Assembly (NCBI RefSeq): GCF_000337575.1
Contig: NZ_AOIM01000043.1
Span: 1-64,000, forward strand
Source: Natrialba hulunbeirensis JCM 10989
GTDB taxonomy: Archaea; Halobacteriota; Halobacteria; Halobacteriales; Natrialbaceae
Direction: 5' to 3'
Length of the DNA: 64,000 bases
Both the position numbers and the translations under genes were made by a program. A model generated the notes under the pieces. It searched no databases. It was given only the letters and a program-made list of their open reading frames with translations, and had not been told where the DNA came from. This document shows, piece by piece, positions 1 to 64,000 of the stretch; the stretch's first letter is position 1, and each line of letters opens with the position of its first letter.

Positions 1-333
1 GTTCGCGAGGAAGTGGCTCTCGTGGGCGTTGTACGCGAAGACCTGTCGGCCGAGCCAGTCGTCGTCGACCTCGCTGCCGACCGCGTCCACCTCGCCGACC
101 GCCGCGTAGCCATAGGTGAGCGGGAAAGAGAGGTCACCCTCGAGTGCATCGAGTTTGCTATCGGCGGGGAGGTCGGCGGGTGCCTCGCCGCGGTAAATCA
201 GGCCTTCGGTGCCGGCGCTGACGGCCGAGACACGCGTTCGGACGAGCACGTCTGTCGGACCGGGGTCTGGGATGGGCCGCGAACGGACCTCCACGGTTCG
301 CGGACCGGTGAAGGAGAGGGTGCGAGCGGTCAC
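1..333 (-). CDS. Zinc-binding alcohol dehydrogenase family protein, 5' part only
   Basis: The minus frame runs open off the left window edge and reads as the N-terminal half of a GroES-like medium-chain dehydrogenase: residues like LTYGYAAVGEVDAVG, then GRQVFAYNAHESHF, match the fold that binds catalytic zinc before the nucleotide domain. I chose the GTG at 333 (MTARTLSFTGPRTVEVRSRP) because the frame has a TAG stop at 390-388 and no ATG in between. About 111 codons are visible; the Rossmann domain and C-terminus lie outside the window. It follows the CDP-alcohol phosphatidyltransferase gene on the same strand by about 90 bases, so co-transcription is possible. Substrate cannot be told from this fragment. 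Confidence 0.75.
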   Translation of the reverse strand, partial: MTARTLSFTGPRTVEVRSRPIPDPGPTDVLVRTRVSAVSAGTEGLIYRGEAPADLPADSKLDALEGDLSFPLTYGYAAVGEVDAVGSEVDDDWLGRQVFAYNAHESHFLAN

Positions 334-422
334 ACTGTGCGGGCGTTCGACGGGGTCCCACTTGGGCGTTTGTACGGAAAGGGGTGCCTACCTGCCGGGG
401 TGGATCGAACTCGAGTACGCCG

Positions 423-1244
423 CTACTCATTACCCTGCAGGTGGCCAGCGGCAACGAGCCAGTCCCGACCGAAGTTCGCGAGGAAGGGGACTGCGACGAC
501 CGCCGCGAACGCGCGAGAGGTGGCGGTGTCGACGGTCGGTACGAGCGCGACGAAAATCGCGAGCATCGCCAGGGCACCCAGCACGCGCCGGACGTGACTC
601 GGAGGTAACTCGGTAGTCGGCTGCCCGCACCGGGCACGCCACCAGAGGCCGGCAACGAAGACGTATCGCGCGCCCGCGACCGCGAGAAAGACGAGTGGGA
701 GGACGCCCGCGAGTACACCCACCGTCGCGCCGACGAGGACGACGAGACCGTCCATCTCGAGATCGAGGCGTGCACCGAGGTCGGTGACGCTGTCGGTTCG
801 CCTGGCGAGCCAGCCGTCGACGGCGTCGAGAAGAGCTGCGACGGCGAATAAAATCGCCGGTGCCCACTGAAGACCGGCGCCGGGACCGGTAGCTGTCGTC
901 CAGGAGGTTGCCTCGAGTCCGCCCGCAGCTGCGGCTGCAAATCCAGCGAACCCGCCGAGTCCCGCGACTGCTGCACCGCGTGCCACGGTCACCCACGTCG
1001 CGGATGTAAATGGCGGCGCTGACGGCCCAGTGTGCTCCAAAACAACATAATAGATTATCGTAGACGTGAGCGAAAAGACCAGAAACGACCCGGCGAGAAA
1101 CGCTGCGGGAACGTCTCCCGACCACAGCGCGACGAGCGCGAGGATGAGGGCCCCACTCAGCGCTCCGAGTCCGAGCGTCGCGCGACCCCACTGGCTGTGT
1201 GGTCGGGGTGGACTCGAGTACCCTGGGCGATGATCGTCAGTCAC
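423..1244 (-). CDS. CDP-alcohol phosphatidyltransferase family membrane protein
   Basis: Membrane enzyme of phospholipid headgroup transfer. The family signature DG-x2-AR-x8-G-x3-D-x3-D is complete: DGWLARR, then G, D and D in the stretch TDLGARLDLEMDG. Several hydrophobic helices surround it (273 residues). In haloarchaea such enzymes attach a polar group to archaeol from CDP-archaeol or use a CDP-activated alcohol; the exact headgroup cannot be read here. The GTG start overlaps the end of the upstream membrane gene by 8 bases (the bases GTGACTGA hold this start and the upstream TGA), which indicates translational coupling. Confidence 0.85.
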   Translation of the reverse strand: MTDDHRPGYSSPPRPHSQWGRATLGLGALSGALILALVALWSGDVPAAFLAGSFLVFSLTSTIIYYVVLEHTGPSAPPFTSATWVTVARGAAVAGLGGFAGFAAAAAGGLEATSWTTATGPGAGLQWAPAILFAVAALLDAVDGWLARRTDSVTDLGARLDLEMDGLVVLVGATVGVLAGVLPLVFLAVAGARYVFVAGLWWRARCGQPTTELPPSHVRRVLGALAMLAIFVALVPTVDTATSRAFAAVVAVPFLANFGRDWLVAAGHLQGNE

Positions 1245-1593
1245 GGCGAACGAGGAGGAAGAGAAGGAGTGCGATCAACAGGAACTGTGCGACTTTGTCG
1301 ACGGCTTCGGCTGCCGAGAGATCGGCGAGTGCAGTGGGTTCGTTGACGACGTACCAGAGGATGATCTGTCCGGCGGTGAACGCAATGCCCAGCAGGTAGA
1401 CGAGTCGTCGCCGGTAGTTCCGGAGGACGAGCGCGATGCCGAGAAGAAAACCGGCGGTCGCGGCGAGGAACGCGACGCCCATCCAGTGGGGAAGAAACGA
1501 AACGCCGAGGACGAGGTGGACGAGCGCGCTGACGGCTGCGAGAGCGATCGCCAGCCAGTGGGTCAGCGAGAGGGAACCGACAGAGCGAGCCAC
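1237..1593 (-). CDS. Small four-helix membrane protein
   Basis: 118 residues with about four hydrophobic helices, a charged loop (LRNYRRR) and a C-terminal RRD. I do not recognise a catalytic motif; haloarchaea carry conserved proteins of this size next to CDP-alcohol phosphatidyltransferases. The coding end overlaps the start of the downstream phosphatidyltransferase gene by 8 bases, so the two are probably made together and may act together in the membrane. Function unknown. Confidence 0.7.
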   Translation of the reverse strand: MARSVGSLSLTHWLAIALAAVSALVHLVLGVSFLPHWMGVAFLAATAGFLLGIALVLRNYRRRLVYLLGIAFTAGQIILWYVVNEPTALADLSAAEAVDKVAQFLLIALLLFLLVRRD

Positions 1594-1640
1594 GGTATGG
1601 GCCTCTCAACGGGCGGGTAAAAACAGCTTTCGCCGAAACA

Positions 1641-1684
1641 GGGTGTGGGATGTGGGGTGGGGTGGGGTGGGATTAGGTGGGGTG
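1641..1684 (+). repeat. G-tract with quadruplex potential
   Basis: The intergenic plus strand holds GGGG-T-GGGG-T-GGGG-T-GGG at 1654-1671, flanked by further GGG and GGGG runs. Four runs with single-base loops are the classical G-quadruplex pattern. It lies between two minus-strand genes, 48-90 bases upstream of the start at 1593. Confidence 0.6.
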
Positions 1685-1720
1685 TGCCGACAAGAAAGGC
1701 GAGAGAACCCAGGTCGCAGT

Positions 1721-2326
1721 TCAAATCTTGTTCGCAGGCGGAACCGTGCGCTCGTCCGGTGCCGTCGTGGTGCCAGCGTGCAACAGCACGCGGACGAACG
1801 CACCGATACCGAGCGACGCAGCGAGGGAGGCGACGAGTACGGTAAGCGGGAGGGAAAATCCAACGAGTCCACAGAGAAAACTCCCTGCCAGAATCCCAGA
1901 GCCGAGTCCATCGCGCCCCACTCGCGCCGCGAGCGTACGTCCAACGGCGACGAACCCGAGCGCGACGAGCGGGAAGAGAACCGTTATACCGACCATAACG
2001 AGCGGGAGGCCGAAGAACGTCCCGACGCCGCGCCCGATCAGCACGTAGCCCGTGCTCGTCAGCCCGCTGACGACCAAGAGCCCCGGGAACCCGATACAGA
2101 TCGAAATGATCGGGCTTCGGCGTGCGGTCCGCACCGTGCGAGCACTGTATCCCTGAAGCAATCCGAGAACGACGAGGCCGAGCAGCAGCGTCGCCGCGAA
2201 CTGTACGCCGACGCGTCCGAGCGGTTCAAGTGCGTGGTACGCTTCGATCGCCCCGCTCGAGGCGAGGTTCTCGAGTACCCCGTAACCGGCGGGCCCAGAC
2301 CCAGTATATAATTCTGCTGGCCGCAT
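1721..2326 (-). CDS. Multi-pass membrane protein of unknown function
   Basis: 201 residues, five to six hydrophobic segments, a short extracytoplasmic-looking N-terminus (MRPAELYTGSGPAGYG) and a hydrophilic tail ending NKI. No catalytic signature is visible. It stands alone between the G-rich tract and the ribosomal stalk operon, which is divergent. Composition matches its neighbours and there is no sign of transfer. Confidence 0.65.
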   Translation of the reverse strand: MRPAELYTGSGPAGYGVLENLASSGAIEAYHALEPLGRVGVQFAATLLLGLVVLGLLQGYSARTVRTARRSPIISICIGFPGLLVVSGLTSTGYVLIGRGVGTFFGLPLVMVGITVLFPLVALGFVAVGRTLAARVGRDGLGSGILAGSFLCGLVGFSLPLTVLVASLAASLGIGAFVRVLLHAGTTTAPDERTVPPANKI

Positions 2327-2463
2327 AGCGCAATAGACGTGAGGGTGGACACATAGTGTTTCTGATTAGTCACAGGATTCGAACAGAATCGGTGGGGTAC
2401 CAACGCCGTGTGACTGTGTCACCCGCCATCGCGCTTCGAGACGCGTCCTGCAGTTAGTTCGAC

Positions 2464-2473
2464 GGGTTTAAGT
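2464..2473 (+). promoter_or_regulatory. TATA-like box of the ribosomal stalk operon
   Basis: The bases GGGTTTAAGT lie about 90 bases upstream of the L1 start, in a GC-rich context. A start site about 25 bases downstream would give a leader of some 65 bases, which fits the presence of a Shine-Dalgarno sequence, unusual among the mostly leaderless genes of this window. Confidence 0.5.
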
Positions 2474-2522
2474 TCGGCATGGCACTTCTCTTAACAGAGA
2501 CAGGCGTAGCCTGTTTCACTGA

Positions 2523-2556
2523 CCCGTAGGAGCACTCCTGCGTACTACGGAGGTGA
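2523..2556 (+). promoter_or_regulatory. Leader hairpin overlapping the L1 ribosome binding site
   Basis: CCGTAG at 2524-2529 can pair with CTACGG at 2545-2550 across a 15-base loop. The 3' arm runs into the strong Shine-Dalgarno GGAGGTGA at 2549-2556, four bases before the L1 ATG. Known archaeal and bacterial L1 proteins repress translation of their own operon by binding an mRNA mimic of the 23S site, so this hairpin is a reasonable candidate; the L1 link is inferred. Confidence 0.5.
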
Positions 2557-2559
2557 ACG

Positions 2560-3192
2560 ATGGCAGATTCGGATATCGAAACCGCAGTGGCTCGCGCACT
2601 CGAGGACGCACCCGATCGGAACTTCACCGAGACGGTCGACCTTGCGATTAACTTGCGCGACCTTGACCTGAACGAACCGTCGAATCGTGTTGACGAGTCC
2701 GTCGTCCTCCCGTCCGGCACCGGACAGGAGACGCGCATCGTCGTCATTGCCGAAGGAGAGACTGGAGTCCGCGCCGAAGAGGCAGCGGACGAGGTCCTTT
2801 CGGTTGACGATGTCGCAGATCTGGACGATGACGACGCCAAAGATATGGCGGACGAGACGGACTTCTTCATCGCCGAAGAGGCGATGATGCAAGATATCGC
2901 CCGGCACCTGGGTACCATTCTCGGTCCCCGCGGAAAAATGCCGGACCCGCTCTCGCCCGACGACGACGTCGTCGAGACCGTCAACAGACTCAAGAATACC
3001 GTGCAGCTTCGCTCCGGTGACCGCCGAACGTTCCACACGCTCGTCGGCTCCGAAGCAATGGACGCAGAAGACGTCGCCGACAACATCGACGTCATCCTGC
3101 GACGCCTGCACGCTGACCTCGAGAAGGGGCCCCAGAACATCGACGCCGTCTTCGTAAAGACGACGATGGGCCCATCCGTGGAGGTGGCCTAA
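2560..3192 (+). CDS. rpl1: 50S ribosomal protein L1 (uL1)
   Basis: Binds helices 76-78 of 23S rRNA to form the mobile L1 stalk that handles exit of deacylated tRNA; the family also represses its own operon. 210 residues of archaeal type with the conserved GPRGKMPDP segment near residue 124-132 and a C-terminal GPSVEVA. The ATG follows a Shine-Dalgarno GGAGGTGA at ideal spacing. First gene of the L1-L10-L12 operon, with the L10 ATG one base after its stop. No L11 gene is found next to it in this window. Confidence 0.97.
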
Positions 3193-3193
3193 G

Positions 3194-4237
3194 ATGAGCG
3201 CACAGGCAGACCGCAAGACCGAGAACCTTCCACAGTGGAAGCAAGAGGAAGTCGACGAACTCGAAGAGCTCATCGAGAGCTACGAGAGCGTCGGCATCGT
3301 CGGCATCGCCGGCATTCCCTCGAAACAGCTGCAGGACATGCGGCGTGACCTGCACGGCACCGCCGAACTGCGTGTCAGCCGCAACACACTGCAGGTTCGT
3401 GCGCTCGAGTCCGCCGGCCTCGATGATCTCGTCGACGAGATCGGTGGCCAGGTTGGGCTAATTGGCACGAACGACAACCCGTTCGCACTCTACAAGGAGC
3501 TCGAGGCCTCGAAGACGCCCGCCCCGATCAACGAGGGCGAGGTTGCCCCGAACGACATCGTCATCCCAGAGGGAGACACCGGTGTCGACCCGGGTCCGTT
3601 CGTCGGCGAACTCCAGAGTATCGGCGCGAACGCACGCATCGAGGACGGTTCGATCCAGGTTATGGAGGACTCGACGGTCCTTTCGGCCGGCGAGGAAGTC
3701 TCTGCGGACCTGGCGAACGTGCTCAACGAACTCGGCATCGAGCCCAAGGAAGTCGGGCTCGACCTTCGCGCAGTCGTCGCCGAGGGCGTCCTCTTCGACC
3801 CAGAGGACCTCGATATCGACATCGAGGCCTACGAGAGCGACGTGCAGACGGCCGCCGCTCGCGCTCGGAACCTCTCGCTCAACGCACCGTTCCCGACCGC
3901 GACGACGGCACCGACGCTCATCGCCAAGGCCACGGGCGAGGCCAAGAGCCTCGGCCTGCAGGCCGCCATCGAGGACGAAGAACTCATGCCCGACCTCGTC
4001 TCCAAGGCCGACGCACAGCTGCGTGCGCTCGCGGCCCAGATCGACGACGAGGAAGCCCTGCCCGAGGAACTGCAGGGCGTCGAGGCACCCGCTGCTGATG
4101 CGGGCGCTGCAGACGAGGGCGACGACGAATCGGCAGCCGACCAGGACGCGGAGTCCGACGCTGACGACGACACCGACGACGATGACGATGACGACGACGG
4201 TGACGGCGCAGAAGGACTCGGCGCAATGTTCGGCTAA
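3194..4237 (+). CDS. rpl10: 50S ribosomal protein L10 (uL10/P0)
   Basis: Base of the ribosomal stalk: binds the GTPase-associated centre of 23S rRNA and anchors L12 dimers that recruit elongation factors. 347 residues: rRNA-binding domain at the N-terminus, archaeal insertion domain in the middle, helical L12-binding region, then an Asp/Glu-rich hinge (about residues 300-338) ending in GLGAMFG. That tail closely matches the end of L12 next door (GLGELFG), the factor-binding peptide common to archaeal and eukaryotic stalk proteins. Tightly spaced within the operon. Confidence 0.97.
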
Positions 4238-4261
4238 CTAACACTACTGGAGGATACAACA

Positions 4262-4603
4262 ATGGAATACGTTTACGCTGCACTCATCCTGAACGAATCG
4301 GACGAAGAGATCAACGAAGACAACCTCACCGACGTGCTCGACGCCGCTGGCGTCGACGTCGAAGAGTCCCGTGTCAAGGCGCTCGTCGCCGCACTCGAGG
4401 ACGTCGACATCGACGACGCCGTCTCCGAGGCCGCAGCCGTCCCAGCCGCCGGAGCCGCCGCAGGCGGCGCCGCCGCAGCTGACGAGGCTGCTGACGAGGG
4501 TGGCGACGACGAAGAGACCAGCGACGTCCCGGACACGACGGACGAGGACGACGACGAGGACGACGAGGCAGACGGCGAAGGCCTCGGCGAACTCTTCGGC
4601 TAA
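4262..4603 (+). CDS. rpl12: 50S ribosomal protein L12 (P1/P2 type)
   Basis: Stalk protein that dimerises through its N-terminal helices and docks on L10; its tail recruits translational GTPases. 113 residues: helical N-terminus ([17 protein letters not shown]), Ala-rich hinge near residues 58-75, very acidic linker, and terminal GLGELFG. A Shine-Dalgarno GGAGGA sits at 4249-4254. Last gene of the operon; a T-rich tract follows. Confidence 0.97.
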
Positions 4604-4668
4604 GTCCTGAGTCGGTTCGCAACTCGCACTTGCGCACTCACACGCGAGTGCGACCACGACGACACAGT

Positions 4669-4685
4669 CACTTTTGCTTTCTTTG
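4669..4685 (+). terminator. T-rich tract after the stalk operon
   Basis: The plus strand reads CACTTTTGCTTTCTTTG some 65 bases after the L12 stop. Archaeal RNA polymerase terminates at T-rich runs without needing a hairpin, so this is a plausible end for the operon transcript. Confidence 0.4.
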
Positions 4686-4733
4686 ACGCTCACCACCGAC
4701 AGTTACTTCTCCGTTGTCCGTACCAACTCATTC

Positions 4734-5438
4734 GTGACAACCGCCGTGTACTTCGACCTCGACGGAACGCTCTGTACGTACGACGAGTCGTTCGAATCGC
4801 TGTTTCGGCAGACTGTCTCACCCTACGACATACCGACTGCCACGGCATACGACGCCTACGTCGAGCACCTGTTAGACGCACTCGATCGCTGCGAGCCCGA
4901 CCCGTACCGCCGTGCGTTTGAAACCATCGTGACGAAACACGATCTCGAGGCCGACGTGACGCCGGCCACACTCGCCGCCGACCACTGCGAACGCGAAGTC
5001 GACGCGACAGTTACCACGCCCGGCGCGACGCAGGTACTCGAGTCCGTCGCCGCCACGAACCCGACTGGCATCATCACCAACGGCGACGGGGAACAGCAGC
5101 GCGCGAAACTCGAGCGCCACGGGCTCGATGACCGGGTCGATGAGGTGCTCGTCTCGAACGAAGTGGGAGTTCGAAAGCCCGACCGGGAACTGTTCGCGAC
5201 CGCGAAAGCACGCCTCCCGGCGGACGACTACGTTTACGTCGGCGACAGCTACGATGAGGACATCATCGGGGCGCGCGACGCCGGCTTCCGGACGGTGTAC
5301 GTCACCGGTGCCGGCGAATCCGACGTCGAAGAGTCCGCTGCTGCGGACGCCGTCGTCGAGGAAGTCGGCGAGTTACGTGACCCCGGTTTAGTTCCGGGCT
5401 CGCTTCCGGGGGTACTCGAGGACGTGTTCGTATCGTAA
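4734..5438 (+). CDS. HAD-superfamily hydrolase
   Basis: Likely small-molecule phosphatase of the Asp-nucleophile HAD fold. Motif I FDLDGTLC follows the start directly, motif II is ITNGD, motif III is the Lys in VRKPD, and motif IV is VGDSYDEDIIGARDAG. I chose the GTG at 4734 (MTTAVYFDLDGTL) because it puts motif I at residue 7-14 as in relatives; a TTG further upstream would add 20 unrelated residues. 234 residues with a helical cap between motifs I and II. Stands alone between the stalk operon and a permease; substrate unknown. Confidence 0.85.
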   Translation: MTTAVYFDLDGTLCTYDESFESLFRQTVSPYDIPTATAYDAYVEHLLDALDRCEPDPYRRAFETIVTKHDLEADVTPATLAADHCEREVDATVTTPGATQVLESVAATNPTGIITNGDGEQQRAKLERHGLDDRVDEVLVSNEVGVRKPDRELFATAKARLPADDYVYVGDSYDEDIIGARDAGFRTVYVTGAGESDVEESAAADAVVEEVGELRDPGLVPGSLPGVLEDVFVS

Positions 5439-5537
5439 TCAGATCGGAATCGAATCGTAGTGGGTACCGGTCGACCCAAGAGTCTTGCCGGACCTCGTCG
5501 CCAGAGCCGACGAGCGGAGTCCACCTCGCGGGCACGA

Positions 5538-5546
5538 GTTTAAATC
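5538..5546 (+). promoter_or_regulatory. TATA-like box for the TctA-like gene
   Basis: The bases AGTTTAAAT centre about 27 bases before the ATG at 5570, the spacing expected for a leaderless haloarchaeal transcript. Confidence 0.6.
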
Positions 5547-5569
5547 CGAAGCCGCGGCCAGATGGAGCG

Positions 5570-6811
5570 ATGGCCGTTGCCCCGGTCGAGTTCGTTGCCG
5601 ATCCAACGCTGACACTCCAGCTCCTCGCCTGGACGTTGGCTGGCGCGTCCCTTGGAAGTCTGAGCGGGCTCGTGCCCGGCCTCCACGCGAATAACTTCGC
5701 GCTCTTGCTCGCCGGCATCGCGGCGTCGGTTCCCGGGCCGCCGCTGTTCGTCGGCTGTGCAATGCTCGCGGCGGGCGTCGTCCACACCTTTCTCAACGCC
5801 GTGCCGGCGATGGCACTCGGCGTTCCTGACGCCGAGATGGCGGTGACGGCGCTGCCGGGCCACCGACTGGTGCTCGACGGCCGAGGCTACGAGGCGATCC
5901 GGCTCTCTGCGCTGGGTAGCATCCTCGCCGTGCTCGTCGCTGTTCCGCTCGCGATACCCGTAACCAGCGCCGTGACGGCGGTGTACCCAACGCTTCGGTC
6001 GAATCTGACACTCGTACTGGCGATGGTCGTCGTCGCGCTCGTCGCCTCCGAGTACACATGGCGCGCCCGATTCGGTGGGCTGCTCTCCTTCTCGCTCGCC
6101 GCCGCGCTCGGTGTGCTGACGCTCGACCTCTCGCCGGACGCGCCACTCGAGGCCGGCGGAATGCTCGCGCCGCTGTTCGCCGGCCTGTTCGGCGCACCCG
6201 TGTTGATCGACGCGGTTTTCGGGTCGGGAATCCCGCCACAGCGCGATGGGACGATCGAACTCCCGCGCTGGCTCGTGGGTGCAACGGCACTCGCCGGCGC
6301 GCTTGCGGGCGCGGTCGTCGGCTACATTCCGGGAATTTCGGCCGCGATTGCAGCCGTCGCGGTGCTCGTGCTGGTTCCCGGGAACGCGGGCGACCGCGGC
6401 TACATCGTCGCGACGAGCGGCGTCGATACAGCGAACACCATCTTTGCACTGTTCGCACTCGTCGCGATCGGTCAACCAAGAACCGGCGTGATGGTCGCCT
6501 TCGAGAACGTGAACGCGCCGCTCGAACTCCCGATCCTGCTCGGTGCCGTGCTCCTCGCGGGTGTCTGTGGCTTCGTCCTCGTGATCGTTGTCGGCGAGCG
6601 CTACCTCGAACTCGTCGGCCGCATGGCGTACTGGAAGATTTCGACCGCCGTCCTTGGACTGTTGCTCGTCCTCTCGTACCTGTTCACCGGTCCGCTCGGT
6701 ATCGTCGTCTTCGGCGTCGCTGCCGCAATCGGCATGGTGCCGGTCCGATTGCGGGCACGGCGAGTCCACCTGATGGGCGTGCTGATCGGCCCGCTCATTC
6801 TCAGTGGGTGA
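5570..6811 (+). CDS. TctA/DUF112-type tripartite transporter permease homologue
   Basis: Integral membrane protein of 413 residues with ten or more hydrophobic segments and the family's paired glycine-proline motifs: GLVPGLHANNFALLL near residues 35-49 and VGYIPGISAAIAAVAV in the second half, each in a re-entrant-like position. Bacterial TctA works with TctB and a periplasmic binding protein to import tricarboxylates. No TctB or binding protein is adjacent here, so this is a stand-alone archaeal form of uncertain substrate. A long minus-strand frame across it is an antisense shadow. Confidence 0.8.
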   Translation: MAVAPVEFVADPTLTLQLLAWTLAGASLGSLSGLVPGLHANNFALLLAGIAASVPGPPLFVGCAMLAAGVVHTFLNAVPAMALGVPDAEMAVTALPGHRLVLDGRGYEAIRLSALGSILAVLVAVPLAIPVTSAVTAVYPTLRSNLTLVLAMVVVALVASEYTWRARFGGLLSFSLAAALGVLTLDLSPDAPLEAGGMLAPLFAGLFGAPVLIDAVFGSGIPPQRDGTIELPRWLVGATALAGALAGAVVGYIPGISAAIAAVAVLVLVPGNAGDRGYIVATSGVDTANTIFALFALVAIGQPRTGVMVAFENVNAPLELPILLGAVLLAGVCGFVLVIVVGERYLELVGRMAYWKISTAVLGLLLVLSYLFTGPLGIVVFGVAAAIGMVPVRLRARRVHLMGVLIGPLILSG

Positions 6812-6893
6812 CGCAGAGTGGTGAGGAATCGACACCACAACGTGAGCCACGAATACGATTCGTAGCCGGTGTTGAAGAACAGACATAAAATCA

Positions 6894-6905
6894 ATTAATT
6901 TAATT
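6894..6905 (+). promoter_or_regulatory. AT-rich promoter for the small membrane gene
   Basis: The bases ATTAATTTAATT stand out in a GC-rich background and are centred about 27 bases before the ATG at 6928. This supports leaderless transcription and that start. Confidence 0.6.
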
Positions 6906-6927
6906 GGCGAACGCCAGAGCGTACACT

Positions 6928-7119
6928 ATGATCAACATCCACCTCTGTCTCGTCGGCATACACATCTCTCTGGTCGGCAGCGCTCTGCTCATCGAATCAC
7001 AGATAGCTGGGCATAGTCCTGGCCCGATCTCCTGGCTAATGCTTATCGGTGGGTTGATTCTTACACTCTTCTCAGTCCTCAACCAGTTGTTCCCCGTCCC
7101 AACTGGCAGCGACACATAG
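6928..7119 (+). CDS. Small two-helix membrane protein
   Basis: 63 residues starting MINIHLCLVGIHISLVG, with two hydrophobic helices separated by a short loop holding Gly-His-Ser-Pro. A TTG 24 bases upstream is in frame, but the AT-rich promoter at -27 favours this ATG. Codon use is less GC3-biased than its neighbours. No function can be assigned; it may be a peptide-sized membrane protein or a recent arrival. Confidence 0.5.
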   Translation: MINIHLCLVGIHISLVGSALLIESQIAGHSPGPISWLMLIGGLILTLFSVLNQLFPVPTGSDT

Positions 7120-7152
7120 CTACTCGTCGCAGTTGCTCAGGTCGCGCAGTGC

Positions 7153-7998
7153 TCAGGTGTCACTCGAGTACGCACGCTGCGCTGCCGTCACAACGGACTC
7201 CACTCGATCCAAGTCGACCGGGTTCGTGGTTGTACCATCTTCCTTGAGTGCTGTCCCGACGATAGCGCCGTCAGCACCGGCAGCGAAGCAGTCACCGACC
7301 GTGTCTGCAGTGACGCCACTGCCGACGAACACCGGTGTCTGAAGATCATGAGCGGAACGCTCAGCGGCGACGCGCTCAACGTCCTCGAGTGCAGTCTCGC
7401 TCCCGGTTCCACTCCCGGTGACGATCACGCCGTCCGCCTTCCCGCGCTCGACCGTCTCGAGTGCGGCCTGCTCGATGGACGCCTCGCCGACTGGCGTGGC
7501 GTGCTTGACGTGTACGTCCGCGAGAATCGCCACGTCGGGTGCGATCCGCTCTCGGAGGCGGACCGTCTCGTGGGCCCGGCCCTCGAGTACCCCCTGGTCC
7601 GTCGCGGCCGTACCGACGTGGACGTTGGTGCGGATGAAGTCGGCGTCGACGGCGGCCGCAATCGAGAGCGCTGCCTCGGCGTCGTTTCTGAGGACGTTGA
7701 TCCCGACCGGGACGTCGACGGCGTCTGCGACGGTGTTGGCGATGGCGGTCATGTCGGCGACGACGTGGGGCGGGACGGTCTCGGGATAGAACGGCACGTC
7801 GCCGAAGTTTTCGAGCATGATCGCGTCGATGCCACCGGACTCGAGTTGGGTTGCATCCGTGCGTGCTCGCTCGTGGAGCGCGTCGCGGTCGCCGCCGAAC
7901 TCGGGTGCGCCGGGGAGCGCAGGGAGGTGAACCATGCCGATGAGCGGCCGCTCGCGGTCGAACCGATCGAGGAGTGAGTCCTGCTGTGCTGTGGGCAT
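7153..7998 (-). CDS. BtpA/SgcQ family TIM-barrel protein
   Basis: 281 residues with the family opening PLIGMVHLPALPGAP, then IDAIMLENFGDVPFY, IRTNVHVG, LADVHVKHA and VTGSGTG, all typical strand ends of this TIM-barrel family. Cyanobacterial BtpA stabilises photosystem I and SgcQ is a putative sugar or nucleoside enzyme, so the name does not give the reaction. I chose the ATG at 7998 (MPTAQQDSLLDRF); the open frame continues upstream only as antisense of the flavin oxidoreductase gene. Divergent from that gene with a 178-base gap. Confidence 0.85.
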   Translation of the reverse strand: MPTAQQDSLLDRFDRERPLIGMVHLPALPGAPEFGGDRDALHERARTDATQLESGGIDAIMLENFGDVPFYPETVPPHVVADMTAIANTVADAVDVPVGINVLRNDAEAALSIAAAVDADFIRTNVHVGTAATDQGVLEGRAHETVRLRERIAPDVAILADVHVKHATPVGEASIEQAALETVERGKADGVIVTGSGTGSETALEDVERVAAERSAHDLQTPVFVGSGVTADTVGDCFAAGADGAIVGTALKEDGTTTNPVDLDRVESVVTAAQRAYSSDT

Positions 7999-8176
7999 AG
8001 GTGGTGTGACGGCGAGCGACGGTAAGTGCGGTTCCATCGATTGGTCTCCCGTGTCTGTGTCGTTGGCAGTGCCCGTGTCAGCAGCACCCCACCGTGCGCC
8101 ATGCCGACGTACTCGCAAGTCGGCAAGTGCGTCGCCGTCCACGGGCGTTTTTGCCTCGCCGTCACTAGTCCGCCCG

Positions 8177-9277
8177 ATGGCAGACACTGACCTGTTCTCG
8201 CCGCTCACGCTGCGGGACCTCGAGATTCCAAACCGGATCGCCGTCTCGCCGATGTGCCAGTACTCCTGTGACACCGACGGCCTGCCGACCGAGTGGCACC
8301 GCGTCCACCTCGGCAGTCGCGCCGTCGGCGGTGCCGGCATCGTCATGACCGAGGCCACCGCCGTCGAACCGCGCGGGCGGATCACGCCCCACGACCTCGG
8401 CATCTGGACCGACGAGCAAGCGAGTGCACTCGAGCCGACCACCGAGTTCATCCGCGACCAGGGCTCGGTACCGGCGATCCAGTTGGCCCACGCTGGTCAC
8501 AAGGCGAGCAAGCGAAAGCCCTGGGAGGGGAACGACCCGATCGCGCCCGAGGAGGGGGGCTGGGAGGTTCTCTCGCCGTCTCCCGAGGCGTACCCGCCGT
8601 TCGGTGGAGAGCGCCCAGAAATGCGAAAGGCGACGGTGGATGACATTCAGGATGTTGTCGACGCCTACCGCGCCGCGGCCGAACGATCGCTTTCGGCCGG
8701 CTTCGAAATCGCGGAGGTTCACGCGGCCCACGGCTACCTGCTTCACGAGTTCCTCTCGCCGGTGACGAACCAGCGCGAGGACGACTACGGCGGGAGCTTC
8801 GAGAATCGGACGCGGTTCGTCCGCGAAGTAACGGCGGCCGTTCGTGAAGTTTGGCCCGACGACAAGCCAGTCTTCGTTCGCATTTCGGGTACTGATTGGC
8901 TGGACGACGAGCCCGAATCGTGGGACGTCGAACAGTCCGCACGGCTTGCAGCCGACCTCGCCGAAATCGGTGCCGATCTAATCGACGTCAGTTCCGGCGG
9001 TCTCCACCCCGACCAAGACGCCACTGGCGGCCCGAACTTCCAGGTGCCGCTGGCCGAGCGCGTGGGCGAGGGTGGCGATATCGCTGTGGGAGCCGTTGGC
9101 GGCATCACCGAACCCGAGCAGGCGGATGCACTCGTGCGAAACGACCGCGCAGACCTCGTACTGGTCGGCCGTGAGTTCCTGCGCGATCCGTACTTCGGAC
9201 TGCGCGCTGCGGACGAGTTGGCAGGTGAGGAGGCCCCCGCAGAGTGGCCGATTCAGTACCGGCGAGCGGTTCGATAA
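8177..9277 (+). CDS. NADH:flavin oxidoreductase, old yellow enzyme family (YqjM-like)
   Basis: FMN enzyme that reduces activated C=C bonds with NAD(P)H. 366 residues: opening LFSPLTLRDLEIPNRIAVSP, Cys in MCQYSCDTDG as in thermophilic-type OYEs, QLAHAGHKAS holding the substrate-binding His pair region, AAHGYLLHEFLSP with the catalytic Tyr area, and the FMN phosphate segment VGREFLRDP near the C-terminus. Start ATG at 8177 gives the usual N-terminus (MADTDLFSPLTL). Likely cytosolic; natural substrate unknown. Confidence 0.93.
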   Translation: MADTDLFSPLTLRDLEIPNRIAVSPMCQYSCDTDGLPTEWHRVHLGSRAVGGAGIVMTEATAVEPRGRITPHDLGIWTDEQASALEPTTEFIRDQGSVPAIQLAHAGHKASKRKPWEGNDPIAPEEGGWEVLSPSPEAYPPFGGERPEMRKATVDDIQDVVDAYRAAAERSLSAGFEIAEVHAAHGYLLHEFLSPVTNQREDDYGGSFENRTRFVREVTAAVREVWPDDKPVFVRISGTDWLDDEPESWDVEQSARLAADLAEIGADLIDVSSGGLHPDQDATGGPNFQVPLAERVGEGGDIAVGAVGGITEPEQADALVRNDRADLVLVGREFLRDPYFGLRAADELAGEEAPAEWPIQYRRAVR

Positions 9278-9311
9278 GCGACCGGTCCGGCGAGCAGAAA
9301 TAAATGGAAAA

Positions 9312-9339
9312 GCGAACTTATTCGTGCGAATATGTTCGC
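9312..9339. promoter_or_regulatory. 28-bp near-perfect palindrome upstream of the halocyanin gene
   Basis: GCGAAC-T-TATTCG-TG-CGAATA-T-GTTCGC: both six-base arm pairs match exactly; only the two centre bases and the two spacer positions break the symmetry. It is 35 bases after the flavin oxidoreductase stop and about 45-75 bases before the halocyanin start. No T-run follows it, so an operator for a dimeric regulator is more likely than a terminator. The regulator is unknown. Confidence 0.55.
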
Positions 9340-9412
9340 CACACTCCCACCTATTGGGAACAACAACCGCTTTTCAACCCCTATGAGTGCCAAGCGAGGA
9401 GTGACGACAACG

Positions 9413-9901
9413 ATGACCGACCAAACCCACACTCGACGAACCGTCCTGCAGGCTGCAGGCGCGACGTCCGTCGTCGCCCTCGCTGCCGGTTGTCTGAGTG
9501 ACGATGAAGAGGAGAACGGTACCGGAAACGGCGGTGGAAACGGCGAGGACGACGACGACATCGACCCATCGGAGTGGGAAGACGTCGACACGATCGAACT
9601 CGACGGCGCAACCGGCGGCTGGGAAGGTGTCGCTCCTGACATGATCGCTGGCGAGCAGAACCCAACGGTCGTCCTCTTCGAGGGCCAGGAGTACGACTTC
9701 ACCTGGTACAACGCAGACAGCGGCACCCACAACATCGAAATCTGGGACGAGGACGAAGAGATAGTCGACGACTACGCGACCGACCAGGTCAACGACGACG
9801 AGCAGACGCTTTCCGGCGTCGTTGCCTCCGAGGAGATGGCCTACTACCGCTGTGAGCCACACGGCCAGATGCAGGCCCCGATTCAGGTCGAAAGCGAGTG
9901 A
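9413..9901 (+). CDS. Halocyanin-like blue copper protein, Tat lipoprotein
   Basis: Membrane-anchored electron carrier with a type 1 copper site. From the chosen ATG the protein opens MTDQTHTRRTVLQAAGA, a Tat signal, with lipobox LAAGC. An Asp/Gly-rich linker follows (about residues 30-50). Copper ligands fit the plastocyanin pattern: His in SGTHNIEIW, then Cys, His and Met in YYRCEPHGQM. An in-frame ATG at 9383 would add ten residues. Electron donor and acceptor cannot be told; it is alone between a flavin oxidoreductase and a long non-coding stretch. Confidence 0.9.
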   Translation: MTDQTHTRRTVLQAAGATSVVALAAGCLSDDEEENGTGNGGGNGEDDDDIDPSEWEDVDTIELDGATGGWEGVAPDMIAGEQNPTVVLFEGQEYDFTWYNADSGTHNIEIWDEDEEIVDDYATDQVNDDEQTLSGVVASEEMAYYRCEPHGQMQAPIQVESE

Positions 9902-10383
9902 GCGAACGTTTCGCCGGTCGCCCACTCCTGTCGGCCCTATCCGCTTGGGGCATGCTGCGGCACACAGGACAGTAACTGCGGTGTGATAGCGACGAGAGCG
10001 CGATTCCAGTAGGCACCCACCACCCACCACCTACATCCACAGCACAAACCCCACCCCACAACCTGCACCCACCAACGCTACCACCCACCTGCGCATCTCG
10101 TACCCGCTATCGTATTCCTGTGTGCACACCTGCACCCACAGCACACCCACCCTGCACCTTCTCCCGAATCCCACCGCGTAGACAGTTCTCTCTCCTGTGT
10201 AGCCGCCATTCCCAGAAATACCGGGAACGAATACCTCACACTAACCAAACATACTGACTACACCGAACAACCACCACATCAACTCCTGCTATGACACAAT
10301 AATCACACCAACCCCTGCCATACCACAACCACCACAGCAACTCCTATCCTATCGACAACCACCACACCACCTCTCGAACACCC
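9902..10383. other. 482-base non-coding stretch, G-depleted on the plus strand
   Basis: No convincing gene in either strand. From about 9985 the plus strand is nearly free of G, made of C/A/T runs such as CACCCACC and CCACCACA. CAACCACCACA occurs at 10268, 10326 and 10356, and two of these are followed one base later by CAACTCCT. Both flanking genes end here, so it holds no obvious promoter. Confidence 0.7.
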
Positions 10384-10974
10384 CTACGACTCCGCCCACT
10401 TGATCGAACAACCACGTGACGGCTCCCACTCGAGTGCAACCTCTGCACCCGAAAGCACTGACTCGATGGCCTCCCGGATGTGGAAGCGAGTCGGTTCCTC
10501 GTCGGGATTGAGCGCGTCGTCGAGGCGGCCCTGATAGGCGAGGGTGAACTCGTCTGCGCCATCATCATCCGCAGCCGTTCCGTCGCTGTCCCGCCGGAAC
10601 AGGAACGGATCCGGTGTACAGGCTGCGCCGTAGGCCTCGGCAACGTCCTGTGACTCGTCCCGAAGATAGGCGTCGTACTGGATCGTCCCGTCGTCGACGA
10701 GGTCCTGCATTCGCTCGAACGAATCGTCCGGATACTCCTCGGCGTCGTTGGGGTTGATCCCGACGACAGCAACGTCGTCGTATTCGTCCGCGAGATCGTT
10801 CAACAGGTCGAACTTCGCCTTCGCGTACGGGCAGTGATTGCAGGTGAAAACCAGCAGCAGTGCCTCGTTGTCGGCGAACGACTCGAGTGTGTAGGTTTCG
10901 CCGTCGGTGCCCTCGAGTTCGAACGCCGGTGCCGCGTCGCCTGCCGCAAGCTCGGTCTCGGATTCTTTGGCCAT
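10384..10974 (-). CDS. Thioredoxin-fold (AhpC/TSA-like) family protein with CxxC
   Basis: 196 residues of the peroxiredoxin/TlpA-like fold: AAPAFELEGTDGETYTL strand region, then LLLVFTCNHCPYAKAKFD with Cys45 and Cys48 as the redox pair, and AYGAACTPDPFLF holding the cis-Pro loop with an extra Cys. The family member with CNHCPY is widespread and probably reduces or exchanges thiols in the cytosol; no signal peptide is visible. The ATG at 10974 is preferred over one 27 bases upstream because a TATA-like box overlaps the latter. Confidence 0.82.
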   Translation of the reverse strand: MAKESETELAAGDAAPAFELEGTDGETYTLESFADNEALLLVFTCNHCPYAKAKFDLLNDLADEYDDVAVVGINPNDAEEYPDDSFERMQDLVDDGTIQYDAYLRDESQDVAEAYGAACTPDPFLFRRDSDGTAADDDGADEFTLAYQGRLDDALNPDEEPTRFHIREAIESVLSGAEVALEWEPSRGCSIKWAES

Positions 10975-10998
10975 ACGAACCGTTTTGTGGAGTGTCAT

Positions 10999-11006
10999 CA
11001 TATAGC
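10999..11006 (-). promoter_or_regulatory. TATA-like box for the thioredoxin-fold gene
   Basis: On the minus strand the bases read GCTATATG, centred about 28 bases upstream of the ATG at 10974. Confidence 0.55.
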
Positions 11007-11113
11007 TCTCGCTCCCGGAACCCGTGTTCAGGTATCGAACCCGGCGAGGGAGGTCGATTGATGGACGGCTCGAGCAGCGAGACAGTTCGACGAGCGAGTG
11101 TCACACGACGGCC

Positions 11114-11123
11114 TACATATTTG
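11114..11123 (+). promoter_or_regulatory. TATA-like box for the acidic hypothetical gene
   Basis: TACATATTTG is centred about 28 bases before the ATG at 11148, fitting a leaderless transcript. It decides that start over in-frame ATG codons further upstream. Confidence 0.55.
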
Positions 11124-11147
11124 TACCCGCCGACGCATCGATGTGGT

Positions 11148-11777
11148 ATGAAGACGCTCGAGGTCACTGACGAACAGTACGAGTTCATCCAGCGCCTGCG
11201 CGAAGAGATCTCGAAGGACGTTGTCGGCCGCTACGGCTTCGTCCGCGAACAGGATGCCCTCCAGTTCCTGCTCGACAACATCGACGACGAGGTCGCGAAC
11301 GCGATCGATCTCGAGGCCGAGTTCTCCGCGACCGACGATGTCGCAGCCTCTGTCGGCGCAGCGATCGAGGGTGAGGCAGATCCGCACGCACTCGAGGAGA
11401 TCACTTACGACGAAACCGGCGATGTGGACGGCGCGACAGACGGGGTGGCGAGCGATTCGGACGCTGAGTCGAGTCTCGAGGAGTCAGCGGGCGACTCGTC
11501 CGACGAAGCGGACGATGAGGGAGCAAGTGGTACTGGTGACGAAGCCGGCGACAGCGACGATGACGATACCGACGACGACAACGACACCACTAGCGGCGAG
11601 GCCGACGATGACGACATGCTCGACGAGATGATGAGCCTCCTCGAGACCCACGACGACAAGTGGGAGGAATCCTCCTCGGCGGACTACCGCTACACCGTCA
11701 CTCTCCCCGACGGCTCAACCGAAGACGTTCAGACCAAAGACGACGTTCGCGCGCTGCTGTTCAAAAATTACCGCTAG
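11148..11777 (+). CDS. Haloarchaeal protein with two folded ends and an acidic linker
   Basis: 209 residues. The N-terminus (MKTLEVTDEQYEFIQRLREE...) looks like a small helical domain followed by the repeat-like YGFVREQDALQFLLDNID. Residues about 90-155 are nearly all Asp, Glu, Ser, Thr and Gly and likely disordered. The C-terminus (YRYTVTLPDGSTEDVQTKDDVRALL) looks like a small beta domain. I do not recognise a function; conserved hypothetical proteins of this plan occur in haloarchaea. Confidence 0.75.
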   Translation: MKTLEVTDEQYEFIQRLREEISKDVVGRYGFVREQDALQFLLDNIDDEVANAIDLEAEFSATDDVAASVGAAIEGEADPHALEEITYDETGDVDGATDGVASDSDAESSLEESAGDSSDEADDEGASGTGDEAGDSDDDDTDDDNDTTSGEADDDDMLDEMMSLLETHDDKWEESSSADYRYTVTLPDGSTEDVQTKDDVRALLFKNYR

Positions 11778-11828
11778 CGCCCGTCTCTCCCACGTTACGA
11801 TTTGTCACGAAAGACAACAAAGAACAAC

Positions 11829-11837
11829 GTTTTTACA
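11829..11837 (+). promoter_or_regulatory. TATA-like box for the Lrp-family gene
   Basis: The bases GTTTTTACA centre about 27 bases before the ATG at 11860. Confidence 0.5.
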
Positions 11838-11859
11838 CGCGGTCGCGCTTCGCAGAGAT

Positions 11860-12345
11860 ATGAGCGAACGCGAGGTGCTCGAGTTGCTTCGTGAGAACGC
11901 GCGCTATTCGACGGCCGATATCGCGCGAATGACCGACCTCGACGAGAGCGAGGTCGCCGCCGCGATCGACGACCTCGAGGCGGCGGGCGTGGTACAGGGC
12001 TACCAGGCCGTCGTCGACTGGGACGAACTCGAGGAAGAGCGCGTGCGCGCCGAGGTCGAGTTGAACGTCCGACTCGATCGCGAAACCGGCTACGACGACA
12101 TCGCAGAGCGCCTCGCTCGGTTCCCGGAGGTCACAGCCCTCCGACTGGTCAGCGGCGACTACGACTTCGATATGGAGGTCGAAGGCGACTCGATCCGCGA
12201 GGTCTCGCAGTTCATCAGCGAGAAGGTCGCACCAGTGCCGGAGATCACGCAGACGGTCACTCACTACGTGATGACCTCCTACAAGGAGAACGGCATCGAG
12301 TTCGGCGACGGCGAGGAAGACGACCGCCTCTCGTTTTCGCCCTAG
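11860..12345 (+). CDS. Lrp/AsnC-family transcriptional regulator
   Basis: 161 residues: N-terminal winged helix-turn-helix (VLELLRENARYSTADIARMTDLDESEVAAAIDDLE region) and C-terminal RAM/effector domain with the usual ALRLVSGDYDFDMEVEGDS pattern. Such proteins form octamers or dimers that sense amino acids. The gene ends 12 bases before an aminotransferase start, so it is likely co-transcribed with it and may control amino-acid use through it. Start supported by the TATA-like box at -27. Confidence 0.93.
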   Translation: MSEREVLELLRENARYSTADIARMTDLDESEVAAAIDDLEAAGVVQGYQAVVDWDELEEERVRAEVELNVRLDRETGYDDIAERLARFPEVTALRLVSGDYDFDMEVEGDSIREVSQFISEKVAPVPEITQTVTHYVMTSYKENGIEFGDGEEDDRLSFSP

Positions 12346-12357
12346 GTGATCTGATCG

Positions 12358-13515
12358 ATGCCACTCGACCTCTCAGACCGCGTGCAGACGGTTCCGCCGT
12401 CCGGTATCAGACGCTTCTTCGAAATCGCAGAGGAGCGCGACGACGTCATCTCGCTTGGCGTTGGCGAACCCGACTTCGCGACGCCGTGGGCCGCCCGCGA
12501 CGCCGCCATCGCCTCTCTCGAGGCCGGGAAGACCGCCTACACCGCGAACCGAGGGAAGCGCGAACTCCGCGAGCGGATTGCGGACTACGTCGCAGACGGC
12601 TTCGGCCTGGAGTACGATCCAGCGGACGAGATTATCGTCACCGCGGGCGCGAGCGAGGCCGTCGATCTGGCCTTCCGCGCGCTCGTCGATCCCGGCGACA
12701 CCGTCGCGATCGCCCAACCGTCGTACATCTCCTACGAACCGGGCGTGATCTTCGCCGGCGGCGAGGTTCTCTCCGTTCCGACCAGCAAGGCGGACGAATT
12801 TACACTCACCGTCGAGGCACTCGAGTCGGCCGGCGCGGACGAAGCCGATTTGCTCGTCCTCTGTTATCCTAACAACCCGACGGGTGCGGTGATGAGCGAG
12901 GCCGAACTCGAGCCGATCGCCGACTTTGCCCGCGAGCACGACCTGACGGTGCTCTCGGACGAGATTTATGCCGAACTGACCTATAATGGGTCTCATACCT
13001 CGATCGCGACACTCGATGGCATGCGCGAGCGTACTATCGTCTTCAACGGCTTTTCGAAGGCCCACGCGATGACTGGGCTCCGACTCGGCTACGCGCTCGG
13101 CCCTGCGAAGGCGATCAACGCGATGAACAAGATTCACCAGTACACGATGCTTTCAGCGCCGACGACGGCCCAGCACGCGGCAATCGAGGCGCTCAACTCG
13201 TGTGACGAAGAAGTACGCGAAATGGTCGCCCAGTACGACCGCCGGCGGCAGTTCGTCCTCTCGCGATTCCGCGAGATCGGGTTGGATGTCTTCGAGGCCA
13301 AGGGAGCGTTCTACTGCTTCCCCGAGGTCCCCAACGGCTGGACCGCAGAGGAGTTCGCGGAGGGCGTGCTGCGCGAGGAAGGCGTTGCAGTCGTCCCCGG
13401 CGATGTCTTTGGCGCGGGCGGCGAGGGCCACCTTCGGGTGTCCTACGCGACTGGACTGAACGACCTCCGTGAGGCACTCGATCGGATCGAGGCGTTCGTC
13501 GAAGAGCACGTCTGA
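12358..13515 (+). CDS. PLP-dependent aminotransferase, class I/II
   Basis: Transfers amino groups between amino and keto acids using pyridoxal phosphate. 385 residues of the AspC/AlaT-like fold type I: VGEPDFATPW near the N-terminus, AGASEAVDLAF holding the phosphate contact, YPNNPTGAVMS with the substrate Asn, SDEIYAELTYNG with the PLP Asp and Tyr, and the Schiff-base Lys in FNGFSKAHAMTGLRLGY. The Arg in GHLRVSYATG binds the substrate carboxylate. Directly follows an Lrp-family gene. Substrate range is not readable from sequence. Confidence 0.93.
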   Translation: MPLDLSDRVQTVPPSGIRRFFEIAEERDDVISLGVGEPDFATPWAARDAAIASLEAGKTAYTANRGKRELRERIADYVADGFGLEYDPADEIIVTAGASEAVDLAFRALVDPGDTVAIAQPSYISYEPGVIFAGGEVLSVPTSKADEFTLTVEALESAGADEADLLVLCYPNNPTGAVMSEAELEPIADFAREHDLTVLSDEIYAELTYNGSHTSIATLDGMRERTIVFNGFSKAHAMTGLRLGYALGPAKAINAMNKIHQYTMLSAPTTAQHAAIEALNSCDEEVREMVAQYDRRRQFVLSRFREIGLDVFEAKGAFYCFPEVPNGWTAEEFAEGVLREEGVAVVPGDVFGAGGEGHLRVSYATGLNDLREALDRIEAFVEEHV

Positions 13516-13578
13516 GTCGAGAAAGTCCATTGTGCTGAGACCAGCCCACGACAAACGACACGTTGTCGTGTTCCCGAT

Positions 13579-14262
13579 CTACGCAAGCACTGCTGGAAGA
13601 TCGGCCATCGATGCAAGCTGAGCGGTCGGTTCGGGCTGTGGCTCAGCGGGAGTCTCGACTCCCGGTTCGGGAACCCAGACCGACTGCCAAGATGCTGCAC
13701 ATGCACCACCAACGTCTTTTTGCAGATCGTTCCCGACGTAGACGGTCTCGGCCGGACGCGTTCCGAGAACCTCTAGCGCTCGCTCGAACGGCTCGGGGGA
13801 AGGCTTTCCCGGAATAGTCGTTGCTGATCCACAAAAGACGGTCGCGTCGAACGTGTCGGTGAGTCCCAGAACCTCAAGCTTCGCCGTCTGCATCTCTACG
13901 CTTCCCTGTGTAATCAGCCCGATCGGACCTCGTTCGCGAGCGACCCGAAGTGCTTCCTGTGCACCGGTTCTGAAGCGTACTGGCGGCTCGGTTTCGAGTA
14001 CTGAGACGGTTGCTTCTGCGAGTTGCGGCGCGTGTGCAGGATCACCGCCAGCAGTGGTTGCGGCCGCACGGTAGATGTATTCCCAGAACTCCGTGATCGA
14101 CTCAGCAGGTGGGAGGTCGGCGGGGTCGACAGCGTTCACTGCCTGAGGTCCGAAGAACGGGTCGATGTCCACGCGGTCGAAGACGGCTTCGTGGAACAGT
14201 TCATCATCGCGAAAGCAGAGCGTCCCATCCAGATCGAAACAGACGGCTTCGATAAAGGCCAT
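13579..14262 (-). CDS. HAD-superfamily hydrolase
   Basis: 227 residues with motif I CFDLDGTLCF at residues 8-17, motif II LITQGSVEMQ, motif III Lys in PGKPSPEPFE and motif IV VGNDLQKDVGGACA. A four-helix cap lies between motifs I and II, as in phosphoglycolate-phosphatase-like HADs. Minus-strand gene between an aminotransferase and an acetyltransferase that points away. Related in type to the HAD gene at 4734, though the sequences differ clearly. Substrate unknown. Confidence 0.87.
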   Translation of the reverse strand: MAFIEAVCFDLDGTLCFRDDELFHEAVFDRVDIDPFFGPQAVNAVDPADLPPAESITEFWEYIYRAAATTAGGDPAHAPQLAEATVSVLETEPPVRFRTGAQEALRVARERGPIGLITQGSVEMQTAKLEVLGLTDTFDATVFCGSATTIPGKPSPEPFERALEVLGTRPAETVYVGNDLQKDVGGACAASWQSVWVPEPGVETPAEPQPEPTAQLASMADLPAVLA

Positions 14263-14282
14263 ACTAGTTCTTGTCTGCGTCA

Positions 14283-14291
14283 GTGAAATAT
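14283..14291 (-). promoter_or_regulatory. TATA-like box for the HAD gene
   Basis: The minus strand reads AATATTTCA, about 25 bases upstream of the ATG at 14262. Confidence 0.45.
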
Positions 14292-14359
14292 TCTTCCGTT
14301 ATCAATTACTCGCGGACCGAACCACGAACGTTCATCTCGGTCGCTCGACTTCCCTCCGT

Positions 14360-15649
14360 ATGGTCCACTATCGCCCGCTTCGCGACGGCGAAGCCTTTCA
14401 CGAGTTCCGGCAGTACGCGTTCGGGCCTTCCTCAGGCATCGAACCGTACGACCCGGACGAACACGAGACGCCGCGGGATCGTCGCGGTGGCCGCCGCGCC
14501 ATCTACGAGCACGACCCAGACGAACGCGAGGACGACATCGGGGCCGAGGACGGCAACAACACAGACACAAACCCGCGGAGCATCTGCCGCCACTACTGGC
14601 TCGAAACACACGTCCGCGGGGACACCCATCCGACCGCCGGCCTCGCCTCCGTCGCGACGCCGCCCGAATTCCGCCGGCAGGGCTACGTCAGCGACCTCCT
14701 CGCTCACTCGCTCGAAGAATACCGCGAGCGCGGCTGTCGGTTCTCCGTCCTGTGGCCCTTCTCCTACGGCTTCTACAACACCTACGGCTGGGACACGAGC
14801 AACCAACTCGCCCGCCACGCGTTCGACCCTGACCTGCTCTCGTTCGCGAGCGCGGCCGTCGACGCGAGCAGCGCCGACTACTCGTACCAGCCACTCGAGT
14901 CCGACGCGTTCGCGCGACTCCAGTCGGTCTACGAAACCCACGCCGAGCGGTACGCGCTCGCAATCGAGCGCGGCGAGTGGTGGTGGCGTCATCGGGTTTT
15001 CGAAGGCCACGATGTGGACCCGTACGTCTACGCCGCAGAGCGCGACGGCGACACGGTTGGCTATCTCGTCTACGGCTTCGACAGCCACGGCGACAGCGAA
15101 CTCGGCGAGCGGACGATGGTCGTCTCCGAACTGGTGGGCGAGGATCACGACGCCTTCCTCGCACTGCTCGCGTTCTGTCACCGCCACGCCTCGCAGGTCG
15201 AGGAGGTGGTACTCGAGTTACCCCCCGAAGCGCCGTTCCGGGAGACGGTTCACGCGCCGGACGACGTCGAGACGACGATCGAGAACGGACCGATGGTTCG
15301 GGTGGTCGATATTGCGGAGACGCTCTCGGCGCTCTCCTATCCGAAGGGTGTGGAGACGACGCGCTCGCTGGCGGTGACGGATCCGCTCGCCGACTGGAAC
15401 GAAGGGACGTTCGAACTCTCGGTTCGGGACGGAAGCGCTGCGTGTGAGCGTGTTCGGGACGCAGGCGGTACGCGCGATTCTACCGCCGACGTTCGCCTCG
15501 ACATTGCCGCACTCTCCCAGCTCGTCGTCGGTGCTCGTAGTGCCCCCACACTTGCGCGGACGAATCGACTCGAGGCGGCAGACGAGATCGTTTCGGAAGT
15601 CGACCAACTCTTTCCAGAGACCGACGTATACTTCGGCGACCACTTCTGA
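14360..15649 (+). CDS. Eis-like GNAT N-acetyltransferase
   Basis: 429 residues matching the Eis/enhanced intracellular survival layout: an N-terminal GNAT domain with the acetyl-CoA loop in VATPPEFRRQGYVSDLL, a second degenerate GNAT domain (MVVSELVGEDHDAFLALLAFC) and a C-terminal sterol-carrier-like domain ending YFGDHF, whose terminal carboxylate acts in catalysis in Eis. An acidic insertion near residues 32-70 is haloarchaeal. Acceptor amine unknown. ATG at 14360 matches the opening MVHYRPLRDGEAFHEF. Confidence 0.87.
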   Translation: MVHYRPLRDGEAFHEFRQYAFGPSSGIEPYDPDEHETPRDRRGGRRAIYEHDPDEREDDIGAEDGNNTDTNPRSICRHYWLETHVRGDTHPTAGLASVATPPEFRRQGYVSDLLAHSLEEYRERGCRFSVLWPFSYGFYNTYGWDTSNQLARHAFDPDLLSFASAAVDASSADYSYQPLESDAFARLQSVYETHAERYALAIERGEWWWRHRVFEGHDVDPYVYAAERDGDTVGYLVYGFDSHGDSELGERTMVVSELVGEDHDAFLALLAFCHRHASQVEEVVLELPPEAPFRETVHAPDDVETTIENGPMVRVVDIAETLSALSYPKGVETTRSLAVTDPLADWNEGTFELSVRDGSAACERVRDAGGTRDSTADVRLDIAALSQLVVGARSAPTLARTNRLEAADEIVSEVDQLFPETDVYFGDHF

Positions 15650-15691
15650 GAGCGGCAAACGCCGAGTCCCTACCCCAGCGATACCGATGAC

Positions 15692-16282
15692 TCACCGCTC
15701 GCCGGTCGCGCCGATTCGATACCGAAGTTCGACCAGCCCGGTTTCGCGCGGCGTCGTCTCGAGTAACTCGAGTGCGTGACGAGTCCCGGCCTCACTGTCT
15801 CCGAATAGAGAGATGCCGCTCCCGAGTAGTATTGGAGCCAGCGTCAGCCGGAGTTCGTCGACGGCGTTCGCGCGCAACAGTGACTGTGCGATGGTCGCAC
15901 CGCCGACGAGCCAGATGCGGTCGTGGTGCCGCTTCAGTCGTTCGACAAGTGCGGCTGGGTCGTCGTCCACCAGTTCCACGGCGTCAGTCGCGAGCGGCAA
16001 CTCGCGGCTGGTGAGGACGTACGTCAGCCGATCTTCGTAGGGCCACGCGCCGAAATCGAGTACCTGCTCGTACGTCGTCGAGCCCATCACGAGGCAGTCG
16101 ACGCTTGCGAAGAACGCATCGTAGCCGCCGTTTGTGGGTTCGGTATTTTCTGTGGCCGTGGGGTCATCTGTAGACCCATCGGCTCCCGCGTCCGCGATCT
16201 CCTCGAGCCACGAGACGCTACCGTCGTCGGTCGCGATGTAGCCGTCAACGCTGGTGGCAATGTAGAGGATGCAGTCGGTCAT
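15692..16282 (-). CDS. Dihydrofolate reductase family protein (RibD C-terminal type)
   Basis: 196 residues of the DHFR-like fold: CILYIATSVDGYIATDDGSVSWLE at the start, VMGSTTYEQVLDFG around residue 65, and the NADPH loop VGGATIAQSLL. Proteins of this family reduce pteridine- or flavin-like substrates; many are not true DHFR. An acidic low-complexity insertion sits at about residues 31-52. Single gene, cytosolic. Confidence 0.88.
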   Translation of the reverse strand: MTDCILYIATSVDGYIATDDGSVSWLEEIADAGADGSTDDPTATENTEPTNGGYDAFFASVDCLVMGSTTYEQVLDFGAWPYEDRLTYVLTSRELPLATDAVELVDDDPAALVERLKRHHDRIWLVGGATIAQSLLRANAVDELRLTLAPILLGSGISLFGDSEAGTRHALELLETTPRETGLVELRYRIGATGER

Positions 16283-16337
16283 GTATCATCTGTTGTGTCG
16301 GATTGCTAGCTGAACGCCCCCGTGAGGAGACGCCCGC

Positions 16338-17519
16338 TCAGACCACGTTCCGTTCCGTTCGCTCGGCGGCCGCTCCACCATCGTCGTCATCGGAATCGAA
16401 GCGGGTACTCGAGAGCGCCTCGATCTCGAGCAGCGAGGGCTCGCCGTCGAGGGTCAGTTCGGCGACCAGCTGGCCGAGTGCGGGCGCGTGCTGGAAGCCG
16501 TGCCCCGAGAAGCCAGCGGCTGTAATGAAGCCCGGAATCGTCTCCTCGACGATCGCGTTGTCGTCGGGCGTAACGGCGTACAGGCCGGCCCAGCCGCGCT
16601 TGATCGCGGATTCTGGGCCGAAGTAGCTGGTCCAGTCTGCCGCGGCCTCGAGGGCGTCGATCGCCCACTCGAAGTCCATCGAGCGGGTGTAGCCGTCGGG
16701 GTCGCGGGCAGGGTCCGTCTCGGCGAAGTGACCGCCGACGAGCGCGTCGCCGTTGCGCTCGGGACGGAAGTACGAGCCACGGTCAAGGTCGATGGTGAGT
16801 GGGTCCGTTTCTGGAACTGGTGTCTCCGGTTCGGCGATGGCGATCTGGCGACGTTTCGGCGTAATTGGCAAGACGACGTTCGCCATCGCAGCGGCCTCCC
16901 GCGCCCACGGGCCAGCGGCGTTGACGACGGTATCAGCCTCAAGCCGTTCGTCGGGCGTTTCGACGCCCGTTACGCGCGGTTCGCCGCCCGAATTGTCACG
17001 GAGCACGTCGACGACGGGCGTCTTCGTTCGCACGTCAGCGCCCGCCTCTGCAGCGGCCTGCGAGTATGCCTGCAGCGCGAGATGCGGGTCGGCGAACCCA
17101 TCGGTTGACGAGTAGGTCGCGGCAACGAATTTGTCGGCGTCGATACCCGGGCAGTGCTCCCGTGCCTCCTCAGGGTCCAGAATCTCGCTCGGCACGCCGC
17201 AGTCGTTTTGCATCGCAACGGTGTCCTCGAAGGCGGCTGCGGTCTCCTCGTTGCGTGCGAGAAAGAGGTAGCCGTTCTTCCGGTAGTCGATATCCGTCCC
17301 GAAGCGCTCGTCGAACTCGTCCCAGACACGCATGCTCTCGCGTGAGAGTTCGACGTTGATCGGTGTCGAGAACTGCGCGCGGATACCCCCCGCGGCGCGC
17401 TCCGTGCTCCCGGAGCCGATCGATCCCTTCTCGCAAACAGTCACGTCAGCGCCGCGTTCCGCCAGTTCGTAGGCGCTCGCGAGGCCGACGATCCCACCGC
17501 CGATGACGACGACATTCAT
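16338..17519 (-). CDS. DAO-family FAD-dependent amine/amino-acid oxidoreductase (first)
   Basis: 393 residues with the FAD-binding Rossmann motif VVIGGGIVGLASAYELAERG at the N-terminus, the Glu-Lys after strand two (CEKG), and a glycine/sarcosine-oxidase-type body ending AAGFSGHGFQHAPALGQLVAEL. Oxidises the C-N bond of an amino acid or N-methyl compound, passing electrons to oxygen or a carrier. The ATG at 17519 starts directly at the Rossmann strand. Followed upstream on the same strand by a second DAO-family gene only 81 bases away, so the two may form an operon. Confidence 0.88.
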   Translation of the reverse strand: MNVVVIGGGIVGLASAYELAERGADVTVCEKGSIGSGSTERAAGGIRAQFSTPINVELSRESMRVWDEFDERFGTDIDYRKNGYLFLARNEETAAAFEDTVAMQNDCGVPSEILDPEEAREHCPGIDADKFVAATYSSTDGFADPHLALQAYSQAAAEAGADVRTKTPVVDVLRDNSGGEPRVTGVETPDERLEADTVVNAAGPWAREAAAMANVVLPITPKRRQIAIAEPETPVPETDPLTIDLDRGSYFRPERNGDALVGGHFAETDPARDPDGYTRSMDFEWAIDALEAAADWTSYFGPESAIKRGWAGLYAVTPDDNAIVEETIPGFITAAGFSGHGFQHAPALGQLVAELTLDGEPSLLEIEALSSTRFDSDDDDGGAAAERTERNVV

Positions 17520-17600
17520 GTGGTGTCCAAACACACCACGACGAATAAGGATTCGCTCGGGTGGCTGGCACTACAGCGAGTGGGTCGCCAGCGAGTCCGA

Positions 17601-18794
17601 TCAGAACCGTTCTGGCCCCACCCGCTCTCGATGCTCGCTATCCAACCCGCCCGCAACCGCGTCGGCGACGAGGTCGGCCACCGCCGGTGCGAGCGTAATC
17701 CCGAGTCCCGTCAGGCCGCAGGCAACGACGAACCCCGACACGTCCGTCTCGCCGACGATCGGTCGGCCGTCCGGCGTCACCGTCCGGTAGCCGACCCACT
17801 CCTCGGTGATCGTCGCATTGTCGAACCCCGACACGAGGCTGGCGACACTCGGTGCGTCGCTCCGGAACGAACCAGGGAGGTCGCGCTCGTCTAACTCGAG
17901 TACAGTCCCCTCAGTGTACCCGGTGTTGAACTCGCCAACGACGGCGCGGCGCGGTGCTTTCGAGCCGTTTGCAGCGCCGGGTCTAACGTAGCGCTTTGAC
18001 TCGAGGATGGTGAACGGGGTGGCTGCGGAGGTAGAGTTTGTTCGGTCGTCTGCGTGGTGGGACGCGGCGGCGCGGGATTCGAGTTCGGCCATCGGGCCGA
18101 CGGTGTGAGCGAGTGGGAGGGAGACGCCGACTGTGTTGTTCAGCTGTGGTGCCCAGGGGCCGGCGGCGTTGATGACGGTGTCGGCCTCGATCCGGCCGGT
18201 GTGGGTCTCGACAGCACGAACAGCCCCGTTTCGTGTTCGAATAGCAGTGACCTCGACACCGGTTCGAACGTCGACGCCAGAATCTCGGGCACAGTCTGCG
18301 AACCAGGAGGACACGGCGGCCGGGTTGCACCGCAGGTCCGCGGTGGTGTGCAGTCCACCGACGAACCTGCCTGGGTCTCGGCCGTCGTCGAAAGCCGTCG
18401 CGCCGTCGAACTCCGTGGGGTCGATACCGTACTCGGCGAGTTCGTCGGGCGCTCGAAACGTAGCATCGACACCGTGTTCGGCGAGCGTCGCCGCGGAGCG
18501 CTCGAGGCGCTCGGCGTAGGCTGGCGTTTCGGCGAGGTAGAGCGTTCCAATCCGTTCAGCCTCGAGGGCACTCTCTTCGAAGAGTCGCTGGTAGGCCTCC
18601 CAGGCGCGGTTCCGAAGCCGCACGTCGAACGGCGTCGGCTCGACCGCCGCGCGCATGACCATTCCCGCTGAGGCAGCCGTCGTTTCGGTACCGATCTCGC
18701 CGCGCTCGATGAGCGTGACATCGTGGTCCGACCGGCCGAGTCGCGCGGCGGTCGCGGTGCCGATAATGCCACCGCCGACGATGACGATTTTCAT
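17601..18794 (-). CDS. DAO-family FAD-dependent oxidoreductase (second)
   Basis: 397 residues, opening MKIVIVGGGIIGTATAARLG with FAD-binding glycines, then TAASAGMVMRA as the family's substrate-domain entry and a C-terminal ACGLTGLGITLAPAVADL. It is a distant paralogue of the next gene on this strand rather than a recent duplicate. Start at ATG 18794; the open frame continues upstream but overlaps the divergent gene's promoter. The divergent ornithine-cyclodeaminase-like gene starts 128 bases away, suggesting a shared control region and related amino-acid catabolism. Confidence 0.88.
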   Translation of the reverse strand: MKIVIVGGGIIGTATAARLGRSDHDVTLIERGEIGTETTAASAGMVMRAAVEPTPFDVRLRNRAWEAYQRLFEESALEAERIGTLYLAETPAYAERLERSAATLAEHGVDATFRAPDELAEYGIDPTEFDGATAFDDGRDPGRFVGGLHTTADLRCNPAAVSSWFADCARDSGVDVRTGVEVTAIRTRNGAVRAVETHTGRIEADTVINAAGPWAPQLNNTVGVSLPLAHTVGPMAELESRAAASHHADDRTNSTSAATPFTILESKRYVRPGAANGSKAPRRAVVGEFNTGYTEGTVLELDERDLPGSFRSDAPSVASLVSGFDNATITEEWVGYRTVTPDGRPIVGETDVSGFVVACGLTGLGITLAPAVADLVADAVAGGLDSEHRERVGPERF

Positions 18795-18921
18795 GCGTGA
18801 ATGTACCACGGCATTGGTGAAACGCGCTTCTATTCCGGATGACCCGGCGAACGCGTGGAGCGACGGGGTAAGTCCGTCCGACATACACTGAAGTAGTCAC
18901 CGAACAATGCACCGGTATACC

Positions 18922-19923
18922 ATGGTTCGCGTTCTCTCTGCCGACGACGTGGCGTCGGTCCTCGAGATCGACGACCTCCTGCCGGTCGTCGCCGAAGCGT
19001 TCGAAAAGCAACACGCCGGCGCGGTCGAACGACCCGACCGCCCGCACTACCCGATCGGCACCGGCCTCGACTCCGACGCACCCGAGGAGCCGACTGGAAC
19101 GGGACTCTGCATGCCCGCCTACATCCACGGCGCGAACTACGCCGCGACGAAACTCGTCGCCGTCTGCGAGGACAACGCCGAGCGCGACCTGCCGACGGTC
19201 ACCGCACAGCTCTCGCTGACCGATGCCGAAACCGGCCAACCCGTGGGCTACCTCTCCGCCAACCGAATCACCAGCGCCCGCACCGGCTGCATTGGCGGTC
19301 TCGCCGCCCGTGAACTCGCTGCTGACGGCCCTATCGACCTTGGCGTCATCGGTGCCGGCACGCAGGCCCGCTGGCAGACCCGTGCCATTGCTGCCGCGAC
19401 GGGCGACGCACTCGAGTCCATCCGCGTCTACTCGCCGAGCGAGTCGCGGGTCGCCTGTGCGAACGACCTCGAGGAAGAGTTGGGCGTTCCCGCGGAGCCG
19501 GGTTCGACCCCGCGCGAGGCGGTGTCGGACGCGTCGGTGGTCGTGACGGGGACGACGAGCACGGAGCCGGTGTTCCCGGGCGAGGAACTCGGGTCGGGGA
19601 CGCTCGTGATCGCCGTCGGAGCGTACACACCGGAGATGCGGGAGTTGGACGACGAGACGGTCGAGAGTGCGGATCGGATCATCGGCGACGTACCGGAGGA
19701 AGCGGCGGAGACGGGCGATTTGCGTGACCACTCGGACCGGGAGATCGAGCCGTTTGGAGCCGTCCTTGCAGGCGAGACTGGTCGACAGCACGACGACGAG
19801 CGCATCGTTATGAAAAGTGTGGGTTCGGCAGTACTCGATGCTGCGAGTGCAGAGACGATCTTCGACCGAGCGGTTTCGGACGGAGTCGGAACAACCGTCT
19901 CACTGTCCGTTGATCGTCAGTAG
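18922..19923 (+). CDS. Ornithine cyclodeaminase / mu-crystallin family protein
   Basis: 333 residues with NAD(P) Rossmann motif IGAGTQARWQTRAIAAATG and the family's substrate Lys region GANYAATKLVAV. Members deaminate ornithine to proline, reduce imino acids or act as alanine dehydrogenase (archaeal AlaDH is of this family). Near the C-terminus MKSVGSAVLDAASAE is typical. An ATG 15 bases upstream is also possible. Divergent from two DAO-type oxidoreductases, which fits imino-acid chemistry: DAO enzymes make imines and this family reduces or makes them. Confidence 0.9.
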   Translation: MVRVLSADDVASVLEIDDLLPVVAEAFEKQHAGAVERPDRPHYPIGTGLDSDAPEEPTGTGLCMPAYIHGANYAATKLVAVCEDNAERDLPTVTAQLSLTDAETGQPVGYLSANRITSARTGCIGGLAARELAADGPIDLGVIGAGTQARWQTRAIAAATGDALESIRVYSPSESRVACANDLEEELGVPAEPGSTPREAVSDASVVVTGTTSTEPVFPGEELGSGTLVIAVGAYTPEMRELDDETVESADRIIGDVPEEAAETGDLRDHSDREIEPFGAVLAGETGRQHDDERIVMKSVGSAVLDAASAETIFDRAVSDGVGTTVSLSVDRQ

Positions 19924-20097
19924 CATGATCCAACACGTATTGGCCTCGGCCGCGACACTGAAATATGGGCTTCGATAAGTACCCCTAGAGTAGTTGGGAA
20001 TGGGTCGCACGAGTGTCGATTCTCCGGGAAGGGAATCATGGTGGTGGTGGAACTGGACAGCTGGCTCGGGCTGGCTGAACGGATCGGGTGAGCGGTC

Positions 20098-22152
20098 GTG
20101 ACGCTTCGCTCCGTTCCGGTCGTCGACCGGATCACGGACGCCTTTTTCGCGCTCGATACGGACTTTCGGTTTACGTACCTCAACGACCGTGCAGAGACGT
20201 TGCTCGAACGCTCTCGGGCCGACCTTATCGGCCGTGTCATGTGGGACGAGTTTCCACAAACCGTCGAAACGCAGTTTCCCGACGGCTTTCACCGGGCAAT
20301 GGAGAAGCAGGTTTCCGTTTCGTTCGACATCTACCACGCGCGCCTCGAAACGTGGTTCGAGGCGACGGCCTACCCCTCCGAAACCGGCCTCTCGGTGTAC
20401 ATGCGCGACGTCACCGAGCGCAAGCAACAGGAACGCGTGCTCGCACAGCACGCCGCCGTCGTCGAGGCGATCTCCGATGCTGTCATCACGCTCAACCGAA
20501 ACCGCGAAATCGTCTCGGTCAACGAAGCCATGGAGTCGTTCCTCGGTGTCAATCGCGAGGAACTAATCGACGAACACGTCGAAATCGTCACCGAACTGGC
20601 TGCGATCGACGACGAAGACACCGTCGAGATCGGCCGCGCGATCACCGACGTCGACATCGGCACCGCCGACACGCGCCACGTTGAGGTCCCGTTCACCGAC
20701 GCCCGCGGAACGGACCGGATGGGCGAGTTCCGTTTCGTCCCCATCGAGGACAACAACGCAACCGTCGCCGGCATCGTCCGTGACGTCACCGACCAGTACG
20801 AGTACGAACGCGTCGCCGCCTCGCTCCACGAGGTCACGCGCTGGCTACTCGAGTCCGACGATCCCGAGGAGGTCTGTTCGATTGCGGTCCACGCCGGCAG
20901 CGACCTGCTCGATCTTCCAATCAGTGGGATCTGGCTGCTCGATGAGGAACAGGGGTATCTCGATCCCGTTGCGGGGACGGCAGGCGCCTACGAGGAGTTC
21001 GGCGGGCTGCCGCGGTTCAACCCGCCGGAGGGGCTCGTCTGGGACGTATTCGAATCTGGTGAGGTCGAGCGCTTCGACGATCTCAGCGATGTCGACGGGC
21101 TGTACAACGACGAGACGCCGCTGCAGTCCGAAATCATTGCGCCGATCGGTACCCACGGCGTCCTGATGACAGGCTCGCTACAACCGAACCAGTTCGACGA
21201 AACCGATGTCGAACTGCTCTCGACACTGGTCGAGAACACTCGTGCGGCGCTCGACCGCGCCGACCGCGAGCAACTCCTGCGTGAGCGAACAACCGATCTC
21301 GAACGCCAAACCGAGCGTCTCGAGGGCATTGCAGACGTGCTTTCGAGAGATCTGAAGCGCCAACTCGACGCCGTCTCCGAGGCGCTCGAGGACGAGCGCG
21401 CGGGGGCTGGTGTCGGAAGCGGAACCCAACACAACACGGGCGGCGCCAGCACTGACGACGCCTGGCAGTTCCCACTCGCCGAGGACTCCGTCGAAACGAT
21501 GCTCGACCGTACGGAACGACTCGTCGACGACGTGAGAGAGTTCGCCCGGAACGCCACAGCCGTCGGCACGCGAAACCGTATCCTCCTCGAACAGGCGATC
21601 CACACGGCAGCAACCGCGTCGCGACTCGACGCGGATGCAGTGACACTCGAGGAGTCGGCCGTCCTCCGGGCGGACGCCGAGCGCTTCACCCGACTGCTGG
21701 AGACGGCGTTCGACGATATTGCTGCCCGACTCGATGAGGAGAGAGCAGTTGCTGGTGACAGTGGTGACAGTGGTGGTGATGGTAGTGGTGGGACTGGTGG
21801 CGGCAGTGATGGTAGTGGCGGTGATCACACCACCGTTCGCATCGAACTCCTCGGCGTTTCAGCGGACGATCAACCGACACCGGAACAGCCACAGGCTGTG
21901 ATTGGAAGCGACTCCAACGAGCGCCCGCGCGGGTTTGCCCTCGTAGACACTGCGGCGTCAGCACCGGTCGAGCCAGCGGATCGCGTGTTCGACGCTGACG
22001 CCGACGGCGACGACTCCGAGACGGTCGACGGACTCGGTCTCGCACTCGTTCGCGCGATTGCTGATGCACACGACTGGACGCTGTCGGTCGAGTCAGCGGC
22101 GAACGGAACCCGGATCGAGGTTCGAGATGTGACGACACTCGAGCCGTTGTAG
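20098..22152 (+). CDS. PAS-PAS-GAF histidine-kinase-like protein with degenerate H-box
   Basis: 684 residues, no membrane helix. PAS domain about 1-107, second PAS 116-232 (ending IVRDVTDQYEYERV), GAF 236-390, then a helical dimerisation region and an ATPase-like end. The H-box reads LSRDLKRQLDAVSEAL, with Arg417 where kinases of this type have the phosphoacceptor His. The N-box region (TRLLETAFDDIA) lacks the usual Asn pair, while a G-box DGLGLALVRAIADAH is kept at 644-658. A Gly/Ser linker fills 553-576. GTG start. It converges on a HalX response regulator gene, but phosphotransfer to it looks doubtful. Confidence 0.88.
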   Translation: MTLRSVPVVDRITDAFFALDTDFRFTYLNDRAETLLERSRADLIGRVMWDEFPQTVETQFPDGFHRAMEKQVSVSFDIYHARLETWFEATAYPSETGLSVYMRDVTERKQQERVLAQHAAVVEAISDAVITLNRNREIVSVNEAMESFLGVNREELIDEHVEIVTELAAIDDEDTVEIGRAITDVDIGTADTRHVEVPFTDARGTDRMGEFRFVPIEDNNATVAGIVRDVTDQYEYERVAASLHEVTRWLLESDDPEEVCSIAVHAGSDLLDLPISGIWLLDEEQGYLDPVAGTAGAYEEFGGLPRFNPPEGLVWDVFESGEVERFDDLSDVDGLYNDETPLQSEIIAPIGTHGVLMTGSLQPNQFDETDVELLSTLVENTRAALDRADREQLLRERTTDLERQTERLEGIADVLSRDLKRQLDAVSEALEDERAGAGVGSGTQHNTGGASTDDAWQFPLAEDSVETMLDRTERLVDDVREFARNATAVGTRNRILLEQAIHTAATASRLDADAVTLEESAVLRADAERFTRLLETAFDDIAARLDEERAVAGDSGDSGGDGSGGTGGGSDGSGGDHTTVRIELLGVSADDQPTPEQPQAVIGSDSNERPRGFALVDTAASAPVEPADRVFDADADGDDSETVDGLGLALVRAIADAHDWTLSVESAANGTRIEVRDVTTLEPL

Positions 22153-22179
22153 GTGAGCGAACACGGGGAGAAGGAGGAG

Positions 22180-22758
22180 TTATTTGCTCTTGTCGCTGTT
22201 CGGTGTGTTCGTCTCGTCCGCCTTGTTCGCCTCAATCGCATCCGCAACCACCGTCGACAGCTCCACCCGTGACCCCGCCAGTTGTGCTTCGAGTCGCTCG
22301 TACGCCTCGCTATCAGCGAGCTGTTTCGGCGTCTTCTCGGTATCGAGCAGCGCCTTCTTCTCCGCAAGTGTAAACAACTCCTGGAGCTCCTCGTCGTACG
22401 TCGCACGCACCTCGAGTCGCTCGACCGCCTGCAGTAACTCGTCCTTTGACACCGGCTTAACAAGATAATCGTCGAACCCCATGCTGACGATGTCGAAATC
22501 CGGCTCGACCGCAGTCACCATCGCGACACGACACTCTACTTCGCGCTCACCGATCGTCTCGAGTACGGTGTCACCCGAGAGTTCGGGCATCCGCCGATCG
22601 AGCAGGACGACATCGACCGAGTCATCGATCAGTTCGAGTGCTTCAGAGCCGTTCGAGGCCGTTCGAGTGTCGTACTCGTCGCCGAGCCAGACGGTGTAGA
22701 GATTCGCAAGATCGGGTTCATCCTCAACGATCAGGACGGTCGGGGTGTCAGTAGCCAT
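22180..22758 (-). CDS. HalX-domain response regulator
   Basis: 192 residues: receiver domain with the acidic pair EDEPD, phosphorylatable Asp in VVLLDRRMPELSG, the Thr switch and Lys in VKPVSKDELL, followed by a C-terminal HalX helical domain (about 125-180). No DNA-binding domain. A Shine-Dalgarno GGAGGATC at 22766-22773 precedes the ATG by seven bases, and a TATA-like box sits near 22824, so this gene has a short leader. Tail to tail with the PAS-GAF kinase-like gene 27 bases away. Confidence 0.93.
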   Translation of the reverse strand: MATDTPTVLIVEDEPDLANLYTVWLGDEYDTRTASNGSEALELIDDSVDVVLLDRRMPELSGDTVLETIGEREVECRVAMVTAVEPDFDIVSMGFDDYLVKPVSKDELLQAVERLEVRATYDEELQELFTLAEKKALLDTEKTPKQLADSEAYERLEAQLAGSRVELSTVVADAIEANKADETNTPNSDKSK

Positions 22759-22818
22759 GAAGCGAGATCCTCCGGTGTGTCGTTGGGGAACGACAGGGTT
22801 GTCATGGCAGTTGAACTG

Positions 22819-22829
22819 AGAATATATCA
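22819..22829 (-). promoter_or_regulatory. TATA-like box for the HalX gene
   Basis: The minus strand reads TGATATATTCT, about 65 bases upstream of the ATG; with the ribosome binding site this predicts a leader near 40 bases. Confidence 0.5.
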
Positions 22830-22910
22830 ACATACCGGGACCAGATTCAGAGCAGGGCGGTCCTCGGCGATCCTGTCCGATAGAAATAATCCACTGCGCT
22901 ACGTGTCGAC

Positions 22911-25187
22911 TTACTCGAGTTCGTCCTCGATCGTCGAACGCAGATCGCGAATCTCGGTTGCGTCGGCGGTGATCGTCTCGTCGTCGACGGTCAGCGAGAG
23001 GGTGCCGTTGGCAGTCGCCGCGCCGAGGGAGACGACCGGCGCAACGGTGTCGAACGCGTCGCGGACAGCCGCAGGCGATTCGGTCTGAATCACTGCGCGG
23101 CCGGGCTGTTCGTGGAACAGCGCACCCGCGGGATCGCTCACGTCGGGAAGCGAGATGTCGAGACCCGCATCGTCGGTGATCATCTCTGCGAGTGCGACCA
23201 CGAGTCCGCCGTGGCTCACGTCGTGCACCGCGAGCGTCGCCTCGTCGTCTGCGACAGACGCGAGCGTGCCAACCAGATCAGCTGCCTGCTCGTCCGACGG
23301 GAGCGCAGGGAACTGGTCGCTGCCGTCGAATTGCGCGAGGTACTCCGACCCGCCGAGCGAGAACGCGTCGGACTCGAGTGCGAGGTCGCCGACGAGGAGG
23401 AGTTCGCTTTCGCCCTCCGCTGTTGGCTGGACCTCGAGCGGCGGCGCGTCGTATCCGTCTTTCGTGCCGACCATCGCGAGCGTCGGCGTCGGCGGGATCG
23501 GGCCGGCAACGGAGTCGTTGTACAGCGAGACGTTGCCGCCGACGACGGGCGTCGAGAGCGTCTCGCACATGTCTGCGAGGCCGTCGACGATTCCAGTGAA
23601 GCCGCCGTAGACGTCCGGTTTCTCCGGGTTGCCGCCGTTGAGGCAGTCGACCGCGGCGAGGGGCGTCGCGCCCTTGGCCGCGATATTCGTCGCGTTCTCG
23701 AGTGCAATCGCGCGCGCACCGTCGTACGGTGCGGTGGTCGTCCAGTGTGGGGCTGCGCCGGAGGAGATGGCGAGTCCGGTGTTGGCTTCTCGAACAGCAA
23801 TGATAGCTGCGTCGTCGCCCGGCCCGACGCTCGTCCGCACGCCGACTTCGTGGTCGTACTGGCGGTAGACCCAGCGTTTGGAGGCCGTGTTCGGACTGGA
23901 GACGACGGCGTCGAAGGCCTCGGTGAGATCGGCGTCCGGCAGGTCCGTGTCAGGTTCTGCAGGCTCTTCGCTCGGGAGATCGTTCATCGGCGCACCCTCA
24001 CCCAGGAAGTATGCGTCGACGTCAACGACGGTCTCGCGCTCTCGCGGCTCCCCATCGTCGCCGCTCGAGTCATCCGAGGCGCTCCGCGCCTCGCTCCCCT
24101 CGAAGGTGCAGACGTAGTTCCCCTCCGTCACCTCGCCGATGACCGAACAGCCGAGGTCGAAGCGGGCTGCGATTTCCGCGACGCGGTCGACGTTTTCGGG
24201 GTCGACCTCGTAACACATCCGCTCCTGGGATTCAGCGAGCAGGATCTCGAGTGCCGACATATTCGGCTCGCGTTGGTGGACACGTTCGAGTTCGATGTGT
24301 GCGCCGAGGCCGCCCTTGGCGACGAGTTCGCTGGAGGCACCGCCGAGGCCGGCCGCCCCGAGGTCACGCGCGGACTCGATCAGGCCGTCGTCGACGAGTT
24401 GCTCGTTGGCCTCGATGAGGAGTTTCTCGGCGTAGGGGTCGCCAACCTGGACGGCGGGTCGGTCTTCGGTTTCGGCGTCCTCGGCCAGGTCCTCGCTGGC
24501 GAAGCTTGCGCCACCGAGACCGTCGCGGCCGGTCGCGTTGCCGACGAGCACGAGTTTGTTGCCGGGCTCCTGGGCTTCGGCGGTGACGAGTCGCTCCTCG
24601 TTCGTCAGGCCGACGCAGGCGACGTTCACCAGCGGGTTGCCCTCGTAGTCGGCGTGGAAGTCGACGCTGCCAGCGACCGTCGGGACGCCGATACAGTTGC
24701 CGTAGTGACTGATTCCTTCGACGACGCCCTCGAAGAGGTACTTCGAGTGTTCGCGGTCGAACTCGCCGAAGTACAGCGAGTCCGCGAGCGCGATGGGGTA
24801 GGCACCCATCGAGAGGGTGTCCCGGACGATGCCGCCGACGCCGGTCGCAGCGCCGTCGAACGGGTCGACGTAGGAGGGATGGTTGTGACTCTCGATGCCC
24901 ATCGTGATGTACGTCTGTGTGTCGTCTCCCTCCGTGTCAGCGCCCTCGTTCCCGCCCTCATCTTCGTCTTCATCTTCGCTCTCGGGCAACGCGACGACCG
25001 CCGCGTCGTCGCCCGGACCGATGACGACCTGGTCACCTTCGCTCTCGAACGCCGACAGCAACGGTCTCGAGGAGCGGTACGCACAGTGTTCGCTCCAGAG
25101 GTTCTCGAACAGCGCCGCCTCCGCCGGGGTCGGCTCTCGACCCAGTTCCTCGACGACGAGTTCGTGATCCGAATCGGCAAGGCTCAT
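22911..25187 (-). CDS. purL: Phosphoribosylformylglycinamidine synthase subunit PurL
   Basis: Large subunit of FGAM synthase, step four of purine synthesis: converts FGAR to FGAM with ATP and ammonia delivered by PurQ. 758 residues with the opening [20 protein letters not shown] and CAYRSSRP, the ATP segment [21 protein letters not shown], and a second AIRS-like half. It is longer than bacterial small PurL because of acidic insertions, one about residues 68-90 ([19 protein letters not shown]) and one near 370-390. PurS and PurQ are not in this window. A 695-residue plus-strand frame across it is antisense. Confidence 0.96.
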
Positions 25188-25322
25188 TCACCTAGGTGAT
25201 GAAAGTGCGGTGGTAAATGGGTTTCTATATCCACGTTCATGCACATTATCAGCAACTGTCGTCGTAACCGTGACAGCCCGCGGACCGAGGCGCTTTTGAT
25301 CAATCGCCGTGAACACAGAGGC

Positions 25323-26009
25323 GTGCTGTCGGTCGAACTCCACGCCCACTCGGCGCTGTCGTACGACGGCCGTGACCCGGTCGAACTCATCTTAGAGCAG
25401 GCCGACGCCGTCGGACTCGACGCAATCGCCGTGACAGACCACGACGAGATCGACGCGAGTCTCGAGGCCGCCGAGCGTGCGCCCGACTACGGACTGGTCG
25501 GCATCCCCGCCATGGAAATCTCGAGCAAAGCCGGCCACATCCTCGGCTTCGGACTCGAGGAAGCCGTCCCGCCGGGCCTTTCCTACGAAACCACACTCGA
25601 GGAGATCCGCTCACAGGGCGGTCTCGCCGTAATCCCCCACCCCTTCCAGGAGTCTCGACACGGCGTTATGGCCCGCATTACGCGCGAACAGTTGGCGATG
25701 GGCGACGCCATCGAGGTCTACAATTCACGGCTGCTGACCGGCCGCGCCAACCGCCAGGCCGAACGGTACGCCGAATCTCGAAATCTCCCGATGACCGCGG
25801 GCAGCGACGCCCACATCAGCGAGATGGTCGGCCAGGCCGTCACCCGTGTCGACGCCGACGAACGCTCCGCCGACGCCATCCTGCAGGCGATTCGAGAGGG
25901 TCGAACTACTGTCGAAGGCAAACGAACACCCTGGCACATCAGCTTCCGCCAGGCCGCCGGCGGCGTCTCGCGGCGGGTCCGAAACGGCGTTCTGGGGCTG
26001 TTTCAATGA
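25323..26009 (+). CDS. PHP-domain metal-dependent phosphoesterase
   Basis: 228 residues with all PHP metal motifs: ELHAHSALSYDG, AVTDHDEIDASLEA, GIPAMEISS, VIPHPFQ and TAGSDAH. Hydrolyses a phosphate ester or phosphodiester using two or three metal ions. I chose the GTG at 25323, which puts the first metal motif seven residues in; an ATG at 25239 would add 28 residues with no family likeness. The gene overlaps the next one by four bases (ATGA), so the two are translationally coupled. Confidence 0.85.
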   Translation: MLSVELHAHSALSYDGRDPVELILEQADAVGLDAIAVTDHDEIDASLEAAERAPDYGLVGIPAMEISSKAGHILGFGLEEAVPPGLSYETTLEEIRSQGGLAVIPHPFQESRHGVMARITREQLAMGDAIEVYNSRLLTGRANRQAERYAESRNLPMTAGSDAHISEMVGQAVTRVDADERSADAILQAIREGRTTVEGKRTPWHISFRQAAGGVSRRVRNGVLGLFQ

Positions 26010-27163
26010 CTCCCACACCGTCGTCTGCCTCATCTTCGCCTTCGCGTCGAACGCCCCCACTCCGCGGAACTACCCCCGACACAGTCCGCACCGCACTCGA
26101 GTCCGGCGAGCCACTGCCCGGCACGACCGGCTTCGCTGGCGTCGTCGACATCGACGGCCGGGACCACCTCGTTCGCGACGTACTGGGTCGCGTGCCGCTG
26201 TTCGTCGAGCGTGATCAGCACCCGACCGACGCGTGGGCGTACACTCCCGAGGAACTCGCCGACCCTGTTGCGTTTCCTGCGGGTGCCGTCGCCACCCCTG
26301 ATGACAGTGCACCGCAACAGCACTGGACCGTTCCCGACCCCGAGCCGATCGAGGACGCTGATGCAGCGCGAGCCGTACTCGAGTCCGCCATCGACACGGC
26401 GACAACTGAAGCCGCTGCAACGGACGCGGATATCGCGGTCGCCTTTTCGGGCGGCGTCGACTCCGCGCTCGTCGCCGAACTGCTCGACGCACCGCTGTAC
26501 GTCGTCGGCTTCCCGGATAGCCACGATGTCGAGGCAGCCCGCAGCGCCGCAGCCGCGATGGGGCGCGAGCTAACTGTCGTCGAACTCGAGCCGGCCGATC
26601 TCGAGCGCGCCGTTCCCGAAATCGCGCGCGCGACCGGGCGCACGAACGCGATGGATATTCAGATCGCGCTGCCGCTGTATCTGGTCGGCGAACGCGTTGC
26701 CGCCGACGGGTTCGACGCGCTCGCCGTAGGACAGGGGGCGGACGAACTGTTCGGCGGCTACGAGAAAGTAGTCCGACTCGACCACCGCGTCGAGGCCGAG
26801 ACGACCCGTGGAGCCGTCCGCGAGCAGATTCGAAGCCTCTCCGAACAGCTCCCACGGGACGTGCGTGCTATCGAAGCTGCCGGCCTTGAGCCGGTCGCGC
26901 CGCTGTTACACGACGACGTTGTCAGCGCGGCGCTTCGGCTACCCGACGACCTGCTCGCCGACGAGGAGACGCGAAAGCGCGGCTTCCGGCAGGTGGCAGC
27001 CGAGCACCTGCCGGAGGAAGTCGCGATGCGAGACAAAAAAGCAGTGCAGTACGGCAGTCTCGTCGCGCGCGAACTCGACCGGCTGGCCCGCCAGGCGGGC
27101 TACAAGCGCCGGATAGACGATCACGTGACGAAGTACGTGGACTCGCTGCTCGAAGACGAGTAG
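26006..27163 (+). CDS. Asparagine-synthase-like PP-loop ATPase with truncated glutaminase domain
   Basis: 385 residues. The C-terminal synthetase domain is clear: PP-loop AVAFSGGVDSALVAEL near residues 142-157 and the acceptor-side AVGQGADELFGGYEKVVRLD. The N-terminus keeps only the end of a class-II glutaminase (DVLGRVPLFVERDQ, cf. the usual RDRLGIRPLY), with no Cys2 nucleophile or its strand. It should therefore use free ammonia or another donor. Coupled by ATGA to the PHP phosphoesterase gene. It may amidate something other than aspartate. Confidence 0.82.
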   Translation: MTPTPSSASSSPSRRTPPLRGTTPDTVRTALESGEPLPGTTGFAGVVDIDGRDHLVRDVLGRVPLFVERDQHPTDAWAYTPEELADPVAFPAGAVATPDDSAPQQHWTVPDPEPIEDADAARAVLESAIDTATTEAAATDADIAVAFSGGVDSALVAELLDAPLYVVGFPDSHDVEAARSAAAAMGRELTVVELEPADLERAVPEIARATGRTNAMDIQIALPLYLVGERVAADGFDALAVGQGADELFGGYEKVVRLDHRVEAETTRGAVREQIRSLSEQLPRDVRAIEAAGLEPVAPLLHDDVVSAALRLPDDLLADEETRKRGFRQVAAEHLPEEVAMRDKKAVQYGSLVARELDRLARQAGYKRRIDDHVTKYVDSLLEDE

Positions 27164-27174
27164 CCACTGCCCAC

Positions 27175-27513
27175 TCAGGACGGCAGCGGACACAAACTCG
27201 CCGTAAAGACCACCGTCTCGTCGGTCTCGTTTTTCGCTCCGTGAGCGACACCGCGCTCGTGGAGCACAGTACCGGGCGCGTCGATCTGTTCGTGCTCGTC
27301 GTCCTGAATCACCGTTACCGTCCCCTCGAGAACGTGGAAGACGTTCGTACTATCACCGTGTTCGTGCGCCTCGAGTTCTGCACTGGGGCCGAGCGCGAAG
27401 GCCTTCACCAGCACGTCGTCGGTGACGACGAGTTCGGTGGACTCGAGTTCCCCCTCGTCTGGATCGAGCGCTGCCAGTGCGTCGTCGTAGCGATCGAGTG
27501 ATGTCGGAGCCAT
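27175..27513 (-). CDS. Cupin-domain protein
   Basis: 112 residues forming a single cupin barrel: motif 1 in AELEAHEHGDSTNVFHVLEG with two His and a Glu, motif 2 in APGTVLHERGVAHGAKN with a third His. Such proteins bind a metal and act as isomerases, dioxygenases or sensors; nothing here decides. Converges on the asparagine-synthase-like gene. Confidence 0.85.
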   Translation of the reverse strand: MAPTSLDRYDDALAALDPDEGELESTELVVTDDVLVKAFALGPSAELEAHEHGDSTNVFHVLEGTVTVIQDDEHEQIDAPGTVLHERGVAHGAKNETDETVVFTASLCPLPS

Positions 27514-27630
27514 TGCTGTCCGGTGGCGAATTTGTACTGCGAGTAGATAAAACGAGACGGCAACTGTACGCTGCTGGCGGCGGTAGCGTGTCAGTGTGCG
27601 AGTGCGCCAGTGTGCCAGTGCACCGGTGCG

Positions 27631-28722
27631 TCAGTCCTCGAGTTCCGTCGGCAGCTTGTCGGCCGGATCATCCGACGTGTTCGCGTCGACAGTTCGGCGG
27701 TTCGTTTCGCCGATCCGGTCTGCGATGTTGGCGACGACCTCCTCGACGGCCTCCTGTACCGGGCTGTCGTCGTCCTTGACGAGTGCACCCTCACTTCCCT
27801 CTGCACCGAAGTCAGGGTGGATTGGGATCTGGCCAATCATCGGCACGTCGTACTTGTCGACGATGGATTCTGCGCCATCGGTGCCGAACAGGCCGTGCTG
27901 GTCGCCACAGCTTGGACAGACGAACGAACTCATGTTCTCGACGACGCCCAGCACCGGCGTGTCGTGCTTGTTGAACATCTGGATGCCCTTCCGGGTGTCC
28001 TCGAGTGCCATCTCCTGTGGCGTCGTAACGACGACAGAGCCCGTCACCGGCATCGACTGCAGCAGATTCAGCGTCGCGTCACCGGTGCCTGGCGGCAGGT
28101 CGACGATGAGGTAGTCCAGCCGTCCCCACTCGACGCCCTCTAAGAATTTCAGCATGAACTTGTTGACCATCGGGCCGCGGAGAATCGCCGGGTCGTCCTC
28201 CTCTTCCATCATGAAGCCCATACTGATGACGCGGACACCGTCGGATCGCGGCGGAACGATGTCCTCGCTCGGCGTCACGCCGGGTTCGCTCTCGACCGGC
28301 AGAATCTTCGGGATGTTCGGCCCGTGAATGTCGGCGTCGAGCAGCCCGACCATCGCGCCTCGTTTTTCGAGTCCAGCCGCGAGGTTCGCTGCGACCGTGG
28401 TCTTCCCGACACCACCTTTCCCGGAGGCGACGGCGATGACGTTACGAACGCGGGGCAGGACCTCGTCGTCGAAGCCGTGTTCCGCGCCGGCGTGGGCGCG
28501 CAGGTCGGCCTCGAGTCCTACGTCGTCACAGACCTCTCGAATCCGGTTGCCAAGCTCCATTTCGGAGGGTGCGTATGGCGTGTTGAACGCGAGTGAGATA
28601 CGAGCGGTTTCGTCCTCGATGGTGACGTCGTTGACGAGTCCGAGCGAGATGATGTCCTCGCCGATGTCCGGGTCCTCGATCCCTTCGAGCTTAATCTTGA
28701 GTTCGTGTTCTGTGATGCTCAT
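27631..28722 (-). CDS. Mrp/NBP35-type Fe-S cluster carrier ATPase
   Basis: 363 residues. N-terminal MIP18/DUF59 domain (about 1-80), then a deviant Walker A GKGGVGKTT at 101-109, DLPPGTGD switch region, and a CPSC pair at 269-272 (CxxC) that bridges a 4Fe-4S cluster between two subunits. Delivers Fe-S clusters to apo-enzymes in the cytosol. An acidic tail of about 30 residues follows. The nearby Fe-S/NrfD operon on the same strand is a plausible client, but so are other Fe-S proteins. Confidence 0.94.
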   Translation of the reverse strand: MSITEHELKIKLEGIEDPDIGEDIISLGLVNDVTIEDETARISLAFNTPYAPSEMELGNRIREVCDDVGLEADLRAHAGAEHGFDDEVLPRVRNVIAVASGKGGVGKTTVAANLAAGLEKRGAMVGLLDADIHGPNIPKILPVESEPGVTPSEDIVPPRSDGVRVISMGFMMEEEDDPAILRGPMVNKFMLKFLEGVEWGRLDYLIVDLPPGTGDATLNLLQSMPVTGSVVVTTPQEMALEDTRKGIQMFNKHDTPVLGVVENMSSFVCPSCGDQHGLFGTDGAESIVDKYDVPMIGQIPIHPDFGAEGSEGALVKDDDSPVQEAVEEVVANIADRIGETNRRTVDANTSDDPADKLPTELED

Positions 28723-29008
28723 ACTGAGTCTGTGTGTTACCTAGTCGTAGGGTTGCGAAGCGGGATACGTGTGATGGTTCACCCCTGACGGTAACTCGCA
28801 GTAAGACATGTGAGGTTGCGTTAACAGGGCATCCGTATCGACCAGTCGGTCAGAAGCTGTGTGGAACCGCAAGCGCGAAACGCCAGAGAGACGGCGTTTC
28901 CGCTCTGTGTTGCGTGTCGGTGTGTCGCTCGATGGTGTCAAGAAAGTGCCGCGGACGGATCGCCGGTCAGTGAGTGACCAGCGGTGATCGGGTTCTCGGA
29001 CCGTACCG

Positions 29009-29317
29009 TTACGGACCGGGTGCCGCGAGTGGTTCCGGCAGGCCGCCGTAGAAGACGACGCCGATGATGACGGTCAGGATGAACATCCCGATCCACATCT
29101 GGGCCGTAATCCCGACGAGGTAGGAGACGCCGAGCAGGCCGGTCTTGCTATCGCGGGGCTGTCCGAGGAACCAGGCAGCGACCATCACGTAGACGGGAAC
29201 GAGGATGACCCCGAAGATGAGGTAGGTCCCGATGTTCGGGAAGCCCGTCACACCCTCGGTGCCGTCGTAGCCGTGATAGAGGATGAACGAGAGCGCGGTG
29301 GTAAGCGCTGGGATCAT
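29009..29317 (-). CDS. Small membrane subunit of the NrfD-type complex
   Basis: 102 residues with three hydrophobic helices: around ALTTALSFILY, TYLIFGVILVPVYVMVAAWF and AQMWIGMFILTVIIGVVFY. No cofactor motif. The start overlaps the NrfD-like gene's stop by four bases (ATGA), so it is the third, translationally coupled gene of the operon. It probably sits beside the NrfD-like subunit in the membrane, comparable to small membrane subunits of other quinone-linked complexes. Confidence 0.75.
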   Translation of the reverse strand: MIPALTTALSFILYHGYDGTEGVTGFPNIGTYLIFGVILVPVYVMVAAWFLGQPRDSKTGLLGVSYLVGITAQMWIGMFILTVIIGVVFYGGLPEPLAAPGP

Positions 29318-30729
29318 GCTTCAACCTCCGGCTGCTCTGCACTTTCGTCTACCGATTCGTGGTCGTGTTCGTGGCCGTGACCGTGGTCACCACGAAGGTG
29401 TTCGACCGCGTGGAGCTCGACCACGGGAACGAGCTTCGACAGCACGAGGAAGAACAGTACCACCATGCCGACCGTTCCGACGAGTGACAGCAGTTCGATC
29501 GCGCTCGGGAAGTACTCTCCTGGAGAACCATCGTAGATGCTGAACGACGGGTACCAGAAGCCAGAGAGGACGAAGTACGTCTTCTCGACCAGCGTCGCGG
29601 TCAGCACGAGCAGGCCAGCAGCGATCGCACGGCCCTTGCTGAACAGCGATGGACGGATCGTCTGTGCGAAGATGTACACCAGCACGCCGAGCACCATCAG
29701 CATCGGGCCGACGTACATTGGGTGCGAGAACTTCGACGCAGTTGCGTCTGCGTGGTCCGTCGTTGGGTGGAAACTGCCCGTGGCGAGCTGCTGGAGCTGC
29801 AGCCAGAGGAACAGCAGGCAGAAGAATCCGAGCCACAGGAGCAACCCACGGAAGATGTCGTCAGTGATGATGTGGTCCCAGTCGTACGCGCGGCGGAACG
29901 CGTAGGACAGGAGGATCACGCCACTGATTGCCGACGTGAGTGCGATCGTCAGGAACTGTGGTCCCTGAATGCCACCGAACCAGCCAGGGTAGTTTGGCAG
30001 GACGGCGAACAGCCATGGAATGACACCGCCGTGAAGCAGCAGTGGTGCCATGATAATGATCGCGAGTGCGACCCACCAGACCATCCGGTCGATGACCTTG
30101 TCTTCGGCCTTGGTGTAGCCGAGGGTCAGCACGTTGTAGACCGGTGCGAGAAGGTCAGGCAGCTGTTTTCCACCCACGTTGGGCGCGAACGACGGCAGGT
30201 CATCGCGTAGGCGTGCGATGTCGTATCGGAGCGTGAGCCCGAGATACGTCGCCGTCAGCACGAAGTAGGCCGTAATGACAGTAACGTCCCACACCAGTGG
30301 CGAGTTGTTGACCGTGATGTGGTAGTGACCGATGATGCTCGTGACCATGCGGTCCGGACGGCCCATGTGCACCATGATGTAAAACCCTGCTGCAGAGAGG
30401 CCAGCGAGCGTCAACATCTCTGCGAGGCGGGCAACCGGCATGTATCGATCCATGCCGAGCAGTCGGACCGCAGCGGAGAGGATAATCCCGCCGTGAGCGA
30501 TCCCGACCCACCAGATGAACGCGCCGATGTACAGTCCCCAGGTGACACCGCCACCGCTACCCCAGTCGGAGAGGCCGGTAACGGCCATCCCCTGCTGCAG
30601 CTGGTACATCCAGCCGACGAGGAAGGCACCGAGTGCCAGCGCCGCGATGGCGAACAGGAGGACGTACTTCTTCGTGAACGTGTGCATCGGCCGCAGGATG
30701 TCGTCCTCAGACGGCGTCTTGGTGCTCAT
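29314..30729 (-). CDS. nrfD: NrfD/PsrC-family quinone-binding membrane subunit
   Basis: 471 residues with about ten membrane helices. Members pass electrons between membrane quinone and an attached Fe-S protein. Polar residues inside helices, such as His and Glu in WWVGIAHGGIILSAAV and RLAEMLTLAGLSAAGFY, are where the family binds quinone or moves protons. The C-terminal tail is His-rich (GDHGHGHEHDHE) and may bind metal. Start overlaps the Fe-S gene's stop by ATGA, and its stop overlaps the small subunit start. No catalytic molybdopterin gene is adjacent. Confidence 0.92.
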   Translation of the reverse strand: MSTKTPSEDDILRPMHTFTKKYVLLFAIAALALGAFLVGWMYQLQQGMAVTGLSDWGSGGGVTWGLYIGAFIWWVGIAHGGIILSAAVRLLGMDRYMPVARLAEMLTLAGLSAAGFYIMVHMGRPDRMVTSIIGHYHITVNNSPLVWDVTVITAYFVLTATYLGLTLRYDIARLRDDLPSFAPNVGGKQLPDLLAPVYNVLTLGYTKAEDKVIDRMVWWVALAIIIMAPLLLHGGVIPWLFAVLPNYPGWFGGIQGPQFLTIALTSAISGVILLSYAFRRAYDWDHIITDDIFRGLLLWLGFFCLLFLWLQLQQLATGSFHPTTDHADATASKFSHPMYVGPMLMVLGVLVYIFAQTIRPSLFSKGRAIAAGLLVLTATLVEKTYFVLSGFWYPSFSIYDGSPGEYFPSAIELLSLVGTVGMVVLFFLVLSKLVPVVELHAVEHLRGDHGHGHEHDHESVDESAEQPEVEA

Positions 30730-32381
30730 AAGGACACCCCAGCGTCACCGACCGTCATCTCGTCGAGGACCTCCTTGCGGTTGTCTGCGAGCGGCACGGA
30801 GCTACCGTCTGCGAGGTCAGCTTCCACGTCTTCGTAGGCAACTGGCCCATCAACCTGCTCTGCCTGCGGACCTGGCTCGTTGCCCAGGTAGATGATGTTC
30901 GGGTTGGTACCCATGTCCTGGAGCAGTTGGAAGTTCGACGACGGCTCGCCGGCTTCGTTCACGAGAACGGTCTGTGCCGCGCTCTCGTCTGGACCGTCGA
31001 ACTCCTCGTCCTCGTCCGGTTCGTCGGCGAGGTCGAGTCCAACGAGGACTTCCTCGCTGTCGAGGTCGAGGCCGTGTGCTTCGAGCGCATCGAAGGCCTC
31101 GACGATGTTCTGCTCGTATTCGGTGTGGCTGTCGTCGCCCTCACCGAAGTCGTCGGTGACGATCTCGATCGCCTTCATGATCCGGAGGTCCTCCTCGTCG
31201 AGGTCTTCGGACGCCTCCAGAACGGACTCGAGGTCGTCGTCCGCGCCGTCGAGGTCGTCCTCGAGTGCGTCCGCCGAGGGGACGCTCATGTCGATGTCGG
31301 AGAGTGCGCGACCACGGGCCGGGTTGTCGGCGTAGGTCTGTGGGTCGCTGTTGTCGTCGAACATGTTGCCGAACTGGATCGCGTCCGGCGGACAGGCGTC
31401 CTCACAGGCGGTCGTTCCGACAGCGTCCTCGCCCATGCCGCCATCCTGACGGGTTGGGCACATCGTACACTTGCTCATGACGCCACGCGGTGCGCGACTG
31501 TCGACCCAGCGACCACGTTCGTCGGACATGTGGTCGTGTGGGACATCGCTATCGTGATCGTGGTCGCCCATTTCTTCCTGTGCCTGTGCCTCGATGTCTT
31601 CCGTGGTGATGTCGGGTTCGTCCCACTGGAAGTAGTTGACACCGTACGGACAGGCAACCTGGCAGTATCGGCAGCCGATACAGACGTCGTAGTCGGTCAG
31701 GACGAGGCCGTCGTTGTCACGCGTGTGACGCGCGGTCGTCGGACAGACCTTCTCACACGGTGCGTCGGTACAGTGCTGGCACGGTCGAACGAGTCGGTTG
31801 CGACTCGTGTCGACGCCGTTGTCCTCGTAGTCGAGGACATACATCCAGTTGACACCGCGGTCCAGATTGTTCTCCTCTGCACAGGCCTCGACACAGGAGA
31901 GACAGCCGTCACAGCGCTCGAGGTCGATCGCCATACCCCACTGAACGTCCTGCTCAGTGTCGTCGCCCTCCTGGGCGGCGGCGACGTTCGGCTCGCTCTC
32001 GCTGCCACCTTCCGAGGCACCGAAGGCACCGAGACCGACGAAGGCTGCACCGGCACCCATCTTCTTCATCATGCCGCGGCGACTCTCTTCGCCGTCGCTG
32101 TCGACACTCTTTAGCATCTCGGCGAAGCCGCCAGCGTTCTTTTGGGCCTCTTCGTAGGCCTCCTCGGTCGGGCGGTCGTCGACGCCGAACTCCTCCATCA
32201 CGTCGTCGTGATACTTCTCGTGGAAGTCGGCTTCGGAGAGTTCGCCCTTCGTGACGCGCATGGCGTCTTCGGCCATCTGCATCCCGAGGTCGCTGTCGTA
32301 CTCGGTATCGTCGAGCATCGTCTCGAGTTCATTCTCCCACTCTTGGCCGAGTGGATGGAACGATTCGTCTTCCGTACTCAT
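30726..32381 (-). CDS. PsrB/DmsB-like 4Fe-4S ferredoxin subunit
   Basis: 551 residues. Four cluster motifs fit the 16-Cys electron-transfer subunits: CDGCLSCVEAC from Cys157, CQHCTDAPCEKVC, CIGCRYCQVAC, and CTMC paired with CEDAC. About 100 acidic residues precede a Tat-like segment SRRGMMKKMG with a hydrophobic stretch GAAFVGLGAFG at about 109-121, an unusually late position. A second acidic, probably disordered insertion spans about 350-480. First gene of the operon, coupled to the NrfD-like gene. Probably passes electrons between the NrfD-like subunit and an enzyme encoded elsewhere. Confidence 0.9.
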   Translation of the reverse strand: MSTEDESFHPLGQEWENELETMLDDTEYDSDLGMQMAEDAMRVTKGELSEADFHEKYHDDVMEEFGVDDRPTEEAYEEAQKNAGGFAEMLKSVDSDGEESRRGMMKKMGAGAAFVGLGAFGASEGGSESEPNVAAAQEGDDTEQDVQWGMAIDLERCDGCLSCVEACAEENNLDRGVNWMYVLDYEDNGVDTSRNRLVRPCQHCTDAPCEKVCPTTARHTRDNDGLVLTDYDVCIGCRYCQVACPYGVNYFQWDEPDITTEDIEAQAQEEMGDHDHDSDVPHDHMSDERGRWVDSRAPRGVMSKCTMCPTRQDGGMGEDAVGTTACEDACPPDAIQFGNMFDDNSDPQTYADNPARGRALSDIDMSVPSADALEDDLDGADDDLESVLEASEDLDEEDLRIMKAIEIVTDDFGEGDDSHTEYEQNIVEAFDALEAHGLDLDSEEVLVGLDLADEPDEDEEFDGPDESAAQTVLVNEAGEPSSNFQLLQDMGTNPNIIYLGNEPGPQAEQVDGPVAYEDVEADLADGSSVPLADNRKEVLDEMTVGDAGVSL

Positions 32382-32521
32382 CGCGTTAGAACACCTCTTG
32401 ACATGCGGTTCCAGTCACAACGTGAGTACGCAACGGCACCCACTTGAATACGTTCATTTGCGGTTCCTCTAGAGCGCACTCACCGCTACCAATCGAAGAA
32501 AGACACAGTCGATTTCCACAC

Positions 32522-32531
32522 CGTGGGAATG
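32522..32531. promoter_or_regulatory. CGTGGGAATG motif in the Fe-S/NrfD operon promoter
   Basis: This 10-mer recurs exactly at 33306-33315 upstream of the HTH-10 regulator gene. Here it is half of a weaker inverted repeat (CATTCCCACG and GATTTCCACA on the minus strand). It lies 20-25 bases downstream of a TATA-like box at 32551-32557, so close to the predicted transcription start. Confidence 0.5.
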
Positions 32532-32550
32532 GGTGCGAACAAGTTCGCTA

Positions 32551-32557
32551 GTATAAG
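32551..32557 (-). promoter_or_regulatory. TATA-like box of the Fe-S/NrfD operon
   Basis: The minus strand reads CTTATAC in an otherwise GC-rich gap between the regulator's stop and the operon. It would give a leader of about 145 bases before the Fe-S gene ATG at 32381. Confidence 0.45.
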
Positions 32558-32569
32558 TAGGTTGCTAGC

Positions 32570-33244
32570 TCAGCTCTGAACGAGTTGGTCCTCGAGTGGA
32601 GACTCGGGATCGGTATCAGGCACGCGGTCGAGGAATTGCTTGATAATCGCCTCCTCCGCACGGTGAAGCGTTTCGCTGCACGTCGATTTTGCAATTCCCA
32701 GATGCTCGGCGAGTTCGGTCAGCGAACTTCGGCGCGGCGTATCGTAGTATCCCTGCTCGACGGCAGCAGTGAGCACCTCGAACTGGCGATCCGAGAGGAG
32801 TTGGCTGTCGTGAAGCTGCTCGGTGACAGTCTCGATGCGATACTGCAGTCCAAGCCGTTCGAACTGCGCTGCGAGTTCACCCAGTCGCTCGCGCGAACCA
32901 GTTACCTCGACCGTCGCGCGTCCGTCCTGAATCGTCACCGGCAACTCGATCGGCATACCGGAATTCCGCGAGGAGAACAGCAATAGCGGTTTCGTCGTCT
33001 CGAAATGCACCGTCGCTTCCCCGTCGCTTCGCTGTGTGAGCGTCACCTCCGTGAGCTGGGGGTGGTCGGTCATCGTCTCGAGTACCTGCTCGACGTTCGA
33101 CCCGGTGATCTGGACGAGCGCGAAGCCGGTGTCTGCTCCGGGAACCGCGGCGAGCACCCGAAAGGTCGCGTCCGGGTTCGCCGTCGATACCTGCTGAATC
33201 CAGACGTGGTCGGGCAGCGTGATAGTGAGGGTCGCCTGCGCCAT
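32570..33244 (-). CDS. HTH-10 (Bat/DmsR-type) transcriptional regulator
   Basis: 224 residues. The C-terminal HTH-10 domain is clear: LLSDRQFEVLTAAVEQGYYDTPRRSSLTELAEHLGIAKSTCSETLHRAEE pattern from about residue 150. The N-terminal about 145 residues form the usual sensory/Bat-like domain with no PAS or GAF. Haloarchaeal relatives include Bat, which activates bacterio-opsin, and DmsR, which activates DMSO reductase genes under anaerobiosis. It sits just upstream of the Fe-S/NrfD operon on the same strand, so it most likely controls it. Confidence 0.9.
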   Translation of the reverse strand: MAQATLTITLPDHVWIQQVSTANPDATFRVLAAVPGADTGFALVQITGSNVEQVLETMTDHPQLTEVTLTQRSDGEATVHFETTKPLLLFSSRNSGMPIELPVTIQDGRATVEVTGSRERLGELAAQFERLGLQYRIETVTEQLHDSQLLSDRQFEVLTAAVEQGYYDTPRRSSLTELAEHLGIAKSTCSETLHRAEEAIIKQFLDRVPDTDPESPLEDQLVQS

Positions 33245-33294
33245 GGCAATCGTTCACTCGAGTGTTGGGGCTGGACAACCAATAGGCACCGTCA

Positions 33295-33315
33295 CATTCC
33301 TACCACGTGGGAATG
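33295..33315. promoter_or_regulatory. Inverted repeat CATTCC-n9-GGAATG region upstream of the HTH-10 gene
   Basis: CATTCCTACC-A-CGTGGGAATG: the arms match at eight of ten positions. The right half equals the motif at 32522-32531. It is centred about 60 bases upstream of the regulator's ATG, where no clear TATA box is seen, which fits an activator site or autoregulation. Confidence 0.55.
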
Positions 33316-33428
33316 ACTGAGCTGGCCGGTCGAGACGGCGAAGTTCACCGGAGAGGGCACCAGACCCAAGACGGTCGCAGCCACCAGCCACCGTGCAGAT
33401 TGCACTCCCGAGAACCGCAAACACCGCC

Positions 33429-34358
33429 TCACGACGAACAGTGCGCTACCAACTCCTCGGCAACCAGCGCTGGCCGCTCGTGTTGCACCCAGTGGCTCGC
33501 TCCCGAGACCTGCACGAACCGGCTTCGGGCACACTGTGTGATGCTTCTGTGGGCAAGGTCAGTCGTCAGCGCAACATCCTCGTCGCCCCAGATGAGAAGC
33601 GTGGGCGTCTCGAGTTGGTCGTCGTCGGCTGCGGGGATCGAGGATCCGAGCCTGACCGGCGGGTACCGGCCGCTCGCCCGGTACCAGTTGAGCATTCCGG
33701 TGAGGACACCTGGCTGTCGCCAGGCGCGACGGTACAGCGCCCGCTCGGACGCTGAAAACGTCCCAGCCGGCGCAGTCTCCGTCAGCGCGCGCTCGAGACG
33801 CTCGTACCCGTTCGCCCCGAGCAGTCGTTCGGGAAGCCAGGGGAGTTGGAACAGGGAAGCGTACCAGCTACGCGCCTGTTGTTCGAGCGAGGACCGCAAC
33901 ACCCGCTGAAACACCGCCGGATGCGGTGCGTTGATGACCGCCAGCCGGTCGACCACCTCGGGATAGCGGGTGGCGAGATCCCACGCGACGATGCCGCCCC
34001 AGTCGTGGCCGACGACGTGTGCGCGCTCGCGGCCTGCCGCGTCGATCAGGTCGACGATATCCCGCGCCAGGTATCGGAGTCGGTACGCGCCGACACCCTC
34101 GGGCGTCTCGCTGCGGTTGTAGCCGCGCTGGTCCGGCACCACGACGCGGTAGCCGGCCTCGATCAGCGGCTCGAGCTGGTGTCGCCAGCCGTACCAGAAC
34201 TCGGGAAAACCGTGAAGCAAGACGACCAGCGGTCCCGACTCGTCACCACCGGTAACCACGTGGAGACGAACTGTTGAGAGCTCGCGGGTACTCGAGTCCA
34301 CTGCGATAGCTGGGAGAGCCGATGCATCGGGGCCGGACATCATCTCGGCGGCTGTCAT
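33429..34358 (-). CDS. Alpha/beta hydrolase, epoxide-hydrolase-like
   Basis: 309 residues: oxyanion segment LLHGFPEFWYGWRHQ, nucleophile elbow GHDWGGIVAW with Asp as nucleophile, as in epoxide hydrolases and haloalkane dehalogenases, Asp in GDEDVAL and His in GASHWVQHERP completing the triad. Lid domain between. I chose the ATG at 34358 (MTAAEMMSGPD); a TTTACA box lies at -27, and the longer frame upstream contains no family sequence. Substrate unknown. Confidence 0.88.
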   Translation of the reverse strand: MTAAEMMSGPDASALPAIAVDSSTRELSTVRLHVVTGGDESGPLVVLLHGFPEFWYGWRHQLEPLIEAGYRVVVPDQRGYNRSETPEGVGAYRLRYLARDIVDLIDAAGRERAHVVGHDWGGIVAWDLATRYPEVVDRLAVINAPHPAVFQRVLRSSLEQQARSWYASLFQLPWLPERLLGANGYERLERALTETAPAGTFSASERALYRRAWRQPGVLTGMLNWYRASGRYPPVRLGSSIPAADDDQLETPTLLIWGDEDVALTTDLAHRSITQCARSRFVQVSGASHWVQHERPALVAEELVAHCSS

Positions 34359-34718
34359 TGAGTGATCTTCCAGACGGACAGGTGTAAACGCGATCCCGTG
34401 CGGTATGGGAACATGTTCGTCGTATTTTATACAGTCAGGAATTGTCGCCAGGGATGAACGGGAGCGATCGCGTAGTCGTGAATAACGAGGAGACGGACAA
34501 AAACGACGCCCCCACCAGGAGAACTGCCCCGTCGATCTCATTGCGGCCCACTGGAGCGAACGTCGGACACACGAGGGTAAGCGGGGTCAGGGGCGATCCC
34601 AACTGACGAATTCCGACCGGTCCGACAGCCTACCCGACCGGACCGCCAGCCTACCCGACCGGTCCGCCAGCCGACGATCAGTGCTGACGGTCAGCATCGT
34701 CGGCACAACCGCCCGTAG
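34359..34718. other. 360-base non-coding stretch with a 21-bp tandem repeat
   Basis: Between the hydrolase start and a small zinc protein's stop, both on the minus strand. It holds the hydrolase promoter (TTTACA box near 34386 and an AT-rich TATAAAATACG on the minus strand near 34425) and the three-copy repeat listed separately. No open frame in it looks real. Confidence 0.7.
34614..34672 (+). repeat. 21-bp tandem repeat, nearly three copies
   Basis: Consensus CGACCGGWCCGMCAGCCTACC at 34614, 34635 and 34656, the third copy diverging at its end. Copies differ at two positions only. It contains the palindrome-like ACCGGTCCG core. It lies in a non-coding gap downstream of the zinc protein gene. 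Confidence 0.8.
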
Positions 34719-34856
34719 CTACGTCCACACCCGCAAACACTCGCTCGAGCAGAAGTGCAAATCGATCTCCGTCCCGTCGCTCCCCGCGTCGTGCGTCGTC
34801 AGCGTGTACGCAACGTCCGGCGCTCGACAGTTGTCACACTCGAGTACAGCAGCCAT
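34719..34856 (-). CDS. Very small zinc-binding protein
   Basis: 45 residues: MAAVLECDNCRAP... and ...HFCSSECLRVWT. The four cysteines in CxxC and CxxxC form a treble-clef/MYM-like zinc site. Peptides of this plan are common in haloarchaea (DUF7576-like) with unknown role. The ATG at 34856 gives the compact domain; an upstream in-frame codon at 34925 adds unrelated residues. Confidence 0.65.
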   Translation of the reverse strand: MAAVLECDNCRAPDVAYTLTTHDAGSDGTEIDLHFCSSECLRVWT

Positions 34857-34986
34857 AGTCAGGTCGACCGGACAAACGGGCTTGAGTATGCACTCGTTAG
34901 CAATGCAGTCCGTCGAACAGCACACGCTGGCACAGCGACGAACGGCAGTAAATCGCTCATTGAACGCGCTGCGATCGCGACTCGAT

Positions 34987-36081
34987 CTACGCCGGTGCGC
35001 CGCCCTCGGCTTCGAGCAGTTCGTGATACCGGTTACGGATCGTCACCTCGGAAATACTCGCGACCTCGCTGACGTCGTTCTGAGTCACTTTCTCGTTCGT
35101 GAGGAGTGCGCCGGCGTACACCGCCGCCGCTGCGAGCCCCACCGGCGACTTGCCGCTGTGGATGCCCGATTCCTTGGCCGTCTCGAGTAACTGTCGGGCG
35201 CGGCGTTCGGTCTCGTCGGAGAGATCGAGATCGCTCGCGAAGCGCGGGACGTAGCTCACCGGGTCCGCCGGCTTGACTTCGAGGCCGAGTTCCCGAATCA
35301 CGTACCGGTAGGTCCGTGCGATTTCGTCCTTTTCGACGCGGCTGACGCCCTCGATTTCGTCGAGACTGCGCGGCGTGCCGGCCTGCCGAGCCGACGCGTA
35401 CAGCGAGGCGGTCGAAACGCCCTCGATGGACCGGCCCGGAAGCAGGTCCTCCTCGAGTGCCCGCCGATAGATGACGCTCGCGGTCTCGCGGACGTTGTCG
35501 GGGAGGCCGAGCGCGCTCGCCATGCGGTCGATTTCGCCGAGCGCCTGCTTCAGGTTGCGCTCTTTCGAGTCGCGGGTGCGAAAGCGCTCGTTCCAGGTGC
35601 GAAGCCGCTGCATCTTCTGGCGCTGGCGACTCGAGAGCGACCGGCCGTAGGCGTCTTTGTCCTGCCAGCCGATGTTCGTCGAGAGCCCCTGGTCGTGCAT
35701 CATGTTGGTCGTCGGAGCACCAACGCGGCTCTTTTCGTCCTTTTCTGCGGCATCGAACGCGCGCCACTCGGGGCCGCGGTCGATCTCACCTTCCTGGACG
35801 ACGAGGCCGCAGTCCGCACAGACGGTTTCGGCGTGTTCTGCGTCGGACATGAGGCGGCCGTCACACTCGGGACACTGTTCTTGTTCTGATTCCTGCGCTT
35901 GTTCTTGTTCCTGGTCCTGCTGTCGCCCCCGTGGTCGTCCGTGCTCGCGTTCGCGGTCGCGCTTCCGTTCAGTCTCGCCCTCGTTCGTCTGCTCGTCGCG
36001 CTCGTCCGTCCGCTCGCTGGACTCCGCCCGCTCAGTCGTGCGTCGCTCGTCACTGTGCGTTCGAATACTGGAGTCAGTCAT
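34987..36081 (-). CDS. tfb: Transcription initiation factor IIB (TFB)
   Basis: Recruits RNA polymerase to the TBP-promoter complex. 364 residues: Zn ribbon CPECDGRL...CADCGLVV from residue 70, B-reader/linker (WRAFDAAEKDEKSRVGAPTTNMMHDQGLSTNIGW), then two cyclin folds, the second with a helix-turn-helix ending SEVTIRNRYHELLEA that reads the BRE. The first about 68 residues are a highly charged extension rich in Glu, Arg and Gln (DERDEQTNEGETERKRDRE). The ATG at 36081 is chosen since a TATA-like box at 36131-36137 rules out the GTG at 36129. Haloarchaea have several TFBs; this one stands alone. Confidence 0.95.
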   Translation of the reverse strand: MTDSSIRTHSDERRTTERAESSERTDERDEQTNEGETERKRDREREHGRPRGRQQDQEQEQAQESEQEQCPECDGRLMSDAEHAETVCADCGLVVQEGEIDRGPEWRAFDAAEKDEKSRVGAPTTNMMHDQGLSTNIGWQDKDAYGRSLSSRQRQKMQRLRTWNERFRTRDSKERNLKQALGEIDRMASALGLPDNVRETASVIYRRALEEDLLPGRSIEGVSTASLYASARQAGTPRSLDEIEGVSRVEKDEIARTYRYVIRELGLEVKPADPVSYVPRFASDLDLSDETERRARQLLETAKESGIHSGKSPVGLAAAAVYAGALLTNEKVTQNDVSEVASISEVTIRNRYHELLEAEGGAPA

Positions 36082-36396
36082 TGGTAGTGGAGCCAATCGA
36101 ATCGTCGCTGAAAACGCCCTGTCAGTCACAGTATAACGCCCTGCCGCGACTTAAACACTGTGATCGTACGGATATTTGAACGCGTGCCTGCGAGCGTAAT
36201 CACAGCTTCAGCCCACCGTTTCAGACGGATCGTTGCGGCGTTTTGCCAGCCCTCACTCCGGCCGGGCGGCAATCACCGCTCCCGAACGACACCCGACCGT
36301 CTCAGTCGGGTCGCCCCACACGCAGCGCCGCCAGTACGCACCCACAGCTGTCGCCGTATCGAAACGCTTACTCCCGACAGGGCGATTCGAACACGT
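36082..36396. other. 315-base divergent promoter region between tfb and gatC
   Basis: Holds a TATA-like box for tfb (GTTATAC on the minus strand, 36131-36137) with a leader of about 25 bases, and a weak CTTACTCCC box for gatC near 36370. Nothing else with coding character was seen. Confidence 0.6.
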
Positions 36397-36675
36397 ATGA
36401 GCGACGACGCCGTCAATCCCGAGGCAGTCCGCCACGTTGCGGAACTGGCCCGCGTCGACCTCGACGACGAGGAGGTCGAGGCGTTCACCGGCCAGTTCGC
36501 GGACATACTCGAGTACTTCGAAACCCTAGACGAGGTGCCGGAGGTCGAGCGCGAGGCTGCCCTGACGAACGTGATGCGCCCGGACGAAGAGCGCGACTCG
36601 CTGGACCGCGAGGAGGCGCTTCGGAACGCGCCAGAGACCGAGGACGGCTTCTTCAAGGGACCGAACGTCTCCTGA
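36397..36675 (+). CDS. gatC: Glu-tRNA(Gln)/Asp-tRNA(Asn) amidotransferase subunit GatC
   Basis: Small subunit that stabilises GatA in the transamidosome that converts misacylated Asp-tRNA(Asn) or Glu-tRNA(Gln). 92 residues: EAVRHVAELARVDLDDEEVEAFTGQFADILEYFETLDEV is the classic GatC helix pair, and FFKGPNVS the terminal segment lying on GatA. The ATG at 36397 gives the normal length. GatA starts 12 bases after the stop. Confidence 0.94.
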   Translation: MSDDAVNPEAVRHVAELARVDLDDEEVEAFTGQFADILEYFETLDEVPEVEREAALTNVMRPDEERDSLDREEALRNAPETEDGFFKGPNVS

Positions 36676-36687
36676 GTCTGATTTCAC

Positions 36688-38001
36688 ATGGCTGCTAATA
36701 TCTTCATCACGGACGAACGAATCGAAGGCGACGATACCGAGAACGAGGACGCGGACGCAGACGGCCCGCTCGCGGGTCGCACGGTCGCCGTCAAGGACAA
36801 CATCTCGACGAAGGGCGTCGCAACAACCTGTGGCTCGGCGATGCTCGAAGAGTACGTGCCGCCGTACGACGCGACGGTGATCTCGCGACTCAAGGAGGCC
36901 GGCGCGACCATCGTCGGCAAGGCAAACATGGACGAGTTCGGCATGGGTTCGACCACCGAAACCTCGGCGTTCGGCCCGACGGACAATCCCGCTGCACCGG
37001 GCCACGTCCCGGGTGGCTCCTCCGGTGGCTCCGCGGCTGCCGTCGCCGCCGGCGAGGCCGACCTCGCGCTCGGCTCGGATACGGGCGGCTCGATCCGCTG
37101 TCCGGCCGCCTTCTGTGGCGTCGTCGGCATCAAGCCGACGTACGGCCTCGTCTCGCGCTACGGCCTGGTTGCCTACGGCAACAGTCTCGAACAGATCGGC
37201 CCGTTCGGCGAGACCGTCGAGGACGCGGCCGCGCTGCTCGATGTCATCGCGGGGCCGGATGAGCGGGACGCAACGACGCGTGACGCTGCTCCCGACGGTG
37301 AGAGCTACGCCGCTGCCGCAACCGGCGATGTGGACGGCCTCACGATCGGCGTCCCAACCGAGCTCCTCGAGGGGGCTGACGAAGACGTCGTCGACACCTT
37401 CTGGGATGCCATCGCCGACCTCGAAGCCCAGGGTGCGGAGTACCACGAGGTCTCCCTGCCGTCCGTCGAGCACGCCGTCGAGGCCTACTACGTGATCGCG
37501 ATGTCCGAAGCCTCCTCGAACCTCGCCCGATTCGACGGCGTCCGCTACGGCCCCGAGACCGAGACCGAAACCGAGGGCAACTGGAACGAGACCTTCTCCC
37601 AGGTCCGCAAGGACGGCTTCGGCGACGAGGTCAAGCGCCGCATCCTCCTCGGCACCTACGCGCTTTCGGCGGGCTACCACGACAAGTACTACAAGAAGGC
37701 TCAGGACGCCCGCGCCTGGGTCAAGCAGGACTTCGACGAGGCGCTCTCGGAGGCCGATGTGCTCGCCTCGCCGACGATGCCCGTCACCCCGTTCGAGCAG
37801 GGCGAGAGTCTCGACGACCCACTCCAGATGTACCTCGCCGACGCAAACACCGTCCCCGTGAACCTCGCGGACCTGCCCGCAATCTCGGTTCCAGCCGGCG
37901 AGAGCGACGCCGACGGCCTCCCCGTCGGCCTCCAGCTTGTCGGCCCCGCATTCGGTGAAGAGCGGTTGATTCGCGCGGCAAGTGCACTCGAGTTCGAGTA
38001 A
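36688..38001 (+). CDS. gatA: Glu-tRNA(Gln)/Asp-tRNA(Asn) amidotransferase subunit GatA
   Basis: Glutaminase subunit that releases ammonia for tRNA-dependent amidation. 437 residues of the amidase-signature family: catalytic Lys in AVKDNISTKG, cis-Ser in GGSSGGSAAAVAAG, and nucleophile Ser in GSDTGGSIRCPAAFCGVVG. The start lacks the usual first 40 or so residues of bacterial GatA, as expected for the archaeal form. In archaea GatB partners GatCA for Asn; GatB is not in this window. Co-transcribed with gatC. Confidence 0.96.
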   Translation: MAANIFITDERIEGDDTENEDADADGPLAGRTVAVKDNISTKGVATTCGSAMLEEYVPPYDATVISRLKEAGATIVGKANMDEFGMGSTTETSAFGPTDNPAAPGHVPGGSSGGSAAAVAAGEADLALGSDTGGSIRCPAAFCGVVGIKPTYGLVSRYGLVAYGNSLEQIGPFGETVEDAAALLDVIAGPDERDATTRDAAPDGESYAAAATGDVDGLTIGVPTELLEGADEDVVDTFWDAIADLEAQGAEYHEVSLPSVEHAVEAYYVIAMSEASSNLARFDGVRYGPETETETEGNWNETFSQVRKDGFGDEVKRRILLGTYALSAGYHDKYYKKAQDARAWVKQDFDEALSEADVLASPTMPVTPFEQGESLDDPLQMYLADANTVPVNLADLPAISVPAGESDADGLPVGLQLVGPAFGEERLIRAASALEFE

Positions 38002-38133
38002 CGGTCCGACTGGAACCCGTTTTCGTCGACTCGTGGTGTGTCTGAGAGCGTCGATTGCTGGGAGCGATGGCGCTGGGACTGGTCACAGATCACGTCTCTA
38101 CCTCGAAACCGGTCGTTGAACCGATCATTGGAC

Positions 38134-38145
38134 TGTATACTTAAG
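38134..38145 (+). promoter_or_regulatory. TATA-like box for the small membrane gene
   Basis: TGTATACTTAAG is centred near 28-30 bases before the ATG at 38170. Confidence 0.5.
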
Positions 38146-38169
38146 CTCGTACCTGCTGACGGACGTGCT

Positions 38170-38520
38170 ATGATCGATGTCGGATCGACGCAGATCGTCG
38201 TCGCGTGTTTTGCGGGGACGATGATCGTCGTGAGTGCGATCGGGTTGTTAGAGCGGGTGTTTTCACTGGATACAGTTGCCGAGCGTTACGGTCCGGCGAT
38301 CGTCGTCGCCGGCTGGGTGCTGCTCGGGACGCTTGGAGTGGCGATGGCCGGGCAGTTACTGACCGGCGAGGCTGTCTCCGTCACCGTGGCATTTACCGGG
38401 TTCGTGGCGACGCTCGCCTGGATATTCGTCGAACAGAGCGTGATGCAATCGCCTGACAATCCGGCGACACCGCTCGGGCGCTGGCTACTGACACGCCGCT
38501 CTTCGAGTTCGAACGAGTGA
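38170..38520 (+). CDS. Small multi-helix membrane protein
   Basis: 116 residues with three or four hydrophobic helices (IVVACFAGTMIVVSAIGLL, AIVVAGWVLLGTLGVAMAGQLL, VTVAFTGFVATLAWIFV) and a charged Ser-rich tail. No family recognised. Upstream in-frame codons from 38038 give non-family sequence; the promoter supports ATG 38170. Confidence 0.65.
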   Translation: MIDVGSTQIVVACFAGTMIVVSAIGLLERVFSLDTVAERYGPAIVVAGWVLLGTLGVAMAGQLLTGEAVSVTVAFTGFVATLAWIFVEQSVMQSPDNPATPLGRWLLTRRSSSSNE

Positions 38521-38577
38521 GAAATCGGGCGGCTGCTTGCTGTTTTCGTCAGCGGTTCGGTTGCTGCTCCTCGCTCG

Positions 38578-38937
38578 CTACTCCTCGTAGGCGAGGTTCA
38601 TAATCCACTGCGAGAAGGCGTCACTGTTCGGATCCACCTCTTCCTCACCGATGAACGGCGAGAGCATGTCGCCGGCCATCAGCAGCGTAAAGTCGAGATC
38701 GCGCGCGGTCGGCGTGATGTAGTAGGTGTTGTGTCCGTTGTACACCGTATCCTCGCGGTTGACGAGGTCGTATTCGACGAGCGACTCGACGATCCGACTT
38801 CCCTTCCGAGAGGAGACATCGAGTTCCTTCCAGAAGTCGCTCTGGTGGATGCCGCCGGTCTCTCGAACGAGTTCGAGACCGGCACGTTCGTCCTCCGTGA
38901 GTTCCGATTCGGCCGCAGAGACGCTCACGGCGACCAC
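38578..38937 (-). CDS. Winged helix-turn-helix regulator
   Basis: 119 residues: DERAGLELVRETGGIHQSDFWKELDVSSRKGSRIVESLVEYDLVNRED is a MarR/Lrp-like winged helix, with the wing in YNGHNTYYITPT. The C-terminus (DMLSPFIGEEEVDPNSDAFSQWIMNLAYEE) is conserved in haloarchaeal regulators of this type. GTG start at 38937 or nine bases later. No cofactor domain. Target genes unknown; neighbours are unrelated. Confidence 0.8.
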   Translation of the reverse strand: MVAVSVSAAESELTEDERAGLELVRETGGIHQSDFWKELDVSSRKGSRIVESLVEYDLVNREDTVYNGHNTYYITPTARDLDFTLLMAGDMLSPFIGEEEVDPNSDAFSQWIMNLAYEE

Positions 38938-39031
38938 CCCTCCGTGCTCGTCCTCGTCGCGACAGCCAGGTGTGCGTCCATGTGCGTATGAGAGGCAGGG
39001 AGCCGCTTAAATGTGCCCTTCGACGCCAGTG

Positions 39032-39970
39032 TCATTCGTTTCGACGAGTCCATTCTTCGAACGTGAACTCGGCACCCGTCACGGATTCGGTCGGTCCTGT
39101 AGCGTCCGACGCAGACCCGAACACAAACTCGGATGCAGGTTCGGAGTCAGAGTTAGATTCAGACTCGGGGCCGGGAACGGGCTCGGACTCGGACTCGGAC
39201 TCGGACTGCGGTGCAAGCGTAACCGGCTGATACGCCGTCTCGCAGGGAGAACCGGGCGCGAACCAATAGGTCGCGCCGACGAGTCCGCTCGCCTCGTCCG
39301 AATCCGAGGCGAGCGCGAGCAGCGAGGATGACCGCGTCCCGTACCCGTCTCCGTGAATACAGACGCCGAACTCGTGGTCACCGAGGACGGAGCCAGCGCG
39401 TGCGAGCCAATCGGGGGCGGCGTCGTCCGCCTCGGCTGCGAGTTCGGCGCGAACCTCTCGTGCGTTCTCGGCCTGTGCGCTCGCAACCTCGGTCCGGAAC
39501 GACGGCAGATCCACATCGTCGTCGATCGCGACGTTGACCACGACGTGGACGCCGGGGTCGAACTCCGTCACCGAAAGCTCGCCGTCCCACTGGTAGCAGG
39601 CCGCGCGATCCGCGTCCGCGACCACGAGCGAGAAGCCGTCGTACTCGTCAGCAGCCGTCGCGTCCTCGACGACCGCGGCGGCCTCGTCGACCGAGGGGGA
39701 CTCGAGTACGTCCGCGACGAGCAACCCCCGCGAACGATCGCCGGCGAGGTCGGCGTCGGTCCACTTGTTCGTGATGCCGGCAAAGAGGCCGTGTTCGTTG
39801 AAGCCGATCCAGGTGCCGCCAGCCGCCGCATCTCGCGGAGCGACGACGAGTGGATCCTCACTGTAGATGGCGGGTGGCTGCGAATCGCGGTCGACGGCTT
39901 CGTCCCGGTTCGCGGCGACAGCAACGGGCACGTCCTCGAAGACCTGCCAGGCGAGCGTCAGTGTGCACAC
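39032..39970 (-). CDS. NRDE/TANGO2 family protein
   Basis: 312 residues starting MCTLTLAW, with Cys2 as probable N-terminal nucleophile and the family motif NRDE in VAANRDEAVDRDS. GGTWIGFNEHGLFAGITN is also typical. TANGO2 relatives have been linked to heme and acyl-CoA handling. The gene holds a hexanucleotide microsatellite at 39184-39207 encoding the Ser-Glu run in its C-terminal part, which is disordered-looking. Confidence 0.87.
   Translation of the reverse strand: MCTLTLAWQVFEDVPVAVAANRDEAVDRDSQPPAIYSEDPLVVAPRDAAAGGTWIGFNEHGLFAGITNKWTDADLAGDRSRGLLVADVLESPSVDEAAAVVEDATAADEYDGFSLVVADADRAACYQWDGELSVTEFDPGVHVVVNVAIDDDVDLPSFRTEVASAQAENAREVRAELAAEADDAAPDWLARAGSVLGDHEFGVCIHGDGYGTRSSSLLALASDSDEASGLVGATYWFAPGSPCETAYQPVTLAPQSESESESEPVPGPESESNSDSEPASEFVFGSASDATGPTESVTGAEFTFEEWTRRNE
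39184..39207 (+). repeat. In-frame hexanucleotide repeat (CGGACT)4
   Basis: Four exact copies within the NRDE gene, coding SESESESE on the minus strand. Confidence 0.85.
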
Positions 39971-40063
39971 GACTCATGATAGGAGTCTAATCGTATTAAG
40001 TGGCAGTCCACCGCTGGCGCGCAGCGGTCACGGACGGACAACAAACACAGCCGCGTACCCCCG

Positions 40064-40219
40064 CTACTCGACCGACTTCGCCCGATTCTGGAAGTCGCCG
40101 CCGCACTTCGCACACGTTCCCGGACTCGTCTCAGCTTCGACGATTCGGCCGCACTGGAGACACTCGTATTCCGATGTCAATTCCGAGGTATCGTCTTCGA
40201 CATCTTGCCCGTGTGGCAT
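40064..40219 (-). CDS. Rubrerythrin-like zinc-ribbon protein
   Basis: 51 residues: MPHGQDVEDDTSELTSEYECLQCGRIV... and CAKCGGDFQNRAKSVE. Two CxxC pairs form a rubredoxin-like or zinc-ribbon knuckle. Peptides of this kind are abundant in haloarchaea. The ATG at 40219 lies only 18 bases from the 3'-side hairpin of the TnpB element, so the element inserted right at its promoter or its leader; whether it is still expressed is open. Confidence 0.7.
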   Translation of the reverse strand: MPHGQDVEDDTSELTSEYECLQCGRIVEAETSPGTCAKCGGDFQNRAKSVE

Positions 40220-40221
40220 AC

Positions 40222-40400
40222 AGTAGCATGTCAACTGCCCCGCGCACGGTGGCGCGGGGCTTGTCAGTGAACTCGACCTCTGCCGACGGTTAGTCGGACG
40301 GGACAAATCCCCGGTTCGGCGTCACCGTTCCTGACTTCAGGGCGAGTTGACTGTCGCCCGTCCGCCGCGACGACTGTAGGCCGCGACGGACGTACCGCCA
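40222..40400 (-). ncRNA. Putative TnpB guide RNA (reRNA/omega-RNA) region
   Basis: In characterised TnpB systems the guide RNA overlaps the 3' end of tnpB and extends across the element's end, with the guide taken from the flank. By position this covers the last coding part and the hairpin at 40237-40260. No direct sign of transcription is visible; limits are a guess. Confidence 0.3.
40237..40260. repeat. Element end hairpin, 9-bp stem, loop ACGGTG
   Basis: GCCCCGCGC at 40237-40245 pairs perfectly with GCGCGGGGC at 40252-40260. The loop is ACGGTG. The hairpin lies 3' of tnpB. Confidence 0.85.
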
Positions 40401-41516
40401 CCCAACATTCTTCGCACCCACGTAATCCGCATTCTGAGTTACATCGCACGACTCACACTCGAATTCCGCCTGTCGCACCCGATTCCCTTCGCTCGTATGC
40501 CCACACTCGGGACACCGGCGACTCGTGTTCTTCGGACTTACAAACTCGACACTAATCCCGTGGGCTTCAGCCTTGTACTCCACAAGGTCAACGAGTTGCC
40601 GGTGTGCCCACTGGTGGAACTCTTTCACGGGCGGCGCACGCTCTCGGATGTGCTTTAGATTCTCGAACGCGATGTATTCGCAGTCGTGTGTGCGTGCTTC
40701 TTCGAGAATCTGGTTAGCAACTTGATGAAGTTTGTCACGGAGATACCGTGACTCGCGCCCACTCATCTGCTGAATCGTCCGATGGGCGGATTGTGTGCCA
40801 GTCTGCTGAAGATTACCGCGAATCCGCTCTAACTCTCGATGCTGGTGTCGAAGCTCTCTGCCGGATGCGAAGTACGCCGTGCTGGTGGTGGCGATGTTTA
40901 CGATGCCGAGGTCAACGCCGAGAACTGTCCTGTCCTCGTCGTCATCCTGCCTTTCGACCTGCTTCCCGGGCTTGTCTTTTCGAAACCCGAGGTGGAGGTA
41001 GTATTCGCCATCACGCTTTGACAGCGTGGACTCCGTTACTTCCCACTCGTCATCGGTGAGGTATTCGTGTTGATACCCGTCTTCTTCGTCGGGAAGGTTC
41101 AGGTCACACCGAATCCGACCCTCGGCGGTGGAAAGCGAAACAGACCCGTCATCGAACAGCGTCATCGTCCGGGTGTCGTATTTCACCGTATTACTGGTGA
41201 ACTCTGGTCGGGACGTTTTGTAGTGTTCATCGAGGTCTTCGATTGCTTCGACACCATCGAGGGCGGCTGCGGCCTGATGGGTAGCAAGAATCGCGTGTTG
41301 ACTCCCGAGACGTATTTCCTCCAACACCGTGTCGTAGGCGAGGTCTTGGAGGTAGGTTTTCCGCGTTTCACCGTGTTCCCATCCGATGCGGCTACTGATG
41401 TTGCAGGCAGTTTTCCACTCGTTGATGGTGGTATCGAGCAAATCCTGTTGCTCGTCAGTGAGGATGGGGCGGGTGATTGCGGTGCGTCTCAGGTAGCCGT
41501 CTGTCACGAGTTTCAA
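40290..41516 (-). CDS. tnpB: RNA-guided endonuclease TnpB (IS200/IS605 OrfB)
   Basis: 408 residues. RuvC-like nuclease with its three acidic residues intact: Asp202 in LGVDLGIVN, Glu285 in IAFENLKHI and Asp364 in QNADYVGAKN. A zinc finger sits between the last two: CPEC at 335-338 and CESC at 354-357. This set predicts an active, guide-RNA-directed nuclease; in known cases TnpB cuts the excised donor site and so keeps the element in place. The start is a TTG (MKLVTDGY) at 41516; a GTG two codons on is possible. Confidence 0.93.
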   Translation of the reverse strand: MKLVTDGYLRRTAITRPILTDEQQDLLDTTINEWKTACNISSRIGWEHGETRKTYLQDLAYDTVLEEIRLGSQHAILATHQAAAALDGVEAIEDLDEHYKTSRPEFTSNTVKYDTRTMTLFDDGSVSLSTAEGRIRCDLNLPDEEDGYQHEYLTDDEWEVTESTLSKRDGEYYLHLGFRKDKPGKQVERQDDDEDRTVLGVDLGIVNIATTSTAYFASGRELRHQHRELERIRGNLQQTGTQSAHRTIQQMSGRESRYLRDKLHQVANQILEEARTHDCEYIAFENLKHIRERAPPVKEFHQWAHRQLVDLVEYKAEAHGISVEFVSPKNTSRRCPECGHTSEGNRVRQAEFECESCDVTQNADYVGAKNVGWRYVRRGLQSSRRTGDSQLALKSGTVTPNRGFVPSD

Positions 41517-41543
41517 TAGTTCGTATTGGTACTTAATAGTTCG
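41515..41543. repeat. Direct repeat AATAGTTCG twice
   Basis: AATAGTTCG at 41515-41523 and 41535-41543, one helical turn pair (20 bases) apart, spanning the tnpB start and its upstream side. Could be a regulator or TnpA-related site within the element end. Confidence 0.55.
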
Positions 41544-41572
41544 TGGTTAGTGGCAGCGGATGTCGGCTTCAA

Positions 41573-41594
41573 CCCCGGGCACGGTGGCCCGGGG
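41573..41594. repeat. Element end hairpin, 8-bp stem, loop ACGGTG
   Basis: CCCCGGGC at 41573-41580 pairs perfectly with GCCCGGGG at 41587-41594 around loop ACGGTG, the same loop as at the other end, while the stem sequence differs. It lies 5' of tnpB. Confidence 0.85.
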
Positions 41595-41688
41595 AATCCG
41601 CCTTGGTTTTCCTATAAATATCGTCTGTGAGATGTTCCAACAGACATGTTTCGGCGACGGTCCACGCTACCGCTGCGCGTCCATCAAA

Positions 41689-41724
41689 AATCACTGGGAT
41701 CGCGTCAATCACTGGGATCGCGTC
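41689..41724. repeat. Exact 18-bp tandem duplication over the menE stop codon
   Basis: AATCACTGGGATCGCGTC occurs twice head to tail. On the minus strand each unit contains the end of MenE (ACG CGA TCC CAG TGA), so the duplicate adds a second copy of the last four codons and stop after the real one. Confidence 0.9.
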
Positions 41725-43400
41725 ATGTCGATGCCGACCTCGAGCAACCGCTCGCGAGCCGCCGCTCGGTCGACCGTTCCCGAGTGCGTCCGCGAGAGTG
41801 AATCGACCACGCCGATCGTCTTCGGACACTTGAATCCCGCCAGGTTGTCGTCGCAGTGAGCGCGGACGGACTCGAGTAGGCCCGAAGCCGAGTCTGCATC
41901 CGCGTCGACACCCGAAGCCGAGTTCGATTCCGACCCGTTCGTCTCGACGGGAACGACCAGCGCGCTCACGCGCTCGCCCCATTCTGGATCCTCGAGGCCG
42001 ACGACGGCTGCTGCCTCGATGGCCGGGTGAGTGCACAATACGTCGATCACCTCGCCGGGGTCGACGTTCTCGCCGCCGGTGACGATGCGGTCGCTCCGTC
42101 GGTTGAGGATCCACAGCCGACCGTCTTCGTCCCGGTAACCCACGTCGCCGGTCCGGAGTCCCCGCTTGCAGAACGCCCCCGTCGTGCGGTCCTCGTCGAG
42201 GTAGCCCGGCGTCACCGTCGGCCCGGCGACGACGATTTCGCCCGCCTCACCTGCCGGAACCGGTTCGCCGTCGTCACCCAGAATCGACACGTCGGTGACG
42301 ACGAGCGGCTGGCCAACCGTCCCCTCGTGTCGCGCCGCCTCCGCCGGCGTCGCGGTCGTGATCTGGGAAGCCGTCTCCGTCATGCCGTAGGTCGGGTAAG
42401 CGGGCACATCCGCTTCACGACAGCGTTCCAGAAACTCTGTCGAGGCGGGCGCACCGCCGAGGAGAACGAACCGGAGCGCGTCGGCTGGCTCCCAGCCGGC
42501 GTCGAGCAGGCGCTTGCACATCGTGGGAACCAGCGAGACCCCCGAAATATCGTACTCGTCCAGCACGCGGGCCGTCTCGCGCTCGTCGAACGTCCGCTGG
42601 ATCACCGCGGTCGTCCCGTACAGCGTCGACCGGATGACCGGCGCGATGCCGCCCATGTGATACATCGGGAGACAGCAGAGCCATCGATCGGACCGTTCTA
42701 CGCCCAGTCGAAACGCAGAGGCCGTCGCGCTCGCGACCAGGTTACCGACCGTCACCCGGACGATTTTCGGCTCGCCAGAGGTCCCCGACGTGAACATGAG
42801 CAGTTGCACGTGGCCGGACTCGAGTGCGACTGGGTCGACGGACGGGGTGGTGTCGGTTGCTGCGCTCGGTGTGCCGGTTGTATTGGTTGTGCCAGTCGTG
42901 TTGGTTGTTAAATCTGGTCCGTCACTCTCGTAGTCGACAGCCGCCGACAGCGCTGACACGCCGGCCCCCTCCGTCGTCGACTCGTCGACGGAGTAGGTGG
43001 GCAAGCGTTTGGAGTCAGCATCGGTCCCGAGTTCCACCGCGGTTGATTCGGTATCTGCCTCACAGACCAACGCGTCAAGGTCGAGTCGATCGACCTTTGC
43101 AGCTAACTCGTCGGTCGTCTCCCGAACGTTAAGCGGCGCGACGGTCACGCCGAGGCGCATCGCCGCGAAAAAGAGCATCGCGAAGGCGGGACGGGTGTCC
43201 ATCATGATCCCGAGACGGCCGCCACGGTCGACGTCGGAGTCGGACTCGAGTACCCCCGCGAGCCGATCCACCCGGCGATCGAACTCGGCGTAGGTCCACT
43301 CGGTGCCGGTGTCGACGTCGATCAGGGCCGACCGCTGGGGCGTCGCGGCCGCACGATGGGAGAGCAGATCCCGCGTCGGCCACTCGTGCGTACCGATCAT
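41709..43400 (-). CDS. menE: o-Succinylbenzoate-CoA ligase MenE
   Basis: Activates o-succinylbenzoate with ATP and CoA in menaquinone synthesis. 563 residues of the ANL superfamily: P-loop-like LLMFTSGTSGEPKIV, AYPTYGMTETAS, and the hinge segment YRDEDGRLWILNRRSDRIVTGGENVDPGEV. The C-terminal catalytic Lys is in AGFKCPKTIGVV. The ATG at 43400 overlaps the menC stop by four bases (ATGA). Acidic low-complexity insertions appear around 175-190 and in the last quarter. Its 3' end carries an 18-bp duplication. Confidence 0.92.
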   Translation of the reverse strand: MIGTHEWPTRDLLSHRAAATPQRSALIDVDTGTEWTYAEFDRRVDRLAGVLESDSDVDRGGRLGIMMDTRPAFAMLFFAAMRLGVTVAPLNVRETTDELAAKVDRLDLDALVCEADTESTAVELGTDADSKRLPTYSVDESTTEGAGVSALSAAVDYESDGPDLTTNTTGTTNTTGTPSAATDTTPSVDPVALESGHVQLLMFTSGTSGEPKIVRVTVGNLVASATASAFRLGVERSDRWLCCLPMYHMGGIAPVIRSTLYGTTAVIQRTFDERETARVLDEYDISGVSLVPTMCKRLLDAGWEPADALRFVLLGGAPASTEFLERCREADVPAYPTYGMTETASQITTATPAEAARHEGTVGQPLVVTDVSILGDDGEPVPAGEAGEIVVAGPTVTPGYLDEDRTTGAFCKRGLRTGDVGYRDEDGRLWILNRRSDRIVTGGENVDPGEVIDVLCTHPAIEAAAVVGLEDPEWGERVSALVVPVETNGSESNSASGVDADADSASGLLESVRAHCDDNLAGFKCPKTIGVVDSLSRTHSGTVDRAAARERLLEVGIDMTRSQ

Positions 43401-44488
43401 TCGTGCCACACCCCCTCGATGCCGAGCCCCTTCGCTTGCGGGACGACGGCAGCGCCGTTCTCGAGGAGGACGGGATCGCGTCCCAAATCATCGGCGAGCA
43501 GGTCGCCCGTCGCGAGACCGCATGCGGGGAGGTTCGGGATGGCTGCCGCGAGGTGGACGGCACCGGTCCGGGCGACGACGCCGTCGATAGTCGTCGTCAC
43601 GAGCGGTCTGACCCCGAGTTCCGTCACCCAGGCGGCGATCTTGCGCGCGATGTCGATCCCGCCGAGCGCCATCGGCTTCAGGACGAGGATGTCAGCAGCC
43701 TGTGCCTCACAGACCGCGTCGACGCCGTGCTCGAGTAGCCCTTCGTCGAGCGCGATAGAAAGCTCGCCTGCTGCGCGCTCGCGAAGCTCAGCGTGGCCCT
43801 TGAGTGCCCCCGCCGGAAGCGGTTGTTCGACGATCGACACGCCGAGGCCGTCGTCGACGAACGTGTCGATCGCCTGCGCGGCCTCGTCGAACGTCCAGGC
43901 CTCGTTGGCGTCGACACGTAACTCGACGTCGGGACCGACGACTTCGCGAGTTCGCCGAATCCGTTCGATGTCCGCCGAGACGGGGCGGCGGCCGACTTTG
44001 AGTTTGCAGCAGTCGAACCCGCGCTGGACGGCGTTTGCAGTCCGGTGTGCCGTCTCTTTCGGACTCCCGTCACCGATCGTCGCGTTCACCGGGACGCGGC
44101 CGACCATCGGCCCCTGTCCGACGTACCGATACAGCGGGGTCGCCTCGCCCGTCGCCCGGCAGTCCGTGATCGCCAGCGAGACGCCGTGTCTGGCCGCCGA
44201 AGCGCCCGCAGCCGCCTCGAGTGCGTCCTCCAGAGTTCCGCGATCACGGAGTGCGCGACTGGCGCGCTCGAGTGCGTCCTCACAGTCCGCAAGCGGCTCC
44301 GTCCAGCCGGAAAGTGGCGTCGCCTCGCCATAGCCAACCGTTGTGTCGTCGCCTGTTCGGTCCGCAAGTCGGAGCAGAAAGCCCTCGCGCGCATCGATCG
44401 ACCCCGACGCCGTCTCGAGTGGCTCTCTGAGCGGAAGCGAAAATCGTCGGTACTCGAGTTCGAACCGTGGGGCGTCGTCACCGGACAC
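43397..44488 (-). CDS. menC: o-Succinylbenzoate synthase MenC
   Basis: Dehydrates SHCHC to o-succinylbenzoate. 363 residues of the enolase superfamily: acid/base Lys in CCKLKVGRRPV, metal ligands in RVDANEAW, SIVEQPL and ALDEGL, second Lys in LVLKPMALGG. The GTG start abuts the menA stop directly (TAA then GTG), and the menC stop overlaps menE, so menA-menC-menE is an operon read as one unit. MenC family members can also be N-succinylamino-acid racemases, but the context decides. Confidence 0.92.
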   Translation of the reverse strand: MSGDDAPRFELEYRRFSLPLREPLETASGSIDAREGFLLRLADRTGDDTTVGYGEATPLSGWTEPLADCEDALERASRALRDRGTLEDALEAAAGASAARHGVSLAITDCRATGEATPLYRYVGQGPMVGRVPVNATIGDGSPKETAHRTANAVQRGFDCCKLKVGRRPVSADIERIRRTREVVGPDVELRVDANEAWTFDEAAQAIDTFVDDGLGVSIVEQPLPAGALKGHAELRERAAGELSIALDEGLLEHGVDAVCEAQAADILVLKPMALGGIDIARKIAAWVTELGVRPLVTTTIDGVVARTGAVHLAAAIPNLPACGLATGDLLADDLGRDPVLLENGAAVVPQAKGLGIEGVWHE

Positions 44489-45427
44489 TTAGATCACCAT
44501 CCCGGCGGCGAACAGCGCCGCGTACAGTGCGAGCAGTTTGCCGGTCGCCTCGAGCGCCGGGTTGAGCGCCTCGCCGTCGGTTCTGGCCCAGATCGTCTGT
44601 GCGATCATGGCCGCGTAGGGGAGCGAGACGAGCGGGAGCAGCACACTCACGGGGAAGCCCTCGCCGAGCCAGAGCCAGACAGGGACGAGATACGCGAGCG
44701 CAAGCATGGCAGTGTACTCGATGCGACTCCCACGATACCCGAGGCGGACCGCGAGCGTTCGTTTGCCGGTCTCGGCGTCAGTCTCGAGGTCGCGGACGTT
44801 GTTGACGATGATGATCGCCGTCGAGAGTGCAGCGATCGGGAGACTAACGAAAAACGCGTCCCAGGTAATCGTACCGGTAGGAATCGTCGTGATGAACGGC
44901 TCGATTGCGGCAGCGGCCTGCACGTAATAGGTGCCGACGACGGCGACGATGCCGAAGAAGACGAACACGAAGAGATCACCGAGGCCGTGGTAGCCGAGGG
45001 GGTAGGGGCCGCCGGTGTAGGCCCAGCCACAGAAGACGCTCACCAGGCCGATGACGAGAATCGGGAGGCCGCCGATGTAGACGAGGTAGGTGCCAGAGAG
45101 AATTGCCAGGGCGAACGTGACGGCGGTCGCGAGTTTGACCTGTTCGGCGGGGATGATTCCCGCCTGCGTAACGCGGGTGAACCCCTCGCGATCGTCGGTG
45201 TCTGCACCCTTGATCGCGTCGTAGTAGTCGTTCGCGAAGTTCGTCCCGATCTGAATTAACGCAGCGCCGATGAACGCCATCAGCGCCGGTCCGGGTGCAA
45301 AAACGCCGTCGTAGATCGCAAGCCCCACGGCGACGATGATCGGGGCTGCGGCCGCGGGCAAGGTCTGGGGGCGGGCGGCCAGCAGCCACGCCTTCGTCCG
45401 CGACATATCGACCTCAGCCGTACTCAT
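44489..45427 (-). CDS. menA: 1,4-Dihydroxy-2-naphthoate polyprenyltransferase MenA
   Basis: Prenylates DHNA to give demethylmenaquinone, a membrane step. 312 residues, about nine helices of the UbiA superfamily. The two Asp motifs are clear: NFANDYYDAIKGADTDD near residues 63-79 and NNVRDLETDAETGKRTLAV further on. First gene of menA-menC-menE. Confidence 0.93.
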   Translation of the reverse strand: MSTAEVDMSRTKAWLLAARPQTLPAAAAPIIVAVGLAIYDGVFAPGPALMAFIGAALIQIGTNFANDYYDAIKGADTDDREGFTRVTQAGIIPAEQVKLATAVTFALAILSGTYLVYIGGLPILVIGLVSVFCGWAYTGGPYPLGYHGLGDLFVFVFFGIVAVVGTYYVQAAAAIEPFITTIPTGTITWDAFFVSLPIAALSTAIIIVNNVRDLETDAETGKRTLAVRLGYRGSRIEYTAMLALAYLVPVWLWLGEGFPVSVLLPLVSLPYAAMIAQTIWARTDGEALNPALEATGKLLALYAALFAAGMVI

Positions 45428-45539
45428 GCGTCGAGTGTCCGACTCGAAAGAGTGTCAACGTTGGCATTGCAGCCGACCGCGTGGGAGCGCCGCACACCGC
45501 GCTTATCGGCCGCGACACTGCTCAACACGTCAGCTACCG

Positions 45540-46282
<743 letters not shown>

Positions 46283-46286
<4 letters not shown>

Positions 46287-47698
46287 TGCTCGGGAACGGT
46301 GAACTCGATTGGGGGCATCTCGAGGAAGGCTGTGTCGTACCCCTGATGGCGCGCGATCTGCGGTGGTGAGTCGATCGTAACCGTCACCGAATCGCCGGTT
46401 TCGATCTGTGCATCGTCGACCACCAGGCCGTAGTGGATGCCGTACTCGCTATCGAGGGTTTCTGCGAGCGCCGTGTCGGGACCGACGATCGTGTCGCCGT
46501 CGCGCTCGACGGTGACACTGAGCGCGGCGTCAGCGAGCGGAACGCGGTTGTACGGCGTTCGTGGGGAGACGAGGAGGTACTGGCCGGCACTACTACTGCC
46601 ATCGTCTCCGTCTCCGTCGTCAGAGAGCCGTTCCGCGTCCGCGGATCCGTCCTCGAACAGCGCTACGAGGATCGCCGCGTCGTCGCTTCGTGGGAGCGAG
46701 TCGTGGGCGGTCGGAACGCCCTCGACACCGGACTCGTCGCCGGCGGTAGCAAGGATCGTGCCGCCGTACTCCTCGATCCGGGGGAGAGCGGAGTAAGGGA
46801 CGTGTGCGTGGTCGTCGTGCTCGTCGTGGCCGTCGTGGTCGCCGTTGTGATCGTGTTCCTCCTCGTGATCGTGATCTTCGTCGTCGTGGCCATCGTGGTC
46901 TCCGTGCTCACCGTGATCACCGTGATCCATCGGTTCCAGCGCGTCACGGTCCCCCCACTGCTCTTCGTCGAGATACTGGACGCCGCCGATCACCTCGTGG
47001 CGGAACTCGTCGTCGTACTCGAACTCGAAGGTCGCGCTCACGCGCTCGTCGAGTCGGCCCGCGAGGTCGCCGGTCGTTCGCACCGAGAGCGGCGGAATCG
47101 TCACCTCGACAGTGTACGTGCCGTCTTCGGGAAGAGTGACGTTATCGCCGAAGTGAAAGCCCATCTCCTGGGAGATCATCGACCACGGCGAGACCGGTGA
47201 CCCAACCTGCTCGTCGCCGTCGTAGACGCGAATCTGGACGCCGTCGTCGACTGGCAACACGGTCCCCGTCTGCTGATCCCAGAGCGTGAACATCATGTGG
47301 ACGCCACGGCCGTCGTCTGGACTCTCGCGTTCGACGGCGTCCTCGCCGCTGCCAGCGATGGTCCAGAAATCGTGCGGGTACGAGAGCATCGGCCCGAGCA
47401 TCATGTCGCCGGCTTCGACCGGATCGAGCATCCGCATGGCCTCGCGGTGAGTCGGGAGGTAGACCGCGTTCGGCGGGTCTTCCACCTCGATCGTCGGCCG
47501 GCCGTCGCCGTAGTCCTCGTCGGCACCGTTCTCGTCGCCGTTTTCGGCGTCCGGATCGTCTTCGTCCTCGTCTTCCTCATCGTCGTCACCGTCGAGACAG
47601 CCCGCGAGTGCGAGCACACCCGTTGCTGCGCCCGTTTGTGCGATGAGCGTCCTGCGGTCGATCTCCATCTCGTCTGTGGTCGGCGTGATGTCCTGCAT
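46283..47698 (-). CDS. P19/Tp34-like iron-binding Tat lipoprotein with His-rich insertion
   Basis: 471 residues from the ATG at 47698: Tat signal EIDRRTLIAQTGAATGVL with lipobox Cys34 (LALAGC), an acidic linker, then a domain with YLPTHREAMRMLDPVEAGDMM, the signature of P19/Tp34 periplasmic iron-transport proteins. Residues 258-299 are nearly all His, Asp, Glu and Gly and look metal-binding. The last 170 residues (AILVALFEDG..., PRTPYNRVPLADAALSVTVERDG) form another beta domain. Stop overlaps the next gene's start. Partner of the heme-protein gene upstream. Confidence 0.82.
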
Positions 47699-47738
47699 GG
47701 TGTCTCTGTCGTGTTTGCTGGTTCGTGTCTCGTGTCCC

Positions 47739-47773
47739 GGTTCTCGGTTCTCGGTTCTCGGTTCTCGGTTCGC
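47739..47773 (+). repeat. 7-bp tandem repeat (GGTTCTC)4 plus variant
   Basis: Four exact GGTTCTC units and a fifth with GGTTCGC, starting 40 bases upstream of the P19-like gene's ATG and ending just before the 3' end of the DyP-like gene. Non-coding. Confidence 0.85.
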
Positions 47774-47795
47774 GTCTGTCGAAAGACTGTACTGA

Positions 47796-49112
47796 TCAGG
47801 CGTCCGGATTCGCCGCCGGCAGCGCGCGAAACCCCCGCGGCGGGAGCAGGTAGTTCCCGCGCCGGTTGACGAAGATGTAGTGGAGGATCCCGTTGTTCGC
47901 CGAGGCAACGTCGAGATCAGCACCAGTCATCGCCTCGCGTACCCGGACGAAGTCCGCAATCTCGTGCTGGAGCGAGACGAAGTGCAGTCCCGGCCGGTCG
48001 CCATCGATTGTGTTGAAATCGCGGCGCAAGAGCGGCGGGTCGCCGTCCTCGCGCCCGCGTGCCGCCTTCTGGGCGTGTCCAACGACCCCTTCCTGTCTGG
48101 CGTCGGTCGTCGTCGCCTCGATCCGCTCGTCGGTCAGCCCGCTGTCGCTTCCCAGTTCCTCGCCGACGTCACCGACGAGTTCCTCCGCGGCGTGTTCCGG
48201 GCTGAACATCTTCGAGACGCGCTGGTAGTGGTTCTCCTGCTCGAACCAGACCTCGAGTTGAATGTCCATCGAGGAGACGTGCTGCGTCGTCCCATCGGCG
48301 AACGGCCCGTCATCGATAGTCACGCGGTCTTCACTGGCCTGCGTGCGGTCGAAGCCCGAGCGAAAGCCCATGAAAAACGGCGCGTCCTCGGGGACCGCGT
48401 CGGGAACGCTTGAGACCTCCGTGTGCTCTGCGGGGAGTCCCGCACCCACGAACCCGGTCCGCCGGTTCTCGTCGACGCGTTCGAAGACCGCAGAGAGGTC
48501 GGACTCGAGTACAACACCGTTGCGTTCCGGCTCCTCCTGGTCGCCGAACAGTCCCTCCTCGACTTCGAGGACGACCTCGGGGTGGTTGCTCGCGAGGTGG
48601 AGCAGGGCGTCGAATTCGTCGAATGCGGGGTCTTCGCGGGACGTGAGCGCCGCTGGTTCGGGAAGGTCGACCCCTTCGGGGAGGTCCTCGTCGAACCGCT
48701 CGAAGTACGACGGCGTGTAGCCGAGCGTGAACAGCAGTCCGTCGGTGCTCCACTCGTAGGCACGCTCGAGCGTTCGGAGGGTAGACTCGGTAGTCTCGCG
48801 GGCGTCAGCAGTCGGTTCTCCGTCGGCGGTCGCACGTTCAGTCAGCGCCAGCGGGAGCAAGACGTGGTGTGCTGGCGGCTCGACGTTCCCGTCGTCGTCG
48901 CGTGTCGCGAACTCGTTCCAAGCATGTTGGCGAGCGGGTAGCGAGTCGGGGTCGTCGGTTCCCGAGGGAACGTTGTTCTCCTCGCCGTTCTCGTCACTAC
49001 TCATGTCGAGACACGCACTGAGTGCAGTCGCGCCGCCGACGGCGACGAGGGCGCGGGCGTACTCCCGGCGGGAGAGCGTGGACCGATCGGGGAGCGTCAC
49101 TAGTATCACCAC
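47796..49112 (-). CDS. DyP-like heme protein, Tat lipoprotein (EfeB/DUF7405-like)
   Basis: 438 residues. Tat signal TLSRREYARALVAVGG with lipobox Cys34 (LSAC) and a DyP-type double-ferredoxin body: VLLPLAL, LLFTLGYTPSYFERF, a late VGHAQKAARGRED with the probable proximal heme His346, then LLRRDFN and LHFVSLQHEIADFVRV. The usual distal GXXDG reads GFRSG at 249-253, so the catalytic Asp is replaced by Ser. Possible GTG starts at 49112, 49109 and 49100. Next to the P19-like lipoprotein, it fits iron or heme handling outside the membrane. Confidence 0.78.
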   Translation of the reverse strand: MVILVTLPDRSTLSRREYARALVAVGGATALSACLDMSSDENGEENNVPSGTDDPDSLPARQHAWNEFATRDDDGNVEPPAHHVLLPLALTERATADGEPTADARETTESTLRTLERAYEWSTDGLLFTLGYTPSYFERFDEDLPEGVDLPEPAALTSREDPAFDEFDALLHLASNHPEVVLEVEEGLFGDQEEPERNGVVLESDLSAVFERVDENRRTGFVGAGLPAEHTEVSSVPDAVPEDAPFFMGFRSGFDRTQASEDRVTIDDGPFADGTTQHVSSMDIQLEVWFEQENHYQRVSKMFSPEHAAEELVGDVGEELGSDSGLTDERIEATTTDARQEGVVGHAQKAARGREDGDPPLLRRDFNTIDGDRPGLHFVSLQHEIADFVRVREAMTGADLDVASANNGILHYIFVNRRGNYLLPPRGFRALPAANPDA

Positions 49113-49315
49113 GGGACCGGATGGTCCAAAGCGTTACTCTTCGCGACGAGTCTACCGTTGTCGTCGACAGAACGTGTTCGGCTCCCAACCGGATTTATCC
49201 CACGAGTTCGACGCCACAGCCACATTTCGGTGGCGGACTCGAGTACCCACGGCTCGTAGGTTGCGGCAAGTATTACGGTGAGCCGTCGAAAAGTCACCAG
49301 CGTCAGGTTACCTGA

Positions 49316-50218
49316 TCAGTAGTGCCACGGATAGTCGTCGAACTCAGGATCGCGCCCTTCGACGAACGCGTCGCGACCCTCCTTCGCCTCGTCGGTCATG
49401 TACCCAAGTCGGGTCGCCTCCCCGGCGAACACCTGCTGGCCGACCATGCCGTCGTCGGTCATGTTGAACGCGTACTTCAGCATCCGCATCGCCGTCGGAC
49501 TCTTCGCATTGATGCGCTCGCCCCACTCGAGTGCGGTCTCCTCTAACTCCTCGTGTGGCACCGCCTCGTTGACCATCCCCATCTCGGCGGCTTCCTCGGC
49601 GCTGTAGGTCTTTCCGAGGAAGAACACCTCGCGGGCCTTCTTCTGGCCGATCTGCTTCGCGAGGTAGGCCGAGCCGAAGCCAGCGTCGTAGCTGGCCACG
49701 TCGGGATCGGTCTGGAGGAACTTCGCGTGCTCCTCGCTGGCGAGGGTCATGTCACAGACGACGTGCAGCGAGTGGCCCCCGCCGACGGCCCAGCCGGGAA
49801 CGACGCAGACGACGACCTTCGGAATGTGTCGGATAAGGCGCTGGACTTCGAGAATGTGGAGGCGACCTTGCTCGGATGCGCGGGCCGTCTCGCTCTCCTC
49901 GTCCTCGCCGGTGTACTGGTAGCCATCGTCGCCGCGGACTGTCTGGTCGCCGCCAGAACAGAACGCCCAGCCGCCGTCCTTCGAGGAGGGGCCGTTACCG
50001 GTCAGCAGGATACAGCCCACGTCGGTCTGGCGTTTGGCGTGATCCAGCGCGTCGTACAGTTCGTCGACCGTCCCCGGACGGAAGGCGTTGCGAACGTCGG
50101 GGCGGTCGAACGCGATGCGAACCGTCCCAGAGTCGACTGCGCGGTGATAGGTGAGATCGCGAAAGTCGAACTCGTCGACCGGCTCCCACCGGTCTGCGTC
50201 GAAGCATTCCGAAACCAT
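49316..50218 (-). CDS. menB: 1,4-Dihydroxy-2-naphthoyl-CoA synthase MenB
   Basis: Closes the second naphthoate ring from o-succinylbenzoyl-CoA. 300 residues of the crotonase fold: NAFRPGTVDELYDALDHA, oxyanion loop GWAFCSGGDQTVRG, VPGWAVGGGHSLHVVCDMTLAS, and the MenB-type segment SYDAGFGSAYLAKQIGQKKARE with the active Asp. Promoter TATA-like box at -28. Monocistronic, away from menA-C-E. Confidence 0.95.
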   Translation of the reverse strand: MVSECFDADRWEPVDEFDFRDLTYHRAVDSGTVRIAFDRPDVRNAFRPGTVDELYDALDHAKRQTDVGCILLTGNGPSSKDGGWAFCSGGDQTVRGDDGYQYTGEDEESETARASEQGRLHILEVQRLIRHIPKVVVCVVPGWAVGGGHSLHVVCDMTLASEEHAKFLQTDPDVASYDAGFGSAYLAKQIGQKKAREVFFLGKTYSAEEAAEMGMVNEAVPHEELEETALEWGERINAKSPTAMRMLKYAFNMTDDGMVGQQVFAGEATRLGYMTDEAKEGRDAFVEGRDPEFDDYPWHY

Positions 50219-50243
50219 TGGCCGACTGTCGGGGGCGAATCCT

Positions 50244-50250
50244 GATATAG
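50244..50250 (-). promoter_or_regulatory. TATA-like box of menB
   Basis: Minus strand CTATATC, about 28 bases before the menB ATG at 50218. Confidence 0.55.
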
Positions 50251-50368
50251 GTTCTCGTCGCCAGTAGCTCGAATTCCATATATCACTATTTGGTTCATTA
50301 GGTCGAAATCGGACAGCGCTGGACAGCTACCGAACAGCAGACAATTCAGATCAATAATACTTACCCGT

Positions 50369-50377
50369 CAGTATACT
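50369..50377 (+). promoter_or_regulatory. TATA-like box of the J-domain gene
   Basis: CAGTATACT lies about 27 bases before the ATG at 50401; another AT-rich stretch CAATAATACTT is just upstream. Confidence 0.5.
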
Positions 50378-50400
50378 GTGTCCGATAACGACTGGACCCG

Positions 50401-51357
50401 ATGGGTGAGACGTACTACGACGTGCTCGGTGTCGAGCCAACCGCCACGCAGGACGAACTCGAGTCCGCCTACCGCGAGCGCGTCCTCGAGACCCATCCGG
50501 ATCACAACGACGCCCCCAACGCGACCGAGCAGTTCCAGCGCGTCTCGACCGCCCGCGAAGTATTGGCCGACGAGACCGAACGAGCGAGGTACGACCGCAT
50601 CGGGCACGAGGCTTACGTTCAGGCACAGAGTGGCGAGCCAACGGCGCAGGCAGGGTACTCGAGTACCAATGCTACTGCAACCACAGAGCAGAAAACGCGA
50701 CGGGAGACGAATCGCGGCCGCCGAGCGGGGCAGCGGCGGACTCGTGACTGGTCGTTCGAGGAAATTCGTCAGGAGGCAGAACGGGAACGGGCGCGGTCTG
50801 GCTCCCGCTCCCGGGCCCGTTCTCGGTCCCAGACCCAGCGGACGAAACACACCAAGCGCACCAGGCAGTCACACGAACACACCCGGACCAGCACAGACAC
50901 GACGTACACTGAATCCGCAGATCAGACAGACAGCACAACCGACACCGACACCGACACCACGACCAGCGACGACTTCCAGTACGCCGTCCACGACTGGAAC
51001 GACGACGTGGAACTCGAGTGGCAGGGACGAGCGCTCGACCACCAGACTATCGTCGGACTCGCCTGCATCTGGCTGCTCTACCCGGTATTCATCTACGCGA
51101 GTCTGACACCGACGTTTCCAACGAGCGCCAATGTGATCGTCGCCGTCTGCACCCTCGGACTCGTCGCCTACCTGCTGACACTGCCCCGAATCGCTGCCGG
51201 CATCTTCGGCTCCTGGAGTCTGCTCGTTCCAGTTGCACTTCTCACGATCGAGGCGATTCCGATATCCGTGCTGTCGATCTACGGCTTTCTCACGCTCGCC
51301 GGCGTCTGGGTGCCGTTCGGCTACGCACTCGCCGTCTGGTGGGTGCTACGGCCCTGA
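50401..51357 (+). CDS. Membrane-anchored J-domain protein
   Basis: 318 residues. N-terminal DnaJ domain YYDVLGVEPTATQDELESAYRERVLETHPDHNDAP, with HPD at 32-34, and a third helix REVLADETERARYDRIG. A long polar linker with Arg/Ser and Thr/Asp repeats covers about 70-205. The C-terminal third has four hydrophobic helices ending VWVPFGYALAVWWVLRP. It would bring DnaK to the membrane. Ends 31 bases before the convergent menD. Confidence 0.85.
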   Translation: MGETYYDVLGVEPTATQDELESAYRERVLETHPDHNDAPNATEQFQRVSTAREVLADETERARYDRIGHEAYVQAQSGEPTAQAGYSSTNATATTEQKTRRETNRGRRAGQRRTRDWSFEEIRQEAERERARSGSRSRARSRSQTQRTKHTKRTRQSHEHTRTSTDTTYTESADQTDSTTDTDTDTTTSDDFQYAVHDWNDDVELEWQGRALDHQTIVGLACIWLLYPVFIYASLTPTFPTSANVIVAVCTLGLVAYLLTLPRIAAGIFGSWSLLVPVALLTIEAIPISVLSIYGFLTLAGVWVPFGYALAVWWVLRP

Positions 51358-51388
51358 CCCTGCTCGCCAGAAATTCCAAAAATCACCG

Positions 51389-53257
51389 CTAATCGTCATC
51401 TGCGCCGACCGCATCCCGAACCGCCTCATCTAGCTCCTCGCGCCGCCGGTGGCTCGTCTCCGAGTCGAACTCGACGGAGAGCACCTGCGTGCCGTCACTC
51501 GCGAGCGACTGCCGGTATGTGTCCTCGAACTCTGTCGGTGTCACGCGCTCGAACTCGAGTTCGTACAGTTCTGCGAGCGCGTCGAACTCGAGTCCGTGGG
51601 GCGTCTTGAACTGCGACGTAAACGGCGGGTCGAACTCCTCGACGGGGAGTTTGTGGAAGATGCCGCCGCCGTCGTTGTCCAGCAGGACGATGGTCGCGTC
51701 GACCCCGCAGCGCTCGAGCGCCAGCAGGCCGTTCGAATCGTGATAGAACGCGAGGTCGCCGGTGACGAGCACGAGCGGCTCGTCGGTCGCACTGCCGGCT
51801 CCGAGCGCCGAACTCGTGATGCCGTCGATACCGCTCGCGCCGCGGTTCGCGAGCACCGTGAGGTCGGCCTCGCGTGGGCGACCGAACCGGTCGCCGTCCC
51901 GGATCGGCATGCTGTTCGAGACGAAAATCGTCGCCGGGTCCGGAGCCCCTTCGAAGACGGAGGCGAGAATCGCGCCCTCGAACGGAGTGGACTCGAGTGC
52001 TTCCTCTGTGCGCGCGTCGGCGCAGTGAGTCCAGTGGGTGTGTTCGGCCTCGGCGAAGCGGGTTCGCCAGCCGCCCTTGCTGGCGGTTGTGCTGGTGGTA
52101 CTGGTGCTGGTACTGGTACTGGTACTGGTACTGGTGTTGGTGTCCGCGAACTCGTCGGCCAATGTCTCGAAGACCGCACCGGGTTCGGCAGCGACCAGAT
52201 CGGTCGCGGTGTACGTCGCCTCGCGCCACGCGCCGACGGGATCGAGCAGGAACTGCCGCGCGTCGGCGTCCCGGAGAGCGTGCCGGAGCCGTTTCGAGGT
52301 GGGTGAAGCACCGCATCTGACGACGGCGTCGGGAGTTGGCAATTCGTCGATGTAGCCGTCGTAGCCGCCGTAGATGGTCTGTGCGTCCGAAGTGGACCGG
52401 TTGGCAGCGACGTGCGGACCAAACCGGAGATTCGAGAGTGGATCCGCGAGCACCGGCGCACCGATCGCATCCGCGACGGCGACGACGTCGGCGGGGTCCA
52501 ACTGGGATGGCGACAGCGTGGCCGGATCCGCAGGGCCAGCGACGATGAGCGGGCGCGCAGCCGACTCGAGTACCGACCGAATCGAGTCGATATCGGCGGT
52601 GTCGACCGCCTCCCGTTCCGGTTTTCGCGTCTCGACGAACGCACCGTCGCGGCCGCGTCCGGCAGGCGTCTCGGAGAACTCGTCGGGAACGGACTCGAGT
52701 CCGTCCGTTTCGATCGGCTCGAGTGGCTTCCGGAACGGGCAGTTGAGGTGGACGGGGCCGGGCTCGGAGACGGTCGTCTCCAGAAGCGCGCGTGCGGCGC
52801 TCGTCCGGAGGCTGCGAACGGTTCGCTCGCTCGCTTCGGGAACTGGGAGTTCGGCGTGCCAGCGGACGGCGTCGCCGTAGAGGTCGAGTTGGTCCACGGT
52901 CTGATTCGCGCCGCTGTCGCGCAGTTCCGGCGGGCGGTCCGCCGTGAGCACGAGCATCGGGACGCGGGCCTGATCGGCCTCGATGACGGCGGGATGGAAG
53001 TTCGCCGCCGCCGTGCCCGAGGTGCAGACGAGCGCCGTCGGCTCGCCGGTTCGGCGCGCGCGTCCGAGCGCGAAGAAGGCTGCCGACCGCTCGTCCAGAT
53101 GCGAGAAGACCTCGATCTCCGGATGCTCGGCGAACGCGATGGTCAGCGGCGTCGACCGGCTCCCTGGTGCGAGACAGACTGCCTCGAGTCCGCCCGCTGC
53201 GAGTTCGTCTACGAGGATGCGACCCCACAGCGTCGCGCGATTCGGTGCGCTCGTCAT
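51389..53257 (-). CDS. menD: 2-Succinyl-5-enolpyruvyl-6-hydroxy-3-cyclohexene-1-carboxylate synthase MenD
   Basis: Thiamin-diphosphate enzyme that adds a 2-oxoglutarate-derived unit to isochorismate. 622 residues with the opening LVDELAAGGLEAVCLAPGSRSTPLTIAFAEH, ThDP-activating Glu in SHLDERSAAFFALG, and ThDP/Mg motif VTGDLAFYHDSNGLLAL. The ATG at 53257 overlaps the menF stop (ATGA); an upstream codon at 53389 would lie in menF. An in-frame microsatellite (52099-52140) adds a Thr-Ser run to the linker. Confidence 0.95.
   Translation of the reverse strand: MTSAPNRATLWGRILVDELAAGGLEAVCLAPGSRSTPLTIAFAEHPEIEVFSHLDERSAAFFALGRARRTGEPTALVCTSGTAAANFHPAVIEADQARVPMLVLTADRPPELRDSGANQTVDQLDLYGDAVRWHAELPVPEASERTVRSLRTSAARALLETTVSEPGPVHLNCPFRKPLEPIETDGLESVPDEFSETPAGRGRDGAFVETRKPEREAVDTADIDSIRSVLESAARPLIVAGPADPATLSPSQLDPADVVAVADAIGAPVLADPLSNLRFGPHVAANRSTSDAQTIYGGYDGYIDELPTPDAVVRCGASPTSKRLRHALRDADARQFLLDPVGAWREATYTATDLVAAEPGAVFETLADEFADTNTSTSTSTSTSTSTTSTTASKGGWRTRFAEAEHTHWTHCADARTEEALESTPFEGAILASVFEGAPDPATIFVSNSMPIRDGDRFGRPREADLTVLANRGASGIDGITSSALGAGSATDEPLVLVTGDLAFYHDSNGLLALERCGVDATIVLLDNDGGGIFHKLPVEEFDPPFTSQFKTPHGLEFDALAELYELEFERVTPTEFEDTYRQSLASDGTQVLSVEFDSETSHRRREELDEAVRDAVGADDD
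52099..52140 (+). repeat. In-frame hexanucleotide repeat (TACTGG)n in menD
   Basis: Seven consecutive hexamers, five exact and two with one change (TGCTGG, TGTTGG). On the coding strand they give a Thr-Ser run of about 12 residues. Confidence 0.9.
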
Positions 53258-54819
53258 CGTGGCTGTGGCTGCTCGCCATCGGTTTCGGTCGCGGATTGGT
53301 CCGACCCTCTTTCGGACCGTGCCGTACCGGCTTCCTCGGGGCGCAACTCGTCCAGAATCGGCCGGAACTTGAGCTGTACTTCCTCCCACTCGTCGTGTGG
53401 ATCGCTGTCGGCGACGAGGCCGCTCCCGGCGAACAGCGTCACACGGTCGTCCGTCGCGACGCCGGATCTGAGCGCGACGGCGAACTCACCGTCGCCGTTG
53501 CCGTCGAACCAGCCGATCGGCGCGGCGTACCAACCGCGGTCGAACGGCTCGGTCTCGTGGATCGTCTTCCAGGCCTCGTCAGGAGGCATGCCGCCAACTG
53601 CGGGCGTTGGGTGTAGCGCTTCGACGAGTTCGAGCACGTGGGTCACCTCGTCGTCGAGCGTCGCCTCGATCGGCGTCCGGACGTGCTGGATGGTCGCCAG
53701 CCGGCGAATCTGCTGGTCGTCGATCGTCAGGCTGCTGGTCACCGGGGTCAACTGGTCGCGGATCGCCTCCGCGACGAGGACGTGTTCGTGTTGAACCTTC
53801 TCGCTGTCACGGAGCTGATCGGCGAACTCCTCGTCCGCTTCGGGCGTCTCACCGCGCGGTGCGGAACCCGCGAGCGCCTCGGTTTCCACGCGTTCGCCGC
53901 GTTTCGAGACCAGTCGCTCCGGCGGCGCGCCGAAGAACGTTCCGCCGGCGTCGCCGGAGCGAGCGTGGCTGTGGTCGATCAAGAACCGATAGCAGTTCGG
54001 ATACCGCCGGCGCAGCCGTTCGAGCGTCGCCGGCACGTCGATCTCGTCGGCAAGCCCGACCGACAGTGACTGGGCGAGCACGACCTTCCGAAGCGCCGTC
54101 GTCTCGATGCGCTCGATCGCGTCCTCGACCTGCTCAACCCATGCCGCGCGCGAGGTCGTCCGTTCGGTGTCGGTGACCCCCGGCGGCGAGCCACTCGAGC
54201 GCATCGCGGGAAAACTCGCGTCCGCCAGTCGGTCGTGCCACTCGTCCAGTCGGTCGGTCGCGGTGTCGGCATCCGGGCCGACTGCCGTGAGCCACGTCGT
54301 CTCGTCGCTCCGGACGACGAGCACCTGGGGGACGACGAACGAGGCGGCGGTGAAGCCGCGCCACGGCGCAGTAGCGGCGGCAGCTGTGTCCGTGTTCGTA
54401 TCATCAGCACGCTCGAAGGCGTCCTCGAACGAGTCGTGAAACGACAGCCCGCCGAACGCTCGCGGTCGGGCCACTGCCGGCCCGTCGTACTCGAGTGCTC
54501 CGAACGTTCGGGCAGCCTGTTCGCGAACGTCGTCGAATCGGGTTGGACCGGTTGCGGTGAACCGGGCGGCGACGCCGCGGCCAACGATCTCGAGGCCGCC
54601 GGGGGTGGCCCACTGGATGCGGGCCGCGTGGTGGGTGTGGGTGGTAGTGTCGGTGTCCAGCAGTGCCCCGAAAGAGATGTCCGCAGCCGCGTCGGTGAGT
54701 TCGCGACTCCGACTGCAGAGGGACGATGGGGATGAGGTGCGGTCGTGGTCGTGGTTGCGATCACGATCGTGAGACGGTGCAGTTCCCGCCAGTTCCCCCT
54801 CGCCCGACGTACGATTCAT
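53254..54819 (-). CDS. menF: Isochorismate synthase MenF
   Basis: Isomerises chorismate to isochorismate, the first menaquinone step. 521 residues: chorismate-binding fold with ALRKVVLAQSLSVGLADEID, TFFGAPPERLVSKRGERVETEALAGSAPRG (family GXPXRL and SAPRG segments) and HPTPAVGGMPPDEAWKTIHE with the Mg-site Glu region. First about 45 residues are low-complexity (DRDRNHDHDRTSSPSS). Stop overlaps the menD start by four bases. Confidence 0.92.
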   Translation of the reverse strand: MNRTSGEGELAGTAPSHDRDRNHDHDRTSSPSSLCSRSRELTDAAADISFGALLDTDTTTHTHHAARIQWATPGGLEIVGRGVAARFTATGPTRFDDVREQAARTFGALEYDGPAVARPRAFGGLSFHDSFEDAFERADDTNTDTAAAATAPWRGFTAASFVVPQVLVVRSDETTWLTAVGPDADTATDRLDEWHDRLADASFPAMRSSGSPPGVTDTERTTSRAAWVEQVEDAIERIETTALRKVVLAQSLSVGLADEIDVPATLERLRRRYPNCYRFLIDHSHARSGDAGGTFFGAPPERLVSKRGERVETEALAGSAPRGETPEADEEFADQLRDSEKVQHEHVLVAEAIRDQLTPVTSSLTIDDQQIRRLATIQHVRTPIEATLDDEVTHVLELVEALHPTPAVGGMPPDEAWKTIHETEPFDRGWYAAPIGWFDGNGDGEFAVALRSGVATDDRVTLFAGSGLVADSDPHDEWEEVQLKFRPILDELRPEEAGTARSERGSDQSATETDGEQPQPR

Positions 54820-54851
54820 CGAGCACAGTTCGGGACCGACGCGCCTTCAGC

Positions 54852-55490
54852 CTAACTATATCGCTCCTCTTGCCACGGGTTCGCCGTCTCGGAGTAGCCG
54901 CGTCGTTCCCAGTATCCGAGTTCGGGCTCGGTGAGGAACTCGACCCCATCGACCCATTTCGCCCCCTTGTAGGCGTACTTGTGCGGGGTGACGACCCGGA
55001 GGGGGCCGCCGTGGTCTGCGGGGAGGGCCTCCCCATCGTACGCCCACGCGAAGAGGACCTCCTCGCGCATGCAGTCCTCGAGTGGCAGGTCCGTCGTGTA
55101 GTTGTCGAGTGCGGAGAACATGACGTGGACGGCGTCGTCCTCGACACCGGCCAGATCGGCGAGGGCGGGGAACGGAACGCCGGTGAACTCGCAATCGAAC
55201 TTGCTCCAGCCGGTGACGCAGTGGAAGTCCTGGCGCTGGGTTTCACTCGGCAGGTCGCGGAACTCGTCCCAGGACAGCGAGAGTTCGGTCTCGACGGCAC
55301 CGGTGACGGTGAACTCCCAGGTATCGGGGTCCCAGTCGGGCGTGCCGCTCTTCGAAAGGACGGGGAAGGCAGTCGTTTCGCGCTGGCCGGCAGGAAGTCG
55401 GTCGTCGCCAAACTCGTGGTAGAGGTCAGTTACGTCCCGGACGGACGTGCCGGCGTCGCCGTCTGTCGTCTCGGTCGACTCCGTGGTCAT
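54852..55490 (-). CDS. Cytosolic sulfite-oxidase-family molybdopterin oxidoreductase
   Basis: 212 residues with the sulfite-oxidase/YedY core: molybdenum-binding Cys91 in FHCVTGWSKFDC, then TGVPFPALADLAG, and HGGPLRVVTPHKYAYKGAKWVDGVEFL. No signal peptide, so cytosolic, and no heme domain. Related proteins reduce protein or small-molecule sulfoxides, or oxidise sulfite; substrate not readable. 32 bases from the menF start on the same strand. Confidence 0.88.
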   Translation of the reverse strand: MTTESTETTDGDAGTSVRDVTDLYHEFGDDRLPAGQRETTAFPVLSKSGTPDWDPDTWEFTVTGAVETELSLSWDEFRDLPSETQRQDFHCVTGWSKFDCEFTGVPFPALADLAGVEDDAVHVMFSALDNYTTDLPLEDCMREEVLFAWAYDGEALPADHGGPLRVVTPHKYAYKGAKWVDGVEFLTEPELGYWERRGYSETANPWQEERYS

Positions 55491-55740
55491 GGCAGATTCT
55501 TCGTGGCGAGCTACGTAGGTGTGACGCCACGCGGACAGGGACCGACAGGGAAGATCGAATCAACTCGCGCTGGTGGAACTCAGACGGAGGGCAACACTAT
55601 GAGTGGAGGAGACATGACAGCAGGCCACACGAGCAGCCGAACGAAAACAGAGATTTCCAGGCAGGGAGCGCAGTCGAAACGGTCTGAAACGACGAGCGTC
55701 ACAGGCAAGTCGGAGCCTTCCGTTCGAAACCCTCGCCAGC

Positions 55741-55750
55741 ACTTAGTACA
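55741..55750 (+). promoter_or_regulatory. TATA-like box for the small membrane gene
   Basis: ACTTAGTACA lies about 27 bases upstream of the ATG at 55773. Confidence 0.45.
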
Positions 55751-55772
55751 GTCTCGTCGAGACCACATCCGT

Positions 55773-56072
55773 ATGGCGAGCAAACAGCAGATGACAGAAC
55801 GGGACGTCTCCAAAGAGTCAGCAGAGGCAGTCGGCGAACAGGCTATGGGCCCCGCGTTCCTCGCGGCAGCAGCGTCCGTCGGCCTCTCGTGGTACTACTT
55901 CTTCCTGCGCGGGGACCGCCAGCGAGGGCTGTTTATCGGCCTCTGGCCGCCGACAATCCTCGCGTTCGCGAGTTACTTCAACCAGCGGAAGATGCGCCAG
56001 CAACTCGACACCATCACACAGCCAGGTGCCACGATCAAGAACGCCCTCGATTCGATGATGGGCAACCGATAA
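55773..56072 (+). CDS. Small two-helix membrane protein
   Basis: 99 residues: MASKQQMTERDVSKESAEAVGEQ, hydrophobic AMGPAFLAAAASVGLSWYYFFLRG, then LFIGLWPPTILAFASYF, and a basic helix RKMRQQLDTITQPG. Haloarchaea have conserved proteins like this of unknown role. The frame is open far upstream, but the promoter and likeness favour ATG 55773; ATG 55598 is possible. Confidence 0.65.
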   Translation: MASKQQMTERDVSKESAEAVGEQAMGPAFLAAAASVGLSWYYFFLRGDRQRGLFIGLWPPTILAFASYFNQRKMRQQLDTITQPGATIKNALDSMMGNR

Positions 56073-56219
56073 CCCGGGAGCGCCCATCTCGACGACCCCG
56101 GCCGACCGTCGACTTCCCGACTTCCACACACTCGAACGCCGTTCGACCACCCGCTGACACGCTTCTTTCGACGCTCGACAGTTTTCCCAACTGAATCGGC
56201 GCGTACCCGCACCGTCAAA

Positions 56220-56236
56220 AATAGTCGAAAACTATT
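56220..56236. promoter_or_regulatory. Inverted repeat AATAGT-n5-ACTATT
   Basis: A perfect six-base palindrome with a 5-base spacer CGAAA, about 33 bases upstream of the TATA-like box of the ribbon-helix-helix gene. Such short operators are typical for ribbon-helix-helix dimers, so autoregulation is possible. Confidence 0.5.
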
Positions 56237-56268
56237 GTTGTTTCGGTCGTTGCAGAGTCCCCGTCAAA

Positions 56269-56278
56269 CCTAAATACC
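56269..56278 (+). promoter_or_regulatory. TATA-like box of the ribbon-helix-helix gene
   Basis: CCTAAATACC is centred about 27 bases before the ATG at 56301. Confidence 0.6.
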
Positions 56279-56300
56279 CCCTCACCGAAAGCCGAATCAG

Positions 56301-56525
56301 ATGCCGAAAGTAGAGATCACAATCCCCGAACACCTCGAGATGCAGATCGCCCAGATGGTCGAGCGCGGCGAGTTCGTCAACCGTGAGGAGGCAATCGAGG
56401 ACCTCCTCTCGACGGGCATCAAAGCCTACAAGACCAGCGGGCCAATGGACGAAGAGGAAACAGCCGGTGGAACCGGCCTGGAAGACGACGGAATGATGGG
56501 ACACGACGACGAGTACGTCTTCTAA
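56301..56525 (+). CDS. Ribbon-helix-helix protein
   Basis: 74 residues. MPKVEITIPEHLEMQIAQMVERGEFVNREEAIEDLLSTGIKAY is a CopG/Arc-like ribbon-helix-helix with the beta strand KVEITIP. The acidic Gly/Asp tail is typical for haloarchaea. Dimeric DNA binding is expected. An inverted repeat sits upstream of its promoter. No toxin gene is adjacent. Confidence 0.82.
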   Translation: MPKVEITIPEHLEMQIAQMVERGEFVNREEAIEDLLSTGIKAYKTSGPMDEEETAGGTGLEDDGMMGHDDEYVF

Positions 56526-56716
56526 CTGCAGTTCGATCGTCAACGGAGTGTTAGACGGCTAGGAGTTCGAGCGGTTCGGTCAGCGGCTTGCCGCCGGTAC
56601 TCACCCGCCTCCCGTTTCCCGTCTCGTATCTCGTCTTTCGTCTTTCGTGTTCCGTCTGCTGTTCACGGATCGACCAACTCACCGAGGGCGATCTCTGGGT
56701 CGGTACAGACGCGTCC

Positions 56717-56914
56717 TTACAGTCCCATCGCGACCAGCGGGATCCCAAACGAGATCACGACGCCGACGACCATGACGAGAAAGCCGATGCCAACCGAGCG
56801 CGAGGAGTAATCGCTCATCGGCGCAGTCGTCCGGTCGGCGGCCAGGTCGTGGCCGACATCTGCGGCCGAGTCGTGGTCCGCGGCGGGTTCCGTATCGTCC
56901 GTATCGTCTGCCAT
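56717..56914 (-). CDS. Small membrane protein, one C-terminal helix
   Basis: 65 residues: acidic N-terminus MADDTDDTEPAADHDS, then SVGIGFLVMVVGVVISFGIPLVAMGL as a single or hairpin helix. DUF7550-like small proteins of this plan are found in haloarchaea. Minus-strand, divergent from hisF. The longer frame upstream is antisense to hisF. Confidence 0.65.
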   Translation of the reverse strand: MADDTDDTEPAADHDSAADVGHDLAADRTTAPMSDYSSRSVGIGFLVMVVGVVISFGIPLVAMGL

Positions 56915-57070
56915 ACCTGCGAATTTTCGCCTCAGTTCCTTAAAGACAGCTATCGAATTCGGCACTGACGGACTGCTGGCCGACCTACCCCAGCAAATCC
57001 GAGCACAATCGCGTTGCCCAATCCAGTCTCCTTTACTACGCTGGGTACAAAGACTCGGACAAGACCAGCA

Positions 57071-57886
57071 ATGGCACTGACAAAGCGAATCATCCCGTGC
57101 ATCGACGTCGATCTCGATGACGACGGGAACCCGGCGGTCTACACCGGCGTCCACTTCGAGGACCTGCAATACACCGGCGACCCCGTCGAGATGGCCAAGG
57201 CGTACAACGAGTCGGGAGCCGACGAGTTCGTCTTCCTCGACATCACCGCCTCCGCAGAGGGGCGCGAAACGATGCTCGACGTGGTCAAACAGGTCGCAGA
57301 CGAGGTGTTCATCCCGCTCACCGTCGGCGGCGGCATTCGAACCACCGAAGACATCAAAGAAACTCTCCGCGCCGGCGCGGACAAGGTCTCGATCACGACG
57401 GGGGCACTCGAGCGCCCCGAACTCATCAACGAGGGTGCGCGTGCGTTCGGCAACCAGTGCATCGTGATCAGCGTCGACGCCAAACGCCGCTTCGACGAGG
57501 GCGGCGAGCACTACGTCGAGGTCGACGGCGAGTCCTGCTGGTTCGAGTGCACGAAGAAGGGCGGTCGCGAAGGAACCGGGATCGACGTAATCGAGTGGGC
57601 CAAGGAGGCCGAATCCCGCGGTGCTGGCGAACTGTTCGTCAACTCGATCGACAAGGACGGTACGAAGGACGGCTACGACCTGCCGCTGACGGAGGCAGTT
57701 TGTGAGGCCGTCGACACGCCGGTGATCGCCTCATCCGGCTGTGGCGGCCCGGAAGATATGTACGATGTGTTCACAGAGGCCGGCGCGGATGCGGGTCTCG
57801 CAGCGTCGATCTTCCACTTCGACGAGCACTCGATCGCGGAGACGAAAGAGTACCTCGACGACCACGACGTGCCGGTCCGGTACTGA
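57071..57886 (+). CDS. hisF: Imidazole glycerol phosphate synthase subunit HisF
   Basis: Cyclase subunit that, with ammonia from HisH, converts PRFAR to IGP and AICAR in histidine synthesis. 271 residues, TIM barrel: [12 protein letters not shown] with the catalytic Asp11-equivalent, [30 protein letters not shown] for the first phosphate site, [13 protein letters not shown] with the second catalytic Asp and [30 protein letters not shown] for the other phosphate. HisH is not in the window. Confidence 0.96.
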
Positions 57887-57920
57887 CCGCCAGCGCCAAC
57901 GCCACTCGCGTTCAATACGC

Positions 57921-57928
57921 TTATACTA
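57921..57928 (+). promoter_or_regulatory. TATA-like box of the zinc-ribbon membrane gene
   Basis: TTATACTA is centred near -27 of the GTG at 57951. Confidence 0.55.
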
Positions 57929-57950
57929 TCGCAGTCCTGCCCTCTTACCA

Positions 57951-58814
57951 GTGAAGTGGCGGTGTACCTGGTGTGGGAAACCACACGCCGAAAACGACCC
58001 TCCCTGTGACAGCTGCGGACACAACACCTTCGAAGAGGCGATTGTCCGACAGGACGAGACTGGCCAGACCGGACAGAACAGCCAAACCGGTCACTCCACC
58101 ATTCAAACCGTCGACACCGGTACCACCTACGTCTGGGTCTGTTCGAACTGCGGCCGCCAGCACGTCAAGAACAACCCACCTTGCGCCCGCTGTGGCGAAC
58201 ACGACCTGGAGAAAACCGAACAAAACTACGAGGAACTCGAGACCGAACTCCAGACGCCGAGCTGGTTCGAGGTCGCCAAACCGTATCTGCCGGTGTTTGG
58301 CGTCATCGGAATCGTCCTCCTCCTGTTTGGAACGGGGATCATTTCGCCGTCAGTCATCCCAGGAATCGGATCGCCGACGCCGCCTGACGCACCCGGAGAC
58401 AGCAGTGAGGCTGCTGGAATCGACCTCGACGCCGTCGAGGCGGAGGTCGTCGAGCAACTCGCAGCCGAGCGCGTGGATGGAAGTCCGACCATCGACGACG
58501 CGCTCATGGACTACGCGACGTACCACAACCGCGTCTTCATCGAAGACGAGTACGGCGACGGCAGCCATAGCCCTGAACGTCCGAGCGAGTTCGGCGTCAG
58601 TTGCCAGTCCGATCTCGTCAGCGCGCCGCTGTCGCCGCTCGAGGACGAGATTAACAGCTACGCCAACGCAGGGGAGGACGAACTCGCGGCGGACGTGACC
58701 GAGGTGCTGGTCGAACTCGAGTCGGTAACGGAGGAGTACGACGTGGCATCCAATGGCTTCGACCTTCACGTCGCGCCTGACGGGACGATTTACGTCTTCT
58801 ACGCGGCGTGTTAG
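57951..58814 (+). CDS. Double zinc-ribbon, single-span membrane protein
   Basis: 287 residues from the GTG at 57951. Two zinc ribbons, CTWCGKPHAENDPPCDSCG and CSNCGRQHVKNNPPCARCG, share the PPC-x2-CG pattern. One hydrophobic helix (YLPVFGVIGIVLLLFGTGII) follows, then an outside region of about 140 residues including ALMDYATYHNRVFIEDEYGDG, which resembles part of a CAP/SCP domain but too weakly to assign. The Gly/Ser/Thr linker is short. Function unknown. Promoter supports the start. Confidence 0.75.
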   Translation: MKWRCTWCGKPHAENDPPCDSCGHNTFEEAIVRQDETGQTGQNSQTGHSTIQTVDTGTTYVWVCSNCGRQHVKNNPPCARCGEHDLEKTEQNYEELETELQTPSWFEVAKPYLPVFGVIGIVLLLFGTGIISPSVIPGIGSPTPPDAPGDSSEAAGIDLDAVEAEVVEQLAAERVDGSPTIDDALMDYATYHNRVFIEDEYGDGSHSPERPSEFGVSCQSDLVSAPLSPLEDEINSYANAGEDELAADVTEVLVELESVTEEYDVASNGFDLHVAPDGTIYVFYAAC

Positions 58815-58889
58815 GTTCGATCCATAATTCCTACTGCGTCAGAAAGAGCGAGAGAGTGACGGCGTAAAAGCGAGGTTCGGTCCGAGCGA

Positions 58890-59174
58890 TTACGCGGCCG
58901 CTTCGAACGCTTCGCGGAACGCGACTGCCTTCTCGCGCACGTCGACCGCCGCTTCCTCGAGTGCATCGAGTGGGTCGACACCGCTTTCGGTCTTGACCGT
59001 CAGGATCGGTTCGGTCTGTCCACCCGACTGCTCGGGATTCACGTCGTACGTTGCTGCGCTGACGTCGTCGTGTTCGAGCAGTGTGCCCTTGAGGACGTTC
59101 ATGAAGGTGTGATCCTCGCCGGCGATTTCGATCGAGAGTTCAGTCTCGCTGCTCTCGGTGACCCGCAGTTCCAT
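58890..59174 (-). CDS. rpoL: DNA-directed RNA polymerase subunit L (Rpo11)
   Basis: 94 residues, homologue of eukaryotic RPB11; pairs with subunit D to nucleate polymerase assembly. [45 protein letters not shown] contains the family's EDHTF-NVL core. Monocistronic here; convergent with the zinc-ribbon gene. Confidence 0.95.
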
Positions 59175-59377
59175 GCCACGTCATCCGTTCGTCGGGCGCT
59201 TGTACCTTTCGAAGCCATGTCGGCTTCTGTCGTCTGTCCCGTATCTACACCAGCCGTACGCCGTCAACTCGAGTACCCTGCTCAAGCGTATCGAGGGAAC
59301 GAAAGGGAGAAAACAGGAACGGCGTGGACTGGGTGCCTGCGAGTGTGAGTGGCTTCGTCGAGTGCCCAGCAGGTCGC

Positions 59378-59836
59378 TCAGGCCCGCGTCCGAGCGCGTT
59401 CGGGTGCCTCGGCGCTGCTGTTCGCGTAGGCGCTGTAGGCCGACAGGCCGGCGACGACGAGGCCGGCGATCATGGTACTCGTCGCGAGGTCGGTGCTTCC
59501 CATCTCGATCACAAACGGCGAGATGAGCGCCCACAGGCCGAGCAGGACGGCGAGTGAGGCGACGCTGACGTTCGCGAGGCGATCCTTCGTAAGCCGGTAG
59601 AAGTTGTACCCGGCGAGCAGGAAGATCGCCGTTCCGACGAGCGTGTTGTTCCAGATCGCTGCCTCCGTGGACTCGATGAGGAACGGTGAGGCGACGATCC
59701 ACAGGCCGACGAGTGCGGCGAGTGCGCTCACCCACTGCATCACGTCCGTGTTGATCACATCTCGGTCGGTTCGGGACGCGCTACGGTCAGTACCGCTGGC
59801 ATCAGTGTCTGATCGGTCGTCTGGTGTTGTGCTCAT
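59378..59836 (-). CDS. SPW-repeat membrane protein
   Basis: 152 residues. A charged N-terminus, then two similar hydrophobic pairs: WVSALAALVGLWIVASPFLIES and VASLAVLLGLWALISPFVIEM carry the SPW/SPF motif of PF03779, each followed by another helix. Four membrane helices in total. Unknown function, often linked with envelope stress in other groups. Confidence 0.85.
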   Translation of the reverse strand: MSTTPDDRSDTDASGTDRSASRTDRDVINTDVMQWVSALAALVGLWIVASPFLIESTEAAIWNNTLVGTAIFLLAGYNFYRLTKDRLANVSVASLAVLLGLWALISPFVIEMGSTDLATSTMIAGLVVAGLSAYSAYANSSAEAPERARTRA

Positions 59837-59990
59837 GACTCACACGGGCTATCCGACCAGCGAGTAAAACGGCAGTGCCTGCGCCTGTCGGGACAGGAAT
59901 CCGGGCCAAACGCTTTGAAATGAGCGCTCGAGGACGGGAAGCAAAAGACGGGGGACGGCGCCGCCGTGCGTGTCGATAGCGACAGAAATC

Positions 59991-59999
59991 CCTATACGC
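59991..59999 (+). promoter_or_regulatory. TATA-like box of the rhomboid gene
   Basis: The bases CCTATACGC centre at about -27 of the ATG at 60021. Confidence 0.5.
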
Positions 60000-60020
60000 C
60001 CGCGGGCGAACCAGTCCCAC

Positions 60021-62042
60021 ATGCGCCCGGTTACCGCCATCTTTGCGGTCATTATTGTCGCGGTGCTTGCGCTCTCGGTCGTCGTAGTGAGCCGCCTGCA
60101 CCGACCGGGCACCCGCTGGCGAGCTATTGCACAGCAGCGACTGCTCTTTGGCGTCCCGTGGGGGTCGCTCGTCGTCATCGCCATCGTCATCGCCGTCTAC
60201 CTGTTCGTACAGGACGGAGTCACGAACCTCACAGACCCCGTGACGATCCCGTACCGAGCCTGGTCGTACTTCACCCCGCTCGGCCTCGTGACCGCCTCGT
60301 TCTCCCACGCCAGTCTGGGCCACCTCACCGGTAACCTCGCCGGTGCGGCGGTCGCCGCCCCGATCGCGGAGTACGCGTGGGGACACTATCCCGCGCGCGA
60401 CCGGGCAGACGAACCCCGCTCGCACGATAGCGAGGGCGACAGCGACGGCGAGCGAGGCGGCGTCCGTTCCCGACTCGAGTGGCTCCGCACAACGCCCTGG
60501 GTTCGGGCGTTCGTCCTCTTCCCGCTCGCAGTCGTCGTGCTCGGTCTCGTCACGAGCCTGTTCGGACTCGGCCCGGTCATCGGCTTCTCGAGTATCATCT
60601 TCGCGTTCGCCGGTTTCGCCATCGTCCACTATCCGATCGCGACGCTGATCGCGACAATCGCTGTCCAGAGCGCACTCCTGACGGTCTCGCGGGCGCTGCA
60701 GGACGCGGTGAGCGTCTACGTCGCGACACCGAGTCCGGCGACAGCGCCGTCCTGGGCCGGCATCGCGATCCAGGGACACGCGCTTGGCTTCTTTATCGGG
60801 CTCGTACTCGGCCTGCTCGTCCTCGAGCGCCGCAACGAGCGGCCGAACCCGTTTCACCTCTGGCTCGCCGTCCTTCTCTACGCCTTCTCGAAGGGACTGT
60901 GGCAGATTTACTGGTTCGGCGAGGGGAACACGTACCTGCTCTTTCGGGGGCCCGGCGTCGCCATCGTCGTCATCCTCGCACTCGTCATCACGCTCGCGAG
61001 CGCCGCCCCGGACCGGCCGGTTCCGAGACGACCGGTTCGATCGCTCCTCCGGCGGCTGACCGGCGCTGGTAGCCGCGGTCACCGATCGAACTCCGAAGCG
61101 AGTTCCGTCAACAACGGCGGCCCAGACGCGAGCCATCGCTCACGAATCGAGCGGGTACTCGAGTTGTCCGGGGCCGGGGCCGGAGCCGATGGCGAATGCG
61201 GAGGCGGAGGCGAGTCTGAGCCTTCAGCGTCGGACATGTCGAGAGAACGCAAGGCTCGGATTCGAGAGCTGTCGATCGGCGCGACTCCAGACGACGGAGA
61301 GAAGCCACACACGCAGACGCTAGCAGGAACCACAGAGTCGAGGATGACCCAGCGCAGCGTCGCGTTTCTGGCCGTCGCGCTCGTGCTCGCCGTGCTCGCC
61401 GGGATGGCGATCCCCGTCAACCTGGCAGTCGTCGAGTCCGCAAGCGACGGGTCGGCACCCGGTGCGATCGAGATCGACGACTACGTCATCGAGTACGACG
61501 AGAACGCGTCGAACGAACTCGTCTCGGGGATCGGCCTCGACATGGCGATCGACGACTCCGGGCTGGCAGGCAGCGGCGTGATCGTCTCGAACGAGCGCCA
61601 CAGCATCTGGCTCGAGGCGGTGTCGAAAGAGCAACTCGAGGCGACAGGCTCCGAGACGGTGATCGTAGGCGGGCCTGGCTGGCGAGAGACGGTCCACGTC
61701 GAGCGGACGGGCTGGGAGCCGGTCGGCGGCGAAAGCGTTTATCAGGTCTGGCTGTGGCCCGAGGGTGACGAGGAGAACCGCCAGCTAGCACACGAGTCCG
61801 ACGAGTCGATGGCGGAGGCGATTATTAACGGCCGAACGGTGACGCTGGGGACAGACACCGGCGAGTTCGTTCTCGAAGTCGAGGAAATCGAGACGGAAAC
61901 GACGAGTACGACGGCCGTGCCGGACGAGAACGAGGCGGTCGAAGCCGGCGGTGTGGTCTTCGAGCGAACTGAGGATGCGCTCGTGGCCTCCTCGGACGGA
62001 ACGGAGGTCGTGATCGCGACGATGGAGGAACACGAGTACTGA
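60021..62042 (+). CDS. Rhomboid-family protease fused to an extracytoplasmic C-terminal region
   Basis: 673 residues. Rhomboid core in the first 330: L1/TM2 motif FSHASLGHLTGN (His96, His101, Asn105), serine motif GFSS at 188-191 in place of GxSG, and catalytic His253 in GHALGFFIGLVLG. About 110 polar residues follow, then a further hydrophobic helix (SVAFLAVALVLAVLAGMAIPV) from about 446 and some 200 beta-rich residues likely outside the cell. The ATG at 60021 is supported by a TATA-like box; an earlier TTG is less likely. Substrate and the role of the extra region are unknown. Confidence 0.85.
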   Translation: MRPVTAIFAVIIVAVLALSVVVVSRLHRPGTRWRAIAQQRLLFGVPWGSLVVIAIVIAVYLFVQDGVTNLTDPVTIPYRAWSYFTPLGLVTASFSHASLGHLTGNLAGAAVAAPIAEYAWGHYPARDRADEPRSHDSEGDSDGERGGVRSRLEWLRTTPWVRAFVLFPLAVVVLGLVTSLFGLGPVIGFSSIIFAFAGFAIVHYPIATLIATIAVQSALLTVSRALQDAVSVYVATPSPATAPSWAGIAIQGHALGFFIGLVLGLLVLERRNERPNPFHLWLAVLLYAFSKGLWQIYWFGEGNTYLLFRGPGVAIVVILALVITLASAAPDRPVPRRPVRSLLRRLTGAGSRGHRSNSEASSVNNGGPDASHRSRIERVLELSGAGAGADGECGGGGESEPSASDMSRERKARIRELSIGATPDDGEKPHTQTLAGTTESRMTQRSVAFLAVALVLAVLAGMAIPVNLAVVESASDGSAPGAIEIDDYVIEYDENASNELVSGIGLDMAIDDSGLAGSGVIVSNERHSIWLEAVSKEQLEATGSETVIVGGPGWRETVHVERTGWEPVGGESVYQVWLWPEGDEENRQLAHESDESMAEAIINGRTVTLGTDTGEFVLEVEEIETETTSTTAVPDENEAVEAGGVVFERTEDALVASSDGTEVVIATMEEHEY

Positions 62043-62423
62043 TTGACCTGGAGATGCGCGTTCCGATTCTCACACTTACACACTCACACACTCACACAAC
62101 GAGCGCAATGAGCGCACCGAGCGCAACCCGCGCTCGTGTTTCGAACTCACTGAGACTCTGTTTCGTTGAACACTCGGCTCAGCGAAACACTCGCCCGTAC
62201 GTTGACGTTTCACGCTGTTGCGAGCGCCTACACTATTCGTTTGCCGGCGGTAACTGGCACAACGAGGGCGAATACGGCAGTAGGTGGGTGGTATCGTTCG
62301 GGTCTGGGATGACAGGGAAACCGACGAATCGGCCACACCGTTAACCGCCACGTGGCAGACGGAAGCCGGACAGAAACAATGGCCCGGTGAGCCGTCTTCT
62401 CGACCGAGTTGAGCGCTGCACAG
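62043..62423. other. 381-base non-coding stretch with short tandem repeats
   Basis: Between the rhomboid stop and the ABC gene. It starts with ACACTCAC-type repeats (62071-62100), then GAGCGCA three times at exact 9-base spacing (62101, 62110, 62119). No convincing coding frame. The AT content rises slightly near 62230, but no clear box at the ABC start was found. Confidence 0.6.
62101..62127 (+). repeat. 9-bp tandem repeat GAGCGCANN, three copies
   Basis: GAGCGCAAT, GAGCGCACC and GAGCGCAAC are consecutive. Adjacent to an AC-rich low-complexity run. Confidence 0.75.
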
Positions 62424-63188
62424 ATGATCCACCGCGTACTGGGAACCCTGGCGTCGTCGGCGTCACAGCCTGCGGACGACCACCGGACACCGCCCGCCGT
62501 CCGACTCGCGGACGTCACACACGAGTACGGAACGGGCGGGGGCCGGTTCCGATCGGGCGACCGCCGAACCGTCACCGCACTCCGCAACGTCTCGGTCACC
62601 ATCCAGCCCGGCGAAATCGTCGGCCTCGAGGGCCCGAGCGGGAGCGGCAAGTCGACGATCCTCCACCTCGTCGCCGGGCTACTCGTGCCGACCAGCGGCA
62701 GCGTCGAACTCCACGGCACGGAGCTCTCTGCGCTCTCGAATCGGAAACGAACGCGCGCACGCCGCCAGCACGTCGGAATCGTCTTCCAGCACTTCCACCT
62801 GCTTCCCTCGCTCTCCGCGCGAGCGAACGTCGCACTGCCGCTCGTCCAGACCGGTGTCTCGAAACGCAAGCGCCGACGACGCGCCACGGAACTGCTAGAG
62901 CGAGTCGGTCTCGGCGACCGAACGACGCACCTCCCCAGCGAACTCAGCGGCGGCGAGTGCCAGCGCGTCGCCATCGCCCGCGCGCTCGCGACCGACCCCG
63001 ACGTCGTCATCGCCGACGAACCCACCGGCGAACTCGACACCGCGACCGGCGAGACCGTACTCGAGTTACTGACCGAGATTGGGCGCGAGCGGGCGGTCGT
63101 CCTCGCCTCGCACGACGAGGCGACGCTCGCGGTTGCGGACCGGGTGCTCACGTTGCGGGACGGACGGGTGGTTTCGGATGGTGGGTAG
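62424..63188 (+). CDS. ABC transporter ATP-binding protein (LolD/MacB type)
   Basis: 254 residues: Walker A GPSGSGKSTILHLVAG, Q-loop VFQHFHLLPSL, signature LSGGECQRVAIARALA, Walker B VVIADEPTGELD, switch His in LASHDEATL. The DEPTGELD pattern is the MacB/LolD/FtsE branch, which drives mechanotransmission through one FtsX-type permease. The permease gene overlaps its end by 11 bases. ATG at 62424. Confidence 0.93.
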   Translation: MIHRVLGTLASSASQPADDHRTPPAVRLADVTHEYGTGGGRFRSGDRRTVTALRNVSVTIQPGEIVGLEGPSGSGKSTILHLVAGLLVPTSGSVELHGTELSALSNRKRTRARRQHVGIVFQHFHLLPSLSARANVALPLVQTGVSKRKRRRRATELLERVGLGDRTTHLPSELSGGECQRVAIARALATDPDVVIADEPTGELDTATGETVLELLTEIGRERAVVLASHDEATLAVADRVLTLRDGRVVSDGG

Positions 63189-64000
63189 TCGTGGGCCGTC
63201 GGATGAGCGGGGAGGTGGTGGAGAGCGCGGAGAACGCGGTGAACGTGAGAACAGCAAGCGAGAGGACGACCCAGTAGCCGAGGCGTTCGACGCGCGCGAG
63301 ACGAGCCGAACGCGCTGGATCGGCCTGGTCAGGCTCTCGGTCGCCAGGCTGTGGCGGCGAGCGACGAAGACGACCTCGGGGCGGATCGTCGCGACCATCG
63401 CCGCCGTCGCGATGACCGTCGCGTTGCTCGTGCTCGTGACCGGCATCGCACTCGCGCTCGCCGACGGTGGCACGACGAGCGAAAACGATGCCACCGCCCA
63501 GATCATGCCCGAGTCGACGGACCTCCTCGCCTCCGTCAACGGCGTCGAAGGGGCACGACTCGGTGAGACGAACGAGCGCGCGGCGACCATCCGTGACGAG
63601 CCCGGCGTCGACCACGCGAGCCCAGTCCTCATCGAACCGGTACGACTCGAGCACGACAGCGGCGAGGACAACCCCCAGACTGTCCTCCTCGTCGGCGTCG
63701 TCCCAGACGACGAGTCCCGGACCGTCGCCGGCCTCTCGACTGGGGCACTCGAGTCCGGTGACCCACACTACGCGGACGGCTCCTACACCGGGCCACAACG
63801 CGGCGAGATCGTCCTCTCGAGTGCCGCAGCCGACCGCCTCGACGCAACCCAGGACGACGACCTCGCCGTCTCGAGTTCGCAGTTCGAGGCGATGGGCGTC
63901 GAGAGCCCAGCGATCACCGTCACGGCAGTCGAGGAGCCGTCCGGCGAAAGTGACGACGAGGACACCCCCGTCGCGCTCGTCCACCTGAGCGAACTCCAGA
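63178..64000 (+). CDS. FtsX/MacB-type ABC permease, N-terminal part
   Basis: The frame from ATG 63178 is open to the window end: about 50 polar residues rich in Gly, Arg and Glu (RGGGGERGERGERENSKRED), a membrane helix IAAVAMTVALLVLVTGIALAL, then a periplasm-like domain with NGVEGARLGETNERAATIRDEPG and RGEIVLSSAAADRLDATQDD, as in the MacB periplasmic core. The three C-terminal helices lie beyond the window. Overlaps the ATPase gene by 11 bases, so the two form a transporter. Confidence 0.85.
   Translation, partial: MVGSRGPSDERGGGGERGERGERENSKREDDPVAEAFDARETSRTRWIGLVRLSVARLWRRATKTTSGRIVATIAAVAMTVALLVLVTGIALALADGGTTSENDATAQIMPESTDLLASVNGVEGARLGETNERAATIRDEPGVDHASPVLIEPVRLEHDSGEDNPQTVLLVGVVPDDESRTVAGLSTGALESGDPHYADGSYTGPQRGEIVLSSAAADRLDATQDDDLAVSSSQFEAMGVESPAITVTAVEEPSGESDDEDTPVALVHLSELQ

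Follow-up and report, generated by a model that had tools for sequence, protein, structure and literature searches.

Bacterial alternative complex III (ACIII; ActABCDEFH, PMC5928083) combines an NrfD-family quinol subunit, ActC, with a Tat-exported Fe-S protein, ActB, and is found mostly where bc1 is missing, with some coexistence. The quinol site of ActC consists of His139, Ser164, Asp169 and Asp253 (PMC5928083, PMC8076601). ActB carries a molybdopterin-like B1 domain and an N-terminal extension ahead of its RR motif, the operon encodes a second NrfD protein (ActF), and two cytochromes c, the multihaem ActA and the monohaem ActE, belong to the complex, whose acceptor is a cytochrome c or a HiPIP. 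Other described systems with comparable subunits are PsrABC/DmsABC and DsrMKJOP, while quinol oxidation with a one-electron carrier as acceptor is also the reaction of cytochrome bc1/b6f, encoded in haloarchaea by petABD.

How electrons travel from quinol to halocyanin in haloarchaea without bc1 has been left unresolved in the literature (PMC3403918, PMC8305020), and bc1-less members make up about one third of the haloarchaea (PMC8305020). Natronoarchaea have been described as lacking complex III and its alternatives, their oxidases being said to use quinol directly (PMC6176080). Here we describe a conserved haloarchaeal gene cassette which, judged from its sequences and distribution, is likely to specify a small, haem-free, ACIII-like menaquinol:halocyanin oxidoreductase, that is, a haloarchaeal alternative complex III.

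Organization of the cassette

The window, a stretch of 64,000 nucleotides from Natrialba hulunbeirensis JCM 10989, lies on contig C43 of a genome of 4.16 Mb that is 98.8% complete. Its cassette is transcribed in the order HTH-10/BAT, Fe-S, NrfD, TM3 and Mrp/ApbC (Table 1). A preliminary description of this DNA had reported ATGA overlaps, 16 Cys in the Fe-S subunit, an HTH-10 regulator of the module's own and no adjacent catalytic subunit. All of these observations hold: ATGA is present at both the FeS-NrfD and the NrfD-TM3 junctions, the count of 16 Cys is exact, approximately 190 bp separate the Fe-S gene from the regulator gene upstream, and no catalytic subunit is encoded nearby or forms part of the operon at the 58 cassette loci compared below. 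The boundaries had to be redrawn. Positions 30726-33315, once taken for the whole module, span the Fe-S gene and the regulator alone, the NrfD and TM3 genes lying below them, and the conserved cassette continues to the Mrp/ApbC gene, which presumably encodes a maturation factor for the Fe-S subunit. The men genes, earlier proposed as the source of the module's quinone, are 9-21 kb away; menE/C/A linkage is rare in relatives within the flanking stretches examined, and this link was rejected.

Table 1. Positions of the cassette genes and of related features (plain coordinates refer to the window, others to the locus named)
Feature	Position	Strand	Remarks
HTH-10 / BAT-like transcription regulator	32570..33244	-	224 aa; PF04967 9e-20, PF15915 2e-6
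Fe-S subunit	30726..32381	-	551 aa; PF16947, Tat RR, four 4Fe-4S motifs
NrfD-family quinol subunit, ActC-like	29314..30729	-	471 aa; PF03916 1e-19
TM3, small two-helix membrane subunit	29009..29317	-	102 aa; no known Pfam family
Mrp/ApbC (NUBPL-type) iron-sulfur carrier	27631..28722	-	PF10609 7e-92
ORF, possible divergent halocyanin	9332-9901		
Upstream halocyanin genes	L036 (= L203), L059, L201, L202, L207, L211	same strand as the Fe-S gene	PF00127, Tat/lipobox-like start
Stand-alone PF16947 proteins	L111:7453-7695, L112:6773-7027, L114:7541-7783, L116:8142-8375		heads of Psr/Dms operons
NrfD2, solo NrfD copy, source genome	L076:9164-10675		contig C15
NADH-rubredoxin-reductase-like FAD protein	L076:7461-8699		Rubredoxin_C domain; neighbour of NrfD2
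FeS2, solo Fe-S copy, source genome	L110:8008-9492		contig C9
Type II DMSO-reductase-family operon, source genome	L078:1399-10386		contig C25; MopB, Fe-S, chaperone
Di-haem cytochrome c peroxidase	L213:3279-4586		CCP_MauG; G385, family f11

The Fe-S subunit

The four cluster motifs of the Fe-S subunit use its 16 Cys and are accompanied by a variable acidic insert. PF16947 (Ferredoxin_N) was matched at residues 9-73 (E 8e-35), and the Tat RR stands behind it at residues 101-102. This RR, earlier placed after a long acidic region, is a Tat signal conserved across cassette Fe-S subunits, and the supposed acidic region is the known domain PF16947. The N-terminal 141 residues gave no match to an extended-Tat domain among NCBIfam models, and no molybdopterin-family match was found in the whole protein. 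Its nearest solved relatives are ArrB (7e-30) and the C-terminal domain of ActB (1.5e-22). The AlphaFold model (mean pLDDT 60) was too poor in the cluster core to use, and its fold matches were consequently not relied on. Residues ~346-477 are confidently predicted (block pLDDT up to 97) to form an acidic helical domain, which is inserted in some cassettes only.

PF16947 holds no cluster motif, making its Pfam name misleading. In haloarchaeal Psr/Dms operons (PF16947, MopB, FeS, NrfD, TorD) it also forms a free-standing first gene product of ~80 aa, and this association with MopB suggests an export or assembly role of the domain for Fe-S or molybdopterin proteins.

The NrfD subunit and comparison with known systems

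By sequence and predicted fold, the closest counterpart of the NrfD subunit is ActC of bacterial ACIII. The protein passes the curated cut-off of the NrfD family PF03916 (71.7 bits against 25.8), and by sequence it matched ActC chains only in the PDB (best E 5e-16). A fold search with its model (mean pLDDT 75, pTM 0.79) placed four ActC chains first (TM ~0.76-0.81, E 2e-13); since two Flavobacterium ActC sequences were included in the model's input alignment, this match is not fully independent, whereas the PDB sequence match is. H121, S143 and D148 align with His139, Ser164 and Asp169 of ActC and are kept throughout the cassette clade; the alignment shows no conserved counterpart of Asp253, NrfD having Leu240 there. 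At the alignment position of His121, haloarchaeal PsrC and Archaeoglobi DsrP carry Asp instead. In the tree, the cassette NrfD clade joins ActC, itself a long branch, weakly (93/73), and is separate from haloarchaeal PsrC and true Archaeoglobi DsrP.

The cassette shares with bacterial ACIII an NrfD of ActC type that keeps His, Ser and Asp of the quinol site, a Tat-exported Fe-S protein extended N-terminally of its RR, and a distribution centred on genomes without bc1, with some coexistence. In Flavobacterium ActB a Thr interrupts one cluster motif (CVGTRYC), whereas the cassette protein keeps all 16 Cys. ActA and ActE have no counterpart in it: FeS, NrfD and TM3 contain no CxxCH, and no cytochrome gene was found within the cassette at the 58 loci. 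The B1 domain is missing as well, only the Fe-S part being present, and so is ActF, there being one NrfD per cassette. Given these missing haem subunits, B1 domain and ActF, we do not file the cassette as a member of ACIII, although it is proposed to work like ACIII, with a blue copper protein as its proposed acceptor instead of a cytochrome c or HiPIP. With cytochrome bc1/b6f it has in common the proposed reaction and a largely complementary distribution, but it encodes neither cytochrome b nor a Rieske protein, and a Q cycle is not expected. Haloarchaeal Psr/Dms operons (e.g., L111) share the Fe-S and NrfD arrangement, PF16947 and a regulator gene; unlike the cassette they contain MopB and a TorD chaperone, and their NrfD proteins form a clade of their own with the Asp noted above. 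The best NCBIfam matches of the cassette, DsrO (136 bits) and DsrP (71 bits), fall far under their cut-offs of 200 and 350, respectively, and the cassette lacks DsrM, J and K. Membership in DsrOP, PsrBC, QrcCD and NrfCD was rejected on scores under the cut-offs or, where tested, on separate branches.

Conservation of the cassette

Scanning the named genomes yielded 67 haloarchaeal loci, and the cassette is present at 37 of these; adding 20 regions from other genomes and locus L115 gives the 58 cassette loci (L203 apparently represents the same contig as L036). The order FeS-NrfD-TM3-Mrp is found in nearly all 58, the exceptions being cut-short stretches or G130, where no Mrp was found, and its recurrence is far above chance. 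Nearly all 37 named-genome loci have the HTH-10 gene upstream (L057 has no regulator and L067 is cut short). FeS, NrfD and TM3 also follow one another in the other-genome regions and L115, and Mrp was found there in every case but L210 (G130). In Natrialbaceae the HTH-10 gene adjoins the cassette almost without exception, and it is mostly missing outside this family. TM3 follows NrfD in nearly all loci, and its motif is kept in all lineages examined. A tandem duplicate of TM3 occurs in L007, L008, L009, L011, L014, L017, L020, L042 and L070, where the second copy may serve the second NrfD.

Solo NrfD copies constitute a second class, which falls within the Natrialbaceae cassette clade. The solo copy of the source genome, NrfD2, groups with this clade, apart from ActF, and a solo Fe-S copy, FeS2, is also present, the second Fe-S/NrfD pair thus being split across contigs C15 and C9. 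FeS2 has Asp replacing Cys at the position of C308, and with NrfD2 it may form a further complex of differing cluster chemistry. The pairing of NrfD2 with the nearby NADH-rubredoxin-reductase-like gene recurs in several loci, mostly from Natrialba. A cytochrome c peroxidase gene adjoins the cassette in one member of family f11 (Table 1); c-type haem would be unusual in haloarchaea.

Replacement of cytochrome b across Halobacteria

Close relatives of the window NrfD (E 1e-140 or better) were found in 129 of 394 Halobacteria genomes, and cytochrome b, scored by PF00033, in 295. The cassette NrfD without cytochrome b occurs in 96 genomes, both together in 33, cytochrome b alone in 262 and neither in 3, so that the cassette NrfD is present in 96/99 genomes without cytochrome b against 33/295 with it. 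Fisher tests gave 1e-58 overall, 2e-9 within Natrialbaceae, 3e-13 outside and 6e-11 by genus, shared ancestry being handled by the within-family and by-genus counts alone. Among Natrialbaceae, 80 genomes have NrfD without cytochrome b, 10 have both, 11 have cytochrome b alone and none has neither. Outside this family the pattern holds in four separate groups (f3 g41, f3 g60, f10 and f11), and the cassette NrfD is present in each of the 22 genera that lack cytochrome b. Two of the genomes with neither gene, G007 and G094, also lack COX2; the remaining one, G368, is a draft of 91% completeness. The usual cytochrome bc is missing from roughly one quarter to one third of haloarchaea, and this distribution indicates that the cassette most likely takes its place there.

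The earlier proposal of a molybdopterin partner

The preliminary description regarded the module as delivering quinol electrons to, or collecting them from, an enzyme encoded elsewhere. An Fe-S/NrfD quinone module is what it is, and it very probably takes its electrons from quinol; a molybdopterin partner was not supported. According to that reading, the module would be the membrane part of a respiratory molybdopterin enzyme whose genes lie elsewhere, linking quinone and enzyme. Fe-S/NrfD pairs are indeed typical of Psr/Dms enzymes, some MopB gene occurs in 358/394 genomes, and separate PF16947 proteins belong to haloarchaeal Psr/Dms operons. We nevertheless consider this reading improbable, for MopB is in the operon at 0/58 loci, L208 and L115 alone having, within the stretches examined, a separate MopB several kb off, and the cassette NrfD clade is distinct from haloarchaeal PsrC. 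A search of the source genome for the partner returned a single MopB, of the type II DMSO-reductase family, which was rejected in this role because it comes with a dedicated beta subunit and chaperone. The module tracks the absence of cytochrome bc, and some module genomes have no MopB match: G020, G043, G102 and G209 carry the cassette NrfD without cytochrome b and without a MopB match, the last three being single-contig assemblies. No MopB match was found in G032 either, nor likewise in G180, G219, G301 and G303 (by subtraction from the MopB list). The MopB operon of the source genome has no adjoining NrfD; a Mrp-like ATPase gene and an HTH-10-like gene are nearby.

CuA oxidases and the quinol-to-carrier step

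CuA enzymes accept electrons singly from a small carrier. The source genome has genes for two oxidase subunits II whose CuA motifs are intact (CFELCGFGHSGM and CNEYCGPNHHNM), for a protein resembling nitrous oxide reductase and for one or more halocyanin-type proteins. Since CuA enzymes are fed by a one-electron carrier, a quinol-to-carrier enzyme is required in this genome, in which PF00033 gave no match and Rieske searches gave 3, two of them not bc-type-looking on reading and the third being L163. The CuA motif was found in 30/30 COX2 loci checked, 29 from cassette genomes and one from G368. The COX2 search covered 80 genomes and gave no match in G130, which has the cassette and a halocyanin gene.

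Alternatively, terminal oxidases might oxidise menaquinol directly, with no complex III needed and the cassette unrelated. Such direct oxidation is a published inference for two natronoarchaeal groups (PMC6176080), and quinol-type oxidases such as cytochrome bd occur in haloarchaea, for which cydAB is listed (PMC8305020). This is in our judgement even less probable than a molybdopterin partner: intact CuA motifs in subunits II are a mark of one-electron-fed enzymes, the source genome has a halocyanin-type gene, and an unrelated cassette would not track cytochrome b loss.

Halocyanin as candidate acceptor

Six genomes, from Natrialbaceae and family f3, have a halocyanin gene directly upstream of the Fe-S gene (Table 1). 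A halocyanin gene is divergent from the cassette in f10 (G130), and G258 has a divergent copper-protein-like gene just under the Pfam cut-off. No halocyanin gene adjoins the window's own cassette, and it is mainly from these gene neighbours in other species that we infer halocyanin to be the acceptor. The window ORF listed in Table 1 begins with a Tat/lipobox-like segment and contains YRCEPHGQM, which resembles a copper site; it gave no Pfam match at 1e-3 and is a possible divergent halocyanin.

Least probable of all is the reverse direction, in which the module would draw on halocyanin or a different external donor and reduce menaquinone, as QrcABCD, an Fe-S/NrfD complex, does with cytochrome c3 (PMC13059093). 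QrcC did appear, weakly, in the family matches, but this direction leaves the replacement of cytochrome b in CuA-oxidase genomes unexplained, has no linked donor enzyme, and runs against the net quinol oxidation that aerobic heterotrophs require.

A candidate haem-free complex III

We propose that menaquinol would be bound and oxidised by NrfD at the outer side of the membrane, where the Tat-exported Fe-S subunit would dock. Its four clusters would conduct the electrons and hand them singly to halocyanin; this blue copper protein, anchored by a lipid, would in turn supply the CuA oxidases. The two-helix TM3 may stabilise or couple the membrane part, Mrp/ApbC could provide the Fe-S clusters, and the HTH-10 protein would tune expression. 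At the sequence level, this menaquinol:halocyanin oxidoreductase is supported by gene content and order, the replacement of cytochrome b, the CuA oxidases, the export signal and some halocyanin linkage, and likewise by the ActC-like quinol-site residues and fold. The reaction, the electron transfer, its direction and proton pumping by NrfD are predicted by analogy with bacterial relatives. With somewhat less confidence than in the general assignment, we favour the complete scheme of a haem-free complex III in which electrons pass from quinol through NrfD and the Fe-S clusters to a blue copper protein, with proton translocation by NrfD and no Q cycle.

Within the open-access literature, with subscription papers and preprints outside the search, no prior proposal of the cassette as a complex III was found. 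An Fe-S/NrfD pair without a molybdopterin subunit does not warrant annotation as a component of a Psr/Dms reductase. The cassette is a specific, testable candidate for the published gap between quinol and halocyanin. If the proposal is true, its product would be the simplest complex III known, and haem-free complex III would constitute a third class beside bc1/b6f and bacterial ACIII, one that would have been repeatedly exchanged with bc1 during haloarchaeal evolution.

Follow-up and report, generated by a model that had tools for sequence, protein, structure and literature searches.

Two neighboring genes of the haloarchaeon Natrialba hulunbeirensis JCM 10989 encode members of the protein families DUF7405 and DUF7350, and we rate the chances as about even that this pair forms a class-wide haloarchaeal system for handling copper outside the cytoplasm. 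Of the two, copper handling is more likely than iron uptake. The copper reading is based on homology, residue conservation, co-occurrence and linkage of genes, and on the lack of matches to FTR1-type permeases and PCuAC proteins. The genes lie in a window of 64,000 nucleotides (positions 1 to 64,000 of contig NZ_AOIM01000043.1), and the coordinates of their features are collected in Table 1.

Table 1. Features of the DUF7405-DUF7350 gene pair and of the adjoining gene, with their positions in the window
Feature	Position	Strand	Evidence
DUF7405 gene (P0002, 438 aa, GTG start)	47796..49112	-	PF24152 E 2.2e-151; DyP profile-profile E 6.4e-10
GFRSG, residues 249-253, in the position of the GXXDG motif of DyPs	48354..48368	-	hhalign
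His346, probable heme ligand, counterpart of EfeB His329	48075..48077	-	invariant, 76/76
Arg363-Arg364, aligned with EfeB Arg347-Arg348 (distal Arg)	48021..48026	-	76/76, hhalign
Gene of the lipoprotein with the P19-like tandem and DUF7350 (P0001, 471 aa, ATG start)	46283..47698	-	
N-terminal P19-like domain, approximately residues 86-236	46991..47443	-	fold match Z 11-13
His/Asp-rich linker, residues 258-299 (42 residues, 14 His by eye)	46802..46927	-	
C-terminal DUF7350 domain, residues 329-467	46298..46714	-	PF24041 E 5.1e-43
Cohesin-domain gene with C-terminal anchor-like segment	45540..46286	-	Cohesin PF00963 E 3.7e-7

Organization of the gene pair

The DUF7405 gene is located directly upstream of the DUF7350 gene on the same strand. 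Position 47698 is the likelier start of the DUF7350 gene because the longer frame, extending to 47923, overlaps the upstream gene. Read by eye, both proteins begin with a twin-arginine motif and a lipobox (SRREYARAL...LSAC in the DUF7405 protein and DRRTLIAQ...LAGC in its partner), and the PF24152 match covers the whole mature part of the former. The pair is flanked by menB (49316-50218) on one side and by menA, menC and menE (41709-45427) on the other. A preliminary description of this DNA had reported two adjacent Tat lipoproteins on one strand between parts of the menaquinone locus. Both observations hold, but among the 55 loci compared the men flanks are limited to the window's lineage, whose nearest named relatives are Natrialba species with 93-95% identity. 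A function of the pair in menaquinone synthesis was rejected because the men neighbors are confined to this one lineage.

The cohesin-domain gene and the DUF7350 gene share 4 bases at the stop of the latter, and in 18 of the 55 loci a cohesin gene is the second gene downstream of DUF7405. Its product is a possible third partner, in the window's lineage only. The same genome also encodes a second DUF7350 tandem protein, which stands alone on contig C38 (L113:5750-7048). Elsewhere in the window, a gene for a TnpB-family RNA-guided endonuclease (40290-41507, NF040570) is located beside the men locus, and a short molybdopterin oxidoreductase-domain protein (54852-55490, PF00174), with no obvious signal peptide by eye, is encoded next to menF.

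DUF7350 proteins as tandems of P19-like domains

P19 proteins serve iron uptake and can bind copper as well. The structure model of the DUF7350 protein (mean pLDDT 70.7) consists of two well-predicted beta domains joined by a linker of low confidence. Foldseek ranks 1-19 for this model are held by FtrA/P19 and FetP chains, and comparison by VIA yielded Z values of 11-13 against FetP, Tp34, HftA, FtrA and P19 over model residues 24-174. The N-terminal domain aligns with two P19 proteins in hhalign with an E value of 3.5e-8, and the match of the protein to PF10634 (Iron_transport) reaches 21.8 bits against a cut-off of 21 (E 2.4e-4). The P19/Tp34-like sequence mentioned in the preliminary description is thus backed by fold and profile-profile comparison.

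The two domains of the protein also resemble each other (hhalign E 6.5e-10, score 63, compared with 25 for a reversed and 19 for a shuffled control). Direct comparison of the C-terminal domain with P19 gives a weak match (E 0.0046) in which the HYG and Arg-His motifs align. We read the protein as a tandem duplication of P19-like domains that have been fused, with the C-terminal DUF7350 domain as a second repeat that keeps His422 and Arg450-His451.

The His/Asp stretch between the repeats has the length described earlier, and its composition varies greatly among relatives. The linkers of 22 out of 41 partners contain between 2 and 28 His residues; the other 19 contain none, and most of these carry a short Met motif similar to PMEMDMMP. 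Judged from these sequences, the His-rich stretch appears to be a lineage-specific form of a variable linker, and the 19 His-less partners rule it out as the functional heart of the protein. When the PDB was searched with the profile of the partner, the first match was a zinc ABC binding protein with an E value of 0.016; it falls on this low-complexity stretch and was not taken as homology.

Metal-site residues are numbered as in Campylobacter jejuni P19, which fits Escherichia coli FetP with an offset of 24. The copper ligands of P19 we take to be His42, His95 and His132, and Met88/90 were taken from the titles of PDB entries. The copper-type residues His42, Met88 and His95 have their counterparts in His134, Met174 and His182 of the N-terminal domain, each in all 39 distinct partner sequences. 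The iron patch of P19 has been described as Glu44, Asp46 and Asp92 (PMC9174327). The counterparts of Glu44 and Asp92 are Met136 and Met179, again in 39 of 39 sequences, making all five of these residues of the N-terminal domain invariant; at position 138, the counterpart of Asp46, Thr is present in 26 of the 39 and an acidic residue in none. The Arg-His motif has been lost from the N-terminal domain and kept in the C-terminal one, where His451 is found in all 38 sequences with a letter at this position.

A remote relationship of DUF7405 to DyP peroxidases

Single-protein sequence searches of the PDB gave nothing significant for either protein, and profile searches gave E values of 0.04 for DUF7405 (with DyP) and 0.02-0.06 for the DUF7350 partner (with FtrA). 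Because these matches were weak, profile-profile comparison was used. An alignment of 55 DUF7405 proteins matches an alignment of 12 bacterial DyPs (12 of 13 stretches, L104 being left out for its wrong frame) with a probability of 96.6 and a score of 79, against 17 for a reversed control and 21 for the best of 40 column shuffles of the DyP alignment. The best PDB profile matches of DUF7405 are DyPs named 'deferrochelatase', which presumably are Streptomyces DtpA-type proteins. The AlphaFold model of DUF7405, built with 15 sequences, has a mean pLDDT of 36.5, and no fold claim rests on it.

The Dyp_perox_C domain (PF20628) matches the window's DUF7405 protein below the cut-off (E 0.012) and other members above it. 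This domain is matched with E ≤1e-3 in 15 of the 194 Halobacteria genomes; in 9 of these the matches coincide, by coordinates, with listed DUF7405 matches. Those of genomes G051 and G131 are DUF7405 paralogues, and locus L088 is another in which Ser replaces the Asp. No canonical DyP was found in the Dyp_perox_C loci read (those of G055, G083 and G088 left out). These comparisons argue that DUF7405 is a remote relative of the DyP-type peroxidases (PF04261/PF20628), and the DyP body noticed in the preliminary description is real in this remote sense.

The active-site residues were compared in an alignment of 83 rows, which contain 76 distinct cores and at 80% identity form 53 clusters, a set biased to high-scoring matches and chosen loci. 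GFRSG aligns with GFKDG of E. coli EfeB, which places Ser252 on Asp235. Position 252 is occupied by Ser in 45, Ala in 30 and Thr in 1 of the 76 distinct sequences, and the distal Asp of GXXDG is found in none of these and in none of the 53 clusters. The replacement that had been pointed out for this one protein is a trait of the whole DUF7405 family. The LLRR segment aligns with MLRR of EfeB; the Arg pair and His346 are invariant across the 53 clusters, with a spacing within the range of bacterial DyPs, and Glu261 is present in 75 of the 76 sequences. His346, the likely heme residue of the preliminary description, is a probable ligand whose role we infer, because the profile alignment is 3 columns off EfeB His329 at this point. 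By eye, many other conserved residues of DUF7405 have no DyP counterpart.

The consequence of losing the Asp can be gauged from the Klebsiella enzyme KpDyP, whose D143A variant still forms Compound I, although approximately 1000-fold more slowly (at pH 7, 1.9e3 versus 6.2e6 per M per s), and whose rate increases with pH (PMC6153280). Therefore, DUF7405 is predicted to be a slow peroxidase and not certainly an inactive one. The earlier suggestion that the protein works without peroxidase chemistry does not follow from the loss of the Asp alone.

Distribution and co-occurrence of the two families

Of 194 Halobacteria genomes, 172 carry DUF7405, and these represent 61 of 65 genera; none of 203 genomes of the same phylum outside this class has it. 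The phylum sample comprised 246 genomes, and the 35 that match DUF7405 all belong to its 43 class genomes. DUF7350 is present in 167 of the 194 genomes, and Haloferax volcanii is among the species that have both families. Both families occur together in 167 genomes, DUF7405 alone in 5, DUF7350 alone in none and neither in 22, as counted by eye from the profile-match tables (7 genomes without DUF7350 and 2 without DUF7405 were assigned by their absence from all match rows). Three of the five genomes with DUF7405 alone (G013, G017 and G103) have only divergent paralogues (E ∼1e-107 to 1e-115), which in G013 and G017 stand in other gene contexts. By eye, 167 of the 169 genomes with main-type DUF7405 also carry DUF7350, a coupling that points to a common metal task.

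The same pattern is evident within the genus g22, in which the families are patchy: By eye, DUF7350 accompanies main-type DUF7405 in 5 of 6 genomes and is found in none of the 16 genomes that lack it. The two genes are direct neighbors in 34 of 55 loci and no more than three genes apart in 40, these loci having been chosen rather than drawn at random.

Some DUF7405 paralogues occur in other settings. Those of L115:5659-8692 and L119:4521-7486 are encoded beside an FG-GAP repeat protein and without DUF7350; in L115, which was scanned for it, the repeat protein also has a UnbV_ASPIC domain. A second group (L116:5720-7063, L117:5816-7033 and L118:5862-7445, with GFxxGRKGTQ in L117 and L118) is found among genes that by eye resemble a molybdopterin oxidoreductase and, at two of the loci, also an aldehyde ferredoxin oxidoreductase.

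Neither DUF7405 nor DUF7350 is named in any paper of the literature searched, and searches on haloarchaea with DyP and iron and on haloarchaeal copper chaperones returned no title or abstract describing the pair. A survey of copper proteins in Haloferax mediterranei lists SCO proteins, and the terms 'P19' and 'DyP' are absent from its text (PMC9240420).

Genomic context

Matches to the FTR1-type permease (PF03239) are found in 0 of 194 Halobacteria genomes and in 4 of 14 control genomes; matches to PCuAC (PF04314) are found in 0 of 194 and 3 of 14, respectively. SCO proteins are encoded in 157 of the 194 genomes. Comparing the 150 best-scoring matches of each family, at least 18 of the SCO matches, in 18 genomes, lie within 3 kb of a DUF7350 or DUF7405 match, where 0.33 would be expected, and at least 21 lie within 6 kb, where 0.66 would be expected. 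By eye, the linked loci among these matches span 8 genera at 3 kb and 10 genera at 6 kb. In the window's own genome, which comprises 48 contigs, SCO is encoded on contigs C41 and C9 and the pair on C43, so the genes are not linked there. A strict association of SCO with the pair was ruled out: By eye, the 16 genomes of genus g22 without main-type DUF7405 still carry SCO, which therefore does not need the pair.

A few loci have a TlpA-like thioredoxin, DsbD_2 or the oxidase subunit COX2 near the pair, and the locus of Natronococcus jeotgali (L084) has both a DsbD_2 protein and SCO. Next to DUF7405, 4 of the 55 loci have a ferritin-like gene, and two loci encode a Peripla_BP_2 binding protein nearby. 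No iron permease was found among the identified recurrent neighbor families of the DUF7405 loci.

Comparison with known systems

The closest working parallel to the haloarchaeal pair, with parts of the same kinds drawn from other protein families, is the sco-ecuC-SLI_4212-dtpA cluster of Streptomyces lividans. There, one operon encodes Sco, the copper chaperone ECuC, which is a lipoprotein, a putative transporter of copper and DtpA, a Tat-secreted DyP that a copper enzyme requires for its maturation when copper is limiting. The authors of that study propose that DtpA oxidizes Cu(I) bound to Sco (PMC4736821). Both systems combine a Tat-exported DyP-fold protein with a lipoprotein metal chaperone, putative in the haloarchaea, outside the cytoplasm. 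However, DtpA belongs to the canonical DyPs and has peroxidase activity, whereas DUF7405 lacks the distal Asp; the chaperone is ECuC in one case and the P19-like tandem in the other; and SCO, which is part of the Streptomyces cluster, is linked to the pair only in some haloarchaea.

EfeUOB likewise has a DyP-fold protein with a Tat signal (EfeB, a deferrochelatase/peroxidase) and a metal-binding partner, but the GXXDG Asp is missing from DUF7405, the partner is not EfeO and EfeU/FTR1 has no match in the class. DUF7405 scores 12.2 bits against the EfeB equivalog TIGR01412, for which the cut-off is 428. The P19, FetP, FtrA and Tp34 proteins (PF10634) share the fold of the N-terminal DUF7350-protein domain and the counterparts of His42, Met88 and His95. 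The DUF7350 protein differs from them as a fused tandem with Met in the iron patch, the Arg-His motif in the C-terminal repeat only and no FTR1 partner. PCuAC, a copper chaperone whose gene adjoins sco1, resembles the tandem in type and place, as an extracytoplasmic copper-type protein with His and Met near SCO; the likeness extends to these traits and not to any shown sequence relation. The P19-like tandem is possibly a functional stand-in for PCuAC. On a Paenarthrobacter plasmid, a PCu(A)C gene directly precedes a DyP gene (L103:1-1271).

A proposed role in copper handling and its alternatives

The mechanism that we infer can be outlined as follows. The lipid-anchored DUF7350 tandem would bind copper at the P19-type site formed by His134, Met174 and His182, and replacement of the iron-patch acids by Met136 and Met179 would make this site more Cu(I)-like. 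The C-terminal repeat might provide the Arg-His motif that is missing from the N-terminal repeat. In the window's lineage, a Met-rich linker may have grown into a His/Asp-rich metal buffer. DUF7405, with its DyP fold, would probably use His346 to hold heme, Arg363/364 lying on its distal face, and may set the redox state of the DUF7350-bound copper or slowly use peroxide. SCO-type chaperones could then receive the copper and deliver it to cuproproteins, for example the heme-copper oxidase.

The preliminary description viewed the proteins as an iron pair. In such a scheme their function on the cell surface would resemble that of EfeO/EfeB or P19: DUF7405 would extract or oxidize iron, and its P19-like partner would hand the metal to a transporter other than FTR1. 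P19, FetP and FtrA relatives do serve iron uptake (PMC10783030, PMC6083913, PMC9174327), EfeB, a DyP relative, belongs to EfeUOB, the His/Asp linker is a possible binding site for iron or another metal, and ferritin-like and Peripla_BP_2 genes are occasional neighbors. We nevertheless regard iron acquisition as unlikely, given the lack of FTR1 in all 194 genomes, the replacement of the acidic iron patch by Met and Thr and the recurrence of SCO as a neighbor. No permease is adjacent to the pair at the window locus, as had been noted, and the linked permease that relatives might have supplied is not among their identified recurrent neighbors.

DUF7405 might instead be a working surface peroxidase or H2O2 scavenger in which the Arg pair and possibly Glu261 take over from the missing Asp, while its partner only protects it or stores metal. 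The conservation of these residues and of His346 is compatible with such an enzyme, several Natrialbales relatives are alkaliphiles and the D143A variant of KpDyP retains a reaction that gains from higher pH. The roughly 1000-fold slower formation of Compound I in KpDyP without the Asp (PMC6153280) and the nearly constant presence of DUF7350 with main-type DUF7405, a sign of a task with metal that the two share, make us doubt this explanation. It is very improbable that DUF7405 keeps the DyP fold without heme, as a protein that binds the P19-like lipoprotein or has a structural role beside it: The shifted register of His346 and the many conserved residues without DyP counterparts would suit this idea, but the invariance of His346 and the Arg pair in 53 clusters, at a DyP-like spacing, argues against it.

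The copper reading can be carried one step further. Haloarchaea might have swapped the bacterial PCuAC for a fused P19-like pseudo-dimer whose iron site has become a Cu(I) site. The redox partner for copper would be a DyP-fold hemoprotein in which the change of Asp to Ser or Ala has sacrificed rapid cleavage of peroxide, and the two together would constitute an undescribed, class-wide route of cuproprotein maturation. This extended proposal is tentative, and we would sooner bet against it than for it. With a copper-handling pair, two Pfam families without described function that are present in most Halobacteria gain a joint role that can be tested. If the reading is true, a DyP fold can work without its catalytic Asp, and a domain known from iron uptake has been re-used for copper. 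It would also show how archaea without PCuAC may supply copper to SCO and to the respiratory oxidase.
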